From contig NZ_PVYX01000001.1 of assembly GCF_003001695.1 (NCBI RefSeq), positions 310,001 to 374,000 on the forward strand: DNA of 64,000 bases. The letters run 5' to 3'. Both the position numbers and the translations under genes were made by a program. Of the stretch, positions 1 through 64,000 are shown one piece after another. This DNA comes from Flagellimonas meridianipacifica (lineage in GTDB: Bacteria > Bacteroidota > Bacteroidia > Flavobacteriales > Flavobacteriaceae). Every line of letters starts with the position of its first letter. The stretch's first letter is position 1. The notes under the pieces were generated by a model. It saw only the letters and a program-made list of their open reading frames with translations. It ran no database searches and was not told where the DNA came from.

Positions 1-633
1 TAATTGGTCACGGTCATGATGTCAAAGGATTCACAGTTTTGACCCGGTGCATAATCAGGTCCCGTGATGGTCCATCTTAGTGTGGTGGTGCCTGCACTTC
101 CTTCGGGCAATGTTATGGTGGATGTAGGGGAGTTCGGAAAATTTATGATAACACCGGCACTATTTCCACCATCAATAGTCCATAGACCTGTTTCACCTGG
201 GTTGAGAGGTGTATTTGCTATGATTGATATGTTTCCAGTATTGTCTGGACATGAGGCCACATCTAGACCGGCATCTGCCGTCGTAATGGGCTGCACAGTA
301 ATATCTACATCTTGGAATTGTGTGGTACCATCGGTACAGGTTGCCGTCAGTCTAAAGGAATAGATATTTCCCCCTATCAATCCATTGATAGCTGTGTTAA
401 GATCGGAAGGGTCCGCTATTATTACCGAGGGACCCGCTACTTGAGACCATGTTGGTCCGCTTTGCACCAGACCTGTTGCGGAACCGGAAAGGGTAAAGGG
501 TGAATTTTCGCAAATGGTCTCCGCAACCCCGGCATTGACCGAGCAATTTTGCCCAAAAGTGTCTTGAACCGAAGAAAGCAAAACAACTAAAAATACAAAG
601 GTTACTTTAAATTTACCTGACAATAGAAACATA
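1..633 (-). CDS. secreted repeat protein, 5' part only (PKD/SprB-like)
   Basis: An open frame runs from an ATG at 633 leftward with no stop to the window edge, giving 211 codons. The product starts with a signal peptide (MFLLSGKFKVTFVFLVVLLS, then a likely cut after FGQ near residue 33). Then follow Ig/PKD-like beta modules with paired cysteines, Asn-Ala-Gly and 'TWSQVAGPS' type turns and regularly repeated 'DAGLDVASCPDNTG' motifs. This pattern is usual in large flavobacterial surface adhesins and type IX secretion cargo such as SprB-like proteins. The C-terminal sorting domain would lie outside the window, so export by type IX secretion is inferred only. No function beyond secreted, cysteine-containing repeat protein can be assigned. 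Confidence 0.75.
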
Positions 634-815
634 GCTACAGATGTTTAGATTACATTATTTCAAAGAATTTTCAAACATATTATTAAAATGTCAAAACCAT
701 AACAATATGTTGTCATTCGTCGATAGGATGTTGCCAATACGGGTGTAATCGATGAATGGATTTATAAAAATGTAATTTTATACGTGTTAATTAAATCTTA
801 AGACACACGATTTCA

Positions 816-1145
816 TTGTTTGTCACTTTTGAAGTTTTTGCTTTTATCAATGAAACAACAGGTAATTTTATCCGTGCTTTTTCGAGAGGACCTTACCAAC
901 TATCGGATATAAAGAATTTCATAAATAGGGACTTACTGGCATATTCTCAGAAATGTCCTTTTATAATTTCCTTTGGCAAGGCCCGTTCATTGGATAACCT
1001 ATGGGAATCCAAATTCCATGAAAACATTTTTAAAAAGCATGGTTCAGTGGTGTTTTTTGCGTGGCAACAAGCTACATCCCGAACCTGTAACAACTCGGTT
1101 TGCAATTACAATTTTAAAAATCGCAAGTTGTTCTATAACTTGTAA
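816..1145 (+). CDS. possible small protein, unrecognised
   Basis: The frame is 110 codons long with natural-looking codon use but only a TTG start at 816 and no clear ribosome site. The product (about 109 residues) is rich in Phe, Asn and Lys and has no signal peptide, membrane segment or motif I recognise. It may be a real orphan gene of the island, a decayed fragment of a longer gene, or chance. The next plus-strand gene begins 92 bases downstream. If it is not coding, 634-1237 is an unexplained AT-rich gap. Confidence 0.3.
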   Translation: MFVTFEVFAFINETTGNFIRAFSRGPYQLSDIKNFINRDLLAYSQKCPFIISFGKARSLDNLWESKFHENIFKKHGSVVFFAWQQATSRTCNNSVCNYNFKNRKLFYNL

Positions 1146-1237
1146 ATAAATACTTACAATCGAAGCTGCGTTTCATGATTGTGGGTTTTTATGGGATGGG
1201 AACATAAAACTTGTCTTATTAACGATATATAAGATGT

Positions 1238-1525
1238 ATGAATTTTGAAGAGGCTAAAAAGATTGTACGTGCACACACCTATTTATTGGGAAAAACCGTA
1301 AACGGGATGAAAATTGACGAACTTTTTATTTACCCGCTTGATGAGGCATCTTATTCGGTTTTTATCGCGATGTACCGTACTGCCTTGAACAATGAAGAAT
1401 CGTTAAGGCCATTTATCGAAGAGGAAATGGGCATAAAATGTATTCTTAATAAATCAAGTATTAATATGGGCAATAAAATCCATAGCCTGACCATCAATGA
1501 GGTCAAGAATCTTATCGAGGATTAG
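1238..1525 (+). CDS. hypothetical protein, 95 aa
   Basis: ATG at 1238 follows an A-rich stretch (AACGATATATAAG). The 95-residue product has a balanced, soluble composition and predicted alternating helix and strand: an N-terminal helix (NFEEAKKIVRAH), then short strands around YPLDEASYSVFIAMY, an acidic helix (LRPFIEEEMG) and a C-terminal helix (TINEVKNLIED). I do not recognise the family. It stands alone between the possible small gene at 816 and a 307-base gap, inside the putative island. Confidence 0.6.
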   Translation: MNFEEAKKIVRAHTYLLGKTVNGMKIDELFIYPLDEASYSVFIAMYRTALNNEESLRPFIEEEMGIKCILNKSSINMGNKIHSLTINEVKNLIED

Positions 1526-1832
1526 CGAACTTTTACCAAATTACAAGATTGTCAAATTGCAGCTAAAGAGACCGAAAACACAAAAGAAGAGTATCTTTTT
1601 TGATACGAAACTGACCAATGTTATGTTTGGATTTACTTCACAAGGTCCACTAAACCAAAATTAAGGGAGTGGGTGTACCAAACGACAATAACTGAATTTA
1701 ACGGATTGTTGCTATAACAATGCGGCTTTTTATAAAATCACTGGTTAATGGCAAATTTTGAGAAGGAGAGTGGATTCCAAAGACAGGTTCGTTTTATGAC
1801 ATTAATCCGTTACTAAGAATGGTGACAGAAGA
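1526..1832. other. intergenic gap, nothing recognised
   Basis: These 307 bases separate the small plus-strand gene from the end of the minus-strand Crp operon. I see no tRNA, no convincing hairpin with a T-run and no open frame of note on either strand. Confidence 0.5.
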
Positions 1833-2309
1833 TTATTTATTCCGTATTCGTTGCTTTTGTTCAGTTAGAAAATCCCTTATCAAGCGAATCTGTGCATCAA
1901 TATCCTTAATCTTGATAATTTGATAGATAATGCTCCGCTTTTTGCCATCGGTCAGCTTGTTGAAAATCGCTCTTGATTCCGGTTCCTGTTCCAAGAAAAC
2001 AGCAAGCACCTCTGGCATATCGACCCCTAACTGGTCTGGGTCTTCCTCTATTTGATAATGTACTTGGTCACCTAGTTCCTTTTCGAGCGCGTCAAGATAC
2101 TTGCCTGCAACGATGATGAAAAAGTTTCCATCTCCCAGATGGTTCAATCCACAGCGGTAGGATACCTTCTCGTCGATGGTACATATCATTCGGGTAGCTC
2201 TTTTGCGACTGAACTGGTTGATAATATTCGCGTTCAATCTTAAATAATAATAACCGCCCTTGCGTTTTTCAAGTTGCTTGATGGTCTGCTCCCCTTGGTA
2301 AGATTTCAT
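1833..2309 (-). CDS. DUF1905 / YdeI-like protein
   Basis: A 158-residue soluble protein. The N-terminal part (residues about 15-95) matches what I know of DUF1905: YYLRLNANIINQF, KRATRMICTID, YRCGLNHLGDGNFFIIV. The C-terminal part (about 100-155) is the helical YdeI/OmpD-associated segment, with PEVLAVFLEQ followed by LTDGKKRSIIYQI. The biochemical role of the family is not settled; YdeI-type proteins have been linked to stress and bacteriocin protection. Its ATG overlaps the stop of the SRPBCC gene upstream by four bases (ATGA), so the two are translationally coupled. The gene is the last of a three-gene minus-strand unit led by a Crp-type regulator. Confidence 0.85.
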   Translation of the reverse strand: MKSYQGEQTIKQLEKRKGGYYYLRLNANIINQFSRKRATRMICTIDEKVSYRCGLNHLGDGNFFIIVAGKYLDALEKELGDQVHYQIEEDPDQLGVDMPEVLAVFLEQEPESRAIFNKLTDGKKRSIIYQIIKIKDIDAQIRLIRDFLTEQKQRIRNK

Positions 2310-2848
2310 TGGCTATCGCTCTCTACAAATTTTTTGAGCCCCGCAAGATCTTTGAGGTGCATCTTGTGGACCCATTTGGTTATTCCACCAATATACGCAA
2401 TCAAGAACTGGGGTTTTTTCAGGGTCTCATCGAACCAAAGGTTGACCTGGGTATGCTGCCCATGCAGTGGTTTGAGTATGAAGTGCAGCCTTACGTCCTC
2501 CTCGAACGGTACAACATCACTCTTTAAAAAGAAACTGACCTTTTCATTGGGGACAAGATGCGTGATTTCCTGATAACCGAACTGCTTGCCCTTTCTATTC
2601 AAGAACACGGTCTGTGCGCCAATTTGCCCATCCACGTTTTTGACGGCGCAAAGGGAGTTGGTCTCGGATGGCCATGCAGACCAATTCATCAGCCGCTCTT
2701 GGTACCTAATTGCATCATACACTTTTTCAACGGTAGCGTTTACGTTTATGGTTTCTATGTACTGTACTTTTTTTGGGAGTACAATTATGAGTACTATAGT
2801 TGCGGTCAAAAGACCGGTACCTATGGAGATAAGTATTGTTGCCAACAT
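2306..2848 (-). CDS. SRPBCC (START-like) family protein with N-terminal anchor
   Basis: The frame is open from an ATG at 2884, but the second ATG at 2848 (MLATILISIGTG) is the better start, because it begins directly with a hydrophobic segment (about 20 residues) that anchors the protein in the membrane. The rest is a single SRPBCC/polyketide-cyclase fold: INVNATVEKVYDAI in strand/helix 1, then a 'MNWSAWP' segment and a C-terminal long helix ending KKFVESDSQ. Such proteins bind hydrophobic ligands; the ligand here is unknown. It lies between the Crp-type regulator (67 bases upstream with this start) and the DUF1905 gene (four-base overlap), which suggests one operon. Confidence 0.8.
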   Translation of the reverse strand: MLATILISIGTGLLTATIVLIIVLPKKVQYIETINVNATVEKVYDAIRYQERLMNWSAWPSETNSLCAVKNVDGQIGAQTVFLNRKGKQFGYQEITHLVPNEKVSFFLKSDVVPFEEDVRLHFILKPLHGQHTQVNLWFDETLKKPQFLIAYIGGITKWVHKMHLKDLAGLKKFVESDSQ

Positions 2849-2915
2849 ATTAACTAGTTTATGACAACAAATGTACTCGGTCAAAATATCCGATTTTTTG
2901 CCCTAGATCAAAAAA

Positions 2916-3479
2916 TCAGCTCCTCCTTCCACGGACCCTGCTCAGAGTGCTCTGGGTAATTCCTATAAAACTGGAGATGTACTTCAGAGGATATTTGGCC
3001 ACCCAATTTTTTTCGTTTTCTACCCTGCGGTAACGTTCTACTGCATCATCGCTCTGAAAGGAGATAAGGTTTCTTGACATACTGGCAAAACCCTCCTCAA
3101 CGGTCCTGCGCAATAAAGTATTGTAGGCTGGCAGGGTAGCGGCCAATTTATCGCTCTTGCTTTTTTCAATGGAATAGACCAAACTATCCTCAACAGTTTC
3201 TATCGATACAAGTGCAGGTGTTTGGTTCAGATAACTGTCCATTTCGGTGAATACCTGGCCCTCGGTTGCCATCCAAACGGTGTAATCTTTATCACCCTTT
3301 AAATAATAGAGACGAACCGTTCCCTTTTCGATTAAGAAATACTGGTTACAGAAATGTTTCTGCTTTAAAAGGAACCGGCCTTTTGGCAATGAAAGAAGCG
3401 TCAGGTTTTCATAGATTTTTGAAACGTCTTCATCGGTTCCATCGGATAGTCTAATTATTTCGGTTCTTAGTTGGTTCAT
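2916..3479 (-). CDS. Crp/Fnr family transcriptional regulator
   Basis: A 187-residue cyclic-nucleotide-binding-type regulator. Residues about 25-115 form the beta-roll (LLSLPKGRFLLKQ, NQYFLIEKGTVRLYY, VFTEMDSYL). The long dimerisation helix follows (LPAYNTLLRRTVEEGF), and the C-terminus holds a short helix-turn-helix, YISSFIGITQSTLSRVR. The Arg/Glu pair needed for cAMP contact is not obvious, as is common in Bacteroidota members, so a different or no ligand is likely. It is the first gene of the unit with the SRPBCC and DUF1905 genes and probably controls them. It is transcribed away from the mobilisation region. Confidence 0.88.
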   Translation of the reverse strand: MNQLRTEIIRLSDGTDEDVSKIYENLTLLSLPKGRFLLKQKHFCNQYFLIEKGTVRLYYLKGDKDYTVWMATEGQVFTEMDSYLNQTPALVSIETVEDSLVYSIEKSKSDKLAATLPAYNTLLRRTVEEGFASMSRNLISFQSDDAVERYRRVENEKNWVAKYPLKYISSFIGITQSTLSRVRGRRS

Positions 3480-3666
3480 TGTTCAGGATTGAACAGTAAT
3501 TTATAAATTATTTACGAGTTCCAAATAAGGGCCGTTTTAAAGGACAACATTATGAATTCAATATGCCCCAAAGGTATAAGTCCCATTCTTGGTCTTTTTT
3601 AATAATATCGGTAATTGACCTTTTATGGGAGACTTTACAGATTGAAAATAACCGACTTAAATGAGG

Positions 3667-3760
3667 CCCAAATCTTACCAGGATTTACCTGCGCCGGATC
3701 CTGTTTGATTTTTGTAGTGTTCGGGAAGATAAGCGTAAACCAAAAATCAAGTAGGGCGCA
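3667..3760 (+). other. oriT-like element, left copy
   Basis: This 94-base segment recurs in inverted orientation at 5563-5656. In order it shows CCCAAATCTTACC (3667-3679), a TGCGC box, GGATCCTG (3696-3703), a 10-base stem TTGATTTTTG (3705-3714) with its perfect partner CAAAAATCAA (3741-3750), a 26-base loop containing GATAAGCGT, and AGGGCGCA (3753-3760). ATCCTG is the known nick-site hexamer of IncP/MOBP-type relaxases, and the neighbouring gene encodes an HxHxH relaxase, so an origin of transfer is the best reading. Cleavage itself is inferred. Confidence 0.55.
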
Positions 3761-3953
3761 TTTACTTATGCCCTTTTGAAGTCGTGATTTTTCATTGGAC
3801 TGATTATTTTCTTTTCTTAAAACTGTACTGTTTCCCTCTTTCCTTTGGGATTCTTTTAAAAGGATTCCTTTTCCTTAGTTAAAAACAGGGTACTTTTTAT
3901 CCCTTTTTGACTTTGCTGCTACTTTGAAGTTGGGTGGCAATTCAAGATGTGTC

Positions 3954-3967
3954 ATTGTCATGACAAT
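3954..3967. promoter_or_regulatory. perfect 14-bp palindrome ATTGTCATGACAAT
   Basis: A perfect dyad 40 bases before the preferred ATG (4008) of the MobC-like gene. The position suits an operator or accessory-protein binding site that autoregulates the mobilisation operon. Function is inferred. Confidence 0.4.
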
Positions 3968-4007
3968 CTTGCTTTTTCTCCCGCTGGTCGCAAAAGAAAA
4001 ATGGGAA

Positions 4008-4304
4008 ATGAAAAGGGAACATATTCAATTTAGATGTAGCATCTATGAGAAGAAAATGCTCAAGCTTAAGGCCAAAAGGGCTGGACTTTCTCTTTCCGAA
4101 TATTGCCGTGGTTCCGCCCTTGGTCATAGCATCATCGAACGCCTGACCCCAGAACAATTGGAACATTATTCCATGCTGGTGAAATACAAGAACAATTTCA
4201 AACGGATAAGCAATATGTTCAAAAAAAGAGATCCAAGGCTTGCCAAGGAAGTTAAGGAATTAGCTATTCAGATAAGGAACCACCTTTACAACTTCAATAG
4301 ATGA
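4008..4304 (+). CDS. MobC-like mobilisation accessory protein
   Basis: With the ATG at 4008 the product has 98 residues, begins MKREHIQFRCSIYEKKML and has the ribbon-helix-helix look of relaxosome accessory proteins (strand IQFRCSI, helix YEKKMLKLKAKRAG, turn LSLSEYCRGSALG). It is basic and ends in a helical tail. The frame is open upstream to 3924, but that part would encode a hydrophobic stretch (VIVMTILLFLPLV) foreign to the family, so the later start is chosen. The stop overlaps the relaxase ATG by four bases. The role is to bind the origin of transfer and recruit or position the relaxase; this is known for the family and inferred here. Confidence 0.8.
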   Translation: MKREHIQFRCSIYEKKMLKLKAKRAGLSLSEYCRGSALGHSIIERLTPEQLEHYSMLVKYKNNFKRISNMFKKRDPRLAKEVKELAIQIRNHLYNFNR

Positions 4305-5170
4305 TAGGGAAGGGAAAATCCATATCACATACCAGGGCATCCATCTCCTATGGATGGAACCAGGAGAAGGATGCAGAAATCATTCATAGTCAACATTTGG
4401 CCGGGGAGAACCCTAAGGAGATTACGGAAGAATTTAAAATCGTTCAATCACAGAACCCACGAACCCAGAAGAACACACTGAGCTTCGTGCTGAGCCCCAG
4501 TATCGAGGATGGTAAGCGTCTATCAAAACAGAAACTAAGTAATCTTACCAAAAAGTTCATCAAGGCCATGGGGCTAAAGGAAAGGCAGGCCATAGCATTT
4601 GTACATCGGGACAAGGAACATACCCATATCCATTTATACGTCAACCGTATAGGGTTTGACGGAAAAGCATACAAGGACAGCTTCATCGGAAAGAGGAGCC
4701 AGCAAATGGCCCATGAGGTGGCAAAGGAAATGGGATTGACCACTGCAAGGGATGTCCAACACCAAAGACTTGACAAAGTCAAACAGATAAGGAACGAAAT
4801 AAAGCGGGTACATGAAGAAGTGATGCGATCGGAAAGACCGAAAAGTCTTGATGCCTATATCAAGTCAATGGAAGAAAATGGTATCAAAGTAATCCCCAGT
4901 ATCAACAGGCAACAGAAACTTCAGGGATTTCGGTTTCAGTACAAGGGACAAAACCTTAAGGGAAGCGAAGTACATCGTTCCATGTCGGCAGGAAGAATAG
5001 TCGCCCAAATCTCAGACACCACCAACAAGGTAATTAATAAGTCAAAAGTACCAACAGCAAAGTTGGCGGGAAAAACAATCGAATTGGGCACTAATATCGC
5101 AATGGCCTTGGCAAAAAGGTTCGCGAAGAAAGCCATTAAAAGAGCCATTGACCAGGGCATCGGAATTTAA
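4301..5170 (+). CDS. relaxase / mobilisation nuclease (MOBP type)
   Basis: A 289-residue relaxase-domain protein. Y17 in the N-terminal motif (ASISYGWN) is the likely nucleophile. The metal-binding three-histidine motif is H107-T-H109-I-H111 followed by LYVNRIG, as in VirD2/MobA-like enzymes of Bacteroidota mobilisable elements. The C-terminal third (from about residue 150) is basic and helical and probably contacts DNA or the coupling protein. It nicks one strand at oriT and pilots it into a recipient using another element's mating apparatus. At 289 residues it is a short relaxase without helicase or primase domains. It is translationally coupled to the MobC-like gene (ATGA). Confidence 0.9.
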   Translation: MIGKGKSISHTRASISYGWNQEKDAEIIHSQHLAGENPKEITEEFKIVQSQNPRTQKNTLSFVLSPSIEDGKRLSKQKLSNLTKKFIKAMGLKERQAIAFVHRDKEHTHIHLYVNRIGFDGKAYKDSFIGKRSQQMAHEVAKEMGLTTARDVQHQRLDKVKQIRNEIKRVHEEVMRSERPKSLDAYIKSMEENGIKVIPSINRQQKLQGFRFQYKGQNLKGSEVHRSMSAGRIVAQISDTTNKVINKSKVPTAKLAGKTIELGTNIAMALAKRFAKKAIKRAIDQGIGI

Positions 5171-5182
5171 AAATAAAGGACA

Positions 5183-5560
5183 ATGAAAAAACTGGATGAC
5201 ATTATGGAACTGCTGACTGACGAAATCAACGGGTTCCAGAATTCAATCAAAAAATTGGAAGGCCTATCCAAAGGTCTAAATGAGGTAAAAGTGGATACTT
5301 CCAAGTTGGAATATCTCCTAAAAGAACACCTTAGGCACCAGGAAAGGGTTCAGTCACAGAATATGAAAACATTAAACCATATCGATAAGAAACTGAAACG
5401 GACCAAGCTCATTCCCAAATGGTTGTTGGTGCTCTTTCTATCCGTGCTAATTATACTGAGCATGACAATTGGATATTTGAGTCTTCAAGTGGTTCAATCA
5501 AACAAAAAGGAAAAAGCTCTCGCAATGAAAGAAAGAGTGGAACTTCAAAATCAACAGTAG
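5183..5560 (+). CDS. mobilisation-module membrane/coiled-coil protein
   Basis: A 125-residue protein beginning MKKLDDIMELLTDEING, 12 bases after the relaxase stop. Residues 1-70 are predicted to form helices or coiled coil (DDIMELLTDEINGFQNSIKK, LRHQERVQSQNMK), residues about 80-102 form one membrane span (WLLVLFLSVLIILSMTIGYLS), and a charged tail follows. Proteins of this shape often close Bacteroidota mob operons; the role may be to bring the relaxosome to the membrane or coupling protein, which is inference. The gene ends directly at the right oriT-like copy. Confidence 0.75.
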   Translation: MKKLDDIMELLTDEINGFQNSIKKLEGLSKGLNEVKVDTSKLEYLLKEHLRHQERVQSQNMKTLNHIDKKLKRTKLIPKWLLVLFLSVLIILSMTIGYLSLQVVQSNKKEKALAMKERVELQNQQ

Positions 5561-5562
5561 GT

Positions 5563-5656
5563 TGCGCCCTTTTCCGATTTTACTTCACGCTTATCCCTCG
5601 AAACGCTATAAAATCGGAACAGGATCCATGCGCAAAGTTTAGGGGTAAGATTTGGG
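5563..5656 (-). other. oriT-like element, right (inverted) copy
   Basis: Read on the minus strand this segment aligns over all 94 bases with 3667-3760. The ends CCCAAATCTTACC and AGGGCGCA and the core GGATCCTG are identical, and the loop matches at 18 of 26 positions including GATAAGCGT. The stem is a different sequence but still perfectly paired (TTCCGATTTTA with TAAAATCGGAA), so pairing is conserved although the bases changed. It lies between the stop of the mob operon (5560) and the integrase stop (5666). It may be a second origin of transfer or a replication/termination site; a terminal repeat is also possible. Confidence 0.55.
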
Positions 5657-5665
5657 AACAATTGT

Positions 5666-6868
5666 TTAAAAGTTGACTACCTTATCGAGGGCCTCATCAG
5701 CATCTTTTTTCATGAAACTTGCTTGGTAAGCAACTGTTGTGGTTATTGAAGAATGTCGATAAAGTTTCTGTAACATCTGAATGGGTATTTTATCGCCCGA
5801 AATGTTTCCAAAAGTGTGTCTCGCAATATGCATGCTCAACCTTTTATCAATACCTACAGTTAACGCGACAAGCTGCAATCTTCTATTTAAAGTTCTAGTA
5901 ACTGTTCTTGTTCTAACCAACAACTCCCGCTTATCGGATAAGTCTGTTCCATATAGGTAAGGAAAAACCAAATCCGATTTGGAATCATGTTTATACGAAT
6001 CTAAAATCACCTGTGCTTTTAAAGGAATTTTTAAAGACACTAGTTTTTGGTTCTTGTTCATACGGTACAACAACCTTCCATCTTTAAAATCTGACCATTT
6101 CAAAAGCAATACATCACTCACTCTTATTCCCGCAAAATAAAAACTGATAAGCCAAACATTCAATGCTGCCTGTTGAGCATCCGTCAATCCTTTCGCATTT
6201 TCCAAAATCTTCACTTCCTCTTTCGAAAGACCTATTTTCTCGGATTCAGGTATCCGAATTTGGATTTTACTTTTTCCAAAAGGATAGTGTTTCCTTTCAA
6301 CAATGGATTCTGAGATAGCGAGATTGAAAATCTTCCTTATCAGAATCATATAATTTGCAGCAGTTCTAGGTCTTCTAAGTTCCTGGTGGAGAATAAAGCT
6401 TTCAAAGTTTTTTAAAAGAAAAACAGTGATTTCCTCGAAATAGAGTTTTTCCTTCCCAACAAAACTCATGAATTTGGATACTCTTCCTTTTTGGGTTTGA
6501 TATTGTCTTAGCTTATCAGCATTTTTTAGGTTTTCAAGATGAAGCTTCGCAACTTCAAAAAAATCCAATTTATCTGTACCAATAATATCTTGCTTAATAT
6601 TTGATGCTGTTGAGTGTCCATTCTGGATCTCTATAGCTATCATACTATTATTGGCCTCTGACAGTTTGTTTAAAATAAGACTATTTAGCATTATGGAATT
6701 CGGGTGAGATTTTTTCACCCTTTTATTCTTCTCATCCCAATATTTCTCATCAATATATTGTCCAATAAAAAGATAACTTGCCTTACGGTTCTTTGTAATT
6801 CTTATTGCTATGGGATACTTATTTTGTTTGTTAGGTTTCTTTCTAAGAACGACCTGTACGCTTGACAT
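5666..6868 (-). CDS. tyrosine-type site-specific integrase
   Basis: A 400-residue Bacteroidota integrase. Residues 1-90 form the arm-binding domain (IAIRITKNRKASYLFIG, KYWDEKNKRVKKSHPN). Residues about 100-200 form the SAM-like core-binding domain, and 210-400 the catalytic domain. R249 (AGIRVSDVL), H347-x-x-R350 (MHIARHTFG), H372 and the nucleophile Y381 (TTTVAYQAS) are all present, so the enzyme looks intact. It sits at the island's right end, reads inward, and its start lies about 160 bases from a tRNA-Met 3' fragment, the usual layout for an integrase that targets that tRNA gene. Confidence 0.93.
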   Translation of the reverse strand: MSSVQVVLRKKPNKQNKYPIAIRITKNRKASYLFIGQYIDEKYWDEKNKRVKKSHPNSIMLNSLILNKLSEANNSMIAIEIQNGHSTASNIKQDIIGTDKLDFFEVAKLHLENLKNADKLRQYQTQKGRVSKFMSFVGKEKLYFEEITVFLLKNFESFILHQELRRPRTAANYMILIRKIFNLAISESIVERKHYPFGKSKIQIRIPESEKIGLSKEEVKILENAKGLTDAQQAALNVWLISFYFAGIRVSDVLLLKWSDFKDGRLLYRMNKNQKLVSLKIPLKAQVILDSYKHDSKSDLVFPYLYGTDLSDKRELLVRTRTVTRTLNRRLQLVALTVGIDKRLSMHIARHTFGNISGDKIPIQMLQKLYRHSSITTTVAYQASFMKKDADEALDKVVNF

Positions 6869-6888
6869 ATCAATATACTTTTATACAA

Positions 6889-6924
6889 GGTACAAAATTA
6901 TGGGTACAACATAGGTACAACATA
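6889..6924. repeat. direct repeats GGTACAA upstream of the integrase
   Basis: GGTACAA occurs at 6889, 6903 and 6914; the last two are extended to GGTACAACATA. They lie just upstream of the integrase start, between it and the attachment site. They are candidates for integrase arm-binding sites or for autoregulation. AT-rich DNA (about 6925-7025) follows. Confidence 0.4.
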
Positions 6925-7027
6925 TTATGATATTAAATGCACTTTTTTGATTTCAAAAAATATATATTAATCTTTAATTAATTGATTTTCAGTAATATTA
7001 ATTTAAAATAAGATTTTAACGTAAATT

Positions 7028-7070
7028 CTCATAACCCGAAGGTCGCTGGTTCGAGTCCAGTCCCCGCTAC
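7028..7070 (+). other. attachment site: 3' fragment of initiator tRNA-Met
   Basis: The segment CTCATAACCC is the anticodon loop (CAT) plus the 3' side of the anticodon stem of an initiator-type tRNA-Met. It is followed by a variable loop, a T arm with the GGTTCGAGTCC core and the acceptor 3' strand CCCCGCTA. No D arm or 5' acceptor strand precedes it; instead there is AT-rich DNA. It is therefore the displaced tRNA end left at the distal junction of an integrated element, and it still carries the tRNA terminator downstream. The intact tRNA should lie at the other junction, which I do not find in the window. Confidence 0.8.
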
Positions 7071-7080
7071 TAAAAAAGAA

Positions 7081-7110
7081 AGGCTTCACGAAAATGTGAA
7101 GCCTTTTTTA
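7081..7110 (+). terminator. rho-independent terminator of the tRNA-Met
   Basis: Perfect 9-bp stem AGGCTTCAC (7081-7089) with GTGAAGCCT (7096-7104), six-base loop and a following T-run on the plus strand. Confidence 0.85.
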
Positions 7111-7270
7111 TTTTAGCTGGATGCAACAGCCTGCTATTTTATGGTTCCATTTCAGACGAGTTCATTCGATATACCCCTTACTGATATTTAATAATTTTAG
7201 ACGCTACGGCTCAATAAACCTACTAACAAACCCTGTTTCAGGCGGACTTTTTGTTTTAAGGGATTCGAGC

Positions 7271-8671
7271 TTATTGTAAGGCCGATATCTCTTCTTTTAA
7301 AAAATCAGACAATAGAACCTCCCGATTTAACTCTTGGTCCCAGAGTGACTTGTTGGATAAAATGGTATTGACCATTAATTCTATATTATCCAAATCCCAA
7401 ACCTCTTGAAAGAAAGTGATATAGCTTTCATTATCCTTAATCGGAATTTTTTCAGAATGGTATTCCCCTTTATAGAACAATATGAGGTGAGCCAGGGCAT
7501 TGACTAAACCTTCAGGCACCTGCTTGTAACGTTCCAAATAGCTCAAAATACTGGGCAAAACCCTTACTCTGAACTTGGATATAGAATTCAAAGAAATATC
7601 CAATAACTTATGTTTTATAAATGGATTCTTAAATCGTTCCAACACTTCGTATGCATAGGCTTCAAGCTCCTCTTTAGGCATATCCAGGGTGGGTATGATT
7701 TCCTTAAAAATGATTTGGTTAAGAAATTTCGCCATCTTTTCGTCCTCCACAGCATCGCGAACCTCTTTGAACCCGTTCAGATAAGCAATAGGCACCATGG
7801 CTGTGTGCGTACCATTCAAAATCCGAACCTTTCGGGTTCTAAACGGGGTCAAATCATCGGTAAATATTACGTTCAAACCTGCTTCTCCAAATCGAAGAAG
7901 GTCTTCAAGTTTCTTAGGGCCTTCTATGACCCATAAATGAAAAGGCTCGGCCTTTACAACAAGATTATCTTCATAGCCCAACTTCTCCTGAATGACATGA
8001 ATATTATCCTTTGGAAAACCGGGAACAATTCTGTCAACCAAAGTGTTATAGAAAATAACCCTACGTTCAACCCACTGAACAAAATCCTTTGATAAATTCC
8101 AAAGCTCAATGTACTTTAGAACGCATTCTTTGAGCTTGTCCCCATTTTTTTCAATCAATTCGCAAGGAAGGATTTTTAATTCCTTTGGGGGATGTTTATC
8201 AAAGCTGATAAAATAATGATGCAATAAGGCTGTAAGTTTTCCGGGAAACGTTTTAGGTAGCGTTTTTGGATTATCGTCCTTTTCATCGAAAACGATTCCC
8301 GCTTCGGTAGTGTTGGACACAATAAACTCTAAATCCGGGTTTTCTGCGAGTTCTAAAAAAGCCTGATAATTCTCAAAGGGATTTAGGACACCTTCAATGG
8401 AAGTAATTAACCTAGTGGTTTGGGTTTTTCTGCCTTTTTCCAGGCCTTCAAGTAAAACATGGTAAAGGCCCTCTTGTTCATTAATCCATGCTCCCATTCC
8501 TTTTTGCAAAGGTTGAACAATCTGAATGTTCCCATTAAAATTGGTTTTCTCGTTAAGGATGTCCACCATCCAATCCACAAATCCTCTCAAAAAATTACCT
8601 TCGCCAAATTGAATGACACGAATGGGCCGTTCTGGCACCATGGGCGACGTTTTTTTATTTAGTTTTTTCAT
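7271..8671 (-). CDS. uxaB: tagaturonate reductase (altronate oxidoreductase)
   Basis: A 466-residue member of the long-chain mannitol dehydrogenase family that reduces D-tagaturonate to D-altronate with NADH. The Rossmann motif lies near the N-terminus (VIQFGEGNFLRGF, residues 19-31). The catalytic Lys, Asn and His of the family are seen in KVRILNGTHTAM. The N-terminal insertions and 'NTTEAGI' are typical of UxaB rather than of mannitol or fructuronate members. It lies 12 bases downstream of uxaC in the same orientation, so both belong to the galacturonate branch and probably share a transcript with the lacI-type gene. A gap without features (7111-7270) follows its stop. Confidence 0.92.
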   Translation of the reverse strand: MKKLNKKTSPMVPERPIRVIQFGEGNFLRGFVDWMVDILNEKTNFNGNIQIVQPLQKGMGAWINEQEGLYHVLLEGLEKGRKTQTTRLITSIEGVLNPFENYQAFLELAENPDLEFIVSNTTEAGIVFDEKDDNPKTLPKTFPGKLTALLHHYFISFDKHPPKELKILPCELIEKNGDKLKECVLKYIELWNLSKDFVQWVERRVIFYNTLVDRIVPGFPKDNIHVIQEKLGYEDNLVVKAEPFHLWVIEGPKKLEDLLRFGEAGLNVIFTDDLTPFRTRKVRILNGTHTAMVPIAYLNGFKEVRDAVEDEKMAKFLNQIIFKEIIPTLDMPKEELEAYAYEVLERFKNPFIKHKLLDISLNSISKFRVRVLPSILSYLERYKQVPEGLVNALAHLILFYKGEYHSEKIPIKDNESYITFFQEVWDLDNIELMVNTILSNKSLWDQELNREVLLSDFLKEEISALQ

Positions 8672-8683
8672 GTTGCCTATGAA

Positions 8684-10132
8684 TCAAAATCCGAAGTAGT
8701 CTTTGGCATTATGATAGCAAATATCCGATACGATTTTCCCCAACCACTTCTCATCAGCTGGTAATTCGCCATTTTGGACATCGGTCCCCAAAAGGTTGCA
8801 CAAGATTCTACGGAAATATTCGTGTCTTGGGAATGACAAGAAGCTTCTTGAATCAGTTAGCATACCAATAAAGCAACTTAACAGACCTAAATTGGAAAGA
8901 CTGTTCAATTGTTTTTCCATACCATCTTTTTGGTCCAAGAACCACCAAGCCGAACCGAACTGCATTTTTCCTTTAACGCTACCGTCATTAAAATTTCCTA
9001 TCATACTGGCAAAAACTTCGTTATCCGATGGGTTTAAATTGTAGATGATTGTCTTCGTCAACTGATCGGTACTATCCAAAAGATTTAAAAAATTGGCAAG
9101 GGGTCTTGCCTGCTGAAAATCGCCAATACTGTCAAATCCCGTATCGGGGCCAAGCTTGGACAGCATTCTTTGATTGGTATTGCGCAGAGCACCCAAATGA
9201 AACTGCTGCACCCATCCAACCTCGTCATATTTTCTGCCAAGATGGACCAAAGTCTCAAATTTGAAGTAGGCTATCTCCGTATTGGACAAATTTTTGCCAC
9301 TCAAAACTTGTTGAAAGATCAAGGAAGCATCAAATTCTCCTAAATCAAAGTTGTGCAACTGCTCCAATCCATGGTCCGCGCTCTTGCAACCTAATTCGTT
9401 AAAAAACAATATGCGTTGATAAAGCGCTTGAATCAAATCCGAATAGGTCTTGATTTCGTAATCAACACATTCACCCAAACGGTTTAGATAATCAATATAT
9501 CCTTTGGATTCTTCTACCGAATAGGCCTTATCAGGTCTGAAGGATGGGAGAAGTTTTAGGTTAGGTTCCTCCCTTTGAAATTTTGCATGATCTCTTAAAT
9601 CATCTATTGGGTCGTCGGTGGTAGCTACGACATCCACATTCATTTTTTCCAAAAGGCCCTTTGTTCTAAACTCCTTTTCTTGAAGAAGCTCTCCGGTCAA
9701 GTCATATATCCGCTTTGCACTGTTTGAATCAAGAAGCTCAGAAATACCAAAATATCTTTGGAGTTCCATATGCGTCCAATGATAAAGTGGGTTTCTAAGG
9801 GTGTAGGGAACCGTTTTTGCCCACATCATAAACTTTTCATCATCAGTGGCATCTCCAGTAATGTATTTCTCTTCAATCCCCAATGTGCGCATCGCACGCC
9901 ACTTATAATGGTCGCCTTTTAACCATACTTGTGTACAGTTATCATACTGATGGTTTTCTGCAATTTCCATCGCAGGCAGATGATTGTGATAATCAATGAT
10001 GGGTAAGGCCTTGGCAAAATCGTGGTAAAGCATTTTGGCAAAATCATTCTGAAGTAAAAAATCTTCATCCATGAATTTAGAATTTGATTTGTGCAATCGA
10101 TTGTCCTTAGTTTTCTTTATGGATATTGCCAT
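8684..10132 (-). CDS. uxaC: uronate (glucuronate/galacturonate) isomerase
   Basis: The enzyme interconverts D-glucuronate with D-fructuronate and D-galacturonate with D-tagaturonate, the first step of both branches here. It is an amidohydrolase-fold protein with the metal motif H49-N-H51 (PIIDYHNHLP) and other family segments (YHWTHMELQRYFG, HLGALRNTNQRM). The frame opens at an ATG at 10132 (482 residues), but homology with UxaC begins at about residue 20 (FMDEDFLLQ), where other UxaC proteins start. An ATG at 10072 (M21) is therefore a serious alternative start. A LacI-type operator lies inside this extra stretch (10087-10104), which supports the shorter protein. The stop is 12 bases before uxaB. 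Confidence 0.93.
   Translation of the reverse strand: MAISIKKTKDNRLHKSNSKFMDEDFLLQNDFAKMLYHDFAKALPIIDYHNHLPAMEIAENHQYDNCTQVWLKGDHYKWRAMRTLGIEEKYITGDATDDEKFMMWAKTVPYTLRNPLYHWTHMELQRYFGISELLDSNSAKRIYDLTGELLQEKEFRTKGLLEKMNVDVVATTDDPIDDLRDHAKFQREEPNLKLLPSFRPDKAYSVEESKGYIDYLNRLGECVDYEIKTYSDLIQALYQRILFFNELGCKSADHGLEQLHNFDLGEFDASLIFQQVLSGKNLSNTEIAYFKFETLVHLGRKYDEVGWVQQFHLGALRNTNQRMLSKLGPDTGFDSIGDFQQARPLANFLNLLDSTDQLTKTIIYNLNPSDNEVFASMIGNFNDGSVKGKMQFGSAWWFLDQKDGMEKQLNSLSNLGLLSCFIGMLTDSRSFLSFPRHEYFRRILCNLLGTDVQNGELPADEKWLGKIVSDICYHNAKDYFGF
10087..10104. promoter_or_regulatory. LacI-type operator in the uxaC leader
   Basis: TGTGCAATCGATTGT starting at 10090 matches the perfect operator at 26779-26798 on one half and all but the end of the other half. 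It falls between the two candidate starts of uxaC (residues about 10-16 of the long form). Regulation by the adjacent LacI-family protein is inferred. Confidence 0.5.
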
Positions 10133-10155
10133 GTAGCGTTATTAAATTGTAGGAT

Positions 10156-11187
10156 TTATGATTTCTTTTTCAATGATGAGGCCCTCACAATCAATTCAGG
10201 TTGTAAGACGGTCTTTTTGGGAACAATTTCCTTTTTCTCTGAATTGAGTGCGTTGAAGAAAAGATTGGCGGCTGTATGCCCCATTTCTATGGGAAACTGA
10301 TTCACTGAAGTCAAAGGAGGGTCTGTGAAAGAAGTAAAGGGTTCGTTCAAAAAACCTACCAAAGCAACATCCTCAGGTATTTTGAGTCCTTTCTCTTTTA
10401 AAACCTGCATGGCTCCCATCGCCGCATAGTCACTGGCAGAGAATATGGCATCAAAATCCGCACCACTGTTCAATAAATCTTGTGCATGTGAACGCCCATC
10501 CTCTAGCTGAAGATTACCGCTAAAAATCAAAGTTTCGTCCCGTTCAATGCCATGGTCTTCCAATGCGTTCACATATCCACGATAGCGCTCCTTATAAATA
10601 TCTATTTTTCGTTCCGTAGTGAAATGTGCAATTCTAGTACACCCTTGTTCAATCAAATGGGAAGTAGCTAGGTAAGCACCTTGATAATCATCAATTACAA
10701 CTTGACTAGTTTGCAAGTTGGGCGTGGTTCTATCAAACAATACTAAGGGAAGTCCACGTTCCAATACTTGCTCATAATGATCAAACTGTTGGGTATTTTT
10801 ACCAATAGAAGCTATAATTCCATCCACCCTTGCGTTCAAAAAGGCCTTGACCGCATTCTCCTCATTATCAAATACCTCATTCGATTGACTAACTATAACT
10901 CTATAATCCAAAGAATTCGCGACCTCTTCAACACCTCTAATAATAGAAGAGAAAAAAGCACGGTTTATAGTAGGAACCAACATTCCAATAAGTTGCGTGC
11001 GCCCACTCCTCAACGCAGATGCTATTTGGTTCGGTTCATAATTGAGTTCCCGAGCCGTTTTCAGAACAGCTTTGCGGGTAGTATCACTTATCCTAGGATT
11101 CCCATTTAGAGCTCGGGATACCGTAGAAGCTGTCACATTCAACTTTTCAGCGATATCGTGTATGGTTGTTTTTTTTGTGTTTTCCAT
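10156..11187 (-). CDS. LacI-family transcriptional regulator of the uronate locus
   Basis: The 343-residue protein (start MENTKKTTIHDIA at 11187; an ATG three codons upstream at 11196 is possible) has a standard LacI layout. The helix-turn-helix is in residues about 6-30 (TIHDIAEKLNVTASTVSRALNG), followed by the hinge helix (PNQIASALRSG). A periplasmic-binding-protein-like effector domain begins with LIGMLVPTINRAFFSSII. It is divergent to the TonB receptor operon and is followed by uxaC at about 23 bases, so it is probably the local sensor of a uronate or a pathway intermediate. Palindromes of LacI type with the central CG step lie upstream of the locus's transcription units. Confidence 0.92.
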   Translation of the reverse strand: MENTKKTTIHDIAEKLNVTASTVSRALNGNPRISDTTRKAVLKTARELNYEPNQIASALRSGRTQLIGMLVPTINRAFFSSIIRGVEEVANSLDYRVIVSQSNEVFDNEENAVKAFLNARVDGIIASIGKNTQQFDHYEQVLERGLPLVLFDRTTPNLQTSQVVIDDYQGAYLATSHLIEQGCTRIAHFTTERKIDIYKERYRGYVNALEDHGIERDETLIFSGNLQLEDGRSHAQDLLNSGADFDAIFSASDYAAMGAMQVLKEKGLKIPEDVALVGFLNEPFTSFTDPPLTSVNQFPIEMGHTAANLFFNALNSEKKEIVPKKTVLQPELIVRASSLKKKS

Positions 11188-11238
11188 TTCGTACAAACGA
11201 ACTTTTTACAAAAATACTTAGCTCTAAGATTCTAAAAC

Positions 11239-11255
11239 ATGTAATCGATTGCGCA
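11239..11255. promoter_or_regulatory. weak LacI-type operator near the lacI start
   Basis: GTAATCGATTGCGCA (11241-11255) shares the AATCGATTGC half with the strong operators but is degenerate on the other side. It lies about 50 bases upstream of the lacI-type gene and may give autoregulation. Confidence 0.35.
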
Positions 11256-11387
11256 ATTTATAGATTAATTAGACTATTAAAAAATATTGACCAAATTTTT
11301 TTAAATGGAAGAAAAAGCTTTGATTTATTTGTATTTGCTCATTTTTTGCGTCTATTATTTGTGAATTTAATATTTCTTTATTATTTA

Positions 11388-11401
11388 TGCAATCGATTGC
11401 A
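11388..11401. promoter_or_regulatory. LacI-type operator before the TonB receptor operon
   Basis: Perfect palindrome TGCAATCGATTGCA, 32 bases upstream of the TonB receptor start and between two divergent units. It has the same core as the operator at 26779-26798. Binding by the neighbouring LacI-family protein is inferred. Confidence 0.65.
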
Positions 11402-11433
11402 CAAACAAACAAACTGAAATTGATTATCAAATA

Positions 11434-14301
11434 ATGAAGATGCTAACAATCAGAAAAACAATTGTCCCAATCTGGTTTTTATGTTTTGGTTTTGTCCTTT
11501 CTTGGGGCAATGAACCTGTAAAGATTTCTTCCCGCCATGAGGCATTCCAATCTTTTGGTGCCGTAAGCGGACGTGTTTTAGGCGAGGCTGGAGAACCACT
11601 GCCCGGAGCTTCTGTAGTAATCCGTCAATTGGTTATCGGAACTAGCAGCTCCTTGGAAGGACTGTTCAATTTACCTCGAGTTCCTTATGGGTCTCATGAA
11701 ATTGAGGTTTCCTATATCGGTTTTGAACCGTATCGTACGACAATTGAGGTCAATTCTTCTTCCCTTTCTTTAGGAGATATTGTATTGCAACCATCGGTTA
11801 ATACGCTAGGTGAAGTAATTGTAACCGGAAGTTTGGAAGGACAGCAACGAGCTTTCAACCAGCAAAAAAATGCGGATAATATTAAAACCATTGTTTCGGC
11901 AGATTTGATAGGACGCTTTCCAGATATTAACGTAGGGGAAGCCATGCAACGCGTTTCTGGTGTCACTATTGAAAGAGATAACGGTGAAGGTAGTATCGTG
12001 AAAATCAGGGGAACCCCTCAAAACTTTACCACGGTATCCATTAATGGTGAGCAAATTCCAACTACGGATGAAGGAGGTGGTCGTACAGAAGGACTTGCGC
12101 TTATTAGCGCAGATCAATTGGCCTCAATGGAAGTTAGCAAAGCGATTACACCAGAAATGGACGGTGACGCAGTGGGAGGTGCCATTAATCTAATAACGCC
12201 AACAGCGGCCTCGGCCAAAGGAAGAATTAAAGGTTCTATAGGTGGTGGCTATAACGACCTATTTCAAAGAGGTAGTCAAATCGTACGATTAAAATACGAC
12301 CGAAGATTTGCAGATAACAAATTCGGAATACTCTTTGGAGGTAGCTACTATAACACGGTAAACGGTGAAGAGCGGTTTGAAGCTACCTATCGCAATCGCC
12401 GAATCGGTAGCGAAGATGACCCCAATTCATTCAGGGCCAATGTCATTGATGATTATCGGTTACGCCCTTTACTGAATGAAAGGACTCGAATAGGCGTTAA
12501 TGCCACATTTGACTATCGTTTTAACGACAACTCTCAGGTAATCTTCAAAGCGATATATAATAAACTTGAAGATGAATCTTTGAGAAGGAGAATCCGTTTT
12601 CGTCCAAGGAACAACTACAATGACCCCCTGAATCCCGACATTGCCGGTCCGGATAATGATGTACGTGTGAGGCGTGACATCAATGATCGTGTTATTGACA
12701 GGGAAAACATCACAATAACCTTTGATGGAAAGCATCCGCTTGGGACTTTTGGACAGCTTGATTATGGAATCAACTACACTCGTTCAGAGAGGGTTTTACG
12801 AAGTGATCGTTTTGTTTTTCGGGAACGCGATTTAACCCTACAACTGACCAGAGATGGGGATTTCACCTTGTTCTCTTCTCCAGATTTCGACTTTGAGGAC
12901 TATGCAGCCTATGATTTCAACTCGTTTCAACAAGATAAACCCATACTGAATCGAGGCGACAACACAGTAGCCAAAATAAACCTTACGGTTCCTTTTAATC
13001 TTGGAAAAAACGCGGGAGAATTCAAAACAGGAGGAAAATATCGAGACTTGGATAATATTCGAAGAAGAAACACCATAGAGTACAATGAATTCAATGGTCC
13101 GTACAATCTCACCCAAGTCTTTGACAACAACGAAAGTTCCATTTTTGATGGTCGTTATCAAATGGGGCGTTTCCCTGACCCACAAAGAGCCATGCAGCAC
13201 TTTGTAGATAATCAAGCGGCCTACCAAATTGATGAAAACGCTTCTCGTATTAACAGTGAGAGCTTCTTTTTTGATGCGGGTGAAGATGTTTATGCTGCCT
13301 ATTTCCAAGGAAAACTACAGTTTAATAAATTCAGGGTTTTGGCCGGTGTACGTTATGAGAAAACCGATGTGAATTATGATGCACTAAGGCTGGAGATAGA
13401 ACCACCAGCTCAGGATGGAGCACCGGCTGTTCCAATTTCATCAGAACCAGTTTCCGGAAGTAATTCTTATGACTTCTTTTTACCTATGGTACATCTTAGG
13501 TATGAACTTAATGACCGCACAAACCTTAGGTTTGCTTATACCCAATCGTATGCCAGACCGGAACTTCAAGACTTGGTTCCATCACAAAATATCAACTTTG
13601 CAGACCAGTTGTTGACTACTGGAAATCCAGAGTTGTTGCCTGCAAGTGCAGACAATCTTGATTTGCTTTTTGAATCCTATTTAAAAGGAGCAGGGGTTAT
13701 TTCAGGTGGAGTTTTCTACAAGAGGATTGAAAACTTCATTTTTGATCAGATTTCCAATGTCGATTTCAACAATGATGTATTCCTTCAAACCGAACCGATT
13801 AATGGGGATGAAGCTGAGTTGTTGGGTGTAGAGTTGAACTTTACCAAAAAACTTGACTTTTTACCAGGATTTCTCTCAGGTCTTGGCGTCTTTTTAAACT
13901 ACACATGGGTTGATTCCAACAGTAGTTTTGAGTTTTTTGATGAGGATACAGAAGAAACTCTCGTTAGAGACGATGTTTCTTTTGTTGGTCAAGCAGATAA
14001 CACTTGGAATGCTGCGCTTTCATATGATTTGGGTGGATTCAGTGCAAGAGCTTCTTTGAATTATAATGGACGTTCGCTTTTAAGTTTTTCGGATGACCCA
14101 GAACAGGATTTTTTCTTGGAAGAACGCTATCAGTTGGATGTAAACGCATCACAAAAGATTTCAGACAACTTAACGGTCTTCGTTGAATTCGTCAATCTTA
14201 CCAACGAACCTAACTTAGAGTTCCAGTCTGTACGCAGCCAGGTTACCAATTATGAGATTTATGATTGGTCTGCCCGATTTGGTCTAAATTTTAAATTCTA
14301 A
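11434..14301 (+). CDS. TonB-dependent outer membrane receptor (Caulobacter/Xanthomonas type)
   Basis: A 955-residue receptor: signal peptide (to about residue 25), a CarboxypepD-regulatory-like beta domain (about 45-120, VSGRVLGEAGEPLPGASV), a TonB-box-like EVIVTGS, then the plug with IGRFPDINVGEAMQRVSGV and VSINGEQIP. A 22-strand barrel follows, ending in the aromatic terminus FGLNFKF. The plug wording is that of the TonB-Xanth-Caul family, not of SusC. No SusD-like gene follows; a beta-helix lipoprotein does, four bases later. The likely job is energised uptake of pectic oligosaccharides or uronates released by the enzymes of the same operon. It is the first gene of a seven-gene unit behind a LacI-type operator. 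Confidence 0.9.
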   Translation: MKMLTIRKTIVPIWFLCFGFVLSWGNEPVKISSRHEAFQSFGAVSGRVLGEAGEPLPGASVVIRQLVIGTSSSLEGLFNLPRVPYGSHEIEVSYIGFEPYRTTIEVNSSSLSLGDIVLQPSVNTLGEVIVTGSLEGQQRAFNQQKNADNIKTIVSADLIGRFPDINVGEAMQRVSGVTIERDNGEGSIVKIRGTPQNFTTVSINGEQIPTTDEGGGRTEGLALISADQLASMEVSKAITPEMDGDAVGGAINLITPTAASAKGRIKGSIGGGYNDLFQRGSQIVRLKYDRRFADNKFGILFGGSYYNTVNGEERFEATYRNRRIGSEDDPNSFRANVIDDYRLRPLLNERTRIGVNATFDYRFNDNSQVIFKAIYNKLEDESLRRRIRFRPRNNYNDPLNPDIAGPDNDVRVRRDINDRVIDRENITITFDGKHPLGTFGQLDYGINYTRSERVLRSDRFVFRERDLTLQLTRDGDFTLFSSPDFDFEDYAAYDFNSFQQDKPILNRGDNTVAKINLTVPFNLGKNAGEFKTGGKYRDLDNIRRRNTIEYNEFNGPYNLTQVFDNNESSIFDGRYQMGRFPDPQRAMQHFVDNQAAYQIDENASRINSESFFFDAGEDVYAAYFQGKLQFNKFRVLAGVRYEKTDVNYDALRLEIEPPAQDGAPAVPISSEPVSGSNSYDFFLPMVHLRYELNDRTNLRFAYTQSYARPELQDLVPSQNINFADQLLTTGNPELLPASADNLDLLFESYLKGAGVISGGVFYKRIENFIFDQISNVDFNNDVFLQTEPINGDEAELLGVELNFTKKLDFLPGFLSGLGVFLNYTWVDSNSSFEFFDEDTEETLVRDDVSFVGQADNTWNAALSYDLGGFSARASLNYNGRSLLSFSDDPEQDFFLEERYQLDVNASQKISDNLTVFVEFVNLTNEPNLEFQSVRSQVTNYEIYDWSARFGLNFKF

Positions 14302-14305
14302 CACA

Positions 14306-15814
14306 ATGAGAATAAAAAGTAAACTCATGCGCACAGGTATCGTAATCATTACCTTGTTTCTGGTGTTTTCTTGCAATGACGATGATGATTCATTTGAACC
14401 ACCAACCTTCGATTCCCCTGAAATAGAACTTTCCATAGATAGTGGATCATTCCGTATTGGCCAAACCATAAGGGTAACAGCCGAATATGAAGCATCCGCC
14501 CTGTTTAGGGAGTTTGTGGTGCAAAGGGGCAATTCTATAATTGAGCGCATAACCTATCCAGAAAGAACAGAGGGAGAAGATGACTTCACATTCGAGTTCT
14601 TAATAACAGATGATCTTTTGGGCACAACCCAAACTTTTACATTTACTGTTACCGATTCCCTCGGTGAATCGGAAAGTGCAACCTTTACGGCAACCGTTTC
14701 TGAAGTGGAGCCCGCCTTTGCTTTCGAAGATGTAGAAATCAACGGAACCACTTTTAGACAAGTAACTGGAAGGATTAACTTTGATGAGACCTTTGACAGG
14801 GATAACCTTTGGTTGCTCAATGGCGAAGTTGAGGTGGACGACATTACAACCTTGACCATTGAAGAAGGCACCACCGTATACGCTTTGGATGAAAACACCG
14901 AGCTCAACGTTCAAATCGGAGGTACCCTATTAGCCGAAGGAACTCGGGAAGAACCCATTATATTCACATCCATAAATGCGGCACCCAATCAACCTGAAGA
15001 CCCGGATAATGGGGATTGGATTGGAGTGGTACTCCGAGGAGATGACACTCCAGACGGTAACTCGGGAATTTTAAGATATGTGCGTATTGAGAATGGCGGA
15101 AACGGGGATGAGGCACTCCAACTACGACAAGTAGGAGGCGCAACCACAATTGACTTTGTTCAAATTCACAATGCGGATGATACCGGAATCCGAATGCGGG
15201 GCGGTTTTGTAAACTTAAAGCACATCTTTGTAACCAAACCAGATGATCGCGGTGTACGCTATAGTGATGGTTGGGAAGGTAATGGTCAGTTTTGGGTTAT
15301 TGTTACCGATGTAGATGATAGTGAAGGTATTCTCGGAAGGGATACCGATGAATCCCCTAGAAACTCGGATGCTATAATGTCCAACGTTACGGTCATTGGT
15401 CCACTTCTCGTTGGTGATGGTGCGGGTGACACGGATGGGGTCCAAATACGGGATGGAGGCCAAGGAGAATTCCATAACTTTATTGTTACCGGTTTTGACG
15501 ATTCCTTCAGAAACAGAAGCGATGATGGTGATATGATCATTAGAAATTCCGCCGTATTTGGTAATGGTCAGGCGGGAGATGAGGACGGATTGCATAGCAG
15601 TATTGATGATGAATACTTAGATCCAGTAAATCAGAATTCGGTAGACGAAATAACCTTAACGGACACCTTTATTGGGGTTTCTACCACCAATTCATCGGAT
15701 GCTTCAACACTAGGCGATTTCTTCGAAGCTGTGAACTTCGTTGGAGCCGTTTCACCAGATGATGATTGGACCTTGGGATGGACCATCAATTTTGATGGTA
15801 CACCAAGAGAATAA
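14306..15814 (+). CDS. surface lipoprotein with Ig-like and beta-helix domains
   Basis: A 502-residue lipoprotein with a lipobox ending FSC (C23 with the start at 14306). The mature end CNDDDD is the acidic signature that flavobacteria use to send lipoproteins to the cell surface. Residues about 40-135 form an Ig/PKD-like module (IRVTAEYEA, FTFTVTDSLGES). Residues about 145-470 form a right-handed parallel beta-helix (LTIEEGTTVYA, GGTLLAEGTREEPIIFTS, GILRYVRIENGG). No polysaccharide lyase or GH28 catalytic pattern is visible, so a binding or capture role next to the TonB receptor is likely; it takes the place a SusD would hold. The ligand is unknown. Confidence 0.8.
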   Translation: MRIKSKLMRTGIVIITLFLVFSCNDDDDSFEPPTFDSPEIELSIDSGSFRIGQTIRVTAEYEASALFREFVVQRGNSIIERITYPERTEGEDDFTFEFLITDDLLGTTQTFTFTVTDSLGESESATFTATVSEVEPAFAFEDVEINGTTFRQVTGRINFDETFDRDNLWLLNGEVEVDDITTLTIEEGTTVYALDENTELNVQIGGTLLAEGTREEPIIFTSINAAPNQPEDPDNGDWIGVVLRGDDTPDGNSGILRYVRIENGGNGDEALQLRQVGGATTIDFVQIHNADDTGIRMRGGFVNLKHIFVTKPDDRGVRYSDGWEGNGQFWVIVTDVDDSEGILGRDTDESPRNSDAIMSNVTVIGPLLVGDGAGDTDGVQIRDGGQGEFHNFIVTGFDDSFRNRSDDGDMIIRNSAVFGNGQAGDEDGLHSSIDDEYLDPVNQNSVDEITLTDTFIGVSTTNSSDASTLGDFFEAVNFVGAVSPDDDWTLGWTINFDGTPRE

Positions 15815-15857
15815 AAATAAGTTTGAGTTGGTTAGTTTTAGTTTAAAGAAATTGTAA

Positions 15858-17081
15858 GTGAATAGGTCAGAATTCATTAAAACGATTTCATCGGCAACCC
15901 TGGCAACAGGGTTGCCTTTTCCTATCTGGAGTCTGAAATCCAATGAATGTTCGATAGCCATGTTCGAGGATATGGCCAAGGATGATGACTTCGTAATCAG
16001 GGACATAGACACTTTTATGCTCCGTAAAGCTCTTTTTATCTCGGTCGAACTCAACAATGGTATAAAAGGATGGGCTGAAGCCATGCCCAATGACAAACGT
16101 AGTTCCCGTACCTTAATAGAAAAAACCCTAAAGAACTACTTTGAAGGTACCAACATCTTCGACGTGGAAAAGACGTGGGACCATTGCATAAAGTCCGAAT
16201 ATGATTTAGGTCCAGGAGGTCTACTTACCTATTCATTATCGGGAATTGACTGCGCCGTTTACGACGCCATGGGTAAAGTCACTCAAAAACCCGTTTATGA
16301 GCTTTTGGGAGGTAAACTCAGGGATTCCGTAGAGATTTACGCCAGTTTTACGCGAGATGTCTATCCTACCCCCGACCAAGCTGCAGCCAAGGCAATAGCA
16401 TTGGTTGAAGAAGGATATAAAACCCTAAAATTCCGAATGCGTTGGGGACTGGAAAATCAAGACCCCCCCAATGACAATACAGTTGACTTTGCCAGGGCTC
16501 TTCGCAAAGCTGTTGGTCCCGGTGTTCAATTGGCCATGGATGCAAACATGGGACATACCCAACAAAGAGCGATTGCCCTGGGCAAAGAACTGGAAGAATT
16601 CAATTTGACATGGTGGGAAGAACCCACTGCTCCCTATGACTATTCCGCTATAAAAGCCATTGTAGAGAATGTCAATATTCCCATTGTTTTTGGGGAACAC
16701 GCCTACACGGTCGACCAGATTAAACATCTATTGACCTATGGAGGCTCATGGGCGGTAAACCCTGACCTACTTAAATGTGGAGGCTTCACCGGCGGTAAAC
16801 GTATCGGGGATTACATTGCTGAAAAAAGAGTGAAACTGGTAGCCCACAATTCCAGACCTTCCTTGAGCACTGTTTGTATGCTTCATTGGGTTTGTGCCAC
16901 TAAAATGGCCACGCTTCCTCAGGAGTTCGCGTTGCGTGAAAAAGCGCCCGGGGCTTTCGATTGTTTGACAGGTTTTCCTGAGTTTAAAAATGGTCGCTTG
17001 TATATTAGTGATAGACCTGGATTGGGGGTTGAAGTGGATGAGGACCAAGTTAGGGCCTACGATAAAAAATATACCAAATGA
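15858..17081 (+). CDS. enolase-superfamily (mandelate racemase type) enzyme with export-like leader
   Basis: A 407-residue mandelate racemase/muconate lactonising family protein. Barrel residues seen are K191-x-R193, metal ligands D228 (MDAN), E254/E255 (WWEEP) and E280 (FGEH), plus D303 and H330 (AHNSRPS), the Asp-His dyad. This set belongs to acid-sugar dehydratases and racemases. The N-terminus (MNRSEFIKTISSATLATGLP) looks like a Tat or Sec leader, with NR in place of the twin arginine, so the enzyme may be periplasmic. It stands in the pectin operon and its stop overlaps the GH28 start by four bases. The substrate is unknown; a uronic, aldaric or aldonic acid is likely. Confidence 0.85.
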   Translation: MNRSEFIKTISSATLATGLPFPIWSLKSNECSIAMFEDMAKDDDFVIRDIDTFMLRKALFISVELNNGIKGWAEAMPNDKRSSRTLIEKTLKNYFEGTNIFDVEKTWDHCIKSEYDLGPGGLLTYSLSGIDCAVYDAMGKVTQKPVYELLGGKLRDSVEIYASFTRDVYPTPDQAAAKAIALVEEGYKTLKFRMRWGLENQDPPNDNTVDFARALRKAVGPGVQLAMDANMGHTQQRAIALGKELEEFNLTWWEEPTAPYDYSAIKAIVENVNIPIVFGEHAYTVDQIKHLLTYGGSWAVNPDLLKCGGFTGGKRIGDYIAEKRVKLVAHNSRPSLSTVCMLHWVCATKMATLPQEFALREKAPGAFDCLTGFPEFKNGRLYISDRPGLGVEVDEDQVRAYDKKYTK

Positions 17082-18403
17082 GAGGTGCTGTATTGTCCAT
17101 TTCCTTATTCATTTTTCTGTTGATATCATGTAGCAATCAAAATCAGAATGAATTAAATATTCTAGATTTTGGAGCAGTTCCTGATGGCAAGACCATGAAT
17201 ACACAAGCCATTCAATCCGCAATTGAAGAGGCATTACAATCACAAGGAAAAGTAATCGTTCCTAAAGGAACTTTTTTAACCGGGGCATTGACATTGGGTC
17301 CCAATATCACTTTGCAAATTGATGAAGGAGCGACACTTTTGGCCAGTCCAAATATGGAAGACTACCCCGAAAAACATTTCATTTCTGCTCCTTATGCCGA
17401 TAGTTTGATAATTAAAGGGAAGGGAACCATAAATGGAAATGGCACCGCTTTCTTTGATAATGATTGGAAGTTTACGGAAAGACCACAACCCTGGATTGTC
17501 ATCAGTGATGCTAGAGGAGTTTCGGTAACTGGAATACGTTTTGAAAATAGCCCGTCGCATACCCTGAATTTCAATTTTTGTGACGGAGTTACTGTGGACA
17601 ATATTTCCATAAAAAATGACCCCCGAAGTCGTAATACGGATGGAATCGACATTCGAAACACCAGAAACATTACCATTACCAACTCGGACATCCGCACCGG
17701 TGATGATGCTATTTGCCTAAAAGTGACTTCCAAAGAACACCTATGGCATGACCCAAAAGGGAATCCCAGACCAAGAACCGTAGAAAATGTTTTGGTGAAG
17801 GATTGTTATCTCGAAAGTGATGATTCTGCTCTAAAACTGGGAACAGGAAGTGGTCATTTCACCCAAAACATCGTATTTGAGGATATTACTATCCGTAAAA
17901 CCCGATATGCCATGGCTTTGTTTATGATGGATGGTGGGGTTTATCGGGATATACTTTTTAAGAATATTGATGCGGAAACAGGAGCACGCCATCCTCAAGA
18001 ATACGGTATTTTTATGGATATTCATCAGCGACAAGAAGACTCTCCCGTGGGTCAAATTGAGAATATAAGGTTTGAGGATTGTTCGATTACCACAAATGGA
18101 ATTTTTTATCTCTCTGGCCATCCCGAACAACAGCTGGACAAAATCCAATTGGAAAATGTAAGCGTGACTTTCATGGACCATTTAGATAATTCTTCATGGA
18201 AAAAACCAAAAGGAAACAGGAAAATTAAACAATGGGCCTCGACATCCGATTTTGTTCGTGAAAAGGGAAAGTTTATCCTCGCAGACGCAAAGAATGTACA
18301 GATGAACAATGTAAACTTTAGCAAGGTGCCAAATGATTCCATCGCTTTGTTTTGGAAGCACAACGTTTCCATGGATACTTTAAATATTAAAATCACTCCA
18401 TGA
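17078..18403 (+). CDS. GH28 polygalacturonase-type lipoprotein
   Basis: A 441-residue parallel beta-helix glycoside hydrolase. The lipobox is LISC (C18). The GH28 catalytic aspartates are in NTDGID (D188) and TGDD (D209, D210), and the following histidine motif is GSGH (H260). The usual fourth RIK motif is replaced by RKTRYA. GH28 enzymes hydrolyse alpha-1,4-galacturonan or rhamnogalacturonan by inversion; endo or exo action cannot be told from sequence alone. It is probably anchored to the outer membrane and supplies galacturonides for the TonB receptor. It overlaps both neighbours by four bases (ATGA), a tight operon. Confidence 0.9.
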   Translation: MRGAVLSISLFIFLLISCSNQNQNELNILDFGAVPDGKTMNTQAIQSAIEEALQSQGKVIVPKGTFLTGALTLGPNITLQIDEGATLLASPNMEDYPEKHFISAPYADSLIIKGKGTINGNGTAFFDNDWKFTERPQPWIVISDARGVSVTGIRFENSPSHTLNFNFCDGVTVDNISIKNDPRSRNTDGIDIRNTRNITITNSDIRTGDDAICLKVTSKEHLWHDPKGNPRPRTVENVLVKDCYLESDDSALKLGTGSGHFTQNIVFEDITIRKTRYAMALFMMDGGVYRDILFKNIDAETGARHPQEYGIFMDIHQRQEDSPVGQIENIRFEDCSITTNGIFYLSGHPEQQLDKIQLENVSVTFMDHLDNSSWKKPKGNRKIKQWASTSDFVREKGKFILADAKNVQMNNVNFSKVPNDSIALFWKHNVSMDTLNIKITP

Positions 18404-19653
18404 CCCATAAAATACTCCTTGCCATTCCCCTTTTTTGGTGTTTAATGGGGTGCGCCCAAAAAGAATCCCTGGATTTAGATGAATCATATCAACAAAAAAT
18501 AAAGGTTTCATTAAACCGAGCGATACAACATGCTGGTAAAGTGTGTTTGGATTCCAAAGGAAAAGCTAAGGGCGACTATGAAATGATATCCGGCGAATGG
18601 TCGGAGTATGAACCTGCTTGGCACACAGGGCAATTGATACAAGGGCTTTTGGAAGCCTACCAGGTAACCCAAAACCACGATGCTTTAAACCATGCGAAAA
18701 AAGGCGGAGATTGGTGGACAAGTCTCCAATTTCCTGAGGGACATCCACTGGCAGGTTATCTAAATGCGATTCATGGTGCAAGTGTGGGAAACTTAATCAA
18801 TACGACCACCATTACGGATGGAACGCCCGGGCTCTTCGACCTAAGCGCAGTAACGGGAGACGACAATTATGCTGAAGTCGCCAGCTCGGCTGGAAAATGG
18901 ATTTTGGACAACCTCTATCTTCAAGAGCATCGGCTAAGCTATAATATTGTGAATCCAGAAACCGGAGAAATCTGGAAAGACAAAAGTCCGCATGCCCAAC
19001 ATCAAGGTCATGAAATTACAATCAAGCAGGTTGCACGACCCAATGCCGAGGGCTATTTGTGGAAAGACATGTTTGAATTTACAGGGGAGGAACGTTATAA
19101 AAATGCCTTTTTAGAGGTTTGCGATGGACTTATCGCCAGTCAAAGTGAAAATGGCTTCTGGATGGATTTTGAGCCGAATGACCCCAACACTGGAAAAATC
19201 CATGCTCGATTCAATACTTGGAATGCTGAGGCTTTGATTGAAGCATATACATTGACCCAGAATCAAAAATACTTGGATGCCGCTCTTAAAACGGGTCACG
19301 GATTGGCTTCTATTCAACAAAAAAATGGGGTGATTTTCTACTTAAGCTATACCGATGGGTCAGTGGATAATCGCTCTCCATGTGGTTCAGGAACTTCATT
19401 TGCCGGTATTCTCTGGCTACGATTATTAGAGTTGGGGCATACGGATTTCAAGGCGAATATTAAAAAAGCACTGGACTTCACTTTAAATAATCAATTTTCA
19501 GTTGAACACCCCGACGAAAACTTAGCAGGAGGGTATTATGAAATTCGCCAAAAAGCGAAAGACAATGGAAAAATGAAGCTCATCTATCGCGACATTGCCA
19601 CAGCATTTGGATTACGGTTTTTAAGTGATGTACACCAACATGAATTTCAGTAG
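18400..19653 (+). CDS. alpha/alpha-toroid glycosidase-like lipoprotein
   Basis: A 417-residue lipoprotein (lipobox LMGC, C18) with the repeated helical hairpins of (alpha/alpha)6 barrels: WHTGQLIQGLLEAYQVT, WWTSLQFPEGHP, LWKDMFEFTGEERY, FNTWNAEALIEAYTLT, CGSGTSFAGILWLRLLELG. The fold resembles GH88/GH105 unsaturated uronyl hydrolases and newer toroid families seen in pectin loci, but I cannot place it with certainty. In context it should act on a pectic or glucuronate-containing side chain at the cell surface or in the periplasm. It is the fifth gene of the operon, coupled to the GH28 gene upstream by a four-base overlap. Confidence 0.7.
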   Translation: MTHKILLAIPLFWCLMGCAQKESLDLDESYQQKIKVSLNRAIQHAGKVCLDSKGKAKGDYEMISGEWSEYEPAWHTGQLIQGLLEAYQVTQNHDALNHAKKGGDWWTSLQFPEGHPLAGYLNAIHGASVGNLINTTTITDGTPGLFDLSAVTGDDNYAEVASSAGKWILDNLYLQEHRLSYNIVNPETGEIWKDKSPHAQHQGHEITIKQVARPNAEGYLWKDMFEFTGEERYKNAFLEVCDGLIASQSENGFWMDFEPNDPNTGKIHARFNTWNAEALIEAYTLTQNQKYLDAALKTGHGLASIQQKNGVIFYLSYTDGSVDNRSPCGSGTSFAGILWLRLLELGHTDFKANIKKALDFTLNNQFSVEHPDENLAGGYYEIRQKAKDNGKMKLIYRDIATAFGLRFLSDVHQHEFQ

Positions 19654-19656
19654 GAT

Positions 19657-21063
19657 ATGAAGTCATCAAAAAGTATATCACAGTACAGTTCGAGAGTAAA
19701 AACAATAATTGGAATCGTTCTGATGTTGTTCAGTTTGGCATGTAATATGCAACCTAAGGATGATTTCACCAAAGAAAAGGCCCAACATACCATAACTGAA
19801 GCTTGGTCTACGACATATCCCAGGATTTTGGAAACTATTCAAACTCCCACCTTTCGGGATACCACAGTGGTTATTAAGGACACTGCGGATTTTAGAAACA
19901 ACATCAACAAGGCTATTTCGCAGCTTTCGGAAGATGGTGGCGGTACGATAAAAGTCAGCCCAGGAAGATACCATGTTAAGGGCAGTATCTTTCTAGCATC
20001 AAACATCCGATTGTATTTGGAAAACGGGGTGGAACTTTGGTTTTCACCCCATCCTTCTGATTACTTACCTGTTGTAAAATCCCGTTGGGAGGGGACTTTT
20101 CTTATGAATTATTCTCCACTGATTTATGCACTTGATGCCGAGAATATCGCAATTACCGGAAAAGGGTTGATCAATGGTCAAGCTGAAAAAAAGTGGCATG
20201 AGTGGAAACAAAAGCAGGATGAAGATAAAAAGCTTCTCCGCCAAATGGGGAATGACAAAATCCCTTTAGAAGAACGAGTTTTTGGAGAAGGGCATTATCT
20301 CCGTCCTTCGACCATTGAATTTATCAACTGCAAAAACATCCTTTTGGAGGATTTCAGTGTAAAAGGTTCACCTTTTTGGACGATTCATCCCGTACTTTCC
20401 GAAAATGTTACGATACGTTCACTAAATATTGGAGCGGGTACCACCAATGATGATGGTATCGACCCCGAAAGCTGTAAAAATGTACTCATCGAAAACTGCA
20501 TAATTCATACCCATGATGACTGCGTGGCGATAAAAGCAGGTCGTGACCAAGATGGATGGCCCTACCCTCCCACCGAAAGTGTTATCGTTCGAAACAGCAC
20601 CTTTAATACCGAAGTAGGTAGCGGATTTTGTATAGGATCCGAAATGTCCGCTGGGGTGCGAAATGTTTTTGTGGAGAACTGTGAACTAATTGGAAGCGGA
20701 AAACATGCCTTTCAGTTTAAAAGCAATCCGGACCGAGGCGGTTTTATCAAAAACGTTTTCATACGAAACATTGACGTTGGAACCGTAAAATACGGTTTTG
20801 AGTTCACTACTGATTATAAGGGTTGGCGGGGAAACGAATATTTTACAAAGTATCAGGATTTCTATTTTCAGGATATTCGAATCGAAGAAGCCACAGATAA
20901 GTCCATTGTCGTCAAAGGTAGACCTGAAGAACCTATTCGAAAGGTATATTTTGAAAACTGCTTTATTGACCAATCTCCGCAATCGGAAGTGGTTTCGGAA
21001 GCTTCACAAATACTTTTTGAGAACACCAAAATCAACACGAACATATTACCTACAAACAATTGA
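19657..21063 (+). CDS. GH28 exo-polygalacturonase-type lipoprotein
   Basis: A 468-residue GH28 protein of the longer bacterial type. The lipobox is SLAC (C29). Catalytic segments are NDDGID (D266), HDD (D287, D288) and the conserved GSEMSAG (327-333), which in this subfamily replaces the GHG motif and is associated with exo-acting poly-alpha-galacturonosidases. An insertion rich in Lys, Glu and Gln (about 175-215) precedes the catalytic core. It would trim galacturonate or digalacturonate from chain ends, complementing the first GH28. It begins three bases after the preceding stop. Confidence 0.9.
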   Translation: MKSSKSISQYSSRVKTIIGIVLMLFSLACNMQPKDDFTKEKAQHTITEAWSTTYPRILETIQTPTFRDTTVVIKDTADFRNNINKAISQLSEDGGGTIKVSPGRYHVKGSIFLASNIRLYLENGVELWFSPHPSDYLPVVKSRWEGTFLMNYSPLIYALDAENIAITGKGLINGQAEKKWHEWKQKQDEDKKLLRQMGNDKIPLEERVFGEGHYLRPSTIEFINCKNILLEDFSVKGSPFWTIHPVLSENVTIRSLNIGAGTTNDDGIDPESCKNVLIENCIIHTHDDCVAIKAGRDQDGWPYPPTESVIVRNSTFNTEVGSGFCIGSEMSAGVRNVFVENCELIGSGKHAFQFKSNPDRGGFIKNVFIRNIDVGTVKYGFEFTTDYKGWRGNEYFTKYQDFYFQDIRIEEATDKSIVVKGRPEEPIRKVYFENCFIDQSPQSEVVSEASQILFENTKINTNILPTNN

Positions 21064-21066
21064 ACT

Positions 21067-22920
21067 ATGAAAAGAATACTTCTTTGTTTTTTCCTATTCT
21101 GCCTTTTTGGAATCCAGTCGATATGGTCTCAAGAACCCTTACTTCAAAATGCATACAACAGGCCTTCCACCCTGCTCAATGGCAACTGGAAATATGTTAT
21201 TGACCCGTACGACACGGGGTATCGCAACCACAGAAATTGGCTTCCCTTTGATCGGGCTGAATCTACCAAGGCCTCGGCAAAACCCTATTATACCGATAAG
21301 GTCATAGAAAATCGCTGGGACCGTGTGGAGTACAATTTTAATACCTCTTCAGAGATTTTGGTGCCTGGGGATTGGAACAGTCAATTCGAAAAACTGGAAT
21401 ATTACGAGGGTGCCATTTGGTATCGCACCACTTTCGATTATACCATCAAGGATGACACAGAAGTGTTTCTATATTTTGGAGCCGTCAACTATCAGACTAA
21501 TGTATACCTCAACGGGGAAAAGGTCGGTCAGCATTCAGGAGGATTTGACCCTTTCAATTTTGAGGTCTCCGATAAACTAAAATCCAAGGATAATTCTTTG
21601 GTGGTCCGTGTGGACAACAAAAGGGAAAAGCATCGTGTCCCCAACTATACAACAGACTGGTGGAATTATGGGGGTATTACCCGAGATGTGAAGCTTATAG
21701 AAGTTCCACAAACCCATATTCAAGATTACCAAATTCAATTGGACCCCAACAACTCCGATTTGATTAAAGGTTATGTCCAAATATTGAAAGGAGCAAAGCA
21801 GAATGTGACGATTGAAATCCCAGAAGCAAAGATTAATGAAACCTTTCAGTTGGATGAAATGGGAAGAGCTGAATTCCAAATTTCAGCAAAGCGCATTAAA
21901 AAGTGGTATCCAAAACGCCCCAAATTGTATAAGGTTGAAATCACTTGCGGTGAAGACACTTTACTGGATAATATTGGTTTCAGAACCATTTCAACGGATG
22001 GTCCAAATATCCTATTGAACGGAAAGTCCGTTTTTCTCCGTGGCATCAGTCTTCATGAAGAAAACCCCATAAAGGTTGGCAGAGCAAATTCTTTGGAAGA
22101 AGCCCAAATGCTCTTCGGATGGGCTCAAGAACTCAATTGTAATTTTGTACGCCTCGCACACTATCCCCACAATGAACATATGCCTCGGCTGGCTGACAAA
22201 TTGGGAATCTTACTTTGGGAAGAAATACCGGTATATTGGGGCATTGATTATGAAAATCCGGAGGCTTTTGCCCAAGCCAAATCACAATTGGAAACGCTTG
22301 TACATCGTGACAAAAACCGAGCAAGTGTAATTGTATGGTCAGTGGCCAATGAGACCCCAGAAGTTCCTTCGCGATTAAGGTTTTTAAGGGATTTAAAAAA
22401 GATTACTCTTGCTATTGACGACACTCGATTTATTAGCGCTGCCCTCGAAAGAGATGAAAAAAGTACTGCTGATACCGTTAAGATTCCCGACCCTTTTGCC
22501 GAAGATGTAGATATGATTGCATGTAATGAGTACATCGGATGGTATTCTGGGTTACCCGAGCGATGTTCAGAAGTGACTTGGGAACTACCTGATGACAAAC
22601 CATTTTTTGTCAGTGAGTTTGGGGGTGGAGCATTGTACAACCATCATGGTGATAAGTTAACACGATGGACTGAAGAATATCAAGAGTACTTATATGAAGA
22701 ACAAATCAAAATGCTTCGCAAAATTCCAACCTTGCGAGGCATGACCCCTTGGATTTTGGCTGATTTTCGTTCACCCAGAAGAAACTTGCCTTTAATTCAA
22801 GATGGGTGGAATCGAAAAGGGTTAATTTCCAACGGAGGTCATAAAAAGAAAGCCTTTCATGTTTTAAAGGCCTATTACGATGAAATGGAGGAAATCTATG
22901 ATTATTCCATAAAGGACTAA
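21067..22920 (+). CDS. GH2 beta-glucuronidase/beta-galactosidase-like, secreted
   Basis: A 617-residue GH2 enzyme with a signal peptide (cut near residue 21, WSQ). The sugar-binding jelly-roll covers about 30-210 (YYEGAIWYRTTF, GGFDPFNFEVS), the Ig-like domain about 215-310 and the TIM barrel the rest. The acid/base is E429 (WSVANE) and the nucleophile E517 (SEFGGGA). Motifs NFVRLAHYPHNE and the C-terminal GMTPWILADFRSP resemble beta-glucuronidases (UidA type), which would fit a locus that also contains the fructuronate/mannonate branch. Galactosidase activity cannot be excluded. It is the last gene of the seven-gene operon; a hairpin repeat follows. Confidence 0.88.
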   Translation: MKRILLCFFLFCLFGIQSIWSQEPLLQNAYNRPSTLLNGNWKYVIDPYDTGYRNHRNWLPFDRAESTKASAKPYYTDKVIENRWDRVEYNFNTSSEILVPGDWNSQFEKLEYYEGAIWYRTTFDYTIKDDTEVFLYFGAVNYQTNVYLNGEKVGQHSGGFDPFNFEVSDKLKSKDNSLVVRVDNKREKHRVPNYTTDWWNYGGITRDVKLIEVPQTHIQDYQIQLDPNNSDLIKGYVQILKGAKQNVTIEIPEAKINETFQLDEMGRAEFQISAKRIKKWYPKRPKLYKVEITCGEDTLLDNIGFRTISTDGPNILLNGKSVFLRGISLHEENPIKVGRANSLEEAQMLFGWAQELNCNFVRLAHYPHNEHMPRLADKLGILLWEEIPVYWGIDYENPEAFAQAKSQLETLVHRDKNRASVIVWSVANETPEVPSRLRFLRDLKKITLAIDDTRFISAALERDEKSTADTVKIPDPFAEDVDMIACNEYIGWYSGLPERCSEVTWELPDDKPFFVSEFGGGALYNHHGDKLTRWTEEYQEYLYEEQIKMLRKIPTLRGMTPWILADFRSPRRNLPLIQDGWNRKGLISNGGHKKKAFHVLKAYYDEMEEIYDYSIKD

Positions 22921-22960
22921 TTCAGATTCCTTGACATCATGATACCTTTGAAAGTAAAAC

Positions 22961-23074
22961 CGTCAGTTCGAGTGTTTTCCAAAGGAAAAAGTATCGAGAA
23001 CAAGGTTTTTAATTTCGAAATGCACTTCTCGATAAGATTTTCTGGAAAAACACAGAAAATCACTCGAAGTGACG
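22961..23074. repeat. long imperfect hairpin, REP-like, between convergent genes
   Basis: Outer arms CGTCAGTTCGAGTG (22961-22974) and CACTCGAAGTGACG (23061-23074) pair with one mismatch. Inner arms TATCGAGAA (22992-23000) and TTCTCGATA (23026-23034) pair perfectly, and TTTTCC/GGAAAAA between them also pair. The element fills the gap between the GH2 gene and uxuA and may act as a two-way terminator or be one copy of a dispersed REP/MITE family. Confidence 0.7.
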
Positions 23075-23099
23075 AATTTTCTTAAGAATTGGCGATAGA

Positions 23100-24275
23100 T
23101 TAATTAGAATCTTTCATCGTTAAAATGGCATGTTCCAACCCTCGCAATTCCGCTAATCCTTTTAAGCGTCCAATACCCGTATATCCGGGATTAGCTTTCT
23201 TGTTCAAGTCATCCATCATCTGATGGCCATGATCTGGCCGCATAGGGACCGGATATTCTTTTCCTTGCTGCATAACACTAAGTTCTTGCATGACTTCTAC
23301 CATGGGCACGTCACCCTTTAAATGGTCAGCTTCATGAAAATTCCCTTCATCGTCCCGCTCCGTTGAACGCAAGTGGATAAAATGAATACGATCTTTAAAT
23401 TGGCACACCATAGTAGGTAGGTCATTATCGGCCCTAACACCAAAAGAACCAGTGCAAAAGGTCAAACCGTTATTGGTGCTGTCCGTTTGCGTAAAAATGC
23501 GCTCTACATCGGCCATTGTACTGACCACTCTGGGCAACCCAAAAATGTCGAATGGAGGGTCATCGGGATGGATAGCTATATTGACACCTACTGCTTCACA
23601 AATTGGAATGATTTCATCCAAGAAAAGCTTTAGGTGTAGTTCCAACTTTTCGTGGTCAATGTCCTTATACCTATCAAGTTGCTCCTGAAACTGTTCCAAA
23701 GTGTAGCCCTCTTCCGCTCCGGGTAATCCTGCAATAATGGTTTGGGTAAGCTCTGCTTTTTCGGAAGCTCCCATATGTTCAAATCTCGCTTTTCCCATGG
23801 CGATCTGCTCTTTTGTATAGTTCCTTTCAGCATTTGGGCGTTTTAGAATAAACACATCAAAGGCTACAAAGGCAGCTGTTTCAAAGCGTAATGCTCTCGC
23901 CCCGTTTGGGAGTTCATAGGCAAGGTCGGTACGGGTCCAATCCAGAACGGGCATAAAATTGTAACAGACCGTTTGAATGCCTTCTTCCGCTAGATGTTCC
24001 AGGGAGGTTTTGTAATTATCGATGTGTTGTTTATAGTTGCCACTTCGCGTTTTGATTTCCTCATGAACAGGAATGCTTTCGACCACGGCCCATACTAACC
24101 CAGCCGCTTCGATTTCTTCTTTGCGTTTTCGAATTTCTTCCCTTGGCCAAACTTTTCCGTTGGGAATATGATGCAAAGCAGTAACCACGCCAGTAGCCCC
24201 CGCCTGCCGAATATCTGAAAGACTAACCGGGTCGTTTGGTCCGTACCAACGCATGGTTTGCAATAGTTTCTTCAT
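23100..24275 (-). CDS. uxuA: mannonate dehydratase
   Basis: A 391-residue enzyme that dehydrates D-mannonate to 2-keto-3-deoxy-D-gluconate. The sequence is typical of UxuA from the start ([31 protein letters not shown]). Metal and active-site segments follow in order: [33 protein letters not shown] and [12 protein letters not shown]. Length is normal. It closes a minus-strand operon uxaA - SDR - uxuA (17-base gap to the SDR gene), so the mannonate made from glucuronate via UxaC and the SDR reductase enters here. It is convergent with the GH2 gene. Confidence 0.95.
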
Positions 24276-24292
24276 CTCTTCAAACTAATTTT

Positions 24293-25108
24293 TTAAACTC
24301 CCGAATAGGCCCCAAAGCCACCATCCACAGAAAGTACCGTGCCTGTTACAAATTTTGAAGCGTCACTGCTCAAATAATGAATAGCCCCGAAGAGCTCATT
24401 CGGCTGTCCAAACCGACTCATTGGCGTGTTACCAATAATTTGGTTCGCTCTATCCGTATAACTTCCATCCGTATTCGTCAAGAGTTCTTTGTTCTGTTTT
24501 GTGAGGAAAAAACCAGGAGCGACAGCATTTACTCGTAATCCTTCCCCATATTTTTTCGCAAACTCGATGGCAAGCCATTTGGTGAGATTATCGATAGCGG
24601 CCTTCGCGGACGAATACCCCATAACCCTAGTCAATGGCCGCTCGGCAGACATACTGGAGATATTGATGATACTTCCCTTTTTATCATCCAGAAAAAGGGG
24701 TAAAAAGGATTTAATGGAGAGATAGGTCCCCACGTAGTTGAGGTCGATGATTTTTCTGAGGGCCTCTACATCACTATCCAATAGCGTTTGCTCCGGGTTG
24801 ATAATCGCCCCCGCCATATTACCGCCAGCAGCATTGATGAGTACATCCAAACTACCAAATTGGGATTTTACGGTATCCGAAACACTTTTTAGGTTTTCCT
24901 CATCGGTTACGTCGCAGCCAAAGGGTGCGGCTTTACCACCGTTTTTTATAATGTCATCTGCCACTGTTTGGGCTTCTGACAACTTCCTTCCCAGTATAAT
25001 AAGATTTGCACCTTGTTCCGCAAGGTATTTGGACCATTCTGACCCCAAGACCCCAGTTCCACCGGTTATAAGAATATTTTTTCCTTCAATATCAAATAAG
25101 TATTTCAT
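24293..25108 (-). CDS. SDR oxidoreductase, probable fructuronate reductase
   Basis: A 271-residue short-chain dehydrogenase: cofactor motif TGGTGVLG (residues 15-22), NAAGG, the catalytic Ser in INISSMSAE, then Y-SSA-K, and the C-terminal VDGGFGAYSGV. SDR enzymes of this kind replace the long-chain UxuB in many Bacteroidota and reduce D-fructuronate to D-mannonate; that assignment rests on its place between uxaA and uxuA and the lack of another UxuB in the locus. Another uronate-linked keto-acid is possible as substrate. It is 9 bases from the uxaA stop and 17 bases from uxuA. Confidence 0.8.
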   Translation of the reverse strand: MKYLFDIEGKNILITGGTGVLGSEWSKYLAEQGANLIILGRKLSEAQTVADDIIKNGGKAAPFGCDVTDEENLKSVSDTVKSQFGSLDVLINAAGGNMAGAIINPEQTLLDSDVEALRKIIDLNYVGTYLSIKSFLPLFLDDKKGSIINISSMSAERPLTRVMGYSSAKAAIDNLTKWLAIEFAKKYGEGLRVNAVAPGFFLTKQNKELLTNTDGSYTDRANQIIGNTPMSRFGQPNELFGAIHYLSSDASKFVTGTVLSVDGGFGAYSGV

Positions 25109-25117
25109 GCAAAACAG

Positions 25118-26758
25118 TTAAAGTGAAATTCCCCGTTTCCAAGGTATAAAATCATCTTGTCCCAATTTTTGGGCCTTGGTTTTTATTTTGCCACTGACCA
25201 CATCGATGATATACTCCATCAATTCCTCTCCCATTTGTTCGATTGACTTTTCTCCCGTAATAACACCGCCGGCATCCACATCGATAAGATCAGGCATTCG
25301 TTGGGCCAAATCCGTATTGGAAGAAATTTTGATCACCGGTGCAATAGGGTTGCCCGTTGGCGTGCCCAAACCTGTGGTGAACAAAATAATATTCGCCCCT
25401 GAACCTGCCAAAGCTGTTGTGCTTTCCACATCGTTGCCAGGCGTGCAAAGCAGGTTAAGTCCGGGTTTATTTGCATATTCGGCATAGTCAAGTACGTCGG
25501 TTATGGGAGATGTGCCTCCTTTTTTAGCAGCTCCTGCGCTCTTCATCGCGTCGGTGATTAAACCATCCTTAATATTACCTGGACTAGGATTCATATCGAA
25601 CCCTGAGCCTACAGCAATAGCTGCATTGGAATACGTTTCCATCAACTTCGTAAACTTATCGGCAATAGCATCATTCGTACAACGATTAATGAGTTGTTGT
25701 TCCACGCCACAGAGTTCAGGAAATTCAGCGAGCATGGTTTTTCCACCCAAGGCCACCAAAATATCAGAGGCGTGGCCAACAGCCGGATTGGCTGAGATTC
25801 CAGAGAATCCATCGGAGCCCCCGCATTCCAGCCCTAGTGTCAATTTTTCCAAGGGAGCAGGCCGGCGTATCGTCTTATTGGCCTCAGTCAGTCCTTGAAA
25901 AGTTAACTGAATGGCCTTAACCAATAAGTCTTCTTCGGTCCCTTCTTTTTGCTGTTCCAAAATGTGCAAGGGTTTATCAAAATGGGGATTCAGGGCATTC
26001 AATTTATCTTCTAAAATGGAAATCTGGGCGTTTTGGCATCCCAAACTCAGAATAGTGCCTCCTGCGACATTCGGGTTGTTCAAATACCCTGCAATTAAAG
26101 CACAAAGCGCTTCAGAATCCTGCCGGATGCCTCCACAACCTCCTTGATGCGTTAGGAACTTAATACCATCCACTTGCTTAAAAATTGGGGACACTTCAAT
26201 TTGTTCTTCCTCCAACGCGATAGCATTTTTCGAAGTGTTTTCACTTTGATAGTGGGCCACCAACTTTCTTACATAGCTTTTGTATTTATTGGGATGTGCG
26301 AAGCCCAACTCCTCCAAGAAGGCATCCTTCATGACGTCCACGTTGCGATTTTCACAAAATACCAAAGGAATCACGACCCAATAATTGGCCGTTCCCACTT
26401 GACCATCAGAACGGTGATATCCCAAAAACGAACGTCCCCCAAACTTTGAAATATCCGGTTGCTCCCAATCCAAATGGGGAATTCGCTTTCCAAAAATATC
26501 CGCTTTGTGGGACACGTTTTCCGTAGTCAACACTTCGCCCTTTCCTATAAATTGGCAAGCCTTTCCCACTACACCACCGTACATCATGATGGTATCACCT
26601 TTATTGAAATCAGTCAAGGCAAATTTATGTTTGGCCTTTACAGCCTGTTTTAATTGAAGGGTATGGTCTTCCAGCCGTATCGTTTCTCCATTGCTCAAAT
26701 TATCCAGAGCTACCAGCACATTGTCAAACGGATGAATTTTCAGGATTTTTTGTTCCAT
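25118..26758 (-). CDS. uxaA: altronate dehydratase
   Basis: A 546-residue UxaA that dehydrates D-altronate to 2-keto-3-deoxygluconate. The N-terminal SAF domain spans about residues 1-95 (NVLVALDNLSNGETIRLEDH). The large galactarate/altronate dehydratase domain begins FLGYHRSDGQVGTANYW. Conserved cysteines likely for the iron centre are in HQGGCGG, SLGCQNAQ and GLECGGSDGFSG. Full length and no breaks. It is the first gene of the minus-strand unit, divergent from kdgK, with the best LacI-type operator of the window 21 bases upstream of its start. Confidence 0.95.
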   Translation of the reverse strand: MEQKILKIHPFDNVLVALDNLSNGETIRLEDHTLQLKQAVKAKHKFALTDFNKGDTIMMYGGVVGKACQFIGKGEVLTTENVSHKADIFGKRIPHLDWEQPDISKFGGRSFLGYHRSDGQVGTANYWVVIPLVFCENRNVDVMKDAFLEELGFAHPNKYKSYVRKLVAHYQSENTSKNAIALEEEQIEVSPIFKQVDGIKFLTHQGGCGGIRQDSEALCALIAGYLNNPNVAGGTILSLGCQNAQISILEDKLNALNPHFDKPLHILEQQKEGTEEDLLVKAIQLTFQGLTEANKTIRRPAPLEKLTLGLECGGSDGFSGISANPAVGHASDILVALGGKTMLAEFPELCGVEQQLINRCTNDAIADKFTKLMETYSNAAIAVGSGFDMNPSPGNIKDGLITDAMKSAGAAKKGGTSPITDVLDYAEYANKPGLNLLCTPGNDVESTTALAGSGANIILFTTGLGTPTGNPIAPVIKISSNTDLAQRMPDLIDVDAGGVITGEKSIEQMGEELMEYIIDVVSGKIKTKAQKLGQDDFIPWKRGISL

Positions 26759-26778
26759 TTCAAATTAAATTGCTAATA

Positions 26779-26798
26779 TTGTGCAATCGATTGCACAA
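26779..26798. promoter_or_regulatory. perfect 20-bp LacI-type operator between uxaA and kdgK
   Basis: TTGTGCAATCGATTGCACAA is fully palindromic. It sits 20 bases in front of uxaA and about 100 bases before kdgK, so one site could repress both divergent units. It shares its core with the sites at 11388 and 10087. Confidence 0.7.
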
Positions 26799-26849
26799 AT
26801 TAACTAAAAATCTTTTACTTTTCTTCAAGTAATTCGAAAATAGTAGGTT

Positions 26850-26863
26850 TCCAATCGATTTTA
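26850..26863. promoter_or_regulatory. degenerate second operator near kdgK
   Basis: CCAATCGATTTT (26851-26862) keeps the central AATCGATT of the strong sites and lies about 33 bases before kdgK, a distance similar to that at the TonB receptor operon. It may be an auxiliary site. Confidence 0.3.
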
Positions 26864-26895
26864 ATTCGTGATATTTAGATCAAAAAGCATACGTA

Positions 26896-27933
26896 ATGAA
26901 AAAAGTGGTCACCTTTGGTGAAATTATGTTACGCCTAGCTCCTCCGGGATTTCTACGTTTTTCCCAAACCAATTCTTTTGATGTGATTTATGGGGGTGGT
27001 GAATCCAACGTAGCAGTTTCGTTGGCCAACTATGGTATTCCAGTGGATTTTGTAACTCGATTACCTGAAAATGACCTTGGAAAATGTGCCATGATGGAAC
27101 TACGCAAACGAGGGGTCAATGTAGAAAACATTATTTGGGGCGGAGAGCGATTGGGCATCTATTTTTTGGAAACCGGCGCTGTTGCCAGAGGTAGTAAAGT
27201 GGTGTATGATCGCGCTCATTCCGCTATGTCACAAATTGAGAAAGGAATGATTGATTGGGAAACCGTTTTCAAAGATGCTGACTGGTTTCATTGGACGGGT
27301 ATAACCCCTGCCATTTCGCAAGGTGCGGCCGATGCCTGTTTGGAGGCCTGCGAGGTGGCCAGCAGAATGGGAGTAACGATATCTACCGATTTGAACTACA
27401 GAAAAAAGCTTTGGAAATATGGAGTTGAACCTGAAACTATTATGACACCCCTCGTGGAACATTGTGATGTTATTCTAGGGAATGAGGAAGATGCAGAGAA
27501 GCATTTTGGCATCCATCCGGAAGGTGTGGATGTCACCCAAGGTCATTCAGTAAGTACCAAGGCCTTTGAATCGGTCTGTAGACAAATGATGGATAAGTTT
27601 CCGAAAGCAAAAAAGGTCATTACGACCTTAAGGGGGTCCATTAGTGCTTCGCACAATACTTGGGCCGGTGTGCTCTATGATGGAAAGACTTTGTATGAAT
27701 CCAATACCTATCAAATTACGCATATCGTGGACCGTGTTGGAGGTGGAGATTCTTTTATGGGCGGATTGATTTACGGGTTACTAACTTACGAAGGTGACGA
27801 CCAGAAAGCATTGGATTTCGCGGTAGCAGCTTCCTGTTTGAAGCATACTATTAAAGGGGATGCGAATCAAGTAACTGTGGATGAAGTTGAAAAGCTTATG
27901 GGTGGTGATGCTTCAGGAAGAGTCTCTAGATAA
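26896..27933 (+). CDS. kdgK: 2-keto-3-deoxygluconate kinase (PfkB family)
   Basis: A 345-residue sugar kinase that phosphorylates 2-keto-3-deoxygluconate to KDPG. PfkB hallmarks are the N-terminal GGGESNVAVSLANYG (substrate) and the C-terminal DRVGGGDSFMGGLIYG, where D-x-x-G-G-G-D carries the anion hole and catalytic base. It receives product from both UxaA and UxuA. It opens a plus-strand operon with kdgA (15-base gap) and the TRAP transporter genes. Confidence 0.92.
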   Translation: MKKVVTFGEIMLRLAPPGFLRFSQTNSFDVIYGGGESNVAVSLANYGIPVDFVTRLPENDLGKCAMMELRKRGVNVENIIWGGERLGIYFLETGAVARGSKVVYDRAHSAMSQIEKGMIDWETVFKDADWFHWTGITPAISQGAADACLEACEVASRMGVTISTDLNYRKKLWKYGVEPETIMTPLVEHCDVILGNEEDAEKHFGIHPEGVDVTQGHSVSTKAFESVCRQMMDKFPKAKKVITTLRGSISASHNTWAGVLYDGKTLYESNTYQITHIVDRVGGGDSFMGGLIYGLLTYEGDDQKALDFAVAASCLKHTIKGDANQVTVDEVEKLMGGDASGRVSR

Positions 27934-27948
27934 AAACAAATAGTACGC

Positions 27949-28614
27949 ATGGACGAAGCCAATCATCAACAACTGTTGAATTGCATGCATGAGACGGGAT
28001 TGATTCCTGTTTTTAATCATACAGATAGTGATATTGCCAAAAAAGTACTGGATGCGTGCTATGAAGGAGGAGTACGTGTGTTTGAGTTTACCAATCGGGG
28101 CGAAAATGCTTTGGAGGTTTTTGGAGAGCTAGTTACGCATGCCCAACAATACAGCGACCTTTATCTCGGCATAGGAACCCTATTTACCAAAGAGGATGCG
28201 TCCCATTTTTTTGATGAAGGTGCACATTTTTTAGTCTCACCCGCATTGATACCAGAGATTGCCAATTTTGCCAATCAAAAAGAAGTATTCTGGGTTCCCG
28301 GATGTGGTACGGTCACTGAAATGTATCAGGCCCTGCAGCTCGGAGCTAAGTTGCTCAAAGCATTTCCCGGGAATGTTTTAGGACCTGGATTTATAAAAGC
28401 AGTAAAAGCAGTGTATCCCAAGGTCCCTATTATGCCTACTGGAGGGGTAAAACCTACCGAAGAGAATTTGTCAGCTTGGTACAATGCTGGGGTCCATTGT
28501 GTAGGTATGGGAAGTCAACTATTTAAAAAAGACCTTATTGAATCCGGCCACTTCAATGATTTGACCGAATCCGTTTCCAATACCATACAAACCATCAAAA
28601 AAATCAAAAAATAG
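27949..28614 (+). CDS. kdgA: KDPG / KHG aldolase
   Basis: A 221-residue class I aldolase that splits 2-keto-3-deoxy-6-phosphogluconate to pyruvate and glyceraldehyde 3-phosphate. The active-site Glu lies in RVFEFTNRG, the Schiff-base lysine in LLKAFPGN, and the phosphate-binding GG in MPTGGVKP. Full length for the family. It directly follows kdgK and completes the uronate route into glycolysis. Confidence 0.93.
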   Translation: MDEANHQQLLNCMHETGLIPVFNHTDSDIAKKVLDACYEGGVRVFEFTNRGENALEVFGELVTHAQQYSDLYLGIGTLFTKEDASHFFDEGAHFLVSPALIPEIANFANQKEVFWVPGCGTVTEMYQALQLGAKLLKAFPGNVLGPGFIKAVKAVYPKVPIMPTGGVKPTEENLSAWYNAGVHCVGMGSQLFKKDLIESGHFNDLTESVSNTIQTIKKIKK

Positions 28615-28615
28615 G

Positions 28616-29590
28616 TTGAAAACCAGATTGTTTACACTCGTAATCCTGTTTTGTTGCTTGCTTTCCTGCAGTAGTAAGGAGGAGACCAAGGTGTTACGAC
28701 TGGCTCATGGGCTCGATACCAATCATCCTGTGCATTTAGCCATGGTGGATTTGGGAAAACAGTTAAAAATTACTTCCAAAGGAAAATTGACCGTAAAGAT
28801 TTACCCTAGTGGACAACTGGGTGCGGAACGAGAATGTCTGGAATTACTTCAAATTGGCAGTTTGGACATTACCAAGGTTTCCGGAGCAGTTCTCGAAAAC
28901 TTCGTGCCGGAATATAAAGTGTTGAGTGTTCCCTATCTTTTTCGGGATAAAAACCATTCCCATACTGTATATGATTCACCAGTGGGGCGTCAATTCTTGG
29001 AAAAAGGCGAGGATTACAGACTTCGCGGACTCTGTTTCTATGATGCAGGAAGTCGCAGTTTTTATACCAAAAACAGACCTATCGAAACGCCTGATGATTT
29101 GAAAGGAATGAAAATTAGGGTGCAAAAAAGTAATATGGCGGTCAGCATGGTACAGCAACTAGGAGGTTCCCCAACCCCCATTTCTTGGGGTGAACTGTAC
29201 ACTGCCCTGCAGCAAGGTGTTGTGGATGGAGCCGAAAACAATCTGCCAAGTTTCCATACTTCCAAACATTATGAAGTATGCAACTACTACAGTTTTGATG
29301 AGCATACTGCGGTGCCCGATGTGTTGTTAGTTGGTACGGAAACATGGAATCGACTGAGTGAAAATGAACGGGGATGGCTTCAGCAGGCGGCTGATGCTTC
29401 CGCAATTTATCAACGTGAATTATGGGCGGAAGCAGAAGCAGAAGCGCTAAAAGTAATTACGGAGGCCGGAGTGAAGATTAACTATCCCAACAAAGCGCTT
29501 TTCGCAGCCAAAACCAAGAAATTTGACCAGCTTTTTGAACCAAACTCCGAGGCCTTCCAGTTGATGCAGTCCATAAAAAAAATGCAGTGA
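28616..29590 (+). CDS. TRAP transporter substrate-binding lipoprotein
   Basis: A 324-residue DctP-family binding protein that starts at TTG (28616), two bases after the kdgA stop. Unlike most DctP proteins it carries a lipobox (LLSC, C18), so it is tethered rather than free in the periplasm. Family segments include LRLAHGLDTNHPVH, YPSGQLGAERECLELLQ and GMKIRVQKSNMAVSMV; the Arg of that last segment normally binds the ligand carboxylate. With the locus context a uronate (galacturonate/glucuronate) ligand is likely. The stop overlaps the start of the small permease (TGATG). Confidence 0.9.
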   Translation: MKTRLFTLVILFCCLLSCSSKEETKVLRLAHGLDTNHPVHLAMVDLGKQLKITSKGKLTVKIYPSGQLGAERECLELLQIGSLDITKVSGAVLENFVPEYKVLSVPYLFRDKNHSHTVYDSPVGRQFLEKGEDYRLRGLCFYDAGSRSFYTKNRPIETPDDLKGMKIRVQKSNMAVSMVQQLGGSPTPISWGELYTALQQGVVDGAENNLPSFHTSKHYEVCNYYSFDEHTAVPDVLLVGTETWNRLSENERGWLQQAADASAIYQRELWAEAEAEALKVITEAGVKINYPNKALFAAKTKKFDQLFEPNSEAFQLMQSIKKMQ

Positions 29591-30063
29591 TGAGAAAACG
29601 GGTGAATGCCATTCTGGAAAAATTGCTTTTGGTCATTATGACCCTTATGCTGATTTCTGTGATATGGCAGGTGGTATCCCGATATGTATTGGGGAGTCCC
29701 AGCACGCTAACCGATGAAATTGCCAGTTTTTCCCTAATATGGTTGGGCCTGTATGGTGCTGCTTACGCAACTGGGAAAGAATTACATTTAGCTATAGACC
29801 TGATTCCAGTTTCAACGATAAACAAGGCCCCTATTTTGTTTTCAGGACTGGTGGCGTTTGCCATTATTGTATTTGCGGTGTGTGTTATGGTTATTGGCGG
29901 CACCAACTTATGTATACTTACTTTTAAATTGCAGCAAAAATCTGCTGCTTTGGAAATTCCTTTGGGTTGGATTTATAGTGCAGTTCCCATTTCAGGACTT
30001 TTTATTACCTATTTCAGTTTGGATACCTTTTTGAAAAGGCGCAACAGTTATTTAAAAAACTAA
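29590..30063 (+). CDS. TRAP transporter small permease (DctQ)
   Basis: About 157 residues with four membrane spans (for example LLLVIMTLMLISVIWQVVSR and APILFSGLVAFAIIVFAVCV). The segment between spans 1 and 2, VVSRYVLGSPSTLTDEIASF, is the DctQ signature. An in-frame GTG at 29587 adds one codon, but the ATG at 29590, overlapping the previous TGA, is the usual coupled start. It works with the large subunit to import the ligand delivered by the binding lipoprotein, driven by sodium. Confidence 0.9.
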   Translation: MRKRVNAILEKLLLVIMTLMLISVIWQVVSRYVLGSPSTLTDEIASFSLIWLGLYGAAYATGKELHLAIDLIPVSTINKAPILFSGLVAFAIIVFAVCVMVIGGTNLCILTFKLQQKSAALEIPLGWIYSAVPISGLFITYFSLDTFLKRRNSYLKN

Positions 30064-30064
30064 A

Positions 30065-31360
30065 ATGGACTATACGGAGGCACTCATATTGGTGATTAGT
30101 TTTGTTGTCCTAATGGGGATTAGGGTCCCCATTGCCTTTAGCATCGGACTCTCTGCTTTACTCACCTTAGTGGTTTCCATGCCAAGCATACCTGCCATGA
30201 CGACTCTGGCACAACGCATGGCCACATCTCTGGACAGTTTTGCGCTTTTGGCCATTCCCTTTTTTATTCTTGCCGGCCAAGTGATGAACCAAGGCGGTAT
30301 TGCCCGTAGGTTGATTGATTTCGCGAAAGCCATCGTAGGCCCTTTACCTGGGGGTCTTGCCTTTGTAAATATCATCGCCTGCATGCTTTTTGGGGCCATT
30401 TCGGGTTCAGCGGTTGCTGCAGCCTCGGCCATAGGCGGATTTATGAATCCAATGATGGAAAAAGAAGGATATGATAAATCATTTAGTGCTGCTGTGAACA
30501 TTACGAGTGCGACCACGGGACTCATTATTCCTCCTAGTAATATTTTAATTATTTATTCACTCGCCAGTGGCGGGGTAAGTATAGCCGCGCTGTTTCTGGC
30601 GGGCTATGTCCCAGGTATTTTAATTGGACTGGCCTTGATGCTGGTTGCAGGTGTTTATGCATGGAGGAAAAAGTATCCAACCGCTAAATCAGTGGGTATC
30701 AAAATCTTTCTGAAAAGATTTTTGGATGCGCTCCCAAGTTTACTGCTGTTGGTCGTGGTGATTGGAGGTATAGTAGCTGGAATTTTTACTGCTACCGAAG
30801 CTTCAGCAGTAGCTGTTGTCTATACGTTTGTACTCGCCTTTGCTTACAAGGAAATTGAACTAAAGGATGTTTCTTCCATACTTTTGGAAACCACAAAAAC
30901 GACAGCTATTGTTATCTTGCTCATTGCAACCTCAGTGGCCATGAGTTGGGTTATGAGTTATGAAAGTATTCCCCAGGAGATTAGTGCCGGACTGTTAAGT
31001 ATCAGCAATAATCCCATAATCATTTTGATAATCATCAATTTGATTCTACTCTTTGTGGGCATTTTTATGGATATGACCCCAGCGGTATTGATTTTTACAC
31101 CAATTTTTCTGCCCATTGTTACCCAGATGGGGATTGACCCCATCCATTTCGGGATCATTATGATATTGAATCTCTGCATTGGACTTTGTACCCCACCTGT
31201 GGGTTCGGTATTATTTGTAGGTTGTGGAGTAGCCAACCTAAAGATTCAGCAAGTAGTACGCCCGTTACTCCCACTTTTTATTGTGATGTTGGTGGTTTTG
31301 ATGATAATCACCTATGTCCCAGAACTTAGTCTTTGGGTACCCGAATTGTTTGGGTTTTAA
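30065..31360 (+). CDS. TRAP transporter large permease (DctM)
   Basis: A 431-residue permease with about 12 membrane spans. Family patterns are IRVPIAFSIGLSALLTL, LLAIPFFILAGQVMNQGGIARRL, MLFGAISGSAVAAASAIGG and IIPPSNILIIYSLASGG. It is the ion-coupled channel half of the TRAP system and lies one base after the small permease stop. It is the last gene of the kdgK operon; 31361-31620 downstream shows no clear terminator. Confidence 0.93.
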   Translation: MDYTEALILVISFVVLMGIRVPIAFSIGLSALLTLVVSMPSIPAMTTLAQRMATSLDSFALLAIPFFILAGQVMNQGGIARRLIDFAKAIVGPLPGGLAFVNIIACMLFGAISGSAVAAASAIGGFMNPMMEKEGYDKSFSAAVNITSATTGLIIPPSNILIIYSLASGGVSIAALFLAGYVPGILIGLALMLVAGVYAWRKKYPTAKSVGIKIFLKRFLDALPSLLLLVVVIGGIVAGIFTATEASAVAVVYTFVLAFAYKEIELKDVSSILLETTKTTAIVILLIATSVAMSWVMSYESIPQEISAGLLSISNNPIIILIIINLILLFVGIFMDMTPAVLIFTPIFLPIVTQMGIDPIHFGIIMILNLCIGLCTPPVGSVLFVGCGVANLKIQQVVRPLLPLFIVMLVVLMIITYVPELSLWVPELFGF

Positions 31361-31620
31361 TGTTGTAAGCAGTTTATGTTTAAAACCTGGTTAATAATGA
31401 ACACCTTAATTTTATTATATCGAATTAGACTTAACAGGATTAGCAGTCGATGGTAGACACAAAATCTTTAGAAATGGAACGGTTTTATGCTTTAAATGAC
31501 TCATTATTTGTCTGCCTCTCTTACTTTAATCCAAAACTTAAACCAGCAGGTCTTTAGTTATCTTTACATCAATACTTTATTGGTAATATATATGTTGGGT
31601 GGATTCAAAAAAATTCTTCT

Positions 31621-32376
31621 ATGGCAAAAATTTTTCGAAAGTTCAGAAAACGCTTGATGTCCGAAAACAAATTCAGTAAATACGCCCTGTATGCTGTAGG
31701 GGAGATTGTTCTTGTGGTCATTGGTATTTTAATCGCGGTACGGATAAATGATTATAACACTTTTAACAAAGAACGTAAGGAGGAGTTTCGCCTGTTAAAT
31801 AAATTCAAAGAAGACTTTAAGCAAGATTCTATTGATTTGTCTGGTTTAATTGAGAAAGAAACTAGAGTACTGAATAATATAGATTCCATTTTCAGAATAC
31901 TTGAAACCGAAAACGACCAACACCTTCCTCAATTGGCCTCGATAAGTCAGACGATAGCCAATTCACATATTTTTTATACCCAATCAGGCACCTATGACGA
32001 ATCCATTTCCGCAGGAAAAATGGATGTTATTCTAAACGATTCGCTGCGAGAGACCATCTTTGGTTACTACGGTGAAGTTAAAATCAACTTGAGTGACGCG
32101 GTATTCGATAAATATCAAACCAATGAAATAGTGCCGGCTTATATGGAAATAATGCTTCAGAACAAACAGGCTGCAGGGCTAATGGGCTTAAACAATCCCT
32201 ATTTGGAGGACCTTTCTGTCTCAAGGCTTTATCAAAACAAAAAGTTTAATGAGATACTTATCTGGAGAAAAATAAACGCCGGATACGCAGTTGGCACTTG
32301 GATGGAGTATCAGGAGTTATGCTCCAGTATATTGAGTCTGGTAAAAGAAGAAATCCAAAATCACCCGCAAAATTAA
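31621..32376 (+). CDS. DUF6090 family membrane protein
   Basis: A 251-residue protein with the standard start of this Bacteroidota family: a short charged N-terminus ending LMSENKFSKYALYAVGEI, one membrane span LVVIGILIAVRINDYN and a long helical extracytoplasmic part (KFKEDFKQDSIDLSGLIEK, ISQTIANSHIF). Function is unknown. An ATG at 31621 fits the family start. The gene stands alone between the TRAP operon and the sigZ region. Confidence 0.85.
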   Translation: MAKIFRKFRKRLMSENKFSKYALYAVGEIVLVVIGILIAVRINDYNTFNKERKEEFRLLNKFKEDFKQDSIDLSGLIEKETRVLNNIDSIFRILETENDQHLPQLASISQTIANSHIFYTQSGTYDESISAGKMDVILNDSLRETIFGYYGEVKINLSDAVFDKYQTNEIVPAYMEIMLQNKQAAGLMGLNNPYLEDLSVSRLYQNKKFNEILIWRKINAGYAVGTWMEYQELCSSILSLVKEEIQNHPQN

Positions 32377-32683
32377 ACACCAAAGATTATTGGTTCTAGT
32401 CCGTTTGTTTACTCAACGAAAGAGATTTCATGCAAAGGGGCAGAGACTTTTGTTTTGAGCAACAAAATCCAATGTTCAAAACAGCACATTTCCTATTTAC
32501 GAAGTTTTACCCAATGCCGTACTAATTTTTAAGGGATTACGTTTTCTCTTCAGAATAACCACTTTTGATGGATAAAGAAGTCTAGAAATCATTTTTAAAG
32601 CAAAAATGGTTACTCGAAGCTTCTTTTTGATAGTTTTATTGCATCATTTATTAGGATTCACGTCTAAACTTATATGATAAAAA
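32377..32683. other. intergenic gap with a small hairpin
   Basis: In these 307 bases the only structure I see is CATTTTTAAAGCAAAAATG (32590-32608), bracketed by AAAGAAG (32574-32580) and CTTCTTT (near 32630). It lies upstream of sigZ and may be a terminator for the DUF6090 gene or part of the sigZ control region. No tRNA or open frame of note. Confidence 0.4.
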
Positions 32684-33223
32684 GTGAATGGCATGGGTGG
32701 TGATATAAGTAAGTATTATGGACCACTCCTTGGTTACATCCAAAAAAGGGTGCATCTCTTCGAGGATGCTGAAGATTTAACTCAAGAAGTATTCCTAAAG
32801 TTATCCAAGTCTGATTTAAATTCAATCGGAAATGTAAAGGCATGGATGTACAAAATTGCGAAGAACACAATCATAGATTACTACAGGTCCAAAAAAAGGA
32901 AATGGGAGCGGTTGGAAAATGATTTTATCAACGAATCTTTGGATGAAACGAATGCTATTGAAGAACTCAGTCCGTGTATTGCGCCCTTTATAGAAAAACT
33001 CCCCGAGGAATACCGCATGCTTCTAAAAATGTCGGATTTAGAAAATATTCCCCAGAAAGTAATTGCGGAAACCATGGACATGAACTATGTCACCGTGCGC
33101 TCCAAAATACAACGAGGAAGAAAAAAGCTCAAGGAGATGTTCGCCGAATGTTGCCAAATCACTTCCGGTGGTAGAGGCAGTATAATTTGCCATCAAAAAC
33201 CCAGTAACTGCTGCAACAACTAA
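32684..33223 (+). CDS. sigZ: SigZ-type RNA polymerase sigma factor
   Basis: A 179-residue ECF-like sigma factor. Region 2 spans about residues 10-70 (LFEDAEDLTQEVFLKL, VKAWMYKIAKNTIIDYYR) and region 4 about 105-150 (LPEEYRMLLKMSDLENIPQKVIAETMDMNYVTVRSKIQRGRKKLK). The C-terminal tail AECCQITSGGRGSIICHQ...NCC holds five cysteines, the trait of the SigZ group. Start is GTG at 32684; an ATG at 32693 is also possible. No anti-sigma gene lies beside it. The stop overlaps that of the convergent DUF4405 gene. Confidence 0.88.
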   Translation: MNGMGGDISKYYGPLLGYIQKRVHLFEDAEDLTQEVFLKLSKSDLNSIGNVKAWMYKIAKNTIIDYYRSKKRKWERLENDFINESLDETNAIEELSPCIAPFIEKLPEEYRMLLKMSDLENIPQKVIAETMDMNYVTVRSKIQRGRKKLKEMFAECCQITSGGRGSIICHQKPSNCCNN

Positions 33224-34263
33224 GGTGAATCGCCGTCGACTTTTACCAAAATCCTTTCCACTATTTCCCTGGAAGTGGTAAGAGTTTCCATATTACCGTA
33301 TATAAATCCGTCCTTCCCGGAATGATGGCCATGGCCAATTAATTCCATCAAATAGTATTTTTTGTCCCTGTTTGCCAAATCCAGTACCGTTTCATAAACC
33401 AAAGAGGGTTGTCCCAACTGTCCGGTTCCATTGTGGAACACCTCATCATCCGGAAAATCGAATTCGGAATAAAACTCGTTGTCATCAAAAGCGACATTTA
33501 TTTCCAGTCTTAAACGGACAATATGCACTGTATCGGTTACTGCTGTTCGAAATCGGAAACTGTTGGGTAAGGTTTCACCTGAAACAGTATCGGCCAAAGG
33601 GTTTGTCGTACTAGGGGCATATAATCCGTCAGCCTGTAACACCCCTCTTTTATGGGACCAGACAGGAAGCGCATCGACTCTCCTAAATTCTTGCTCAATC
33701 TGTTTTTCGGCATCAAAACTTTTAAAGTTTTCTTTGGTTCGCCCTCCAAAAAAAGTTCCTTTTGCAGTAGCATGCGTCACAAAAAGTGAGGTGATAAAAC
33801 TATCATCAACACCTTCCAACCATATCGCCATTTGTGGATGCCAATAATGCGGGCCAGCTATCAATTCGATTTCCAATTCGTTTGGCAGATTCCCACTGAA
33901 ATCAACCACAACAAACTTATCTTTTTCAATCTCTCTAGATTGGTTAGCTCTCATTTTCGTTCCAAATTCCATAAAACTTAAAATCGGTTCCATATTAAAA
34001 AGGGACATTCCCAACACCAGAATAAATAGGATTCCAACCCATATAAAAGCACCTTTAGGTCCCCGGCTCGTTACATAACTTTTTAGCCCCTTCCAATTGT
34101 TTCGAATATGAAACAACGCCCCAAATAGGAAAAGAAAACCAAAGACCGTATGCGCTGCAGCAACCCTTAAATCGTGGTTGAAAAAGAAAGATAGGATACC
34201 TGTAACCGACAAGATAACAAAGCACAAAGCGATACTTGTGCTTATCAGTTTTCGCCGAATCAT
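33220..34263 (-). CDS. DUF4405-like membrane protein with a large extracytoplasmic domain
   Basis: A 347-residue protein. The first 95 residues form three membrane spans (SIALCFVILSVTGILSFFF, AHTVFGFLFLFGALFH, FIWVGILFILVLGMSLF) with histidines at H29, H38 and H52 placed like haem ligands of DUF4405 proteins. The remaining 250 residues are extracytoplasmic, with beta-type segments (LEIELIAGPHYWHPQMAIWLEG, FRFRTAVTDTVHIVRLRLEI) and resemble no enzyme I know. The role is unknown; electron transfer or metal handling is possible. It lies downstream of the small secreted gene at 34296 and converges with sigZ, sharing the CTAA of both stops. Confidence 0.7.
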   Translation of the reverse strand: MIRRKLISTSIALCFVILSVTGILSFFFNHDLRVAAAHTVFGFLFLFGALFHIRNNWKGLKSYVTSRGPKGAFIWVGILFILVLGMSLFNMEPILSFMEFGTKMRANQSREIEKDKFVVVDFSGNLPNELEIELIAGPHYWHPQMAIWLEGVDDSFITSLFVTHATAKGTFFGGRTKENFKSFDAEKQIEQEFRRVDALPVWSHKRGVLQADGLYAPSTTNPLADTVSGETLPNSFRFRTAVTDTVHIVRLRLEINVAFDDNEFYSEFDFPDDEVFHNGTGQLGQPSLVYETVLDLANRDKKYYLMELIGHGHHSGKDGFIYGNMETLTTSREIVERILVKVDGDSP

Positions 34264-34295
34264 ACGAATTTTTTTATTTGATTCCTGTGACCTTC

Positions 34296-34775
34296 TTACA
34301 ATCGCTTTTTAAGGTCCGAAAGTCTTGATTGTAAAAGTGATACCTGTTTGGCTTTGTTTTTAGGGAAATCCACTTTGGTTAGCTGCTTATTCAACTTCTC
34401 AGAAAATTCTTTTTGAATGATTTCAATTTCGTCTTTGATGATTTGTAGACTTTCTTCATCAGTTTCTCCCACTATACCATGTATATCATAAGACCGCGGA
34501 TCAAATGAAATCCCTTCATGATTTTCCATCATGGATTTTAAATCAATAAGACTTAAACGTAAATCAGTGATGATTTTAGCCTCACCAAACTTCGTTTTCG
34601 CACCTCTACAAGCAGATAGGGTACAGCCCGAATTTGCTCCAGTAACCGAATGATTATTATTCGAAACTTGTTCTTTGGCTTTCTTTGGGCTTGTCTCACA
34701 GGACTGTGCCCATGTTTCCTGAATACTTCCAATAGAAAGTGCAGTAACTAGGCTTAACATAAAATAGTTTTTCAT
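34296..34775 (-). CDS. small secreted helical protein
   Basis: With the start at 34775 (MKNYFMLSLVTALSIGSIQETWAQ) the 159-residue product has a clear signal peptide cut after WAQ. An upstream ATG in frame at 34841 would bury that signal and is rejected. The mature part has three cysteines early on (SCETSPKK, SGCTLSACRG), which may form a disulfide or a metal site, and then two long charged helices. Not recognised. It lies 32 bases upstream of the DUF4405 gene on the same strand, so the two probably work together in a process tied to the sigZ region. Confidence 0.65.
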   Translation of the reverse strand: MKNYFMLSLVTALSIGSIQETWAQSCETSPKKAKEQVSNNNHSVTGANSGCTLSACRGAKTKFGEAKIITDLRLSLIDLKSMMENHEGISFDPRSYDIHGIVGETDEESLQIIKDEIEIIQKEFSEKLNKQLTKVDFPKNKAKQVSLLQSRLSDLKKRL

Positions 34776-34813
34776 GATATGAATTTTGATTTCCCTTTTA
34801 AAGACGAAGAGTG

Positions 34814-35010
34814 CTACGAAAAGATGCGGTATTGTTTGCATAAAATCATCTCTTCTTCTTTTTCCAGTTCCTTGGTAGTTTTGGACAATTCACCAATATC
34901 ATTTATGATAAGATGTGCCGAATCGTCCTATTCTATAGATAATTCCGCAAGTTCAATTACTTCTATTGATTTTTTGTATTCAACCCAAGGTACGATACAT
35001 AACCTTAATT
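34814..35010 (-). pseudogene. possible broken coding remnant
   Basis: On the minus strand this interval reads as a Glu/Lys-rich helical protein (VEYKKSIEVIELAELSIE, stop, DDSAHLIINDIGELSKTT...EEEMILC) that continues in the same frame across one internal TAG at 34928-34930. The opposite strand gives a Ser-rich frame, the usual shadow of such a protein. No start or family can be named, so this is only a candidate for a gene broken by one stop. Confidence 0.25.
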
Positions 35011-35065
35011 TATTTTTGGTTTGGTATTTGATATTCAAGGAAGTAATACCTTTAACTAAAAAGTC

Positions 35066-35896
35066 ATGGTTTCTTCCAAAATTGTTGCCTTCAGTTTCTT
35101 TTATTTCCTTTTAATGCTTCCAATGAAGGCGCAGAATCTGTATGAGGGTACCTTTATGACCAGTGATGGCCAGTTTGGAATGCAGATGAAAACGGTAGAT
35201 GCAGGTTTTCAAGGTATCCTTGTAGCCAATCAGACCATGTATGCTTTAAACGGAACAAAGACCAATAATGGTCTAAAGGGAATGGTCTATTCAGATGCCG
35301 GAAATTACTCGTTTTTTGGCAGTCCTATACAAGGTGGATGGCATATAACCTCTGAAGGCACTTCCTATTATTTTTATCAAATTTCAACGGAACACGAGTT
35401 AGCTGGTTTAGATTTAAGCCCATATTTTAAAAAAGGCTCAACAACAAGCCAAAATTCATCAACTACCCAATCATCACAAAACCAAAACACCAAGGTTTCA
35501 ACCAATTATGCAGGAATCTCCAAACAGGTTTACAACAATCTAGCCGGTAGTCAACTGGTTTATTATCAACGCACGTCCTATTTAAACGATAGCAGGGCAA
35601 GTTCCCTCACCTATGTAAATTTCTGTGGTGATGGAAGATTTAGTTTAAACTATGATGGCGGATTTAGTGTTGAGGGAGACTATGGAGGAAATGCCCATGG
35701 TGTCACAAGAGGATCTAATTATGGTACTTGGAAAGTTGAAACGGCACCTAATAAGAATCCTGCAGTGGTCCTTTATTATGCTGATGGTCAATCGGGTCGA
35801 TATTATGTCAACTTAGCTAATCTGCAAGCCGGTCGCTGGAGAATCGGCAATACGCAATATGCTTTGGTAAAAAATAAGATTTACTGTGGCAGATAA
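35066..35896 (+). CDS. secreted beta-rich protein, unrecognised
   Basis: A 276-residue protein with a signal peptide (FSFFYFLLMLPMKAQN, cut near residue 23). The first half is made of short beta repeats (GTFMTSDGQFGMQM, GFQGILVANQTMYALNG, GNYSFFGSPIQGGW). A low-complexity Ser/Thr/Gln/Asn linker (about 125-145, STTSQNSSTTQSSQNQN) leads to a second beta domain with YEGTF/GTW-type lipocalin-like turns (SNYGTWKVET) and ends YCGR. No type IX sorting tail is seen. The function is unknown. It stands alone between divergent and convergent neighbours. Confidence 0.65.
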   Translation: MVSSKIVAFSFFYFLLMLPMKAQNLYEGTFMTSDGQFGMQMKTVDAGFQGILVANQTMYALNGTKTNNGLKGMVYSDAGNYSFFGSPIQGGWHITSEGTSYYFYQISTEHELAGLDLSPYFKKGSTTSQNSSTTQSSQNQNTKVSTNYAGISKQVYNNLAGSQLVYYQRTSYLNDSRASSLTYVNFCGDGRFSLNYDGGFSVEGDYGGNAHGVTRGSNYGTWKVETAPNKNPAVVLYYADGQSGRYYVNLANLQAGRWRIGNTQYALVKNKIYCGR

Positions 35897-35981
35897 TCAA
35901 AGAATATACTGTTACTCAAGTTGCGAACATACTTTGCCCTTACACAGAATACTCTCAAGCCAAATATCTAAACCATATTTG

Positions 35982-36689
35982 TTAGGTCAGTAGATTCCCC
36001 TCATCATCCCATTCGGCAATGACGCCTCTTTTACTTTGATCTATGCACTTAGCCAACCACTCTTCCTCATAGGCAACTCCATGTTGTTTTAGAACATCCT
36101 CTGGGACTCCATTCCAAACATTGGGCATATTTCCTTTGTACCCCAGTTCTTCAATACCAATTTTGGAAGTGTAAAAGCCAGTCATGGTCAAATCTCGAAC
36201 TGTGGCGAAAAAATTCACTTCAAAAGGTCTTTCCTCAGCTATTACATCAGGGTCGTAAAAAGCAATAGTATCCAAAATAGATTTCTGCTGATTTTCGTTG
36301 CAGGATTTAAACTCCAATCCAAATTCCGTGTTGCATTTATGGTCCAGCCACATTAATCCTCCTCGAAAATCTGTTTGGAAGGGGATATGATCCTTGACCA
36401 TAAATTCTATAAAATCCACAACCTTGGCATCAGATGCGCCTTTGAACTGGTCACTGGGGGGTAAAATAAGGTCGCAAAGAACAGTTAATGTCTCCCTTTC
36501 GTGTGCATTGAAAAATTCTTCACCTTGAATTTCGTTAATGATTTCATTCTCCACAGGAGTTCGCCACGCAACATTCTCAGGTTTCTTTACACCAGTCTCC
36601 GGATTTTCCTGACCTGGTTTACATCCGTTGGCCACCAAACCTGTGGCCACAGAGCCCAATACGATTGATTTAATACTTTTTCTTCTGTC
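35982..36689 (-). CDS. gluconate 2-dehydrogenase subunit 3 family protein (Tat leader)
   Basis: Start at 36689 (MDRRKSIKSIVLGSVATGL), five bases after the stop of the GMC gene; an upstream in-frame ATG at 36767 overlaps that gene and is rejected. The 235-residue product begins with a twin-arginine-type leader followed by a lipobox-like ANGC and then the helical subunit 3 domain (FFNAHERETLTVLCDLILPPSD, FIEFMVKDHIPFQTDFRGGLMWLD, FFATVRDLTMTGFYTS). Such subunits accompany FAD-dependent sugar dehydrogenases and export them as a folded complex. Here it should carry the upstream GMC oxidoreductase, which lacks its own signal. Confidence 0.88.
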   Translation of the reverse strand, partial: DRRKSIKSIVLGSVATGLVANGCKPGQENPETGVKKPENVAWRTPVENEIINEIQGEEFFNAHERETLTVLCDLILPPSDQFKGASDAKVVDFIEFMVKDHIPFQTDFRGGLMWLDHKCNTEFGLEFKSCNENQQKSILDTIAFYDPDVIAEERPFEVNFFATVRDLTMTGFYTSKIGIEELGYKGNMPNVWNGVPEDVLKQHGVAYEEEWLAKCIDQSKRGVIAEWDDEGNLLT

Positions 36690-36694
36690 CATCG

Positions 36695-38419
36695 CTAAAG
36701 GTTTTGTTTTTTTAATTGGTCCACAATGTATTCTGATGCCCTCCAAGACAGTGCCATGATGGTCCACGTGCAGTTTTTGTCCGCCTGGGATACAAAAGGC
36801 CCTGCATCAACAATAAAAACATTATCCACTTCATGCAGCTGTTGGAACTTATTGGTCACCGAGGTTTTAGCATCATCTCCCATTCTGGTAGTCCCCACTT
36901 CATGAATAATGCGGCCTGGGGTTTGTAATCCATAATCCATGTCCTTTCCCGGTTTATCACCCAACATTTCCCCGCCCATATTGGTCAAGATTTCTTCAAA
37001 AGTATTGTGGGCATGCCTTGCTTGATTTAGTTCCAAATCAGACCATTTATAGTGGAAACGTAATACTGGAATACCCCACTCATCCACCGTCGATGGGTCT
37101 ATTTCACAATAGTTGTCCTTACGTGCAATGGACTCACCTCGCGACGAAACTCCAACCACAGCGCCCCAATATTTCTTTACATCACTTCGTAACATGTCGC
37201 CATACCCTCCAACTTTAGTTCCAAAGAATTTGTTGAACTCATTTACATTGAAACCGAAACCATAGTTTGGCATCCCCATGCCTCCCCAAATTTCCAAGTG
37301 ATACCCTCTGGGAAAATCGAGTTTGGAGTTATCTCCCCACCATGGTGAATACACATGCATTCCTCCAACACCATCCTCGTTGTATGAAGGCTTACGATTC
37401 ATTAAATCTGGTATAAAAGCTGCCCTATCCGCGCCTGTTGAGTCATGCAAATATTTGCCAACATGATCACTACTATTTCCTAAACCGTTGGGATGTTGGG
37501 TACTCTTGGAGTTCAATAATATTCTTGCTGTACTGCATGCAGAAGCACCCAAAACAACCACTTTGGCCTTGACCTTATATTCCTTTCTATCTTCCTTATT
37601 TATATAAGAAACTCCTGTTGCCCTTCCCTCTTCATCCACAGTCACCTCTCGCACCATGCAATTGACAAACAAATCAACTTGTCCTCCGTTCTTTTGGGCT
37701 GGAAAAATTAAACAGCTCCCTGAAGAGAAATCAGCATAGACGCTGCATGCTCTGCTACATTGACCACAGTAGAAACAAACGCCACGTTCTTTGTTTATCT
37801 TTTTGGTCAACATTGACATTCTGGATGGATATACCGGAATATTGGATTTTCTTGCCCCTTTGATGTAAAAAAGTTCATGTAACCTAGGTTTGGGAGGTGG
37901 GAGAAAGAAACCATCGGGATCATTGGGCAACCTTTCATTTGTACCAAAAACACCAATCAATTTATCCAAGCGGTCGTAATATGGTTTAATGTCCTCATAA
38001 CTTATGGGCCAATTTTCTCCATAGCCATCAATATCTTTGTGTTTGAAATCTTTTGGACCAAAACGAAGTGAAATTCGACCCCAATGATTGGTTCGTCCGC
38101 CTAGCATGTGAGATCGGAACCAATCGAATTTGGTACCATCTTTATGCGTATAGGGTTCTCCTTCAATTTCCCAACCGCCATAGGCCGCATCAAAGTCACC
38201 AAATGGTCTGAATTGTGTGCTTGCCCCTCTGCGTTCGGATTCCCAAGGCCAACGCAGTTGTGTTTTTTGCTCTGGGTTGGCGGGGTCAAAAAAAGGTCCC
38301 GCTTCGACAACAGCAACTTTTAAACCCGCATCGGCAAGTACTTTAGTTGCCATACCTCCACCTGCTCCGGAGCCTACGATAATTGCATCGTAGAGGGTTG
38401 CATTTTCAATAATTTGCAT
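36695..38419 (-). CDS. GMC oxidoreductase with a cysteine cluster, sugar dehydrogenase-like
   Basis: A 574-residue flavoprotein: FAD motif IVGSGAGGGMATKVLADAG (residues 14-32), substrate-side HWGR (112-115) and C-terminal catalytic HEVGTTRMG and NCTWTIMAL. Residues 215-236 hold C215-x2-C218-x2-C221-x3-C225 and C236, a cluster able to hold an iron-sulfur centre, as known for FAD glucose dehydrogenase. There is no export signal; the Tat-type small subunit follows at once. Probably oxidises a sugar or polyol in the periplasm and passes electrons to a cytochrome that is not encoded nearby. Substrate unknown. Confidence 0.88.
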   Translation of the reverse strand: MQIIENATLYDAIIVGSGAGGGMATKVLADAGLKVAVVEAGPFFDPANPEQKTQLRWPWESERRGASTQFRPFGDFDAAYGGWEIEGEPYTHKDGTKFDWFRSHMLGGRTNHWGRISLRFGPKDFKHKDIDGYGENWPISYEDIKPYYDRLDKLIGVFGTNERLPNDPDGFFLPPPKPRLHELFYIKGARKSNIPVYPSRMSMLTKKINKERGVCFYCGQCSRACSVYADFSSGSCLIFPAQKNGGQVDLFVNCMVREVTVDEEGRATGVSYINKEDRKEYKVKAKVVVLGASACSTARILLNSKSTQHPNGLGNSSDHVGKYLHDSTGADRAAFIPDLMNRKPSYNEDGVGGMHVYSPWWGDNSKLDFPRGYHLEIWGGMGMPNYGFGFNVNEFNKFFGTKVGGYGDMLRSDVKKYWGAVVGVSSRGESIARKDNYCEIDPSTVDEWGIPVLRFHYKWSDLELNQARHAHNTFEEILTNMGGEMLGDKPGKDMDYGLQTPGRIIHEVGTTRMGDDAKTSVTNKFQQLHEVDNVFIVDAGPFVSQADKNCTWTIMALSWRASEYIVDQLKKQNL

Positions 38420-38511
38420 TCCAGTAGTTAGCTTTTTAGTAATTATTGACTTAAGCTACTAAAAAGTTACAGGATATTGAATTTTTGCTCCTTTAATTTT
38501 AAGGGTGAAGA

Positions 38512-38694
38512 TTATTGGCCAAGAATATTGGGTTCAAAAAATACCAATTCATCATATTGAAACACACAGCTAACCTCAATCGGGTTGCAACATACTTCGC
38601 AATCCTCTACGTAAGTTTGACTTGAAACAGACCTATCCAGAAGAAACGAGATTTCTTCCCAACAATACGGGCACTGGAAGAAGTGTTCCAACAT
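38512..38694 (-). CDS. CPXCG motif cysteine-rich protein
   Basis: A 60-residue protein of the small CPXCG family: C8-P-Y-C11 near the start (FFQCPYCWEE) and C32-x2-C35-C36 later, four or more cysteines that probably hold one zinc. Family function is unknown. It lies 12 bases downstream of the TolC gene and may be the last member of the efflux operon. Confidence 0.85.
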   Translation of the reverse strand: MLEHFFQCPYCWEEISFLLDRSVSSQTYVEDCEVCCNPIEVSCVFQYDELVFFEPNILGQ

Positions 38695-38706
38695 CTACTC
38701 AATCCA

Positions 38707-40101
38707 TTAAATGGAAACATTCATTAGCTGTCCTGTGAGCTGCAACAACTGAAGCTCAGCAAGTTTCGCGTTGTATTTGGCTAAATTCCTACTGGTTTGT
38801 GCATTCAGTAGATTGATTTGGGCCTGACGTAGCTCTACCGAAGTAATTTGGCCCAATTTATAGCGTTCATTCGAACGCCTATAATTATCCGTCGCTGTGA
38901 TAACATTTTGTTGTTGTAATTCAAAAACCTTTAAACGATTTTGAAAATCACCTCTGGCATTTGCTATATCGCGCTTTACTTCAAGTTCAATTTGATTTTG
39001 GAGTGCATCTTGAGACTCCAAGAGTATTTTGGCATTTTTTACCTGAGTAATGCCTCTCCCTCCATCAAAAAGATTCCAGGTCAAGGTTGCACCAAGACCG
39101 AAATTTCGGGTATTGTTCACATTTACTCCAGGAAAGAAGGGCCCTGGGGCGTTCTGGTTCAGGTTCCATCCATAGAAGCCCGTAAGACCAATGGTTGGAA
39201 GAAAAACAGATTTTGCGGATTGCAGCGTATAGTCATTGATGGTCATATTTGATTTGGCTTGAAGCATCCTTACGTTATTTTGCTCTCCTTGCGCGGCAAA
39301 ATCTTCCAATTGTAGTTCATTTATGAAAGTAATTGTGGTATCCACTGCAAACTTTTTCTCCAAATCCGCATTTAGAACAATATTAAGATCGCGTAGGGTA
39401 TTCTCCAATAATTGTCTTTCGTTCATGACATTGATGCTGTCATTCACCAAATCTACTTCTGCATTCAATACATCAAGTTTGTTGACCTGACCAAATTCAA
39501 AACTGTAGTTTGCCCGCTGCAGTCGGTTTTTGGTGTTCTGATAGGTCTGCTCAAGAACTGTAATGTTTTCTGAAATTCTAGCAGCTTCAAAATACACACT
39601 AAACAATTGAAGAATGGTCGTTTCTAGGGTTTCCCGGGCTTGTAGCGATGATAGATTGTACTCTTCCTTCAATCTTTTCATATCGTACCATCGGCCTAAA
39701 CCATCAAATAACACGTAATCAGCCGTTATTCTGGCGTTATAGCGCTGCGCTTCAGCCTTATACAAATCGGCATCAGGCCTAGGGACAGGCTCCCCTGTTT
39801 GTTCATCAATTACGGGGTTTCCTTCCCCGTCACTCAAGAACTGTCCCGGAAATTCAAAAGTAGAATCATCTCTTTGATAGTTGGCGCCGGCAGTACCCGT
39901 AATTGAGGGTAGAAATCCAGAATTAAGTACGCTTTTGTTATTGTCAGCAATCTCAACATTGTTTTCCGCGATGAGAATTCCCAAATTGTTCTCCAATGTC
40001 AATTTTATGGCTTCCTGTTTGGTAAGAACCTCTTGAGAAAGTAAAGAACAAGTAAACAAAAACGATAATAAGAGGGTGGGCAGGTAGTTTTTCTGCATCA
40101 T
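38707..40101 (-). CDS. TolC-family outer membrane efflux protein
   Basis: A 464-residue protein with a signal peptide (cut near LLSQE, residue 22) and the duplicated long helices of TolC channels: LTKQEAIKLTLENNLGILIAENNVEIADNN at the start and KRDIANARGDFQNRLKVFELQQQNV near the end. The closing RRSNERYKLGQITSVELRQAQINLLNAQT is typical. It forms the exit duct for the RND pump upstream, whose stop overlaps its start by four bases. Confidence 0.93.
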   Translation of the reverse strand: MMQKNYLPTLLLSFLFTCSLLSQEVLTKQEAIKLTLENNLGILIAENNVEIADNNKSVLNSGFLPSITGTAGANYQRDDSTFEFPGQFLSDGEGNPVIDEQTGEPVPRPDADLYKAEAQRYNARITADYVLFDGLGRWYDMKRLKEEYNLSSLQARETLETTILQLFSVYFEAARISENITVLEQTYQNTKNRLQRANYSFEFGQVNKLDVLNAEVDLVNDSINVMNERQLLENTLRDLNIVLNADLEKKFAVDTTITFINELQLEDFAAQGEQNNVRMLQAKSNMTINDYTLQSAKSVFLPTIGLTGFYGWNLNQNAPGPFFPGVNVNNTRNFGLGATLTWNLFDGGRGITQVKNAKILLESQDALQNQIELEVKRDIANARGDFQNRLKVFELQQQNVITATDNYRRSNERYKLGQITSVELRQAQINLLNAQTSRNLAKYNAKLAELQLLQLTGQLMNVSI

Positions 40102-43100
40102 AATATCTCTTCTAATTCTTGTTGGGATTTGTTTTTAACTGGATTTCCATTTGCATGCCCATTTACCGACATAACACCACTTTCAGACAGATGTGCTTCT
40201 TCATGTTGTTCTTTAATGGCACGCTCTACTTCTTCTTTGCTGATTTTGTCTCCTGTCCTTAACCACTTCGTACTTACTTTAACGCTATTACTGAAGGACA
40301 AGAAAATAGGAAGCATAACCAAAGTGAGCACTGTTGCAAAACCGATACCGTAAGCAATAGAGATTGCCATGGGCTTTAAGAACTGAGCCTGCCTGCTCTT
40401 TTCAAGCAATAGCGGGGCTAAACCGGCAATGGTGGTAACCGAAGTCAAAAATATTGCCCTAAATCTCGAACGGCCTGCCTCGTACAAAGCTTCATCGAAA
40501 TTCATCCCAAGCCTTAAATTTCCATTGAACTTCCCAATGAGTACCAAACCGTCATTCACCATAATACCTATTAAGGCAATTATGCCCAACATGGACAGAA
40601 TATTTACTGGAAAACCATGTATCCAGTGACCCCATGAAACTGCAGTCAAACTAAATGGAATCAATAATAGCAGCAATAAAGGCTGACTAAAACTTCTGAA
40701 TGTAAAAGCAATAGTAATATAGATTAAGAATAAAACCACCAAGCCCACAAAATTCAAGGAATCCGTCAATTTGTTTCGTTCACGATTTTGCCCTTCATAG
40801 GAAGCCGTAACGCTTGGGTATTTGGACTGGATTTCAGGCATAATATCGTTTCGTATCCACGCCAACATATCCGGTGCACTCGTATTATCAGGGTCCTTTA
40901 AATCGGCACTAATTCTGATTTCACGTTGGCCATCCAAATGGTTGATGGCCACATCACCTCGTTGTATATCGTAATTTGCAATTTCTTTCAAGGGAACGCG
41001 AGAACCTGAAGGGGTAAGAATACGCATCTCATCCAAATCTGAAATGGAGGACCGATTTTCGCGGTCATATCGCACCCAAACACGTATCTCATCTTGACCT
41101 CTTTGAAAGCGCTGGGCCTGAGCACCGAAGAAACCTGCTCTTACCTGATTCATTACATTTCGTAGGTCAAGTCCCAATAAGTAGGCATTATCCTTAAGTT
41201 CCAATTGAATTTCCTTGATGCCAGCAGGGTCGTTATCTGCGACATCTTTTAGCAAGGAATTGCCCACCATAGCCCCTTTCAATTCAGTTTTGGCGGCTTT
41301 AAGTTCTTCAATGTTATTCCCTAATAGGGAAACTGAAACAGGATCACCCCCAAAGTTTCCTCCCGAACCATAAATTAGGCTTTCCACTCCGAAAACCGGG
41401 CCAACCAATTCCCTCAATCTACTGGTGACTACATCAGCTCGTATGGCATCGGGGCGTTCTTCACCGGGAAGAAGGTTAATTACCAAGGTAGCAGCTGATG
41501 AACCTGGCCCAACGTTCTTAATCATGTTCTCAAAAAGCTCTTTATCAGTATATCCCAAATATTCTTCGGTAAGCTCTTGGTTTACTATAGCTGCTTTATC
41601 TTGAATCAAACTGATAATGGAGTCTGTAACTTTTTCATTAGTCCCGTTGGGCATTAGGAGTTCTACGGCCACTCGATCACTGGCAATTCTTGGGAAAAAT
41701 GCGGTGCGGATAATTCCCCCACCAATGGAGCCAAACGTAAGAACCAGTGCTAATACAAAAAAGGAGAAGGTCAACATCTTATACTCCAAAGCGAAATGCA
41801 ACACAGGACTATACAATTTATCGCGCATCCATGCCATGGCCGTATCACCCATTTTATTAATGACACGTAATTGAGAGAATACTTTGGCAATGCCGGTTTT
41901 TGGTGCGTCACTTTGCTTTCGTAATGCTTTGGAATGGGCTAAGTGAGCGGGAAGAATTATCAATGCCTCAACTAGTGATACCACCAGTGTCAGGATTACA
42001 ATTACTGAAACCTCTCCAAAGAAATCCCCAATCCTTCCATCCAAGAAAAGAAAAATGGAAAAGGCTAAAATGGTAGTCACAATTGCCGAAACAATGGGTG
42101 GAATCACCTCCAAGGTACCATCGATTGCAGCTTGAATGGGTTTTTTACCTTTTTCATAATGTTGATAGATGTTTTCAGCAATAACAATACCATCATCCAC
42201 CAATATACCTATAACGATTATCATTCCGAAAAGCGAGAGTACATTGATGGTCACATTGAGCATGGGTGCGAAAACAAACATACCCAAGAAGGCTACTGGC
42301 AGACCAAAGGCCACCCAAAAGGCCAAACGTGTATTGAGGAACAGACTCAAGAATAGAAGTACCAAAATCATTCCCATAATGGCATTCTCCGTAAGCAATT
42401 GGGTTCTTTGTGTCAATGTGATGGATAGATCACTTACCACATTCAACTGTACATTGTTGTATTTCTCGTTGAATTCGGCAATATATTCTTTCACCCTCTC
42501 CGCAGAACCAATTAAATCTTCAGTGTTGGTACTGGTGATGGTCACATTTACCGCAAGGTCATCATTATAATAGGAAGCGTTGGGTGTTTCAGAAAAGCGA
42601 TCCCGAATTTCGGCTACATCCTTCAATCGGATAGTACGACCGGAAACATCACCTCTAACGACGACATTGGAGAGTTCTTTCCCGTAATATGACCGATTGT
42701 TGGCACGAATTAAATATTCTTCTGCATCGGTCTTGATGTTACCCCCAGTAACCAATAGATTGGCATTTGCCACCGCTTGGGCCACTTCGTTAAAGGAGAC
42801 ATTATAAGCCAACAGACTGTTCTCGTTCACTGCTATTTCAATTTCCTCTTCGGGATATCCGGAAATGGCAATTTGAGAAATTCCATCTATGGCCCTAAGG
42901 TCATTTTCAACCTGTCGGCCAATCTGTTTTAACGTAGCTAAAGAAATATTTTCACCACTTACAGCAAAACTGATGGTCTGACGTACGGCATCAAGTTTGG
43001 AGACTACCAGAGGTTCCATTCCTGTAGGAAAGGTAGGCACCCTATCAACAGCGTTTTTTACTTCCAAAAGCATGAAGTCGATGTCATACCCCTTTTCAAT

Positions 43101-43385
43101 TTCAACATTAATGGAGCCAGAATTTTCGGTAGAGGTTGAAGTCACTCGGTCGACCCCTTCCAATCCCTTTAGATTATCCTCAATTTTAAGGACGATACCC
43201 TCTTCAATTTCTTGAGGAGATGCACCAGGATAGACAATGTTAATCAATACATTTTTGGATTCGGTAAGAGGAAAAAATGATGATTTTAAAGAAAGAGCAC
43301 CTACTATACCGAAAACAAAAAACGAAATAATAATCACGTTTACGGCAACATGATACTTAATGAAATATGAGATTACCTTTTTCAT
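40098..43385 (-). CDS. RND efflux pump inner membrane permease
   Basis: A 1095-residue RND transporter with 12 membrane spans and two large periplasmic loops. The proton-relay pair of span 4 is present (GILVDDGIVIAENIY), while the span-10 segment reads GIMVNDGLVLIGKF instead of the AKN of AcrB, as in many Bacteroidota members. Drug, dye or metabolite export is likely, but the substrate cannot be read off. A 60-residue charged C-terminal tail (KEEVERAIKEQHEEAHLSE) is longer than in AcrB. Coupled by four-base overlaps to the adaptor and TolC genes. Confidence 0.93.
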   Translation of the reverse strand: MKKVISYFIKYHVAVNVIIISFFVFGIVGALSLKSSFFPLTESKNVLINIVYPGASPQEIEEGIVLKIEDNLKGLEGVDRVTSTSTENSGSINVEIEKGYDIDFMLLEVKNAVDRVPTFPTGMEPLVVSKLDAVRQTISFAVSGENISLATLKQIGRQVENDLRAIDGISQIAISGYPEEEIEIAVNENSLLAYNVSFNEVAQAVANANLLVTGGNIKTDAEEYLIRANNRSYYGKELSNVVVRGDVSGRTIRLKDVAEIRDRFSETPNASYYNDDLAVNVTITSTNTEDLIGSAERVKEYIAEFNEKYNNVQLNVVSDLSITLTQRTQLLTENAIMGMILVLLFLSLFLNTRLAFWVAFGLPVAFLGMFVFAPMLNVTINVLSLFGMIIVIGILVDDGIVIAENIYQHYEKGKKPIQAAIDGTLEVIPPIVSAIVTTILAFSIFLFLDGRIGDFFGEVSVIVILTLVVSLVEALIILPAHLAHSKALRKQSDAPKTGIAKVFSQLRVINKMGDTAMAWMRDKLYSPVLHFALEYKMLTFSFFVLALVLTFGSIGGGIIRTAFFPRIASDRVAVELLMPNGTNEKVTDSIISLIQDKAAIVNQELTEEYLGYTDKELFENMIKNVGPGSSAATLVINLLPGEERPDAIRADVVTSRLRELVGPVFGVESLIYGSGGNFGGDPVSVSLLGNNIEELKAAKTELKGAMVGNSLLKDVADNDPAGIKEIQLELKDNAYLLGLDLRNVMNQVRAGFFGAQAQRFQRGQDEIRVWVRYDRENRSSISDLDEMRILTPSGSRVPLKEIANYDIQRGDVAINHLDGQREIRISADLKDPDNTSAPDMLAWIRNDIMPEIQSKYPSVTASYEGQNRERNKLTDSLNFVGLVVLFLIYITIAFTFRSFSQPLLLLLLIPFSLTAVSWGHWIHGFPVNILSMLGIIALIGIMVNDGLVLIGKFNGNLRLGMNFDEALYEAGRSRFRAIFLTSVTTIAGLAPLLLEKSRQAQFLKPMAISIAYGIGFATVLTLVMLPIFLSFSNSVKVSTKWLRTGDKISKEEVERAIKEQHEEAHLSESGVMSVNGHANGNPVKNKSQQELEEIL

Positions 43386-44518
43386 TTTGTTGCAGTTTCG
43401 TTGTTTGGTACTCCAAAAACCCTGACCAGCATCCCCGCGTAACCCCCCGAAACGGGCCGCGAAACTATGGTTTCACCATCTGGAACATTCTTTAAGACAA
43501 CCTTTTTGTCAGTGAAATAAACCGGATTTACGTCTATGACATCTAAAATAGTATCTCGCACAACAAATATCTGATCGTTGTCCAGCAAGAGTGATCTATC
43601 AATTTCAATGGCGGTCTCTTCAGTTCTGGCATTAAGGTAAGCCTCTAAATATTGTCCTTCTTTTAGATTTTCTCCCTTAACTTCGATAAACACTGTAATG
43701 GTCTGTGTGGTCTGGTCCACGCGTCCATTAACACGTACCACCTTGCCCATATGCTCTTGGGTCTTATCCAAATTAGTAAGGCTTACCTCCTTACCTACCC
43801 TTAAAAAGTCGGCATAGGTTTTTGGTACGGCGACCTCTAGTTCATAGGTTCCGGTTTCTATAAACTCTCCCAATTTTTGTCCTGCGCGAACCAGGGAACC
43901 CTCCGTAACCAAAGCCTCAGTGAGTACTCCTGAAAATGGGGCAGCAATACCATACTTTGCCAAACGCTGCTCTAAATTCTTGACATTGTAATAATTGGTG
44001 TATATCCCTCTACCGGTGATAAAATATTTCTCCTTTTCCGAAGTCACTTCTGGAAGCGGGGGTGTGGATTTTTCTAAATCAAAATTGACCAAATACTCTT
44101 GCCACTTCGAAAAATGCTCAGGGTAGTCCAACTGCAAATCGGGCATTATGGAAGTAACCAAGTTGAACAGATTACTTTTGGCCGATTGTACGCTTGCATA
44201 ATATTCTGATGCATCAATGCGAATTAAAGTTTGGCCAGCTCGATAGGGTTGTCCCGCTTTGAACGCCTTGGCTCCGGGCCTAAAAACCCCTTGTACCTCA
44301 GCAAAAAGTTCCACACGGCGTTTTGCCACTAGATTACCATTGGCAGAAATAACAATAGGTACATCACCGTTAGAAACAGTATCCACAAAAACGGTCTTAA
44401 CCACTTTTTGGGGTCTTGGACGTCTATCTTCCCTGCTATTGACAATAACTCTTGATAGTACAAAAGCAACGATAATAACAACAATCCCGAGTAAAACGGA
44501 AAGAATAGTTTTACGCAT
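43382..44518 (-). CDS. RND efflux periplasmic adaptor
   Basis: A 378-residue membrane fusion protein. An N-terminal span (ILSVLLGIVVIIVAFVLSRVIV) anchors it. The lipoyl-like halves are VISANGNLVAKRRVELFAEVQGVF and GIAAPFSGVLTEALVTEGSLVRAGQKL. The beta-barrel domain follows (TYELEVAVPKTYADFLRVG). It bridges the RND permease and TolC and is the first gene of the operon; no regulator gene is beside it. The hairpin between the lipoyl halves is rather short. Confidence 0.92.
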   Translation of the reverse strand: MRKTILSVLLGIVVIIVAFVLSRVIVNSREDRRPRPQKVVKTVFVDTVSNGDVPIVISANGNLVAKRRVELFAEVQGVFRPGAKAFKAGQPYRAGQTLIRIDASEYYASVQSAKSNLFNLVTSIMPDLQLDYPEHFSKWQEYLVNFDLEKSTPPLPEVTSEKEKYFITGRGIYTNYYNVKNLEQRLAKYGIAAPFSGVLTEALVTEGSLVRAGQKLGEFIETGTYELEVAVPKTYADFLRVGKEVSLTNLDKTQEHMGKVVRVNGRVDQTTQTITVFIEVKGENLKEGQYLEAYLNARTEETAIEIDRSLLLDNDQIFVVRDTILDVIDVNPVYFTDKKVVLKNVPDGETIVSRPVSGGYAGMLVRVFGVPNNETATK

Positions 44519-44672
44519 TATAGAGCTGATTAGTTCAGTGCAAATCTATTGTCTTGGAAGTGGGGTCTTGGTTAAATATTTCATAAATGTTTATGTATTA
44601 TGCCAAATCATGAAACAAAAAATGGGGATACACGCCTGTATCCCCAAACCAAACAAACTAAAGTATAACTAA

Positions 44673-45557
44673 CTACTCATTATCGTCAACATCTTCAAAT
44701 TTTGTGTCCGCCATGCGGGTACGTTGCAATTGCAAATCATTAAACCTAGGTTTTAGACTTTCATCATCCGTGTCAAAAACCAAAAATTGTCTAGTGTCCA
44801 TGGCCTGAATCCCAGTATAAGATTCGAATCTGTTATTTTGAAGCTGTAGTATTTTTAGATTACTCAATTGCGCAAATTCCATCGGTATTTCACCTCCTAA
44901 TTGATTATTGGCCAAAACCAGTTCCTTTAATTTTTCCAGATTTCCAAGTTCTGCAGGAATTGATCCATCCAAACTGTTTTCAAAAAGACCCAAAGCAACA
45001 AGTTTCGTCAGATTTCCCAGTGATTTAGGTATAGCTCCCTTCAAATTATTGCTTGATAGGTTCAACTCTTTTAAATCTTTCAAGTCTCCAAATCCATCCG
45101 GTATTTGTCCATTCAAAAAATTGTTGAACATGGAAAACACCTCTAGTTTTTTCAACTGGCCCACTTCTGCTGGAATATTTCCCTTTATTCGGTTCATCTC
45201 AAGTCGCAGGACCTTCAGATTTTCCAATTTCACAATCTCTCTTGGCAAAACCCCGGTTATACTATTGAAAGCGAGATTTAGATGTTGAAGATGCCTCAAC
45301 CTTCCCAAACTTGGAGGCAGAGTACCTTCCAAATTGTTTCTAAAAAGATTGATTTCTACAACATGTTCGTCTTTGATTGTGATTCCCTTCCAGGTATCCA
45401 CAGGAGAATTCAGGTCCCATGGATTATTCCATTTAGCACCATTGGTACTCTCAAAAAGCTCAATCAATATTTTTTTCTCTTTAGCATTGACCCTGTTTTT
45501 AGCAAACGCAAAACCCAGGGAAAACAGGCCAATAAGACAGAGTGAGGTTAGCTTCAT
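44673..45557 (-). CDS. leucine-rich repeat secreted protein
   Basis: Start at 45557 (MKLTSLCLIGLFSLGFAFA), giving a signal peptide at the very N-terminus; the ATG at 45590 adds a charged 11-residue leader. The product has an N-terminal cap (LIELFESTNGAKWNNPWDLNSP, WKGITI) and about eight 23-24-residue repeats of the plant-type LxxLxLxxNxLxGxIPxxLG pattern, then an acidic tail. LRR proteins bind partners or ligands; the partner is unknown. No type IX sorting tail is visible. Confidence 0.85.
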   Translation of the reverse strand: MKLTSLCLIGLFSLGFAFAKNRVNAKEKKILIELFESTNGAKWNNPWDLNSPVDTWKGITIKDEHVVEINLFRNNLEGTLPPSLGRLRHLQHLNLAFNSITGVLPREIVKLENLKVLRLEMNRIKGNIPAEVGQLKKLEVFSMFNNFLNGQIPDGFGDLKDLKELNLSSNNLKGAIPKSLGNLTKLVALGLFENSLDGSIPAELGNLEKLKELVLANNQLGGEIPMEFAQLSNLKILQLQNNRFESYTGIQAMDTRQFLVFDTDDESLKPRFNDLQLQRTRMADTKFEDVDDNE

Positions 45558-45689
45558 TCTTAGTTTCTTCTTGGATTTATAAGAATTCACTTACAAATCA
45601 AATAAGAAAGAAAAAACCTACAAAAATTAATGTGTGACCTAAGGCAAATCTGTTGTGAAGCTCAGTAAATCTGTGGTATAGGATGTGAA

Positions 45690-47606
45690 TTATTGTGCCA
45701 CAATGGTTTCCATCTCCTCAGAGAGTGTTTCCCAATCACCCATCAAATCCTCCAAAAGTTTCTTTTTCCCTTCATATGAATCAAAAAAACCATCTTTGGC
45801 TATGGTGGCATCATAATTCATCAGGAGTTGATGATCAATTTCCGCAATCTCCTTCTCCAAAGCTGCAATTCTCTTTTCGACCCCGCTAAGTTTATTTTTG
45901 AGAGACTTCAATCGCTTTTGTTGCTGATAGTCATTTTCTTTCGGTGCAGATTTACTCTCGTTTTGAGGTTTATCTTTTCTTTCGATTTTTCTGAAATCTT
46001 CAGCTTGCCTCTGTTCCAAATAGAAGTCGATATCCCCTAAATACTCTTTAATGTTCCCGTCTTTGAACTCATACACCTTGTTGGTCAATCCTTGAAGAAA
46101 ATCCCTATCGTGGGAAACCAAAATCAAGGTCCCCTCAAAACTTTTCAAGGCCTGTTTCAACACGTTCTTGGATTTTATGTCCAAGTGATTCGTAGGCTCA
46201 TCCATGATAAGTACGTTGAAGGGTTGAAGCAGCATCTTGGCCAAAGCCAATCTGTTTCGCTCACCTCCTGAAAGTACCTTCACATATTTCTCAACATCAT
46301 CTCCCCGAAAAAGAAACGACCCTAAAATGTCCCTGACCTTGCTTCTGTTTCCTTCGTTAGCGGCATCAACCATGGTATCCAGAATGGTCTTTTCACCATC
46401 CAAATAATCGGCTTGGTTCTGGGCGAAGTATCCAATTTGAACGTTGTGACCTAGTTTTACCTCACCTTTATGCTCCAGTTCTCCAACAATTATTTTGGCC
46501 AGCGTGGTCTTTCCCTGTCCATTTTGCCCAACAAAAGCGGTTTTGCTTCCTCGCTCTACCAACAAATCAATATCCTGCAGTACTTGTTTTGGGCCATAGT
46601 TTTTAGATAGGTCTTCCAAGGTAACTACAACCTTCCCAGGATTAACGGACACTGGAAACCGTACGGTCATCACGCTATGGTCATCTTCATCCACCTCAAT
46701 TCGGTCAATTCGGTCCAGCTTTTTAATCAGTGACTGCGCCATTGAAGCCTTGGAAGCCTTGGCACGAAACTTTTCAATAAGTCGCTCTGTTTGCTGAATC
46801 TGTTTTTCCTGGTTCTTTTGTGCACTTAGTTGTTGTTCGCGTATCTCAGCGCGCAAGGCCAAATACTTTGTATAGGGTTTATTGTAATCATAAATCCGCC
46901 CTAAAGAAATCTCGATGGTCCTGTTGGTGACATTATCCAAGAACATCTTATCGTGCGATACGATTACCACAGCTCCAGAATATCCTTTTAGAAACTGCTC
47001 CAACCAGATTATTGATTCGATATCCAAGTGATTAGTAGGCTCATCCAACAACAGCACGTGATTGTCTTCCAAGAGCAGTTTGGCCAATTCTATGCGCATG
47101 CGCCAGCCCCCGGAGAAGGTGTCCGTCACTTTCGTGAAGTCTTCGCGTTTGAATCCCAAACCTTGCAGGACCTTTTCTGTTTCACCTTGGTAGTTATACC
47201 CGCCTATGATTTCATAGCGATGGGTCACTTCGGTAAGGTCCACCATCAATTGGTTATAGGACTCGCTTTCGTAATCCGTTCGTTCTGCCAATTGTTGATT
47301 GATATTCTCCAACTCAACTTCCAGAGATTTGATTTCTTGGAATGCTCGATAGGCCTCATCCAATACCGTTCTACCCTGTTCAAAATCTATATCCTGCTTT
47401 AGGAATCCAATCTGCGTACCTTTTTCGATAGCTATGGAACCTGTATCCGATTCTTGTTCCTTGGAAAGTAACCGTAGTAGTGTGGATTTTCCTGCACCAT
47501 TTTTACCAATAAGACCAACGCGGTCTCCCGCATTCAACCGAAATGCGATATCATTAAAAAGATATTCCCCACCAAAGGAAACCGAAAGATTATGGACATT
47601 GAGCAT
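45690..47606 (-). CDS. ABC-F family ATPase
   Basis: A 638-residue soluble protein with two ABC cassettes. The first has Walker A GKNGAGKST (residues about 36-44) and signature SGGWRMRIELAKLL; the second has GQNGQGKTT and SGGERNRLALAKML. DEPTNHLD occurs in both. The linker between is charged and helical, as in ABC-F, and a C-terminal coiled coil (NDYQQQKRLKSLKNKLSGVEKRIAALEKEI) resembles the Uup extension. Such proteins act on the ribosome in stalling relief or antibiotic protection, not in transport. Divergent to the DUF983 gene. Confidence 0.93.
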   Translation of the reverse strand: MLNVHNLSVSFGGEYLFNDIAFRLNAGDRVGLIGKNGAGKSTLLRLLSKEQESDTGSIAIEKGTQIGFLKQDIDFEQGRTVLDEAYRAFQEIKSLEVELENINQQLAERTDYESESYNQLMVDLTEVTHRYEIIGGYNYQGETEKVLQGLGFKREDFTKVTDTFSGGWRMRIELAKLLLEDNHVLLLDEPTNHLDIESIIWLEQFLKGYSGAVVIVSHDKMFLDNVTNRTIEISLGRIYDYNKPYTKYLALRAEIREQQLSAQKNQEKQIQQTERLIEKFRAKASKASMAQSLIKKLDRIDRIEVDEDDHSVMTVRFPVSVNPGKVVVTLEDLSKNYGPKQVLQDIDLLVERGSKTAFVGQNGQGKTTLAKIIVGELEHKGEVKLGHNVQIGYFAQNQADYLDGEKTILDTMVDAANEGNRSKVRDILGSFLFRGDDVEKYVKVLSGGERNRLALAKMLLQPFNVLIMDEPTNHLDIKSKNVLKQALKSFEGTLILVSHDRDFLQGLTNKVYEFKDGNIKEYLGDIDFYLEQRQAEDFRKIERKDKPQNESKSAPKENDYQQQKRLKSLKNKLSGVEKRIAALEKEIAEIDHQLLMNYDATIAKDGFFDSYEGKKKLLEDLMGDWETLSEEMETIVAQ

Positions 47607-47671
47607 TTTATGTAACTCTTATTACCTATTGAACGGAAACCAATCCGTAATTTTGTATAAAATCGCTGCAA

Positions 47672-48076
47672 ATGTTAAAAAAAGGAACTAAACTCTACAG
47701 TATTTTAACAGGAAGTTGTCCCAGATGTCACGAAGAACATATGTATGAAAACAAAAACCCTTATACTTTTGGAAAACTCTTCAAAATGCATGAACGTTGT
47801 TCCCATTGTGGTTTAAAATATAAGATTGAACCTTCCTTTTTTTATGGTTCCATGTACGTTAGCTACGGGGTCGGTGTAGCGTTCGCTGTTGCGGCTTTTG
47901 TTATTTCGTTTTTATTTCTTGGACTGAACTTGGTGAATACATTTATCGCGATTGTAGCGACCTTGGTTGTTTTTATGCCAATCATTATTCGTCTTTCCCG
48001 AAATATTTGGATTAACTTTTTTATCAAGTACGAACCTCAGGAACTTAGGGAAGCTCCTGATGGTATTTCTCAGTAA
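47672..48076 (+). CDS. DUF983 family protein
   Basis: A 134-residue protein with two CxxC pairs at the N-terminus (SCPRCHEE, RCSHCGLKY) that probably bind zinc, followed by two membrane spans (GVGVAFAVAAFVISFLFLGL, FIAIVATLVVFMPIIIRLS). Function is not known; some relatives lie near haem-copper oxidase genes. Its 3' end overlaps the end of the convergent FAD oxidoreductase gene by 32 bases. Confidence 0.88.
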   Translation: MLKKGTKLYSILTGSCPRCHEEHMYENKNPYTFGKLFKMHERCSHCGLKYKIEPSFFYGSMYVSYGVGVAFAVAAFVISFLFLGLNLVNTFIAIVATLVVFMPIIIRLSRNIWINFFIKYEPQELREAPDGISQ

Positions 48077-49106
48077 ATCTGCCCAGATTGATTTCTGGGT
48101 CAATGGGACCCCTATTTTCTACAAAACCAAAAAGCTGTTCTGCAGCATACGGTGCAATAAGCACACCTCGAGAACCAAAACCATTCAAACAATAGAGATT
48201 CTTATGAATGGGATGCTCTCCCACCAAAGGTCTTCTGTCCACCACTGTGGGTCTAATACCGGCTACATGGGCCACGACCTGAAAATCGCATTTCAAGAAA
48301 GTCTTTAGTTTGGTTAAGAGTTCTTCCTTTGAAGCTTGGGTTGGTGCATTGGTCTTATCTTTCCATTTGTATGTAGCACCTACGCGATAAAGGTCATCTC
48401 CTAATGGGATAATAAACACGGAGGATTTTATGACGGATTGTTCCTTTAGGCCTGGCGCTTTTATGGTTAATAACTCGCCTTTTGTCCCATTTAAAGGCAA
48501 GTACTTAAAAAAAGGGTTGTTTTTAAGCCCGTAGCCGTCCGCAAAAACTATTTGCTTGGCAAATATCGATTTGTAGGTAATATGCTCGCTATTCGTCCTT
48601 AACTGAGAAAAATCGAATGTTTCATGGGCAAAAAGCTCTTTTTTGGTCAAATATTCTGAATAGGCTTCAAGAAGTGTGTGGGTATCCACTCTACCGGTAT
48701 AAAGCACTTCCCCAAATCCCAATGGGGCATCAATATGCAAATTCAAGTTTTGATGGATGTCCGTTGAAAGGAAGTAGTCCAAGTCCGGTTTATCTGCAGC
48801 TTCAAACCACCCATTCTGTTCCTCAATGGAAGCGAACAAACGCAAGACCCTAAGCTTATAATCCAATTTCACTTTTAGCTTTTCCTCCAGATTTTGATAG
48901 AAAGGCATGGCCAAATCCATCTGCTGGCGTGCCTTCCATGCCAAGGTGAACCTTTTCAGGATTACTGGGTTGTAAAGACCTCCTGCAACTAATGATGATT
49001 GTTGGGAATCGTCTGAAACTACATGAAACGACTTTCCGTTTTTTTCCAGAATTTCACAAAAAGAAATTCCTGCCAAACCACAACCGACTACCAGATAATC
49101 TAACAT
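48045..49106 (-). CDS. FAD-dependent oxidoreductase (DAO family)
   Basis: A 353-residue flavoenzyme of the D-amino-acid-oxidase/GlpD group: FAD motif YLVVGCGLAGISFCEIL near the start, then SSLVAGGLYNPVILKRFT and IVFADGYGLKNNPFF. The closing segments are GIRPTVVDRRPLVGEHP and LNGFGSRGVLIAPYAAEQL. The C-terminal MnmC-like tail is absent, so it is a free oxidase-like protein. The substrate is not known. Its place downstream of gldN is common in flavobacteria, but it is separated from gldN by a terminator and is transcribed independently. Confidence 0.85.
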   Translation of the reverse strand: MLDYLVVGCGLAGISFCEILEKNGKSFHVVSDDSQQSSLVAGGLYNPVILKRFTLAWKARQQMDLAMPFYQNLEEKLKVKLDYKLRVLRLFASIEEQNGWFEAADKPDLDYFLSTDIHQNLNLHIDAPLGFGEVLYTGRVDTHTLLEAYSEYLTKKELFAHETFDFSQLRTNSEHITYKSIFAKQIVFADGYGLKNNPFFKYLPLNGTKGELLTIKAPGLKEQSVIKSSVFIIPLGDDLYRVGATYKWKDKTNAPTQASKEELLTKLKTFLKCDFQVVAHVAGIRPTVVDRRPLVGEHPIHKNLYCLNGFGSRGVLIAPYAAEQLFGFVENRGPIDPEINLGRFTEKYHQELP

Positions 49107-49144
49107 GGGACAAAAGTAACCTTCCCAATTTTTATTTAAAAATC

Positions 49145-49202
49145 AAGCGTCTAGACTTCTCGCAGCTTCCTCGCAAGCTCGGGACAGGGCTGGGAGTGAC
49201 AC
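49145..49202. repeat. possible dispersed repeat remnant
   Basis: The segment with CTTCTCGCAGC and CTCGGGACAGG in front of GGAGTGAC is GC-rich against its surroundings and reminiscent of the palindromic repeats found between flavobacterial genes. It lies in the gap between the FAD oxidoreductase start and the gld terminator. Only weak internal pairing is visible. Confidence 0.25.
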
Positions 49203-49215
49203 TTTATAAATAAAA

Positions 49216-49239
49216 AACGCCGCACTAAAGTGCGGCGTT
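49216..49239 (-). terminator. rho-independent terminator of the gld operon
   Basis: Eleven-base arms AACGCCGCACT and AGTGCGGCGTT pair perfectly, and a T-run follows on the minus strand. It lies 32 bases after the gldN stop. Confidence 0.85.
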
Positions 49240-49271
49240 GTATGAATTGAATTGGAAAATTATTTTTTGGC

Positions 49272-50174
49272 TTAGTACGCCCACATATCCTGCTCTCGGT
49301 CGCGAATCACTTCTTTGATTCTATTGGCTTCCAAGAGTTGGAACAGTGCATTGTCAAAAATATAATCGTCTATCTCACGATCACCGTGAACGTTTTCCTC
49401 TTTATAGATTACTCCATTGAAGCGTCTTGCGTTCAACAGCATATCAAATGAGATAGGGCGTGCAGAATTACGTTGGTTATACACTTTGGCATCGTGCAAA
49501 ATCTGTCTTGCGGCTGGATACCAAACCCAGAACAATTCCACTTTGTTTTCTCCAGGGTCTACAGACTCATCGTCAATAAAGTTTACGTCTGGTGCTACTG
49601 GGGCAATTCCCAATAGTCTGTATTTCAACTCACCTTGACGCTTGTCAAAGTACCATATTCCCTTGATGCGATACTCTTCAATATCTGCGGCGGTCAAATC
49701 TCTTCTGTTGATAAACTCAGCAGAAATCTGCTCACCAGCGTTCAATTGTTCGTATCCCAAGTCAGTTGTATCCACTTTTTGCAAGGTGGCTGACAGGTCA
49801 TCCAATACACGTTTCTCCGTAAAATAGGAATCAGCATATACCTCTGTCAAGTTTCCGTTTCTGATGTTTTTCATCAGCACGTGATACAATGACCTTCTAT
49901 CGAGTCCAATACCTATTGTATCGGTAGGATAGTATAGGGGAAAGTTTACACGCTCGTCCAGGTCAATGATTTCCCAAGTGGTCTTGGACCAAAGGATATC
50001 CCGGTCGTCCACATAGCCATAGGCCAATGGGGCATCCGCATCCTGTGCGATTTGCGCTTCGGTCTTTTTACCTATCTCATCCGGCATTTTGGCATTCAAA
50101 ATGTTTGCCTGAGCCATCATCGATACGGGCAAAAGACTTAAAGCTCCAATTACTAATGCATTTTTCCAATTCAT
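49272..50174 (-). CDS. gldN: gliding motility / type IX secretion protein GldN
   Basis: A 300-residue periplasmic protein with a signal peptide (ALVIGALSLLPVSMMAQA). Segments NLTEVYADSYFTEKRVLDDL, IKGIWYFDKRQGELKYRLLGIAPV and KVELFWVWYPAARQILHDA are typical of GldN. With GldK it builds the ring on the periplasmic side of the outer membrane in the type IX secretion system. It ends the gldK-L-M-N cluster, 20 bases after gldM, before a strong terminator. Confidence 0.96.
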   Translation of the reverse strand: MNWKNALVIGALSLLPVSMMAQANILNAKMPDEIGKKTEAQIAQDADAPLAYGYVDDRDILWSKTTWEIIDLDERVNFPLYYPTDTIGIGLDRRSLYHVLMKNIRNGNLTEVYADSYFTEKRVLDDLSATLQKVDTTDLGYEQLNAGEQISAEFINRRDLTAADIEEYRIKGIWYFDKRQGELKYRLLGIAPVAPDVNFIDDESVDPGENKVELFWVWYPAARQILHDAKVYNQRNSARPISFDMLLNARRFNGVIYKEENVHGDREIDDYIFDNALFQLLEANRIKEVIRDREQDMWAY

Positions 50175-50194
50175 GATCTTCAGTATACTTTATT

Positions 50195-51775
50195 TTAGTT
50201 TGTAAGCTCCACTACCACTGGAGAAACTTTCTTCAACTTGTAGCTTCTGTTATTGGTAATGAATGCGTTGATATCAAAAATCTGAACAGCATCACCTCTT
50301 CTAGCTCTCTTAAGGGCAGATTTAGCTTGAGCGTTCAATTTGTTACCTTTTACTACGATGGTAGGTTGACCTGGCACCTTGAACTTGAATCCTCCAACAG
50401 AAAGGTTCAAATCAAAGTCAAAGTCTTCCAACATAGCGCTGATGGTAGAAATCTCAAGGTTTCTTCTTGGCATTTTCACGCTACCAGCCTCACCACGTAC
50501 GGTTCCGCTTGGTCTTGGAATATCCTTGATTCTAAACTCAGACTTGGTTGAAATTGGCTTACCATCTGGCAATGTACCAGAAGCTGTAATGGTAACTGTT
50601 CTTCCTTTTCCTGGGTTCATAACATACTTGCTACCACTTCTCTTGGATAGACCAGCAGCAGAAGCTCTGACTTTGTTATCTGGAATACCAGGAATGGAAA
50701 TCGTCATTGGGTTGGCAACTCCACGGTAAACCACATTCATCTTGTCTGCAGAAATTACCGCAGCATTAGGCTTAGTAATTGTAGCGAAAACGTTGTTAAC
50801 CTCAACAGGAACTTCCTTACCATCCTGCATAAAGTACATAGTACCTTTGATTTCGTGGTCACCAGCAGTACCAGCTCCAATCAACATTTTGATTCCACCT
50901 GCTTCAAGAACATAGTCTTTACCTTCAGCTAATTTTCTTCCGTCCAAAGTCAATTCAGCTTTTACAGGAGTAGAAGTTTTGTCAGTCTTGCTAACAATGA
51001 TTTTACCATCATACTTCTCACCAGTGTAATATGCTGTCTTTGGAGCAGCCAAAGAACTCTGGAAGTTTGTCAAACTAACAGCAGCAGTCAAGTTACCTTC
51101 CAATAAGCTTTTCAATACTTCTTGTTCAGTAGTCTTGATATCCGCTTGCAGTTGCGTGATTTTGGTCAAAGATGCTACTAAAGGAAATCCTTCATAGTGA
51201 TAGTTAATCCAATCTTGACGTGTACCATCTCTTTTCTCGACCTTACCATCATCTTTCTTACCGTCACCGGTTGCGAATCTAGTTTTTACAGCTTCTTTTA
51301 TTTCCTTGAACTTATCCTTAGGTAAAGAATTCACTACACCATCACGGTATCCTTCAATCTCACTAACGAATTTTTTACCCTCAGACTTCAAGTTATCACC
51401 TTGGAAGAATAAGTTGTCCAAATAATCTGACTTATCCATTACAACATAGTCCTTTGGATCTTCCAATCCTTCAACCATGCCTTTTTTAATACCTTCCAAG
51501 TAGTTATAATACTTATCCGAAAGCTCTTTTACCTCTTGGGCGTTTTTGTAAAGCGTACCATATTCTTCCTCATTCTCGGAAGCTTTGGTGGCCAAACCTT
51601 CAAGGAAGCCTTCGTTACTTGCGGTCATTTTAGTATTGGAAGTCTCAAGCTTTTCGTTCATAAGACCAAAAGCGGCAAGTACTTCCTTACTCATATTCAA
51701 AGCCAACATCGCGATGAAGATCAAGTACATAAGGTTGATCATCTTCTGACGTGGTGTTTGTTTTCCTGATGCCAT
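50195..51775 (-). CDS. gldM: gliding motility / type IX secretion motor protein GldM
   Basis: A 526-residue protein beginning MASGKQTPRQKMINLMYLIFIAMLALNMSKEVL: one membrane span at about 12-28 and then a long periplasmic part with a helical first domain (residues 30-220) and three beta domains (LTLDGRKLAEG, KMNVVYRGVANPMTISIPG, RNLEISTISAML). GldM forms the stator-spanning shaft with GldL and transmits motion to GldK/GldN. Usual length. Coupled in the gld cluster. Confidence 0.97.
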   Translation of the reverse strand: MASGKQTPRQKMINLMYLIFIAMLALNMSKEVLAAFGLMNEKLETSNTKMTASNEGFLEGLATKASENEEEYGTLYKNAQEVKELSDKYYNYLEGIKKGMVEGLEDPKDYVVMDKSDYLDNLFFQGDNLKSEGKKFVSEIEGYRDGVVNSLPKDKFKEIKEAVKTRFATGDGKKDDGKVEKRDGTRQDWINYHYEGFPLVASLTKITQLQADIKTTEQEVLKSLLEGNLTAAVSLTNFQSSLAAPKTAYYTGEKYDGKIIVSKTDKTSTPVKAELTLDGRKLAEGKDYVLEAGGIKMLIGAGTAGDHEIKGTMYFMQDGKEVPVEVNNVFATITKPNAAVISADKMNVVYRGVANPMTISIPGIPDNKVRASAAGLSKRSGSKYVMNPGKGRTVTITASGTLPDGKPISTKSEFRIKDIPRPSGTVRGEAGSVKMPRRNLEISTISAMLEDFDFDLNLSVGGFKFKVPGQPTIVVKGNKLNAQAKSALKRARRGDAVQIFDINAFITNNRSYKLKKVSPVVVELTN

Positions 51776-51841
51776 GTTTTTTATCTAATTAGAATTAATA
51801 ATTAATTTGATTTGGGTTTGGTATATCAATCAATATCCCAA

Positions 51842-52495
51842 TTAGTTTCTGCTACCCATGGCAGATAGCATATTTCCGTATACGCCGTTCAAAGAAGAAA
51901 GATTGGTAGCCAAAGACTCCATTTGCTCTTTCAATGCACCAGCATTCTGTACTACTTCCTCGTTGATGGAAGCTTGACGGCTAGCGCTTTCCAATTGAAC
52001 TTTGTACAAGCTGTTCAATGATTCCATTTGAGCAGCAGCATGAGACAATTCTTCAGAGTATTTCTTCGTGTGTTGGATAGCATCTGTAGTAGGCGCTATG
52101 TTTTTAGCAGCACCTTCAAAACTTTTGATGCTTTCACCCAAACTTGAGAAAAGCTCAGAATCGATGTTGGCCTCTTTCAATAGGTCATCCAATTTTCTAG
52201 AAAGAATACCTTCAGCTTCTTTAGCTTGCTTGGCATCATTCTTATTTCCTTTGGATTGACCATTGTTCAATTCCGGATATACCAAAGACCAATCGTACTC
52301 GTCATCTACTGGTTCAAATGCAGAGATAGCAAAGATTAATGCTTCAGTAATAAGACCTACAGCAAGAAGCAAACCACCTGTAAGGGGTCCAAACTCCCAG
52401 TGAAGGATTTTAAATAGTGCACCAATAATTACCACTGATGCTCCAAGCCCGTAGGCCATGTTAAACAGTTTTTTTGTTGATTTTGACTGTGCCAT
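51842..52495 (-). CDS. gldL: gliding motility / type IX secretion motor protein GldL
   Basis: A 217-residue inner membrane protein with two spans (about 15-32 and 38-60). The charged residues K29 and H32 at the end of span 1 and E51 in span 2 (GLITEALIFAI) correspond to positions that relatives need for proton-driven rotation. The C-terminal part is a long cytoplasmic coiled coil (KYSEELSHAAAQMESLNSLY). GldL and GldM are the energy-converting motor of type IX secretion and gliding. It lies between gldK and gldM. Confidence 0.97.
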   Translation of the reverse strand: MAQSKSTKKLFNMAYGLGASVVIIGALFKILHWEFGPLTGGLLLAVGLITEALIFAISAFEPVDDEYDWSLVYPELNNGQSKGNKNDAKQAKEAEGILSRKLDDLLKEANIDSELFSSLGESIKSFEGAAKNIAPTTDAIQHTKKYSEELSHAAAQMESLNSLYKVQLESASRQASINEEVVQNAGALKEQMESLATNLSSLNGVYGNMLSAMGSRN

Positions 52496-52569
52496 AATTC
52501 TAGTTTTAATTAAGTTATATAAATAAGTATTTGGTTACTGGTTAAAATACTATCTTTTATTCTTTATGT

Positions 52570-53952
52570 TTAGTTGGGAAGACCTCTACGTCCGTTGGTG
52601 GAATCTTCTTCTCCCATAAAATCCTGTACGGTTCTAAAGCCGATATAGCTTCTTGCAGAATCTTGGTACTCATAATCCCTGGTACTCACCTGAAGGAAAT
52701 AAGCAACATCTTTCCAAGAACCACCGCGAATTACCTTTCTTTGGTTCTGTCCAGAACCTACATTTGGGTTCATGGTTGAAAGATATTCGTATGCACCTGG
52801 GTCAAAGCTGGAGCTTGTCCACTCAGATACGTTACCGGCCATGTTGTACAAGTTATACTCATTAGGCTCGTAAGATTTTGCTTCGACCGTATACAAAGCT
52901 GCGTCTGCCGCGTAATCCCCACGTTGTGGTTTAAAGTTGGCCATGAAACATCCAGTATCACTAATCACGTAAGGACCACCCCATGGATACGTTCCTCCTT
53001 CGATGCCTCCTCGAGCAGCATATTCCCATTCCGCTTCGGTAGGTAATCTAAATTGATTTACAAATTGTCTACCTCTACTTTTTTGGTCGTCATTCTTAAA
53101 CTTGGTTCTCCAGTTACAGAACGCTTTGGCCTGCATCCAGTTCACACCTACAACAGGGTAATCACTGTACGCATCATGCCAAAAGTAATCGTTGTGCATT
53201 GGTTCGTTATAGGAATATTCGAAATCTCTAATCCAAACAGTGGTATCAGGATAGATTTCCAATTCCTCATGACGGATAAAGTCTTTTCTTCGACCGTTTT
53301 TCGCACGTGCCGCTGCCTCAATATCCATCCAATTATATTTGAACTTCAATTTTGTAACGTCTACAGTTCGTTGTCCGTTATAACTTTCTTCTTCTGGAAT
53401 ATAAAGAGAGTCCATTACCTCAGCATAATACTCATCCGGATAATCAGAAGTATCCCAAACAAGATCTACATCCTTGTTCAAGGCACGTCCTTCGTATCCT
53501 GTTTCGCCAAGACCTGCATAGTTATCCAACATATATCGCTCGTAAACCGAAATCTTAGTGGTATCGGTATCCTTAAAAGCATACTCTCCAATTCCATCAT
53601 CTTCGGCCCCCAATCCCAACTCATCTGCTAGGATGGCTAATTTTGTTCTGGTAATGGAATCTTTTACCCATTCTACGAACTGACGATACTCACTATTCGT
53701 GATTTCTGTATCATCCATATAAAATGAACGAACGGTTACAGTACGCGTTGGGGCATTCTGTACCTTCGCTTGGTCTTCCTCGGCTTTACCCATGACAAAA
53801 GAACCACGGGGAATCAATTCCATTCCATAGGGTTTTTCAGGGTACCATTTTTTACCCTTTACCCCAACTAGTTCACCTTTTGATCTTGATTTAGAACCGC
53901 AACTGGTCAGTAAAAAAACAAGTGCCAGAGATGAAAAGAATAGCTTTCTCAT
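52570..53952 (-). CDS. gldK: gliding motility / type IX secretion lipoprotein GldK
   Basis: A 460-residue lipoprotein (lipobox LLTSC, C18) with a formylglycine-generating-enzyme-like fold: GMELIPRGSFVMGK, TEITNSEYRQFVEWV, VVGVNWMQAKAFCNWR, RLPTEAEWEYAARGG, WTSSSFDP and the closing RGGSWKD. GldK proteins are structural, not enzymes, and form the periplasmic ring with GldN. First gene of the cluster; its likely promoter lies in the 121-base gap after the arginase-like gene. Confidence 0.97.
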   Translation of the reverse strand: MRKLFFSSLALVFLLTSCGSKSRSKGELVGVKGKKWYPEKPYGMELIPRGSFVMGKAEEDQAKVQNAPTRTVTVRSFYMDDTEITNSEYRQFVEWVKDSITRTKLAILADELGLGAEDDGIGEYAFKDTDTTKISVYERYMLDNYAGLGETGYEGRALNKDVDLVWDTSDYPDEYYAEVMDSLYIPEEESYNGQRTVDVTKLKFKYNWMDIEAAARAKNGRRKDFIRHEELEIYPDTTVWIRDFEYSYNEPMHNDYFWHDAYSDYPVVGVNWMQAKAFCNWRTKFKNDDQKSRGRQFVNQFRLPTEAEWEYAARGGIEGGTYPWGGPYVISDTGCFMANFKPQRGDYAADAALYTVEAKSYEPNEYNLYNMAGNVSEWTSSSFDPGAYEYLSTMNPNVGSGQNQRKVIRGGSWKDVAYFLQVSTRDYEYQDSARSYIGFRTVQDFMGEEDSTNGRRGLPN

Positions 53953-54073
53953 ACTTTAGGTTAAATTATTCGATTTAGATTTCTAAGACTTTGCAACACA
54001 AATTCATATTTTCAAAACTGTTTTTCGTGCAAATTATTGTACAAAAACAATTTATCCTCTAAAATTAATTTGT

Positions 54074-55231
54074 TTAGTTAAGGCCCTTTCTGTAGGCCTT
54101 GAACCACCGTTCTGGAATATTTTGGTTACATGCTTCCAAATAGTCCTCTTCGGTGCATGGTAATAACGCTGGTGAATTTGTTTTAGTATGTTCCGGTAAA
54201 ATTGAAGGAACTTCCACCCACCATCTTTCCGTTACATGGCTTTTGTAGAAAATGAGCTCCTCGGTATCGGTGGGTACGGTGAACTTGGTAAAGTCTTCAC
54301 TTTGGGATGTGGGATGTTCCTTTACCCTAAAGGTAATGCCTTCCAAGAAATACCAAATTATCTGTGCAATCATCTGAAAACCTTGGTGTGAGTTATCGCC
54401 CTCATAAATACCGAATAAAGAAACCGAATCGCTAAGACCGGCATAACGGGCAATACTACATATCTCGCGTCCTGTAAATCCATTAGGGGAAAAACTTCTC
54501 CCCATGCCCATTTCACTGGCACGGATTGAGGTAAGGTCCAAACTTACTATATGGGCGTTGCGCAAAACAGGTTCAGCCAGAGAAAGATTCGCTGCGACAT
54601 CCCCCAATCTATAGGCATCAAAAAAAAGTCTTTCCATTAAGTCCAATTCTTCTTGAGCATTGAAGTAACTCTGAAAACCTAAATTGGAAAAATTGAAAAG
54701 GTTGTTGGGTTTATCTGTGATGATTTTGCTCATATAAGAATTGGAGGAGATCAATTCATCCGCTTGACCAAAATCAAATCTGCTATCAATACTTACCAGA
54801 TTGACCATGTCCTTTATCTTATCAAAAGCCCTATATGTGGGAAAGGTAATATCTTGAGTGGCTCCTATTATTATAGGTATGATTTTTTCTTCCAAGAGGC
54901 CTGCCACAATTTCCTTCACAACAAAATACGTATCCTCAACAGTTTCTCCTTCCTCAACGTCCCCAATATCCAATATGGTGGCTCCCCAATTCCCCTTCAT
55001 CAATCGATACAACTGAATCCGTACTTCATCAACATCCAGTGGCGAAGGTTTTTTCTCTACTGCGTTGCGCGATTCCAACACACCAAAAATAGCTACTGTT
55101 GCATTAGCAAAAACTGGAAACCCTTTTTGCTCGGTATGTTTATGAATACTTTTTCCAAGGGATTGAGGTGGCAGCAATTCGGAATATGCCAAGACCTTAT
55201 CCTTAATGGGAACCAAAAAATCGAATGCCAT
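54074..55231 (-). CDS. arginase-fold protein, degenerate (annotated elsewhere as formimidoylglutamase)
   Basis: A 385-residue protein with an arginase/agmatinase fold: the order of strands is kept (AIFGVLESR, IIIGATQDITFPTY, VSIDSRFDFGQ, VSLDLTSIRASEMG). The residues that bind the two manganese ions in active ureohydrolases are replaced: GGDHS reads GATQD, DAHxD reads DSRFD, SxDxD reads SLDLT. It is therefore probably not an enzyme of histidine breakdown and may be structural or regulatory. It starts one base after the topA stop and precedes gldK. Confidence 0.8.
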   Translation of the reverse strand: MAFDFLVPIKDKVLAYSELLPPQSLGKSIHKHTEQKGFPVFANATVAIFGVLESRNAVEKKPSPLDVDEVRIQLYRLMKGNWGATILDIGDVEEGETVEDTYFVVKEIVAGLLEEKIIPIIIGATQDITFPTYRAFDKIKDMVNLVSIDSRFDFGQADELISSNSYMSKIITDKPNNLFNFSNLGFQSYFNAQEELDLMERLFFDAYRLGDVAANLSLAEPVLRNAHIVSLDLTSIRASEMGMGRSFSPNGFTGREICSIARYAGLSDSVSLFGIYEGDNSHQGFQMIAQIIWYFLEGITFRVKEHPTSQSEDFTKFTVPTDTEELIFYKSHVTERWWVEVPSILPEHTKTNSPALLPCTEEDYLEACNQNIPERWFKAYRKGLN

Positions 55232-55232
55232 G

Positions 55233-57716
55233 TTACTTTTTCGTCTTAGCCTTGGACTTTTTCTTCGGGGTTTTCTTTTCGATAAGGGCTTTGGCCTCTT
55301 CCAACGTTATTTTGGATGCATCCACATCTTTAGAAAGCTCAACCTTTACCCTTCCTTTAATAATGTTATGTCTACCCCATCTTGCTTTTTCAATTCGGAT
55401 TTTTTCTTCGGGCCATTCCTGTACCAACTTTTCAGCCTCCTTGATTTTCTTGTTTTCAATCAGTTCGGCAATATCCGCACTAGAAAGATTATCAAAATCA
55501 TACTTCTTGTTCACATTAATGAACATACCGTCCCATTTTATAAATGGTCCGAATCTTCCTTTACCTTTGGTAACGTCCTTTCCTTCATATGCGGCTATAG
55601 GTGCATCTGCTCTTTCCTTCTCTTGAATCAATTCTATGGCTCTGTCCAAATCTACCTCAAAAGCATTTTCTCCTGCGCCTAGGGAAACGAATTTTTTGCC
55701 AAACCGAACATAAGGTCCATATCTTCCCACATTCGCTTCTATTTCTTCCCCTTTGTACACTCCTAACTTTCGCGGAAGTTCAAAGAGAGACATGGCTTCC
55801 TCAAAAGTGATGGTAGTGATGGATTGGTCTGGAAGCAAACTGGCAAAAAGAGGTTTTTCCTCTTCTTCAACGGTTCCAATTTGGACCATAGGACCAAATC
55901 TTCCCAATCGGGCGGCCACCTGTCTCCCAGATTTTGGGTCGGTCCCAAGAACACGCTCTCCGCTTGCACGCTCTGCATTTTCCTCCACATCTTGAACATT
56001 GGGATGGAAGTCTTTGTAGAACTCTTCCATCATTTCTTGCCAATCCTCATCCCCAGCAGCAATCTCATCAAAATTCTCTTCAACCTTGGCGGTAAAGTTG
56101 TAATCCAAAATAGTGGTGAAGTGACTGACCAAAAAGTCATTCACAATCATTCCTATATCTGTTGGGACCAATTTTCCTTTGTCAGAACCTACAAGTTCTG
56201 TCAATTTCTTTTCGGCAACCTGATTGGATTCCAAAGTAAGTTGCATGTAACTGCGTTCAGTTCCTTCTACAGTTCCTTTCTCTACGTAGCCCCTATTTTG
56301 AATAGTTGAAATTGTAGGCGCATAGGTAGACGGTCTTCCAATTCCAAGTTCTTCCAATTTTTTCACCAAAGAAGCTTCTGTGTAGCGATAGGGTGGCCTT
56401 GAAAATCGTTCAGTAGCTGTAATATAGTTGTTGGTCAGTGCTTCTCCTATGGACATAGCAGGAAGCATACCTTCTTGTTCCTCTGCTTTATCTTCTTCAT
56501 CGGTACCTTCCAAGTACACTTTAAGGAAGCCATCAAACTTGACTACTTCACCATTGGCCACAAATTCTTCCTGATGGGAACTTGCTTTAATCTTTACGTT
56601 GGTACGCTCCAAAATGGCATCGCTCATTTGGGAGGCCAGAGTGCGTTTCCAAATCAGCTCATATAATTTCGCTTGGTCACGTTCCAATGAGGGTGACTGC
56701 AATTTCATATCTGTTGGGCGAATTGCCTCATGCGCTTCTTGAGCTCCTTTTGATTTGCCTGTGTAGTTTCTTGTCTTGCTATAGGACTCCCCATAATTCT
56801 GAACGATAGCGTCTTTAGCTGCACTTAGGGCCTCGTTGGAAAGATTTACGCTGTCAGTTCGCATGTAGGTAATAAGTCCCGCTTCGTATAAGCGCTGAGC
56901 TACCTGCATGGTACGACTTACCGAAAAATACAACTTTCGTGAAGCTTCCTGTTGTAAAGTTGATGTTGTGAACGGTGCAGCTGGCGATTTCTTGGCGGGT
57001 TTCTTATCTAGATTTCCTACCGAAAAACTAGCTCTAACGTTTTGTTGCAAAAATGCCCTGGCCGTTTCCAAACTTGGGAATGTTTTGTTCAGCTTTGCCG
57101 AAAAAACACTTCCATCTTTGGTTTTGAATTCGGCTCGAATTCTAAAAGATGCCTCTGGATTGAAAACTTCTATCTCGCGTTCGCGTTCAACAATCAATCG
57201 AACGGCAACGGACTGTACCCTTCCGGCCGAGAGTCCTGGCTTTATCTTTTTCCAGAGAACCGGTGAAAGTTGATATCCCACCAAACGGTCCAACACACGT
57301 CTGGCCTGCTGGGCGTTCACCAAATTATAATTTATCTCACGTGGGTTTTGAATAGCTTTTTGAATTGCAGATTTGGTTATCGAATTAAAAACAATCCTCT
57401 TTGTTTTGTCTCGGTCCAATTTTAGCTCCTCTGCCAAATGCCATGAAATGGCTTCTCCTTCTCGGTCTTCATCACTTGCCAACCATATCACATCCGCTTT
57501 TTGGGCTAAATCCTTTAGTTTTTTAACAAGGGCCTTTTTTTCCTTGTCAACTGTGTATTTAGGTTTGAAACCATTCTCTACATCAACTCCTAATTCTTTG
57601 GAAGGAAGGTCTGCAATGTGTCCAAAACTGGATTCAACTTGATAGTCTTTACCTAAAAACCGTTCGATGGTTTTTGCCTTTGCAGGGGACTCAACAATAA
57701 CTAAATTCTTCGGCAT
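55233..57716 (-). CDS. topA: DNA topoisomerase I
   Basis: An 827-residue type IA topoisomerase that relaxes negative supercoils. The Toprim domain is at the start (NLVIVESPAKAKTIERFLG, WLASDEDREGEAI). The nucleophile is Y284 in GLITYMRTDSVN. Instead of cysteine zinc fingers the C-terminal third carries repeats of the type GRFGPMVQIG, GRYGPYVRFG, GRFGPFIKWD and then a Lys-rich tail (KKTPKKKSKAKTKK). This C-terminus is normal for Bacteroidota. Cotranscribed with the arginase-like gene. Confidence 0.96.
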   Translation of the reverse strand: MPKNLVIVESPAKAKTIERFLGKDYQVESSFGHIADLPSKELGVDVENGFKPKYTVDKEKKALVKKLKDLAQKADVIWLASDEDREGEAISWHLAEELKLDRDKTKRIVFNSITKSAIQKAIQNPREINYNLVNAQQARRVLDRLVGYQLSPVLWKKIKPGLSAGRVQSVAVRLIVEREREIEVFNPEASFRIRAEFKTKDGSVFSAKLNKTFPSLETARAFLQQNVRASFSVGNLDKKPAKKSPAAPFTTSTLQQEASRKLYFSVSRTMQVAQRLYEAGLITYMRTDSVNLSNEALSAAKDAIVQNYGESYSKTRNYTGKSKGAQEAHEAIRPTDMKLQSPSLERDQAKLYELIWKRTLASQMSDAILERTNVKIKASSHQEEFVANGEVVKFDGFLKVYLEGTDEEDKAEEQEGMLPAMSIGEALTNNYITATERFSRPPYRYTEASLVKKLEELGIGRPSTYAPTISTIQNRGYVEKGTVEGTERSYMQLTLESNQVAEKKLTELVGSDKGKLVPTDIGMIVNDFLVSHFTTILDYNFTAKVEENFDEIAAGDEDWQEMMEEFYKDFHPNVQDVEENAERASGERVLGTDPKSGRQVAARLGRFGPMVQIGTVEEEEKPLFASLLPDQSITTITFEEAMSLFELPRKLGVYKGEEIEANVGRYGPYVRFGKKFVSLGAGENAFEVDLDRAIELIQEKERADAPIAAYEGKDVTKGKGRFGPFIKWDGMFINVNKKYDFDNLSSADIAELIENKKIKEAEKLVQEWPEEKIRIEKARWGRHNIIKGRVKVELSKDVDASKITLEEAKALIEKKTPKKKSKAKTKK

Positions 57717-57789
57717 GCAATGCTTTTTAAGCTAACAAAAGTATATCAAAATTTCGATTCTGGATTTTAGATAGGTTGATATCAAAAAA

Positions 57790-57814
57790 AATATCCCGCA
57801 AAAAACGGGATATT
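57790..57814 (-). terminator. rho-independent terminator after the LVIVD lipoprotein gene
   Basis: AATATCCCG (57790-57798) pairs perfectly with CGGGATATT (57806-57814) around a seven-base loop, followed on the minus strand by a T-run. It separates this gene from topA. Confidence 0.85.
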
Positions 57815-57835
57815 CAACTGGGAAATTGCGCGACC

Positions 57836-59086
57836 TTAATTAAGGCCGATTTGACTTATAAGCTGGATTTTATCATCCAGATATTCATATTGAAACAGTA
57901 TTTCATCGCCCACCATTATCAAATGGCTTTCCAAGGGAATGACATCAAACGTAACAATATCTTTAAAATGGTTTAACAAAGAAAGACCCTCGACATTTGT
58001 TTTGTCATACACCTTTAAACCCGAAGACCCATCACATATAAACAGCTTCTCATCTCGGATACCCAAGCCATAAGGCTCATCCATAGGGTAGGAAATAGTC
58101 AATTCCGGTTTTTCAATATCTGAAATATCTACAATGAAAAGACCACTTTCAATAGCTCCACAACCGTTTCCTCCCCGTAAGGTAACGTATGCATAATCTC
58201 CATCTACAACAACTGGGTCACAGGCTGTTCCGTGCTGAAACTCTGAAACAAAAGTGGGCGTTGCCGGAGATGAAATATCATAAATGTACATCCCGCGCAT
58301 ACTTCCCAAAAATAAATGCTCTCCTCTATTGAATATAGTCTCTATGTCAAATCCTGCATAAACATCTTCCAAATCTTGAGGGTTTTCTAAATCCGAAATA
58401 TCAAATACATTAATGGTATGGCTGTCCACAGCGTAGAGATACTCCCCCACAATCTTGAAGCGTGCCAAAGAACCTCCTTGTCCAGTAGTACCTCCATCAG
58501 AAGCTTCAGCTACAGCTATATCTCCAAAAAAGTCAAAATCTCGATTTTGTACTTCTTCAATCAATCTTCTTTCCGTGACGGTTTCCCAACCAATCAATAT
58601 TTCAGTTTCGTAGTCATAGGCCTCATATTCTACAATATCTGCTTCAAAAGGAAAAAAGACCCATTCCCTCAATACATTTTCCAAACGATTCACTTGTTGG
58701 ATATTGTTAATGTCAGTTATATCCAGAACAATCAAGTCCATTAAACTATCAGCATACAAAAAATTGTCCTTAACCGAAATATCAACATTTCCGGGAATTT
58801 CAATAAAAGCGATTTTCACAGGTTGCTGAGGATTGCTGTTGTCGATTACATGAACCCCTCGGCTTTTATCGTTGATAAAGACATAATCTTGATAAGCGTA
58901 TACCTTTCCAGATTCGTCAATAGGTTCTGGCGGAAGAACATCCACATTATTGGCAAAATCCGCTCTGCTCATGACCAAAGGTCGAGCTACCAGGTATTCC
59001 GCATATTCGTCATCATCATTTGAGTCATCACAGGAAATAAAAAAAAGGGTGGCTAGGGATAAAAGAAATAAAAATTGCTTTTTCAT
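57836..59086 (-). CDS. LVIVD-repeat surface lipoprotein
   Basis: A 416-residue lipoprotein (lipobox FISC, C19; mature end CDDSNDDDEYAEY is strongly acidic, as in surface-exposed flavobacterial lipoproteins). The rest is a beta-propeller of LVIVD type: repeats such as GVHVIDNSNPQQPVKIAFIE, NVFDISDLENPQDL, MYIYDISSPATPTF, LFIVDISDIEKPELT. Such repeats occur in proteins of unknown or adhesive function. It has its own terminator and stands alone. Confidence 0.85.
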   Translation of the reverse strand: MKKQFLFLLSLATLFFISCDDSNDDDEYAEYLVARPLVMSRADFANNVDVLPPEPIDESGKVYAYQDYVFINDKSRGVHVIDNSNPQQPVKIAFIEIPGNVDISVKDNFLYADSLMDLIVLDITDINNIQQVNRLENVLREWVFFPFEADIVEYEAYDYETEILIGWETVTERRLIEEVQNRDFDFFGDIAVAEASDGGTTGQGGSLARFKIVGEYLYAVDSHTINVFDISDLENPQDLEDVYAGFDIETIFNRGEHLFLGSMRGMYIYDISSPATPTFVSEFQHGTACDPVVVDGDYAYVTLRGGNGCGAIESGLFIVDISDIEKPELTISYPMDEPYGLGIRDEKLFICDGSSGLKVYDKTNVEGLSLLNHFKDIVTFDVIPLESHLIMVGDEILFQYEYLDDKIQLISQIGLN

Positions 59087-59158
59087 TGTTGTTTAAGTTT
59101 TTTGGATGAATGTCACCCTTTAGATAAAAAAGCTTAAACAAAGTTGCGCTTAGAAATG

Positions 59159-59893
59159 CTAAAATTCCGTTTCGGAAGAAAACCCTATGCTATCTTTATA
59201 AATGAAGTAAATAGGTATACGTGTGAACATTGCCGTGAACAAAAACCCTATAAAACAAAGCAGTATACCCAACTGAGCCACCAAGCTGGAAACGAAAATC
59301 AACCCAAAAATGATAAGCCAGTTTTTGTTCCCCAATGCAAAGGACGCCTTGGTAATTTCTCCGGAGGTAAGTTCTTCATCAAACGCAAAAAAAGCGGAGA
59401 GAAGTGACATCGGGACCACTAAATAAATAAGGCCAATACCACAGGCTAGCATGCCCAGAATGGAAAGTCCGGTTATAATCAAAGCTAATGTAAAAGCCTT
59501 ACTCAAATAAGGTTTTTTGAAATAAAAAAAATAATCGTCCTTTCCAATCTCATCGGAATCCACCCTTCTACAAATGCGCAAAAAAGCAGCAGTCAGGCAA
59601 GTGGTGAACATGGTTACTCCTATCAGCATAATTGGGTAATAGACAATGAAGAACAAAATCATTGACGCAGGCAATTCTTCACTTTCAAAATAATAGGGGT
59701 CCGTCATCCCAACTGCAACCATAGGAATGTATGCCACCAGATAGAATGGAATGATTACCACAAAAGTCAACAACAAGGTAATGAAACCCTGAACCCATAC
59801 TTTTTTGAAGAGTTCAAACGAAGCATTAAAAATCCTTCCGAAATCCAGAGCCCCGCTTGAATCGATTTTTTCAGAGACTTGTGAAAAGTTCAT
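59159..59893 (-). CDS. multi-pass membrane protein, unrecognised family
   Basis: Start at 59893 (MNFSQVSEKIDSSGALDFGRIF); the frame is open further upstream to 60076 but that part overlaps the divergent miaB gene and gives no family-like sequence. The 244-residue protein has about five to six spans, for example GFITLLLTFVVIIPFYLVAYIP, MILFFIVYYPIMLIGVTMF and LIIFGLIFVSSLVAQLGILL. Glycerophosphoryl-type or DUF-type permease relatives have similar layouts, but no function is known. It is divergent from miaB with 124 bases between. Confidence 0.7.
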   Translation of the reverse strand: MNFSQVSEKIDSSGALDFGRIFNASFELFKKVWVQGFITLLLTFVVIIPFYLVAYIPMVAVGMTDPYYFESEELPASMILFFIVYYPIMLIGVTMFTTCLTAAFLRICRRVDSDEIGKDDYFFYFKKPYLSKAFTLALIITGLSILGMLACGIGLIYLVVPMSLLSAFFAFDEELTSGEITKASFALGNKNWLIIFGLIFVSSLVAQLGILLCFIGFLFTAMFTRIPIYFIYKDSIGFSSETEF

Positions 59894-60017
59894 TTTTGGT
59901 TGGTTTTTATTACCGAGCAAGTTAAGAATATCCCAATAACCTAAAAGGCCTATTAAATAATACTGCCAAATTGTCACTAGAACAGAATATGCACTATCTT
60001 TGCCCTCCATTTGAAGC

Positions 60018-61484
60018 ATGATGAACGAGAAAGAGCATTCAGAGAAAATAATCCAAGAAGAACTGCAAGGAAACACACTTACATTGGAGCAGATTCAAAG
60101 CAACACCAGAAAGCTTTATATTGAGAGTTACGGGTGTCAGATGAATTTTTCCGATAGCGAAATAGTAGCATCAATATTAGCAAAAGAAGGTTTCAATACC
60201 ACAACCCAACTTGAAGAGGCCGATTTGGTTCTTGTAAATACCTGCTCCATTCGAGAGAAGGCAGAGTTAACCGTACGCAAACGTTTGGAAAAGTTCAATG
60301 CGGTAAAGAAGATAAATCCGGGAATGAAAGTGGGCGTATTGGGTTGTATGGCCGAACGCCTAAAAAGCAAATTCCTTGAAGAAGAAAAAATAGTGGATAT
60401 GGTTGTAGGACCAGATGCCTACAAAGACCTGCCGAACCTTATTCAGGAAATTGATGAGGGAAGAAATGCCGTGAATGTTATCTTATCCAAAGATGAAACG
60501 TATGGGGATGTAGCCCCAGTCCGCCTGAACTCCAATGGCGTCACAGCATTTGTCTCCATTACCCGTGGCTGTGATAATATGTGTACTTTCTGCGTAGTAC
60601 CATTTACTAGAGGAAGAGAACGTAGTAGAGACCCACAATCTATTTTGGAAGAGGTCAATGACCTTTGGGGCAGAGGTTTTAAGGAAATTACCCTTTTAGG
60701 GCAGAATGTAGACAGTTATTTGTGGTATGGCGGCGGTTTAAAAAAGGATTTTGATAAGGCTACGGATATGCAAAAGGCCACCTCGGTTAACTTTGCCAAG
60801 CTTCTGGATATGGTTGCCCTCGCCCAACCCAAAATGAGAATCCGTTTTTCCACCTCCAATCCTCAGGATATGACCTTGGACGTGATTGAGACCATGGCTA
60901 AACATGAAAACATTTGTAACTACATTCACTTGCCGGTTCAAAGTGGTAGCAATCGAATCCTGAAAGCCATGAATCGCTTGCATACCCGTGAGGAATATTT
61001 TGAACTTATAGATAATATCCGAAAAATCAATCCGGAATGCGCTATAAGTCAGGATATGATTTCTGGATTCCCCACTGAAACCGAAGAAGACCATCAAGAC
61101 ACCTTAAGCCTGATGGAGTATGTAAAGTATGATTTTGGCTTCATGTTCGCTTATTCTGAGCGACCAGGAACTTTGGCAGCCCGAAAACTGGAAGATGATG
61201 TCCCTGCGGAAACCAAGAAAAGGAGGTTGCAAGAAATTATTAATCTTCAACAAAAGCATGGGCTCTTCCGCACCCAACAGCATGTAGGAAAAGTAGAAGA
61301 AGTGCTCATTGAGGGACCTTCCAAAAAATCAGACGCGCATTGGATGGGAAGAAACTCCCAAAACACCGTTGTGGTATTTCCAAAAGAAAACTATCAGGTA
61401 GGGGATTTTGTCAATGTGAAAATCAACGATTGCACTTCCGCCACACTCATCGGCGAGGCTGTTGAATATTCAAAGAACAACTAA
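60018..61484 (+). CDS. miaB: tRNA-2-methylthio-N6-dimethylallyladenosine synthase
   Basis: A 488-residue radical-SAM methylthiotransferase that adds the 2-methylthio group at A37 of tRNAs. The N-terminal UPF0004 domain binds one iron-sulfur cluster ([26 protein letters not shown]). The radical-SAM cluster is C185-x3-C189-x2-C192, followed by RGRERSR. The TRAM domain is at the C-terminus ([20 protein letters not shown]). A short N-terminal acidic stretch precedes it. The gene order miaB - sigma-54 activator - lptE is a known flavobacterial arrangement. Confidence 0.96.
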
Positions 61485-61487
61485 AGC

Positions 61488-62765
61488 ATGGAAAGCATTC
61501 AGTCCATAAAACAACGATTCGAGCTTATCGGAAACGATATGCAACTGAATCGGGCCATTGAAAAAGCTATGCAAGTAGCGCCAACGGATATCTCCGTGTT
61601 AGTCACTGGAGAAAGTGGTGTTGGGAAAGAGGCTATTCCAAAAATCATACATTCCTTATCCCACCGAAAGCATGCAAAGTACATTGCCGTTAACTGTGGG
61701 GCCATTCCTGAAGGCACCATAGATAGTGAATTGTTCGGTCACGAAAAAGGGGCTTTTACGGGCGCTACCCAAACCAGAAGTGGATACTTTGAAGTGGCGG
61801 ATGGAGGTACCATTTTTTTGGATGAAGTGGGTGAACTTCCTCTTACAACTCAAGTTAGACTACTTCGTGTTCTGGAAAATGGAGAATTTCTAAAAGTGGG
61901 GTCTTCACAAGTTCAGAAAACCAATGTTCGGATTGTGGCCGCTACAAATGTGAACATGTTTGAGGCCATTAAAAAGGAAAAATTCCGTGAAGACTTGTAT
62001 TATCGATTAAGTACGGTTGAAATCAATATACCACCACTTCGCGAAAGACAGGAAGACATTCACTTGCTGTTCCGAAAATTCGCTTCTGATTTTGGGCAGA
62101 AATACAAAATGCCCACCATTCGTTTGGAAGAAAATGCGATTGATCTTCTTTTAAAATACAGATGGCCTGGTAATATTAGACAATTGAGAAATATTGCAGA
62201 ACAGATTTCAGTATTGGAGGAGAACCGAAGCATTACTGCAGCTACTTTGGGCAGTTACTTACCGAATGCCAACAGTACTAACCTACCTGCGGTAATCGGG
62301 CAAGAAAAAAAGGAAAGTGACTTCAGTAATGAGCGTGAGATTTTGTACAAGGTACTTTTTGATATGAAAGGTGATTTGAACGATTTAAAAAAACTCACCT
62401 TGGAACTTCTTAAGAATAGCGACACGCAAAAGGTCCAGGAAGAAAACGAAACCTTAATTCGAAAGATTTACGGAAATCAGGATGAAAATCAGATGGAAAG
62501 GGAAGAAACTCTGCCCACTGAAGTATTGCATCTTCCAGAGCCCGTTGTGGAGAACAGTACCCCACAGGTTTCACGACCCTCCGAGGACCGATATCATTTT
62601 GCAGAGGAAATAGAAGAAGAGGAAACCCTTTCTTTACAGGAAAAAGAAATTGAACTCATAAAAAAATCGTTGGAACGAAACCGGGGCAAGCGGAAAGCAG
62701 CAGCAGCAGAGTTGGGAATCTCGGAACGAACCCTTTATCGAAAAATAAAACAATACGATTTATAA
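61488..62765 (+). CDS. sigma-54-dependent transcriptional activator, no receiver domain
   Basis: A 425-residue AAA+ activator: Walker A GESGVGKE (41-48), sigma-54 contact loop GAFTGA (88-93), Walker B TIFLDE (108-113), arginine finger region FREDLYYRLSTVEI and sensor segment WPGNIRQLRNI. A linker of about 110 residues rich in Glu follows, then a Fis-type helix-turn-helix (GKRKAAAAELGISERTLYRKIKQ). There is no receiver, GAF or PAS domain in front, so the usual phosphorylation input is missing; control is probably by level or by a partner. It starts three bases after miaB stops. Confidence 0.92.
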   Translation: MESIQSIKQRFELIGNDMQLNRAIEKAMQVAPTDISVLVTGESGVGKEAIPKIIHSLSHRKHAKYIAVNCGAIPEGTIDSELFGHEKGAFTGATQTRSGYFEVADGGTIFLDEVGELPLTTQVRLLRVLENGEFLKVGSSQVQKTNVRIVAATNVNMFEAIKKEKFREDLYYRLSTVEINIPPLRERQEDIHLLFRKFASDFGQKYKMPTIRLEENAIDLLLKYRWPGNIRQLRNIAEQISVLEENRSITAATLGSYLPNANSTNLPAVIGQEKKESDFSNEREILYKVLFDMKGDLNDLKKLTLELLKNSDTQKVQEENETLIRKIYGNQDENQMEREETLPTEVLHLPEPVVENSTPQVSRPSEDRYHFAEEIEEEETLSLQEKEIELIKKSLERNRGKRKAAAAELGISERTLYRKIKQYDL

Positions 62766-62789
62766 CTGGTAAATCCTTAATTTGGGCGG

Positions 62790-63308
62790 ATGGGAAAAAA
62801 GATAATGATAGTTGGATTGTTATTAGGAGTGTTGAATCTGGTGGGATGTGGAGCCTATAATTTTTCAGGAGCGGATATTGGTACAGCTCAAAGTTTCCAA
62901 GTGAACTTTTTTCAGAATTATGCCGATCAAAGTCCGAGCTCTATCATTGTACCTAGTTTGGACAGGGATTTTACATTGGCTCTTCAAGACCAAATCAACA
63001 ATTTGACCAGTCTTTCGTTGACAGGAAGCAATGGAGATCTTCTCTATGAAGGAGAAATTGTAGAGTATCGGGTTACTCCCATGACCGCTACATCTGATCA
63101 GCTGACGGCACAAAACCGTTTGACTATGAGCGTTAATGTGCGCTTTTTCAATAAAACCAAGGAAGATTCGGATTTTGAAAAACGATTTTCCTTCTTCTTT
63201 GATTTTGATGCCTCAGCATCTTTGACCTCCATACAGGCTCAGGCGCATGAGGAACTTTTTGAACGCTTGACCCAGGATATCTTTAATGCCTCACTAGGTA
63301 ATTGGTAA
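62790..63308 (+). CDS. lptE: LPS assembly lipoprotein LptE
   Basis: A 172-residue lipoprotein (lipobox NLVGC, C20) with the usual start of Bacteroidota LptE, GAYNFSGADIGTAQSFQV, a central beta-alpha segment (LYEGEIVEYRVTPM, LTMSVNVRFFNKT) and a C-terminal amphipathic helix (QAQAHEELFERLTQDIF). It should sit with LptD in the outer membrane and help to place lipopolysaccharide on the surface. It follows the sigma-54 activator by 24 bases. Confidence 0.92.
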   Translation: MGKKIMIVGLLLGVLNLVGCGAYNFSGADIGTAQSFQVNFFQNYADQSPSSIIVPSLDRDFTLALQDQINNLTSLSLTGSNGDLLYEGEIVEYRVTPMTATSDQLTAQNRLTMSVNVRFFNKTKEDSDFEKRFSFFFDFDASASLTSIQAQAHEELFERLTQDIFNASLGNW

Positions 63309-63314
63309 CTCTTT

Positions 63315-64000
63315 ATGAACGTTTCGGATTTTTTACATATTCTTCGAAAGTCAAACACTATTCTATCTCCCCAACAAACACGGGAATTGGAAGATATAAT
63401 TGCTGAATACCCCTATTTTCAGGCAGCTCGGGCACTGCACTTAAAGGGTTTGAAAAATCTTGATAGCTACAAATATAATAGTGCCCTCAAAGCAACTGCC
63501 GCCCATACCACGGATAGGGACGTGCTTTTCGATTACATTACTTCCAACGAATTTGTTCAAAACAACATTGCCGATTCCATAGCGGGCAGGGCTCCAAAAC
63601 TGGAAGAAAAAGAAATAGTGTCTGAAGAAATTGAACCAAATCCAGACACAGAGATTTTTATTCCAGAGTCTGAGGAGAAGCCCTTACCACAGAACATTCA
63701 GGATGCAGAGCAGATTTTGGACCCAAAGCTCTTTGCTTCTAAAGAACCTAAACCTCGAACCGAAGTACAAGTTGGAGACGAAGAGGATGCCGAAACCCAA
63801 CTAGGCATAGGCAAACCCTTAAGCTTTACGAAAAGTGAAAAACACTCTTTCGTTGAATGGTTGCAATTAACTTCTGATGAAACAACCAAAGCGATTGATG
63901 TGGTAGAACCCATCGAAATAGACAAAAAAAGGAAGTTTGAACTTTTGGATAAGTTTATAGAAAACAATCCTAAAATTGTTCCAAAAGAAGAATCCCAGGC
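63315..64000 (+). CDS. hypothetical protein, partial at right edge
   Basis: An ATG at 63315, six bases after the lptE stop, opens a frame that runs to the window end (228 codons). The N-terminal 75 residues look folded and helical (MNVSDFLHILRKSNTILSP, LEDIIAEYPYFQAARALHLKGL); the following part is acidic and low in hydrophobic residues (EEKEIVSEEIEPNPDTEIF) and is probably a disordered linker. The pattern is known from proteins encoded between lptE and secG in flavobacteria, whose role is not established. Confidence 0.75.
   Translation, partial: MNVSDFLHILRKSNTILSPQQTRELEDIIAEYPYFQAARALHLKGLKNLDSYKYNSALKATAAHTTDRDVLFDYITSNEFVQNNIADSIAGRAPKLEEKEIVSEEIEPNPDTEIFIPESEEKPLPQNIQDAEQILDPKLFASKEPKPRTEVQVGDEEDAETQLGIGKPLSFTKSEKHSFVEWLQLTSDETTKAIDVVEPIEIDKKRKFELLDKFIENNPKIVPKEESQ

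Follow-up and report, generated by a model that had tools for sequence, protein, structure and literature searches.

The window, the whole 64,000-nucleotide stretch of Flagellimonas meridianipacifica DNA that was analysed, contains three mobilisation genes in a row on the forward strand. The first (4008..4304) encodes an MbpA/NikA-like accessory protein (PF21983, E 2.4e-20; NF041418 MbpA, 125 bits against a cut-off of 90), for which we propose the ATG at 4008 as the start, the one given by the ORF tool being the TTG at 3924. The second (4301..5170) encodes an MbpB-like HUH relaxase (PF03432, E 6e-31) that scores 101.6 bits with NF041420, under its cut-off of 400, and the third (5183..5560), in the position of mbpC, encodes a DUF6730 protein (PF20503, E 2.7e-27). 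These genes stand between two 94-nt hairpin elements, here called arms. The left arm (3667..3760, reverse strand) is inverted relative to the mob genes and has its outer terminus, CCCAAATCTTACC, at 3667; the right arm (5563..5656, forward strand) starts 2 nt past the DUF6730 stop codon and has the outer terminus GGTAAGATTTGGG. A tyrosine recombinase gene (5666..6868, reverse strand; PF17293, PF13102 and PF00589), which is that of the island described below, has its stop codon about 10 nt outside the right arm.

The gene set resembles the MbpABC system of Bacteroides plasmids, where an mbpA-like gene, a PF03432 relaxase gene and a third small gene follow each other in the same order and mbpA is preceded by an inverted repeat whose flank is CTTTTCTCG-like. 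It differs from that system in its relaxase, which scores far under the MbpB cut-off, in its location on a chromosomal tRNA island and in its arms, which are absent from the plasmid stretches searched.

Evidence for the island comes from a 45-nt copy of the 3' end of tRNA-Met at 7028..7072 (forward strand), which we assign as attR. The other att copy (G000:C1:296122-296166) overlaps the 3' end of an intact tRNA-Met; the genome has the 31-nt tRNA-Met 3' end at two places, C1:296135 and position 7041 of the window, and the repeat extends to 45 nt. Since this repeat is found at both ends, the module and the integrase form the right end of an island of 20.9 kb, which has the site-specific recombinase and the direct att repeats expected of a tRNA island. 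The island has a relaxase, and TraJ, the sole conjugation gene sought, had no match in the whole genome. The segment 3667-5656 is likely to be the mobilisation module (oriT, mbpA, mbpB and the DUF6730 gene) of an integrative mobilisable element of 20.9 kb at tRNA-Met. A smaller element of 3.3 kb was also considered and rejected, as the flank of the far arm and the region upstream of the integrase gave only matches of 10-11 nt and no att-like repeat.

The first-pass annotation had described the arms as two inverted oriT-like elements, and their extent and inverted arrangement are confirmed. Both contain the same 13 outer bases, GGATCCTG(TT), GATAAGCGT and the same last 8 bases, and ATCCTG is intact in both. 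Their end-to-end alignment, in which gaps are needed, scores 48, compared with a mean of -68.8 (sd 13.2, maximum -11; z 8.8) in 2000 dinucleotide shuffles, and on this measure the two arms are homologous. The stems differ in sequence and each, as read from the letters, pairs perfectly; in the family consensus an outer TGCGC/GCGCA stem, besides the stem annotated earlier, closes the hairpin. Folded as single-stranded DNA, each arm on either strand is moderately better than its shuffles (z -1.9 to -2.9). The head of each arm faces the mob genes, and two inverted structured elements indeed bracket the operon.

We followed the arms through 83 loci, namely the best 80 of 197 relaxase relatives from named genomes, the window and two further copies from its own genome, a set picked by closeness. 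The covariance model was built from 39 arms out of these loci and one other locus; with it, cmsearch gives the window arms 96.3 bits (left, E 2.7e-20) and 104.4 bits (right, E 2.8e-22), each of them being itself a seed of the model. A right arm 3' of the DUF6730 gene is present in 82 of the 83 loci, with a weak match of 41 bits at L026, while at L039 the contig ends first. An inverted left arm was found by the model in 17 loci. A relaxed pattern detected no left arm in the other 66, of which 63 are assessable and three (L022, L038 and L092) have too little upstream sequence. A family-wide search with 1.5-kb flanks added 27 relaxase loci, 14 with a strong arm and 13 without a strong one. In the relaxase tree the two-arm rows fall within one half and right-arm-only members are nested among them; the tree labels three own-genome duplicates, L141 and L144 as having none, and L141 and L144 do carry arms, for which reason its change counts were set aside.

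Within the genus, arms were detected at E 0.001 in at least 61 of 71 genomes, with 1-10 copies each. A class-wide search found them in the own genome only (1 of 395), scoring 10 candidates per genome, a depth that is uninformative on absence elsewhere, and one arm used as query had no match in plasmid and phage collections. For the hairpin, no Rfam family rose above its cut-off in the window stretch and five loci. There were two sub-threshold matches in the window region; one of them, mir-202 over the right arm (E 0.01, 25.1 bits vs a cut-off of 51), was taken as chance.

The differing but perfectly paired stems had been read as a sign of selection for structure, and covariation across relatives backs this claim. 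Alignment A5 comprises 70 distinct same-genus arms in 71 rows, two rows being identical to a seed arm of the model over the first 80 nt, and was fitted to the model, which somewhat favours the structure; in it 97.2% of the pair cells are paired (shuffles, 86.2%) and both sides differ in 134 cells (shuffles, 36.6). Among the five measures, the count of further pair types did not exceed that in shuffles (19 vs 19.9), and some of the stem changes may represent whole stems swapped between elements. The covariation of the family is the best evidence we have, at the level of sequence, that the arm structure is under selection.

ATCCTG is the nic hexamer consensus of MOBP oriTs, and the arms had been taken for oriTs of the window relaxase. 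Across the family, 87 of 158 distinct arms have an intact hexamer and 150 of 158 have the flanking AGGnnCC, so that a conserved nic hexamer is not a property of the arms as a family; the loop octamer CGCTTATC is also incomplete, being present in 115 of 158.

Another candidate for the cognate oriT lies between the arms, at 3943..3983 on the forward strand, upstream of mbpA. It is composed of an inverted repeat at 3943-3971 (CAAGAT-G-TGTCAT-TGTC-ATGACA-ATCTTG; CAAGATGTGTCATTGTCATGACAATCTTG) followed by the flank CTTTTTCTCCCG at 3972-3983. This pattern was found in 79 of the 83 loci, having been missed in L022, L042, L068 and L092, and it occurs in two main stem versions, both of which pair. Plasmids of Myroides, Tenacibaculum and Bacteroides have similar repeats, recognised by eye and by folding, at the corresponding position; stretches of those three plasmids, two of them whole records, contained no arm at E up to 1. 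An oriT is expected to show an inverted repeat and a conserved flank next to the accessory gene and to persist throughout the family, and judged on this pattern 3943-3983 is a better candidate than the arms. It is most likely that the relaxase nicks in this repeat, and both the position and the nicked strand are predicted from it.

The partners of the arm give a second line of evidence. Within the genus, 74 fetched arm rows were classified, L188 (MobB) and L196 (contig end) being left out; L192 and L218 are the same arm, which leaves 73 distinct arms, in a set that overlaps the 83 loci (L259 is apparently L013). MbpB-type genes adjoin 27 of these arms, and the MobB family, here DUF5712 (PF18976/NF041495) with BfmA (NF041200), adjoins 34; one further arm has a third type, two have displaced or decayed mob genes and nine have none. 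Whether the arms always flank this relaxase family had been put forward earlier as a check; these numbers show that they do not, and the 34 arms beside MobB/DUF5712 rule out that they are exclusive partners of the MbpB type. In this same-genus set, 24 of the 25 right arms of MbpB loci begin 3-15 nt past the DUF6730 stop, and 32 of the 34 MobB arms begin 14-17 nt past the MobB stop. The arm lies 2.9 kb beyond MobB, past an insertion, at L228 and L229, and 3.8 kb from MobB at L249; at L205 it adjoins a bfmA gene without MobB. L228, L229 and L249 each have an insertion between the MobB gene and the arm, with a short copy of the MobB 3' end before the arm. Among the first 30 arms, with 1.5-kb flanks and a MobB query added, 18 had MobB, seven had MbpB, one had a bfmA remnant and four had nothing; of these four, L196 is at a contig end, L206 and L207 have MobB further away and L200 is truly without. 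L233 (8863-11170) has two arms that are direct instead of inverted; 2.2 kb separates them, and each is preceded by a DUF6730 gene or its remnant.

Ten arms matched neither MbpB nor MobB. One of them (L260) lies behind a PF03432 relaxase of 770 aa that has a NikA-like partner. For the other nine (L225, L242, L243, L245, L261, L265, L266, L268 and L273) the fetched sequence, which extends at least 6 kb per side and was the range of the MobB search, matched neither MbpB nor MobB, and there was no PF03432 match within 60 kb on the contig. Four of the eight whole genomes that hold these nine arms contain no PF03432 relaxase.

In MobB elements a different motif, AGCRAGAGGRT with a hairpin, is located upstream of bfmA, and it also occurs in a Flavobacterium plasmid. 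We take the MbpB- and MobB-type motifs to be the putative nicked sites. The two motifs have 47 and 16 occurrences in the whole 858 kb scanned. The nearest motif was sought for 63 arms: 59 have it on the head side, two (L244 and L262, both MbpB loci, L262 also with the expected inner motif) have it on the tail side, and two (L249 and L260) lack it. All nine relaxase-less arms keep the MobB-type motif, 71-286 nt inside the arm. Apparent minimal islands were observed at L242, L265 and L273, made up of an integrase, an arm and an inverted MobB-type oriT motif and followed by host-like genes.

The view that the arms are nevertheless true nick sites of the MbpB relaxase, each element having two inverted oriTs, is unlikely, though several points favour it: GGATCCTG is next to the hairpin in both window arms, the arms are near mob genes or an oriT motif, and a circular element would work with either orientation. 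Against this stand the incomplete hexamer and octamer, the use of the arm by a different relaxase family, the genomes in which arms persist with no PF03432 relaxase, the plasmid relatives without an arm near their mob genes and the other conserved repeat that occupies the expected place of the oriT. A MOBP oriT should have one cognate relaxase family, and the arms accompany two PF03432 kinds, PF18976 and relaxase-less islands. Single-arm relatives and arms without a relaxase nearby had been named in the first-pass annotation as results that would speak against it; 66 of the 83 loci (63 assessable) have no left arm and nine of the 73 distinct arms have no relaxase nearby. What stands of that reading is the structure, the bracketing and the head orientation; the sharing among relaxases, the partial conservation of ATCCTG and the alternative repeat upstream of mbpA speak against the arms as oriTs of this relaxase.

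The arm does not depend on the relaxase of its island and occurs where no relaxase was detected, as would be the case if it mimicked the oriT of a resident conjugative element, whose helper relaxase would mobilise the islands in trans. Such mimicry is reported for staphylococcal plasmids (PMC8136818). We find it improbable here, for CTnDOT-type TraJ is present in 5 of 71 genomes of the genus vs at least 61 of 71 for the arms, and no arm was detected (best E 1.7) in 260 kb around TraJ in three of these five genomes, which represent the CTnDOT-type ICE only. In one TraJ region the relaxase ORF belongs to PF03432.

The arms also coincide with borders of homology. Many pairs of related modules among the matches listed align from CCCAAATC to GATTTGGG and no further, their flanks being unrelated; examples are L052 with L070 (84%, 3392-5455 only) and L023 with L025. 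There are exceptions: the window, L010 and L013 share an extra 90-135 nt on the left, partly dispersed repeat, the right flank is shared between L024 and L025 and between L013 and L014, and the flanks on either side are common to L020 and L021, as expected of orthologous sites. The dispersed short repeat (3579-3630 in the window, with GTCCCATT...ATGGGA ends) lies left of the left arm in the window, L010 and L013. A query stretch that includes it had matches in 26 of 60 genomes of the genus, mostly over 3579-3630, and being dispersed in the genus it was ruled out as part of the arm.

Integrases adjoin the borders in several loci. In 16 of the 83 loci a tyrosine recombinase gene stops 3-26 nt beyond an arm (right arm in 11, left arm in five), always with its 3' end towards the arm. 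Window positions 5562-7113 align to L025 3462-1903 reversed, which means that the module occurs in opposite orientations beside related integrases. Of 29 other loci with the same integrase type, only L169 has an arm (L167 and L182 have almost no downstream sequence), and the integrase and the module are therefore separable. In L047 the loop and tail types of the left and right arms are exchanged relative to other two-arm elements, as if the genes had been inverted between the arms.

Sharp ends of this kind are expected of HUH transposons, and a mob cassette that transposes, either through the HUH relaxase or through the tyrosine recombinase next to it, might have the arms as its ends. The stop of module homology at the arm termini, the identity of 87% over 2.08 kb between the window and L010, within one genome, and the presence of the module in either orientation beside related integrases would agree with this. 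We doubt it strongly, however: single-arm members are common, the left arm being absent in the 63 assessable loci, other relaxases are bordered by arms too, no target duplication was seen by eye in 16 flank pairs and no empty site was found, the left homology continues past the arm in the window, L010 and L013, and ordinary recombination between repeated arms accounts for the shuffling and inversion.

The arms are probably not the transfer start site and more like a helper signal common to many such islands. We are inclined to suggest, though with somewhat less than even confidence, that the module is nicked at 3943-3983 and that the arms are a separate, relaxase-independent element of the sso/ssi kind, on a tRNA-Met island. 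The arm would be a single-strand hairpin that accompanies the oriTs of Flavobacteriaceae islands and starts second-strand synthesis on the single strand once it has been transferred. Of the two, the right arm, just behind the mob operon, would be the common copy and the left arm an extra, inverted copy for the opposite strand, and the arms would border exchangeable mobilisation cassettes. As with sso and ssi sites, the arms are a conserved single-strand hairpin independent of the initiator protein. A second-strand origin would suit a hairpin that different relaxases have in common, that relaxase-less islands keep along with an oriT motif and that sits directly behind the relaxase operon.

An sso works on a single strand, yet sole arms point either way with respect to the oriT motif, inverted in L242, L265 and L273 and direct in L225, L243, L245, L261, L266 and L268; this is the main difficulty for the second-strand origin and weakens it. 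The intact ATCCTG of both window arms also counts against it, as does the lack of an Rfam match above cut-off. The arm is not generally required, because the 13 of 27 further relaxase relatives mentioned above show no strong arm in their 1.5-kb flanks and the plasmid relatives are without one. RSF1010 has two inverted hairpin initiation sites, ssiA and ssiB, one per strand; the arm pair is similar in its inverted hairpins, whereas the RSF1010 sites form a plasmid replication origin with its own primase.

A parallel in layout is sso1 of ICEBs1, which consists of stem-loops immediately downstream of the relaxase gene nicK that are similar to plasmid ssos (PMC4595007). The arm is likewise stem-loop DNA just 3' of a relaxase gene, a likeness of layout. 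In ICEBs1, sso1 has three stem-loops whereas the arm has one main hairpin, and the arms differ from sso1 in having two inverted copies in some elements and in occurring in both orientations as sole copy.

SGI1 has, beside its oriT and mob genes, an extra structured element to which the arm can be compared, the small mobilisation RNA sgm-sRNA; the RNA is shown to be needed in SGI1 (PMC9299015), whose mob proteins, unlike those of the window, are of the tyrosine-recombinase type. That the arm acts as RNA, be it a 3' end processed from the mob transcript or a small RNA of the SGI1 sort, is very improbable: the hairpin covaries right behind the mob stop codons and right arms are in sense orientation, but left arms run antisense to that transcript, no mob gene precedes the arms of L242, L265 and L273 and the sequence after the hairpin has no U-run.

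Should the arm prove to be a second-strand origin, it would be a candidate member of a class of elements for which we found no description in Bacteroidota, and second-strand synthesis after conjugation would become testable in this phylum. The literature covered (titles and beginnings of abstracts, from full-text sources, with subscription journals, including the older Bacteroides oriT papers, mostly outside) contained no description of the element. More speculative still is the wider proposal that the hairpin may be a second cis signal of island mobilisation in Flavobacteriaceae, kept across relaxases and in islands that have shrunk to integrase, oriT and hairpin, and sometimes doubled in inverted form for conversion of both strands and for inversion or exchange of cassettes between integrases. 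The hairpin can also serve as a searchable marker for mobilisable islands, including those without a relaxase.

The genome of the window has two further copies of the module. In the second (L010:8034-8186) the right arm is about 150 nt from the 3' end of a tRNA-Arg, with no integrase between. The third (L011:7759-11540) has the right arm only; two reverse transcriptases (PF00078) that may form a defence system come next.
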